From positions 1 through 8,614 of the forward strand of contig JAQICF010000166.1 of the NCBI GenBank assembly GCA_027858795.1: 8,614 nt of DNA. The letters are read 5' to 3'. The translations under genes were made by a program, and so were the position numbers. Under the pieces are notes generated by a model. That model saw nothing but the letters and a program-made list of their open reading frames with translations. It was not told the origin of the DNA and ran no database searches. How positions within the stretch are numbered: the stretch's first letter is position 1; each line of letters opens with the position of its first letter. This DNA comes from Candidatus Delongbacteria bacterium. GTDB taxonomy: Bacteria > Delongbacteria > UBA4055. Of this stretch, positions 1-8,614 are shown piece by piece.

Positions 1-46
1 TCTGTTCGTAACAAATTAACAAAATAGCAATCATGGAGGTTGTTTA

Positions 47-256
47 ATGGCAGAGCGTGAAACTGGAACCGTAAAATGGTTTGACTCTTCAAAAGGATTT
101 GGATTCGTAACTACTGAAACTGGAACTGACATTTTTTGTCACTTTTCATCAATCAAAGGTGATGGGTTTAAAACATTGCAAGACGGACAAAAAGTAGAAT
201 TTGTTGTTGTAGATAGTGACAAAGGTCCTCAAGCACAAGATGTAATTCCATTATAA
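47..256 (+). CDS. Cold-shock domain protein (CspA family)
   Basis: A 69-residue protein formed by a single cold-shock domain, the usual length for the CspA family. These cytoplasmic proteins bind single-stranded RNA or DNA and act as RNA chaperones. The domain starts at TGTVKWF (residues 6-12). The RNP1 motif is KGFGFV (16-21) and RNP2 is DIFCHFS (28-34). Cysteine 31 stands where most members have valine. The C-terminal part KVEFVV...GPQAQDV (49-66) is the typical last strands of the OB fold. The start is set by GGAGG at 35-39, seven bases before the ATG. The gene is followed by a strong terminator, so it is probably a single-gene transcript whose promoter lies left of the window. Family members can be cold-induced or constitutive, and the sequence here does not tell which. 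Confidence 0.97.
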
Positions 257-278
257 GATAACGGAACATCGATCATAG

Positions 279-306
279 AAAATGCGGCTTTTACGCCGCA
301 TTTTTT
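279..306 (+). terminator. Intrinsic terminator of the cold-shock gene
   Basis: The arms AAAATGCGGC (279-288) and GCCGCATTTT (295-304) are perfectly complementary, with a six-base loop TTTTAC, and a run of T follows to 306. It lies 22 bases after the cold-shock stop codon. An ATG inside the left arm (282-284) is in frame with the next gene but is not its real start. Confidence 0.93.
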
Positions 307-313
307 CATATTT

Positions 314-320
314 AAAAGGT
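314..320 (+). promoter_or_regulatory. Ribosome binding site fixing the GT9 start at 327
   Basis: AAAAGGT (314-320) places the Shine-Dalgarno core AAGG seven bases before the ATG at 327. The upstream in-frame ATG at 282 has no such site and lies inside the preceding terminator stem. Confidence 0.75.
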
Positions 321-326
321 AAGATT

Positions 327-1328
327 ATGAAGATATTAATATTAAGATTCTCGTCAATGGGCGATATACTACTAGCTACTCCGGTATTGGATGTACTGAA
401 AGATGAATATCCAGATTGTGAAATAGATTGGGTTGTAAACTCAAAGTTTGCTGAAGTTCTGATAACAAACCCCAGATTGAACAGGGTTTTAACTTTTAAG
501 GATAAGTCAGGTCTTGAAAATATTAGAGAAGATATTAAAAAAACTAAATATGATCTGATATTTGATCTTCATCAAAATTCTAATACATATTATCTTTCAA
601 GATTTCAGAAAAACGTTTATAGGTATGACAAGAGAGTTTTTGAAAGATCAATGCTTGTTCTGATTAAGAAGAGGTATAAAGAGATCCTACCTGTAACAAA
701 AATGTATTTCAAAGCACTGAATAAAGCCGGAATTAAAACTCCGGATGAATGGACTCTTAGATATGGACTTGTTAAAAGCTTCCAGTTAAGTACGATCAAT
801 GAATACAATCTACATAATTTCAATTATATAACTATTGCTCCTGGAGCAAGTTATCCTACTAAAATGTGGCCGAAAGAATATTTTAAAGAATTAGTGGAAA
901 AAATATCTTTCAATAAAAATATAAATCGAAAAGTTATTTTAGTTGGTCTTGGTGAGGAAGATGAAAAAGCAGCCGAGTTCATAACAAAAGGAAATGAATT
1001 CAGTTGTATCAATCTTGTAGGTAAATTAGACTTACAGGAAACCGGAACGATATTGAAATATTCTGATCTTGTTATTTCAAATGACAGTGGTCCTTTACAT
1101 TTAGCAGAATGTTTTAAAAAGAAGATAGTAGCTATTTTTGGCTCTACAACAGAGGAATTAGGTTTTTTCCCGTATTCGACTGATCATGTTGTAGTAGAAA
1201 ATAAAGGTCTAAGTTGTAGACCTTGTACTCATTTTGGTAAAAAGAAATGTCCTAAGAAGCACTTTAAATGTATGATGGATATTAGTCCTGATGATGTTTA
1301 CAGAGAAGTTCTTAATTTTTTGCGTTAA
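327..1328 (+). CDS. Glycosyltransferase family 9 (heptosyltransferase-like)
   Basis: A 333-residue member of GT9, the ADP-heptose:LPS heptosyltransferase family (WaaF/WaaC/WaaQ type). These enzymes add sugars to the LPS core at the cytoplasmic face of the inner membrane. The N-terminal Rossmann motif is SSMGDILLATP (9-19). The nucleotide-sugar half has APGASYPTKMWP (171-182), a VGLGEEDE strand-turn (206-213) and the hallmark NDSGPLHLA (252-260). The C-terminal cysteine pattern CRPC (297-300), C308 and C315 is common in this family. The start at 327 is chosen over an in-frame ATG at 282, because the conserved MKILILRFSSMGD begins at 327, a ribosome binding site precedes it, and 282 lies in a terminator stem. 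The acceptor sugar cannot be deduced, and an LPS locus is not visible nearby. The gene is followed 26 bases later by a small membrane protein, probably co-transcribed. Confidence 0.93.
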   Translation: MKILILRFSSMGDILLATPVLDVLKDEYPDCEIDWVVNSKFAEVLITNPRLNRVLTFKDKSGLENIREDIKKTKYDLIFDLHQNSNTYYLSRFQKNVYRYDKRVFERSMLVLIKKRYKEILPVTKMYFKALNKAGIKTPDEWTLRYGLVKSFQLSTINEYNLHNFNYITIAPGASYPTKMWPKEYFKELVEKISFNKNINRKVILVGLGEEDEKAAEFITKGNEFSCINLVGKLDLQETGTILKYSDLVISNDSGPLHLAECFKKKIVAIFGSTTEELGFFPYSTDHVVVENKGLSCRPCTHFGKKKCPKKHFKCMMDISPDDVYREVLNFLR

Positions 1329-1354
1329 ATTATGGATATTAACATACGATAGAT

Positions 1355-1645
1355 ATGGATATTATAGTTTTCTCATTATTAGCTTTAGTCTTATTTTTAG
1401 AAACACTTTATATTTTACTCAGAAATCCCAAGTTAAATACATACAATAAATATTTTCTAGCAGTATCAATACTAGTGTTATTATATGCTACGGTCATTGA
1501 TACTAATTTTTATAACATTGTGAGAATAATTTCAGTGTTGGTTGTTTTGACTGCTAATGTAAAATTAAAACATCCTGATTACGAAAAACCTGATTACAGG
1601 TATTTACTTGTATTGATAGGAGCTCTTGTAATTAATTTGAAATAA
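1355..1645 (+). CDS. Small multi-pass membrane protein, unknown function
   Basis: A 96-residue hydrophobic protein that I do not recognise. Predicted membrane segments lie at about residues 3-22, 31-48, 54-68 and 83-95, with a short charged stretch KLKHPDYEKPDYRY (70-83) between the third and fourth. No catalytic motif is visible. The gene lies 26 bases after the GT9 stop on the same strand and ends at a terminator, so it probably shares the GT9 transcript. The start is the only ATG available, because an in-frame TAA lies 15 bases upstream. No convincing Shine-Dalgarno sequence precedes it. An 11-bp direct repeat duplicates the start-codon region. Co-location suggests, but does not prove, an envelope role. 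Confidence 0.75.
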   Translation: MDIIVFSLLALVLFLETLYILLRNPKLNTYNKYFLAVSILVLLYATVIDTNFYNIVRIISVLVVLTANVKLKHPDYEKPDYRYLLVLIGALVINLK

Positions 1646-1670
1646 AAAAAGGGCAATTAAGCCCTTTTTT
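1645..1670. terminator. Bidirectional intrinsic terminator between convergent genes
   Basis: AAAAAAGGGC (1645-1654) pairs with GCCCTTTTTT (1661-1670) across the six-base loop AATTAA. The A-tract and T-tract make it a T-tailed hairpin on both strands. It serves the membrane-protein gene ending at 1645, whose stop codon overlaps it, and the convergent gene ending at 1686. Confidence 0.92.
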
Positions 1671-1685
1671 CAACTAAACTTATAA

Positions 1686-2219
1686 TTACTTACAATGTTT
1701 CTTGTCCATTCTACCTTTCTTTCCTTTTTTACCCATTCTTTCATTCATCATGTGAAGTTTTTTCATTTTTTCGATCTGCTCTTTATTAAGTAATTTAGTG
1801 ATCTCTTGCTTTTGATCGATCTTCATTATTTGCATCTTAGTTCTGATATCTGAAAGTTCTTTAGTAATTTTCTTTGCTTTGTCAAAGTCCATATCTTTCA
1901 TTGCTTCTTGTTTGTCAATCTTTAATTTTTTTGCATCTGCATTTAGATCTATTTTATTTTTTTCGTACTTGATTTTGATCTTGTGCATTTTTTCAACTTG
2001 TTGATCCGTCAAGTCAAGCATTTCCTTTAATTTTGGTCCAAAGTAATGGTCACCTTTTTCAAAATTACCTCTTCTATGATCTCCTCTTCTTTCCATTTCA
2101 GGGCAATCAGGTTGACCTATTCCTGGTTTGAAGCTTCTATCTGCAGGTGCACTTGTCTGAGCGAATGCTCCTACTACTAGGAATGTTAGTAGTGTTAGTG
2201 TTGTAATCATCTTTTTCAT
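1686..2219 (-). CDS. Exported Spy/CpxP-like LTxxQ-motif protein
   Basis: A 177-residue protein with a clear signal peptide: MKKM, a hydrophobic core at residues 5-18, and a likely cleavage site AFA|Q at 20/21. The mature part is charged and predicted to be helical, and resembles the periplasmic Spy/CpxP/zinc-resistance family. One LTxxQ motif is LTDQQ (70-74). A second, degenerate one is LNKEQ (144-148). Family members are dimeric helical cradles that act as ATP-independent chaperones or envelope-stress sensors. The segment between signal peptide and helices (40-60) is rich in Arg, His and Asp. The tail (163-177) is Lys/Gly-rich and ends in HCK. With C39 there are two cysteines, so metal binding or a disulfide is conceivable. 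AGGAG upstream of the ATG supports the start. Family membership is by motif only and the exact role is unknown. Confidence 0.82.
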   Translation of the reverse strand: MKKMITTLTLLTFLVVGAFAQTSAPADRSFKPGIGQPDCPEMERRGDHRRGNFEKGDHYFGPKLKEMLDLTDQQVEKMHKIKIKYEKNKIDLNADAKKLKIDKQEAMKDMDFDKAKKITKELSDIRTKMQIMKIDQKQEITKLLNKEQIEKMKKLHMMNERMGKKGKKGRMDKKHCK

Positions 2220-2284
2220 TTTGTATCTCCTTTTTAAGTTTGTTTTGTTGTCTCAGCTAAGTAAACGTAAGGGTTTTCGAATTT

Positions 2285-2312
2285 ATTTTAAATTATTTTT
2301 TTTGATTGTTAA
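2285..2312 (-). promoter_or_regulatory. Putative sigma70-type promoter of the Spy-like gene
   Basis: Read on the minus strand, TTAACA (2307-2312) is followed after 16 bases by TAAAAT (2285-2290). Each differs from consensus at one position. Transcription would start near 2278 and give a leader of about 58 bases. In DNA this AT-rich such matches arise by chance, so confidence is limited. Confidence 0.4.
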
Positions 2313-2334
2313 TTTCTAAAAAAAAAAGTTTATT
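2306..2334 (+). promoter_or_regulatory. Weak candidate promoter for the argD-type gene
   Basis: TTGTTA (2306-2311), then 17 bases, then TTTATT (2329-2334), leading into a 15-bp palindrome that would cover the -10 end and the start site. Only four of six bases match in each hexamer. The region between the divergent genes must hold a plus-strand promoter, but this assignment is tentative. Confidence 0.25.
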
Positions 2335-2346
2335 GTTAGTAACAAT
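2332..2346. promoter_or_regulatory. 15-bp perfect palindrome, possible operator before argD
   Basis: ATTGTTA-G-TAACAAT is a perfect inverted repeat with a one-base centre. It ends three bases before the Shine-Dalgarno GGAGAG (2350-2355) of the aminotransferase gene. The position fits a transcription-factor site at the promoter or start site. It does not resemble the ArgR box. Confidence 0.45.
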
Positions 2347-2358
2347 TACGGAGAGACA

Positions 2359-3522
2359 ATGACAAAATATAATGAATATTTTTTACCTGTATATAATAGA
2401 AAGGAATTAAATATAATTAAAGCAGATGGTTCTTACCTATACACTGATGAAGGTAAATATCTTGATATGATCGCAGCTCTGGGAGTAAATGTTCTTGGAA
2501 GTGCAAATAAAAGGATCATTTCAGCTATAGAAAAACAGGCTAATAGATATATGCATATCTCAAATTTCTATGAATCTGATATTGTTGGTGAATATGCAAA
2601 ATATCTCTGTGAAAACACTTTTGCAGACAAAATATTCTTCTCGAATTCGGGGACAGAATCAATTGAAGCAGGATTGAAAATCATTAAGAAATATGGTAAG
2701 CAAAACAATAAAGATATAATTCTTTCATTTAGCAAAGGATATCATGGTAGAAGTCTCGGATCATTATCAGTAACATCGAAAACCAAAATTAAAGATACGC
2801 TTGAACCTTTGATTCCCGGCATTAAAAGTATAGAATTTAACAATATAAATGATATTATTGAAAATATAAATGAAAGATGTGCTGGAATTATTATTGAAAC
2901 AGTTCAAGGTCAAGGTGGGGTTAATATTGCTGATAAAGAATTCATTCTTAAAATAAGAGAATTAACTGAGAAATTTGGAGCTGTCCTGTTAATAGATGAA
3001 ATTCAATCAGGGATTGGAAGAACAGGGAAATTCTTTTCATTTGAGCATTATGGTATTGAACCTGATCTGGTAGCATCTGCCAAATCTTTAGGCGGAGGAT
3101 TGCCTCTTGGAGCATTACTTGTTAATAAGAAATATTCTCAAGTATTGGAAAAGGGAGACCATGGTTCAACTTTTGGCGGAAATCCTGTTTCCTGTGCTGC
3201 GGGTTTAGAGCTTGTAAAGCAAGTGAATGATGAAGTATTTCTTTCTGAAGTGAGAGAAAAAGCTGATAAAATCAATTATAGACTTAAAAAGATTAGAGAA
3301 TTAAATACTGATACAATCGGAGAGATCAAACAACTCGGAATGATGATCGGCATTGAATTGAAGCATGGAGCGGATAAAGTGACTTCTTTATTTGAAAAAG
3401 AAGGAGTTATAGTCAATGTTACAGGAGGGAATGTTTTAAGGCTTTTACCACCTTTAACGCTGTCTTATGATGAAATAGATATATTCTTTGAAAAATTTGA
3501 ATTGGTATTAAATGCGATGTAG
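2359..3522 (+). CDS. argD: Class III aminotransferase, acetylornithine transaminase-like
   Basis: A 387-residue PLP enzyme of the class III (OAT/ArgD) group, slightly short of the usual 390-400. The expected reaction is transfer between N-acetylornithine and 2-oxoglutarate in arginine synthesis, in the cytoplasm. Seen in the sequence: SGTE phosphate-binding motif (97-100), YHGR (128-131), D213 in LLIDEIQSGIGRTG (pyridine-nitrogen contact), the Schiff-base lysine K242 in AKSLGGGLPLG, HGSTFGGNP (268-276), and R361 in VLRLLPPL for carboxylate binding. The usual EPxQGEGG reads ETVQGQGG here (180-187), so the glutamate of QGE is glutamine. Specificity for acetylornithine rather than ornithine, succinylornithine or another omega-amine is therefore not certain. 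No other arg gene is in view. GGAGAG at 2350-2355 supports the start. The TAG stop lies within a long palindrome. Confidence 0.87.
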   Translation: MTKYNEYFLPVYNRKELNIIKADGSYLYTDEGKYLDMIAALGVNVLGSANKRIISAIEKQANRYMHISNFYESDIVGEYAKYLCENTFADKIFFSNSGTESIEAGLKIIKKYGKQNNKDIILSFSKGYHGRSLGSLSVTSKTKIKDTLEPLIPGIKSIEFNNINDIIENINERCAGIIIETVQGQGGVNIADKEFILKIRELTEKFGAVLLIDEIQSGIGRTGKFFSFEHYGIEPDLVASAKSLGGGLPLGALLVNKKYSQVLEKGDHGSTFGGNPVSCAAGLELVKQVNDEVFLSEVREKADKINYRLKKIRELNTDTIGEIKQLGMMIGIELKHGADKVTSLFEKEGVIVNVTGGNVLRLLPPLTLSYDEIDIFFEKFELVLNAM

Positions 3523-3547
3523 GGAACGGTTTGAAACCGTTCCCTAC
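3519..3547. repeat. 29-bp perfect palindrome overlapping the argD stop codon
   Basis: The arms GTAGGGAACGGTTT (3519-3532) and AAACCGTTCCCTAC (3534-3547) are perfectly complementary around a single G. The TAG stop of the aminotransferase gene (3520-3522) is part of the left arm. No T-tract follows on either strand, so it is not a classical intrinsic terminator. It may still form a transcript-end or mRNA-protecting hairpin between the two convergent transcripts. Its shape resembles dispersed palindromic elements of other genomes, but no second copy is present in this window. Confidence 0.85.
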
Positions 3548-3561
3548 GAATATCGTCGGTC

Positions 3562-3578
3562 AACACAATGAATGTGTT
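3562..3578 (-). terminator. Weak hairpin just after the DUF368 stop codon
   Basis: AACACA (3562-3567) and TGTGTT (3573-3578) form a 6-bp stem with a five-base loop immediately downstream of the minus-strand operon's last stop codon. No T-tract follows. It could contribute to the 3' end together with the larger palindrome at 3519-3547. Confidence 0.25.
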
Positions 3579-4490
3579 TTATTCATCAATCGCATATTTT
3601 TCCAGTAGCCAAATAGCAACAAATCCTATAAGGATCAAAGCTAGAGCAAATATTTCCTCAAAAGAAAAGGATGAAGGATAAGACCAATTATGACCGATAA
3701 CTTTTTCTTTAACTCTATCGCCAACCCCAAAGGTTTTTAATATCTCTGTTTTCCAAGGCCATAATAATGTTAGAGATCCCATGATAAATCCTGAAAGCAT
3801 TGCAATCGTCTGATCTTTGAATTTTTTGAATACCCATGATAAAACATGTGAAAAAGCAATAAGACCAAATCCTGCCCCAGCCATTAGAGGAACAAGTACA
3901 TATAGATCAAGGTTCTTTACTGAGTGGATCATAACCAGTTCATAGTTTCCCATTAGAATCAATATAAAAGATCCTGAAAGGCCTGGTAATATCATACTGC
4001 AGGTAGCTACAATTCCACAGATAAATAAATAGAAATATGATGAATTTTCTGCAGCAGGATCAAATACATTTATTATAAGCACCGCTATCAAAGTTCCTAT
4101 TAACAATGAAGTTATTACACTAAAATTCCATTTCTTGATCTTTTTTGCTACAAAGTAAACAGAAGCTAATATAAGCCCAAAGAAAAATGCCCACACAAAT
4201 TTAGGATAATTCTCAAATAAAGAGCCTAGAACAAAGGATAATGCAAATATCCCACTAAACGCACCACCGAAGACTGCCATTAAGAAATATAGATTAGTAT
4301 GTTCAATGAATTGTTTGAATTTTCCAGTGAATAGGAGTTTTATCGCTTGTAGATCAAATGATTTGATCGAATCTATTATGTTTTCAAAAATACCTGTGAT
4401 AAGTGCTATAGTTCCACCTGAAACACCCGGGATTATATTAGCAATCCCTACTCCAATACCTTTCAGGAAGAGGATGTAATAATTTTTCAT
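3579..4490 (-). CDS. popT: DUF368 membrane protein (PopT-type undecaprenyl-phosphate translocase)
   Basis: A 303-residue, very hydrophobic protein of the DUF368 family. Characterised members, named PopT, return undecaprenyl phosphate across the cytoplasmic membrane so it can be reused for cell-wall and surface-glycan synthesis. Two related halves are visible, each opening with the family signature. These are GVGIANIIPGVSGGTIAL (13-30) and MILPGLSGSFILILMGNY (166-183), the inverted-repeat design of this family. About eight membrane segments can be drawn, among them 68-90, 97-115, 124-143, 152-166, 197-221, 227-244 and 279-296. It is the last gene of the minus-strand operon. Its ATG overlaps the TGA of the upstream methyltransferase gene (ATGA), which indicates translational coupling. 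GAGG lies about nine bases upstream. Family assignment is firm; transport activity is inferred from the family. Confidence 0.9.
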   Translation of the reverse strand: MKNYYILFLKGIGVGIANIIPGVSGGTIALITGIFENIIDSIKSFDLQAIKLLFTGKFKQFIEHTNLYFLMAVFGGAFSGIFALSFVLGSLFENYPKFVWAFFFGLILASVYFVAKKIKKWNFSVITSLLIGTLIAVLIINVFDPAAENSSYFYLFICGIVATCSMILPGLSGSFILILMGNYELVMIHSVKNLDLYVLVPLMAGAGFGLIAFSHVLSWVFKKFKDQTIAMLSGFIMGSLTLLWPWKTEILKTFGVGDRVKEKVIGHNWSYPSSFSFEEIFALALILIGFVAIWLLEKYAIDE

Positions 4491-5128
4491 TCAGCAAATC
4501 CTCTACCGATCAAAGGAACAAACGTACAATTCATTATCTCTTCCTTTGTGAAACCGTCTTCAGTTTTTAACACCAATGTAAGTACATGAAAAGCTTCTTT
4601 ACCTAACGGAATGATCATTCTTCCACCGGGTTTAAGTTGGTCAAGTAGTAGCTTAGGTATCTCAGGAGAACCTGCAGTAACGATTATACCATCGTAAGGC
4701 GCATTGTCTTTCCAACCAAGTGTTCCATCTGCTACAAAAGTTTCGATATTCTCTATCCTAAGCTTGGAAATATTCTGTTTTGCAAGTTCTGAAAGCTCAC
4801 GTATCTTCTCAATAGAAACTACAAATTTTGCCATAGTACTGAGGATAGCAGTCTGAAATCCTGAACCTGTACCGATCTCAAGAATAACTTCATCTTTTCC
4901 AGGATTAAGTAATTCTGTCATTAATGCGGTAATATAAGGCTGAGAAATGGTTTGACCATGTCCGATAGGTAAAGCATTATCATCGTAGCTTTGGTCAATA
5001 ATATCTTCACCAACAAAAAGATGACGGTCTATTTGTTTGAAAGCATCAAGTACTTTTGGATCACCGATCCCTCTGTTATATAATTGCTTTCTGATCATAT
5101 CATTTTTAGCAAATTCAAAATTAATCAT
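4487..5128 (-). CDS. pcm: Protein-L-isoaspartate O-methyltransferase
   Basis: A 213-residue SAM-dependent methyltransferase that repairs isoaspartyl residues in aged proteins, acting in the cytoplasm. The family signature GHGQTISQP is at 56-64. SAM motif I is VILEIGTGSG (81-90), an acidic residue ends the next strand in VVSIEK (103-108), YDGIIVTAG is at 145-153, LKPGGRMIIPLG at 165-176, and FVPLIGRG at 203-210. The length matches bacterial Pcm (about 205-215). The start is placed at the ATG at 5126-5128, where homology to the family begins (INFEFAKNDMIRKQL). A TTG nine bases upstream is only three bases from the Shine-Dalgarno. The first eight bases overlap the end of the biotin ligase gene, and its TGA overlaps the next start, so all three genes are coupled. 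Confidence 0.95.
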   Translation of the reverse strand: MINFEFAKNDMIRKQLYNRGIGDPKVLDAFKQIDRHLFVGEDIIDQSYDDNALPIGHGQTISQPYITALMTELLNPGKDEVILEIGTGSGFQTAILSTMAKFVVSIEKIRELSELAKQNISKLRIENIETFVADGTLGWKDNAPYDGIIVTAGSPEIPKLLLDQLKPGGRMIIPLGKEAFHVLTLVLKTEDGFTKEEIMNCTFVPLIGRGFAE

Positions 5129-5843
5129 TATATTCAAGATCTCCTGTTGAAATATTAATTATATCATTTTTATATGTTATTTTAAGGATTCCCAGGTTAT
5201 CAATCGATAAAACTGTACCTGAAATTTTCTTGTTTTCATGAGTAACAGTAACAAACTTACCTAAAATATCAGCTTCCTCAGCCCACAACCGGGTTATGTT
5301 TTTAGGTTCTTCAGCATTGTATTTGATAAATGCATTATTGATATGATCTATAAGTTCGAACTTAAATTTATCAACATCAAGTTTCAATCCTGTTTCTTTT
5401 TCAACAGTCGTCCATGGCATTTCAATTTTGCCGGCAGGAATAAAATCCAGAACATTGATACCAATTCCAACGATTATACAATTCTTTGCAAATTCAGATA
5501 ACACTCCACAGATCTTTTTGTTTCCTATCAAGATATCGTTTGGCCATTTTAGGACGATGTCTTCAACAGGAATATACTGCTTTAAAAGATCTTTTATACC
5601 CAGAGAGAATAAAAATGAGTACCTGAGAGCATCTTCGGGTTCTGATATATCCTTGATCAAAAAAGAGCTGAATATAGACTTATCTTTTTCACCAAACCAA
5701 GACCTGTCAAATCTTCCTCTACCATTTGTTTGTTCAGTAGAAAAAAGCACGGTACCATTATCAAGTTCTGCTAAATTAGTTTTAAGATAATTATTCGTAG
5801 AATCTAGAGTTTCAAGATTAACGATATTATTAAATTCTGTCAT
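5121..5843 (-). CDS. birA: Biotin--[acetyl-CoA-carboxylase] ligase, monofunctional
   Basis: A 240-residue biotin-protein ligase that activates biotin with ATP and attaches it to a lysine of carboxylase biotin domains. Motifs in order: DSTN (14-17), the biotinyl-AMP loop QTNGRGRFDRSW (38-49), the catalytic-lysine segment KWPNDILIGNKKICGVLSE (99-117), and GIGIN (126-130). A C-terminal SH3-like domain (about 193-236) contains ISTGDLEY. No N-terminal helix-turn-helix is present, and the protein starts directly with the catalytic domain. It is therefore a class I ligase and cannot act as the DNA-binding biotin repressor known from E. coli. AAGG six bases before the ATG supports the start. It follows the 60-aa gene after 14 bases, and pcm starts inside its last codons. 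No biotin or carboxylase genes are nearby. Confidence 0.95.
   Translation of the reverse strand: MTEFNNIVNLETLDSTNNYLKTNLAELDNGTVLFSTEQTNGRGRFDRSWFGEKDKSIFSSFLIKDISEPEDALRYSFLFSLGIKDLLKQYIPVEDIVLKWPNDILIGNKKICGVLSEFAKNCIIVGIGINVLDFIPAGKIEMPWTTVEKETGLKLDVDKFKFELIDHINNAFIKYNAEEPKNITRLWAEEADILGKFVTVTHENKKISGTVLSIDNLGILKITYKNDIINISTGDLEYND
5141..5145 (-). promoter_or_regulatory. Ribosome binding site of pcm inside the biotin ligase gene
   Basis: On the minus strand AGGAG occupies 5145-5141, 12 bases before the ATG at 5128 and only three before a TTG at 5137. The ATG spacing is long and the TTG spacing too short. Homology favours the ATG, but the choice is not certain. Confidence 0.55.
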
Positions 5844-5857
5844 ATATTACCTTGAAA

Positions 5858-6040
5858 TTATTTTTTGTTCAAAGGTTTATCGATTTCTTCATTTTCAGCA
5901 AAGAAAGTATTCTTTAAATTTTGCTCTTCAAAAAGTTTTAATAATTCCCTTACGTCTTTCTGTGAAACAACAGGAAGAATTGGTGTGTTCTTAATAAACT
6001 TAAGTGGAGATGTTTGTTTCTTTAGTTTGATTTTAGTCAT
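5858..6040 (-). CDS. Uncharacterised 60-residue basic protein within the operon
   Basis: I do not recognise this protein. It starts with a Lys-rich segment (residues 2-18) without a signal peptide or membrane segment. A Pro/Val stretch NTPILPVVS (18-26) follows, then a probable amphipathic helix KDVRELLKLFEEQNLK (28-43) and a charged tail that ends in NKK. The case for a real gene rests on context. Its ATG overlaps the stop of the ABC ATPase gene by eight bases, the same ATG-in-AAT-GAx-TAA geometry as the birA/pcm junction. It also fills exactly the space between the ATPase and birA, with only 14 bases before the birA start. It may be an adaptor of the ABC exporter or an unrelated passenger; nothing in the sequence decides this. 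An overlapping opposite-strand frame (5865-6053) is judged a shadow. Confidence 0.68.
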   Translation of the reverse strand: MTKIKLKKQTSPLKFIKNTPILPVVSQKDVRELLKLFEEQNLKNTFFAENEEIDKPLNKK

Positions 6041-6833
6041 TTATTTTCTCTAGTTCCTTTTGTTTAATTGTTCCTTTGTGTAAAACTGATTCATATTCTT
6101 GTACTAAATATATGAAGATTTCTTCCATATAATATTTTCCGGTGATCTCTCTTAGTTCGTTCAAAGTACCTGTAGTAAGTAATTTGCCGTTATTGATAAC
6201 ACCTATTCTATCACATACTTTTTCAACTTCGCCCATGTTATGTGAAGAGAATATTACTGTTTTTCCCTGATTCTTAAGATCTACAATATGTTCGTGTATT
6301 TTCTGAGCGACAATGACATCAAGTCCACTGCTTGGCTCATCCAAAATAAGTACTGGTGGATCATGCACTATCGTTCTTGCTATAGAAGTTATCTGCTTCA
6401 TACCTGTAGATAATTTTTCGGACAAAGTGTCAGCATATTTTGTAATATTAAAATGCTTTATAAGTTCTTCAACTCTTTCTTTAGTATTTTCTTCAGGGTA
6501 TCCGTTTAAATTTGCAAAGTAAGTTATAATTTCTCTAGGTGACAATCTTGGATATAACGCAGTAGTAGCTGATAGAAATCCCATTGATTTACGTACATTC
6601 TGAGCATCCTGATCAGTATCAAATCCATTGATTGAAATTGTACCTTCATTTGGTTTCATTAAAGTTGCCATCATTCTCAAAGTAGTAGTCTTACCTGCAC
6701 CATTAGGTCCAAGTAGACCAAATATTTCTCCTGCATAGGCTGTAAAGCTAAGATCATTTACCGCTTTAACGGTGCCTCTCTGCTCATCGTAGAATTCTTT
6801 TGTAAGGTTCTTTATTACTATTTTTTCTTCCAT
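6033..6833 (-). CDS. ABC exporter ATP-binding protein, NatA-like
   Basis: A 266-residue cytoplasmic ABC ATPase that powers the neighbouring ABC-2 type permease. Walker A is GPNGAGKTT (42-50) and Walker B is VLILDE (161-166) with D-loop SSGLD. The signature is LSTGMKQ (141-147) and the switch histidine is H198 in [14 protein letters not shown]. The Q-loop region reads [18 protein letters not shown] (84-101), without the usual glutamine. That form, and LSTGMKQ in place of LSGGQ, are typical of the NatA sodium-extrusion subgroup. The last 30 residues are a charged extension. Its ATG lies 16 bases inside the end of the permease gene. The substrate cannot be deduced, and NatA-like pumps also include drug and peptide exporters. 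Confidence 0.93.
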
Positions 6834-8041
6834 TTTGCGAACCTACCCTTAATTTGTTTTATCAAAGAAGTATTTGAATTACCCAGTATGATCTCTTCTT
6901 TCAGCATAAAAGGTAATAATAATTTGTATAGTAAGAACATCCAAACCATAGAAAATAAAACTGTCTCGCCAAAAAAGATCAACTGCACATCATTTACCAG
7001 TAATAATTTGATCATCATCGCTACATTCAGAACAGGAACCATAGATATTACTAAGCTGGGTTCAATTGCTGGTATAATTACAACATATGACATCATCATG
7101 AAAGCCATGAAGAATGGAGTGATAAGAATATTTCCTTCTTTTCTATTTTTAGCAAATCCCGCTGCAGCCACAAAGATCAATGACATCATATGTGACATTA
7201 TGGCTAACGAAAAGAATGTGATCAATATTATTTTAAAGTTAAATATCAAACTCCAGTCAAATTCAAGTGACTTACCTGCAAACTGCATCATTAGCGTGTT
7301 AATTATCTGAGTAATAACAAAAGTTAAGAATGAAAAATTCAATATGCCTGCAGTAAGTCCATAGATGTTCGTAGCAAGAAGTTTTGCCATTATTATTTTC
7401 TTTCGGGATAATGAAGTAGTCAAAGTTGTTTCAGTTGTTTTGTCTTCAGTGTGACCAGCTGTAAGTTCTACTGCTCCTGTGCCTATTCCAGCAATGATAG
7501 TTATGATCGACATTAACGGGATGATCATTGATAGAATTTTGGTCATTATTTCATATTCACCATCAATATTATGCTTAGTTACCCAGAAAGTATTGAAATA
7601 GTCTTTATTATATGCACTTGCATCTATTCTTCCACCTAATTGAAGATCATAGTAATCTGACAATTTAACTTCAAGTTTAGCGAAGAACTCTTTTTGTATT
7701 GAATTTGTGCTGTCTAAATGTAGTGTATAATATGGTAGAGAGTCCACTTCATCAACCATCAGATAGATTCCTTCTTTGTTGAAAACCTCATTTGATGTTT
7801 CTGTGATCTTGAAATTATGGATCGTTTCGATTGAATCTTTGATCGAGTAAAATTTCTCTGACCTAATATCTAATGATAAGTTTATTTCCTGATTATCAGT
7901 TAAACCTGATTTCACCATCAAAAACTGAGTTATCCCCCAATACAGCATAGGGTAAAGCAATACAGGAACTAATATAACCATCATAGTAGTGTATTTGTTC
8001 CTCAGCAGATCTTTTAGGTATATTTTTATTAAAGTTTTCAT
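6818..8041 (-). CDS. ABC-2 type permease, NatB-like
   Basis: A 407-residue membrane protein, first gene of the minus-strand operon and partner of the NatA-like ATPase. The topology is that of NatB/ABC-2 exporters. A first membrane helix (about 19-42) is followed by a large extracytoplasmic domain (about 43-165). Further helices lie at about 167-191, 219-247, 268-295, 303-325, 329-348 and 355-378, and the tail is strongly basic (398-407). The cytoplasmic loop after the second helix carries ELTAGHTEDKTTETTLTTSLSRKKIIMAKLLA-like sequence (192-223 region), the conserved coupling segment of this family. The start is set at 8041, where the family-like KTLIKIYLKDLLRNK begins. A further 28 in-frame residues reach 8125, but they are only low-complexity hydrophobic codons, lack a Shine-Dalgarno and would overlap the promoter. 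The site before 8041 (AGAAAAGA) is weak. Confidence 0.9.
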   Translation of the reverse strand: MKTLIKIYLKDLLRNKYTTMMVILVPVLLYPMLYWGITQFLMVKSGLTDNQEINLSLDIRSEKFYSIKDSIETIHNFKITETSNEVFNKEGIYLMVDEVDSLPYYTLHLDSTNSIQKEFFAKLEVKLSDYYDLQLGGRIDASAYNKDYFNTFWVTKHNIDGEYEIMTKILSMIIPLMSIITIIAGIGTGAVELTAGHTEDKTTETTLTTSLSRKKIIMAKLLATNIYGLTAGILNFSFLTFVITQIINTLMMQFAGKSLEFDWSLIFNFKIILITFFSLAIMSHMMSLIFVAAAGFAKNRKEGNILITPFFMAFMMMSYVVIIPAIEPSLVISMVPVLNVAMMIKLLLVNDVQLIFFGETVLFSMVWMFLLYKLLLPFMLKEEIILGNSNTSLIKQIKGRFAKWKKK

Positions 8042-8090
8042 AATCTTTTCTGTAAATATTAATAACTTATAAATATAAATAATCAAGTAT

Positions 8091-8118
8091 ATAATAACAA
8101 CAACAAAAAATATGACAA
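8091..8118 (-). promoter_or_regulatory. Putative promoter of the ABC exporter operon
   Basis: On the minus strand TTGTCA (8113-8118) is followed after 16 bases by TATTAT (8091-8096); each matches five of six consensus bases. Transcription would begin near 8084 and give a leader of about 43 bases before the permease ATG at 8041. The -35 overlaps the -35 of the divergent plus-strand promoter. Confidence 0.5.
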
Positions 8119-8140
8119 TCATCATTGTAATGATTACAAT
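8112..8140 (+). promoter_or_regulatory. Putative promoter of the 33-aa gene
   Basis: ATGACA (8112-8117), a 17-base spacer, and TACAAT (8135-8140), each with five of six consensus bases at ideal spacing. Transcription would start near 8147, leaving a leader of about 44 bases. The 17-bp palindrome covers the -10 and much of the spacer, a classic repressor position. Confidence 0.55.
8124..8140. promoter_or_regulatory. 17-bp palindrome resembling a Fur/PerR/Zur box
   Basis: ATTGTAAT-G-ATTACAAT is a perfect inverted repeat. Its central 15 bases, TTGTAATgATTACAA, have the 7-1-7 form of Fur-family boxes. They differ by one base per half from the PerR consensus TTATAATnATTATAA and by one from the Bacillus Zur consensus TCGTAATnATTACGA. 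It overlaps the plus-strand -10 and abuts the minus-strand -35. The regulator itself is not in the window. Confidence 0.6.
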
Positions 8141-8178
8141 TTAGACGTAGATTTCAATTAGAAACAAAACAGAAACCT

Positions 8179-8185
8179 AGGAGGT
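8179..8185 (+). promoter_or_regulatory. Perfect ribosome binding site of the 33-aa gene
   Basis: AGGAGGT at 8179-8185, five bases before the ATG at 8191. It is one of the strongest Shine-Dalgarno sequences in the window and the main evidence that this short frame is translated. Confidence 0.85.
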
Positions 8186-8190
8186 TCAAA

Positions 8191-8292
8191 ATGAAGACTT
8201 CATTCAATAAATACAGCAACTATACATCACATAACTTTATGGAACACTTTAAAAGCACTAACAAAAAGAAATCTGTAAAAATGAAGAAGTAA
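8191..8292 (+). CDS. Short 33-residue basic protein, unknown
   Basis: A 33-codon open frame that I do not recognise. The peptide begins MKTSFNKYSNYTSHNFM and ends in a Lys-rich tail (KKKSVKMKK). It has ten lysines but no arginine or cysteine, two histidines, and many Ser, Thr and Asn. It has no membrane segment or signal peptide. Evidence for a gene: AGGAGGT at ideal distance, a near-consensus promoter upstream, a Fur-family-like palindrome over that promoter, and a strong hairpin terminator after it. The transcript would be only about 230 bases. It could be a small nucleic-acid-binding or regulatory protein, or the coding part of a dual-function small RNA. It is not obviously a leader peptide, since no attenuator-like alternative pairing was found. 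Confidence 0.7.
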   Translation: MKTSFNKYSNYTSHNFMEHFKSTNKKKSVKMKK

Positions 8293-8298
8293 GTTGCG

Positions 8299-8333
8299 AT
8301 AACTCAAACATTGAAATCAATAGTTTAAGTTAT
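8299..8333 (+). other. Imperfect hairpin in the 3' region of the 33-aa transcript
   Basis: ATAACT (8299-8304) pairs with AGTTAT (8328-8333), AAAC with GTTT, and ATTG with CAAT around an AAAT loop. One C-A mismatch and one bulged A interrupt it, for 14 pairs in total. It begins six bases after the stop codon and precedes the terminator hairpin. Confidence 0.5.
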
Positions 8334-8346
8334 AGAGGTAGAAGAA

Positions 8347-8377
8347 AGAGAAGGTCACCAATTGGTGACCTTCTTTA
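8347..8377 (+). terminator. Terminator hairpin after the 33-aa gene
   Basis: A 13-pair stem (8347-8359 with 8364-8376), including AAGGTCACC and GGTGACCTT, with an AATT loop. The centre 8350-8373 is a perfect 24-bp palindrome. The T-tail is short and interrupted (TTCTTTA), so termination efficiency is uncertain. Confidence 0.75.
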
Positions 8378-8378
8378 G

Positions 8379-8406
8379 TTATGAGATATGAGTGATAAGT
8401 TATGAG
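8379..8406. repeat. Degenerate 7-bp tandem repeat, four units
   Basis: TTATGAG, ATATGAG, TGATAAG and TTATGAG follow one another without gaps at 8379-8406, and the first and last units are identical. It lies in non-coding DNA directly after the terminator. Confidence 0.65.
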
Positions 8407-8551
8407 TTGTTTTATCCAATCCACCTCTTTTCCACCATAAAACTCGTTAGCAACTTAATATTTACTTTGAATTTGAAGTGTAAGCTCGTATATTCTAAAT
8501 AATAACAAATTAATCAAATATATAATTTACAACCTTCAAGGAGGTAAAGAA
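8407..8551. other. Intergenic region upstream of the last gene
   Basis: About 145 bases without a convincing gene. It contains TATAAT at 8521-8526, which is a possible -10 for the gene at 8552, but no good -35 at the correct distance. Otherwise it is plain AT-rich sequence. Confidence 0.4.
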
Positions 8552-8614
8552 ATGTACAATAAATATTTTATGTTATTCTTAGCACTTATGGTATCAGGAA
8601 TGATTCTTATTTCC
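8552..8614 (+). CDS. Partial CDS: N-terminus of an exported or membrane protein
   Basis: The first 21 codons of a gene that runs off the right end. AAGGAGG (8538-8544) lies seven bases before the ATG. The start MYNKYF is followed by a hydrophobic stretch LFLALMVSGMILIS, which fits a signal peptide or first membrane helix. The product cannot be named from so few residues. Confidence 0.75.
   Translation, partial: MYNKYFMLFLALMVSGMILIS

Follow-up and report, generated by a model that had tools for sequence, protein, structure and literature searches.

In the 8,614-nucleotide stretch of DNA analyzed here (the window), a small locus on the plus strand is flanked by a divergent NatB-like ABC permease gene (6821-8041, minus strand) with its ATPase gene and, on the 3' side, by another frame that leaves the window. 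The permease matches the NCBIfam model NF041647 with an E value of 1e-56, which is below the curated cut-off, and no Pfam family was found for it. The small locus begins with the promoter-like pair ATGACA-17-TACAAT (8112-8140; -35 at 8112-8117, -10 at 8135-8140), which agrees with the consensus in 10 of 12 positions. The spacer and the -10 element are covered by a candidate operator, the perfect 8-1-8 palindrome ATTGTAATGATTACAAT (8124-8140, strandless), inside which lies the 7-1-7 core TTGTAATGATTACAA (8125-8139, likewise strandless). A promoter-like pair of the opposite direction, TTGTCA-16-TATTAT, is situated beside the box at positions 8118-8091 of the minus strand. Downstream, all on the plus strand, are a Shine-Dalgarno sequence AGGAGG (8179-8184), an ORF for a basic protein of 33 amino acids (8191-8292), a 14-pair hairpin 3' of the ORF (8299-8333), and a terminator-like perfect inverted repeat (8349-8374), which is perhaps bidirectional. 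The original prediction had listed the promoter, the palindrome, the Shine-Dalgarno sequence, the 33-codon basic ORF, the hairpin, and the inverted repeat, and all of these parts are present where it had placed them.

By count alone, the promoter match is not beyond chance (five promoter-like matches in the region 7900-8614, with 4.2 expected), and an 8-1-8 palindrome is not rare by itself in the window (three seen, 0.4 expected). The box TTGTAATNATTACAA did not occur in 200 shuffles of the window; stems of at least 12 pairs, of which the window holds five in overlapping counts, were absent from 40 shuffles. What makes the set of parts convincing is its conservation, described below. A tRNA search found none, and neither a plasmid search in near mode (5121-8614) nor a phage search in distant mode (8086-8377) gave a match. 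Elsewhere in the window, a perfect and terminator-like 13-1-13 inverted repeat (3520-3546) was observed directly after a class-III aminotransferase gene.

Distribution and conservation of the locus

A search with the permease retrieved three contigs, all titled as metagenome-assembled genomes (MAGs) of Candidatus Delongbacteria, with 90, 83, and 82% amino-acid identity; these identities place the window near Candidatus Delongbacteria. On each of the three related contigs, the small locus and this ABC permease gene are divergently oriented. Among 290 genomes related to G001, ORF matches were obtained in three (E 1.8e-19, 2.2e-19, and 7.1e-18), the next match having an E value of 0.008. Small-protein matches at E of at most 1 came from 71 of the 290 genomes, only three of them lying below 0.007, and no convincing small-ORF match was found in the other 287. 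Seven other Delongbacteria have a permease that is 41-48% identical; the small gene was not found in them, and the sequence before the permease differs, as judged by eye (in G006 it holds a co-directional 361-aa frame).

The comparison is based on four sequences, all from MAGs: the window and the related loci L001, L002, and L003. At fourfold sites of the permease gene, identity to the window is 54% for L001, 49% for L003, and 42% for L002. The operator, the ORF, and the bases after the stop codon are conserved far above this level: the operator is identical in 17 of 17 positions in L001 and L003 and in 16 of 17 in L002; the ORF is identical in 94, 98, and 72 of 105 alignment columns in L001, L003, and L002, respectively, three of these columns being one codon present only in L002; and the five bases following the stop are the same in all three relatives (5/5 in each). 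The near-consensus promoter and the perfect Shine-Dalgarno sequence of the original prediction held in part. The former has its 10/12 match in the window, but its count is unremarkable, its -35 element reads ATGATA in L001, and its -10 element reads TACAAA in L002, a change in the -10 that counts against control by PerR as proposed below; the latter keeps all six letters in the window, L001, and L003, but only three of six in L002.

The small ORF and its product

Codon changes in the ORF relative to the window are five synonymous and three nonsynonymous in L001, and five and one in L003; in L002, the most distant relative, six synonymous changes stand against 13 nonsynonymous ones, with an invariant core; this excess of nonsynonymous changes counts against the reading proposed below. 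On this codon-level evidence, a conserved ORF with mainly synonymous change relative to L001 and L003 shows selection at the protein level. The invariant residues include S9 N10 Y11, S13 H14, F16 M17 E18, F20 K21, and the KMKK end. The computed pI is 10.2 for the window protein and 10.2-10.4 across the sequences. The predicted model of the peptide consists of one helix (residues 5-32) with a modest helical moment, and its mean pLDDT of 67.4 is too weak for a fold search. Among four members of the small-protein set, Pfam gave no convincing family (best E 0.075, in one of the four), NCBIfam gave no family, and a query extended to 40 aa found no homologue in a protein collection.

Predicted RNA structure and transcript end

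The RNA 8147-8380 folds with a z score of -4.3, and none of 200 shuffles folded as well. In addition to the structures of the original prediction, a stem is predicted to close most of the coding region, pairing GCAACT in codons 9-11 (8216-8221, plus strand) with AGTTGC (8292-8297, plus strand), which consists of the final stop-codon base and the five bases that follow it; these five bases are noncoding yet invariant. This stem is predicted in all four sequences, with pairing probabilities of 0.83-1.0 and six invariant pairs. When the closed segment was compared with 500 synonymous recodings for each of the four sequences, 2, 1, 1, and 16 recodings folded as well; with the three stem codons fixed, these numbers became 35, 17, 7, and 206. 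Thus, the stem carries much of the folding effect, and L002, with 206 of 500, shows nothing beyond the stem. Covariation cannot support the stem, because the stem never varies; of the 49 pairs predicted, only 4 show a two-sided change, with a covariation term of -0.19. No Rfam family was found at the gathering score.

The 14-pair hairpin claimed originally forms in the window, L003, and L002 (z -2.4, -5.7, and -1.4, respectively) but is missing in L001. The claimed 13-pair terminator is a perfect repeat with 13 pairs if no loop is allowed for, but 11 pairs with a 4-nt loop, and its T-run on the plus strand is weak (TTTAGTT). Its stem persists in all four sequences; in L003 and L002 its letters differ. 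A terminator scan calls the repeat for the minus strand only, so the repeat may act as a terminator in both directions. The segment between the hairpin and the terminator (8336-8348 in the window) appears purine-rich by eye, and likewise in the relatives despite changed letters. The check on conservation in close relatives that accompanied the original prediction found the ORF and the operator conserved and the hairpins conserved in part, and so did not refute the prediction.

The box and a candidate PerR-like regulator

G001, G002, and G003, the three related genomes, each contain a single mismatch-free copy of the box TTGTAATNATTACAA, which in every case belongs to the small locus. A chance palindrome, plausible by number, was rejected: each of these genomes has a single exact core, always at the orthologous position, and the core is retained where neutral sites have diverged.

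A PerR-like regulator is present in the genomes of all three relatives, and we infer that the window's own organism possesses this PerR as well. The protein belongs to the Fur family, is 140-141 aa long, and has as its closest solved structure the peroxide operon regulator of Bacillus subtilis (2fe3, E 4e-23). In the alignment to 2fe3, the residues H, D, H, H, and D are present at the places aligned with the metal ligands of PerR. The box precedes the gene of this protein with 1, 2, and 1 mismatches at distances of 28, 26, and 28 bp in G001, G002, and G003, respectively, so that the 7-1-7 inverted repeat in the promoter of the small gene resembles the autoregulatory-type box of the perR-like gene.

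We compared the Fur-family genes, of which G001, G002, and G003 contain 4, 3, and 3 matches. The phylogenetic tree was built from 23 of 24 Fur-family matches, the fragment G003:C483 being excluded, and contains a PerR-like clade of nine members with support of 94/97, just under the level that the tool marks with a star, a point against the control proposed below. As L063 has no upstream sequence, eight genes of the clade and 14 others entered the upstream test. The box was found with 1-3 mismatches, 20-28 bp upstream, in 8 of 8 testable clade genes, and with at most three mismatches within 80 bp in none of the 14 other genes, a split expected once in 319,770 cases if labels are randomly dealt and kinship is ignored. 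Among these 14, a G005 gene carries a site with two mismatches centered at -74, beyond the reach of the 80-bp limit. The background for 80-mers at up to three mismatches is 4.3%, drawn from the examined loci, some of which were chosen for their sites. Control of a Fur-family type, possibly responsive to metal or peroxide, had been suggested at the outset, and the split between the clade and the other genes sharpens this suggestion to a PerR-type box.

Two further Fur-family proteins were considered as regulators and rejected: Zur, since zur-znuABC (loci L097 and L098) carries the differing box TGCAAATNATTTGCG, and a second PerR-like protein, since its gene (L054, L064), which adjoins a rubrerythrin-like gene, has the differing box TTAGAATNATTCTAA. 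Each of these paralogues, zur and the second PerR-like gene, is preceded by a palindrome of its own.

The neighbors of the PerR-like gene in G001 and G002 are of an oxygen-defense kind: genes for rubredoxin and an ODP (flavodiiron-type) protein follow it, and ferritin, desulfoferrodoxin, and rubrerythrin are encoded on the same contig. In G003, the perR-like gene is followed by a flavin-reductase-like gene instead, and a different contig carries the rubrerythrin set, an arrangement that counts against the control proposed below.

Search for a wider regulon

Sites with at most two mismatches are not enriched in the related genomes (67, 64, and 70 in G001, G002, and G003 versus 63, 61, and 68 for the reversed pattern), which points to either a small regulon or a loose motif; the absence of a broad regulon supporting the box in these genomes counts against the proposed control. 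We examined 50 of the 67 sites in G001 and 50 of the 64 in G002, and most lie inside long ORFs. Among sites with 0-1 mismatch, two of six in G001 fall outside long ORFs, at the small gene (flagged within a 60-aa frame that is the upstream extension of the small ORF itself) and at the perR-like gene, and one of four in G002 does so, at the small gene. Five of the six such sites in G003 were examined. Three are intergenic, at the small gene, at the perR-like gene, and 40 bp upstream of a 274-aa frame; of the other two, one coincides with the start of a 305-aa frame and one falls within a 121-aa frame. The distant genome G005 (loci L101 and L114) has 18 sites with 0-1 mismatch versus 5 for the reversed pattern; eight of the 18 are intergenic, and two of these eight precede AhpC/TSA genes, one as the exact box and the other with a single mismatch. 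No such excess was seen in the other nine genomes of this site count.

In both G001 (L154, 788-802) and G002 (L175, 834-848), a box with two mismatches was observed 22 bp upstream of lipoprotein-type genes that look alike. Given this likeness by eye, the lipoprotein-type gene is a possible third target in these genomes; Pfam gave no family for the protein of L154.

Proposed mechanism and alternative explanations

We hold, with moderate confidence, that the small gene is a single-gene unit that encodes a basic protein of 33-34 aa and would be repressed by a PerR-type peroxide sensor of the Fur family. Judged by the box and its distribution, peroxide control through a PerR-type repressor explains the locus best, and exposure of the cell to oxygen or peroxide probably induces the gene. 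We infer the following course of events, from PerR binding and induction to the transcript ends and the action of the peptide. Without peroxide, metal-bound PerR would sit on the 7-1-7 box and block RNA polymerase at the overlapping -10 element. Peroxide or oxygen would inactivate PerR, allowing synthesis of a folded mRNA of about 230 nt, which would be translated and whose transcription the hairpin terminator would end; the fold over the ORF may set the stability or the translation of this mRNA. The predicted peptide, which we think is the main product, would act in the same response as the genes for rubredoxin, the flavodiiron-type protein, ferritin, desulfoferrodoxin, and rubrerythrin. It may act like other stress-regulated small basic proteins, as a helix with a lysine-rich tail whose binding target could be a nucleic acid, a partner protein, or the surface of a membrane.

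The original prediction had offered either a small protein or a dual-function small RNA, and either may apply, as the ORF shows selection at the protein level and the RNA over it is structured. That the locus works chiefly as an RNA gene, or as a dual-function RNA, with a PerR-controlled transcript of about 230 nt acting in trans and the ORF second or minor, seems unlikely to us. Such an RNA would fit the stem predicted in all four sequences, the better folding of the stem-closed segment than of its synonymous recodings, and the invariance of the bases after the stop, together with the finding that synonymous differences in the ORF are fewer than in the permease gene in the comparisons with L001 (p 0.025) and L003 (p 0.013). 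However, the four other synonymous comparisons gave p values of 0.08-0.51, more recodings fold equally well once the stem codons are fixed, the stem never varies and so gains no support from covariation, two-sided changes are few and the covariation term is negative, and no Rfam family matches at the gathering score. A dual-coding RNA, whose closed domain from codon 9 to past the stop would let the same bases serve both a peroxide-response peptide and a regulatory RNA, is a tentative idea that we also rate as unlikely; the PerR regulon of the lineage might then include little beyond the perR-like cluster and the small gene.

The two remaining explanations concern the box. It would mainly serve the divergent ABC transporter, the small gene being a passenger of a shared control region, if weight were given to the minus-strand promoter-like pair beside the box and to the permease and the small gene staying together in three relatives. 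We find this quite improbable, since the box overlaps the -10 element of the small gene and not that of the minus strand, and no box with 0-1 mismatch precedes the permease in the seven Delongbacteria with a 41-48% identical permease: G006, G011, and G012 lack any such box, and the single one in the other genomes lies inside a long ORF (G007, G008, and G010) or at the perR-like gene (G013). Control of the transporter by the same box is possible. AT-rich boxes of the 7-1-7 type are shared across the Fur family, and several Fur-family proteins are encoded in each related genome, so that another member (Zur, a second PerR-like, or a Fur-like protein) or an unrelated repressor might use the box. 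This appears very improbable in view of the differing boxes at zur-znuABC and at the second PerR-like gene and of the 0/14 result for the other Fur-family genes. Repression of the small gene by a PerR-type regulator is the reading that we prefer.

Significance and comparison with known systems

In uncultured phyla, dual-function RNAs and small proteins induced by stress are difficult to detect. The locus described here has a candidate regulator and an exact operator, and it yields the clear prediction, testable with metatranscriptomes, that oxygen or peroxide induces the gene. If the prediction is true, a short peptide would be added to the oxygen-defense programme of a candidate phylum, and a regulator would be seen gaining a lineage-specific small target. 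A search of one open-access library found no PerR-regulated small protein of such kind and nothing on PerR in Delongbacteria beyond a single paper that contains both words.

OxyS and SgrS/SgrT are short stress-induced transcripts; OxyS is activated by OxyR, and the SgrS RNA also encodes a small peptide. OxyS is not known for a peptide. The small locus would share with these systems a short, predicted stress-induced transcript and, with SgrS, a predicted peptide-encoding RNA. The FbpA, FbpB, and FbpC proteins of B. subtilis are very small basic proteins under a Fur-family repressor, FbpC having 29 aa, and are only postulated RNA chaperones according to a review (PMC8464778). By analogy with the proteins as described in that review, the small gene may be likened to them in encoding a very small basic protein under a predicted Fur-family repressor; the Fbp proteins belong to Fur and iron, whereas the control predicted here is of the PerR type. 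The rbr1-perR-rbo operon of Clostridium difficile is a PerR-controlled oxygen-defense operon of an anaerobe (PMC8546684). As that operon is described there, the two systems have in common a PerR-like gene clustered with genes of the rubredoxin, desulfoferrodoxin, and rubrerythrin types and a promoter box; in contrast to the C. difficile operon, the putative PerR box considered here also precedes an orphan gene of 33 aa that lies outside the cluster.
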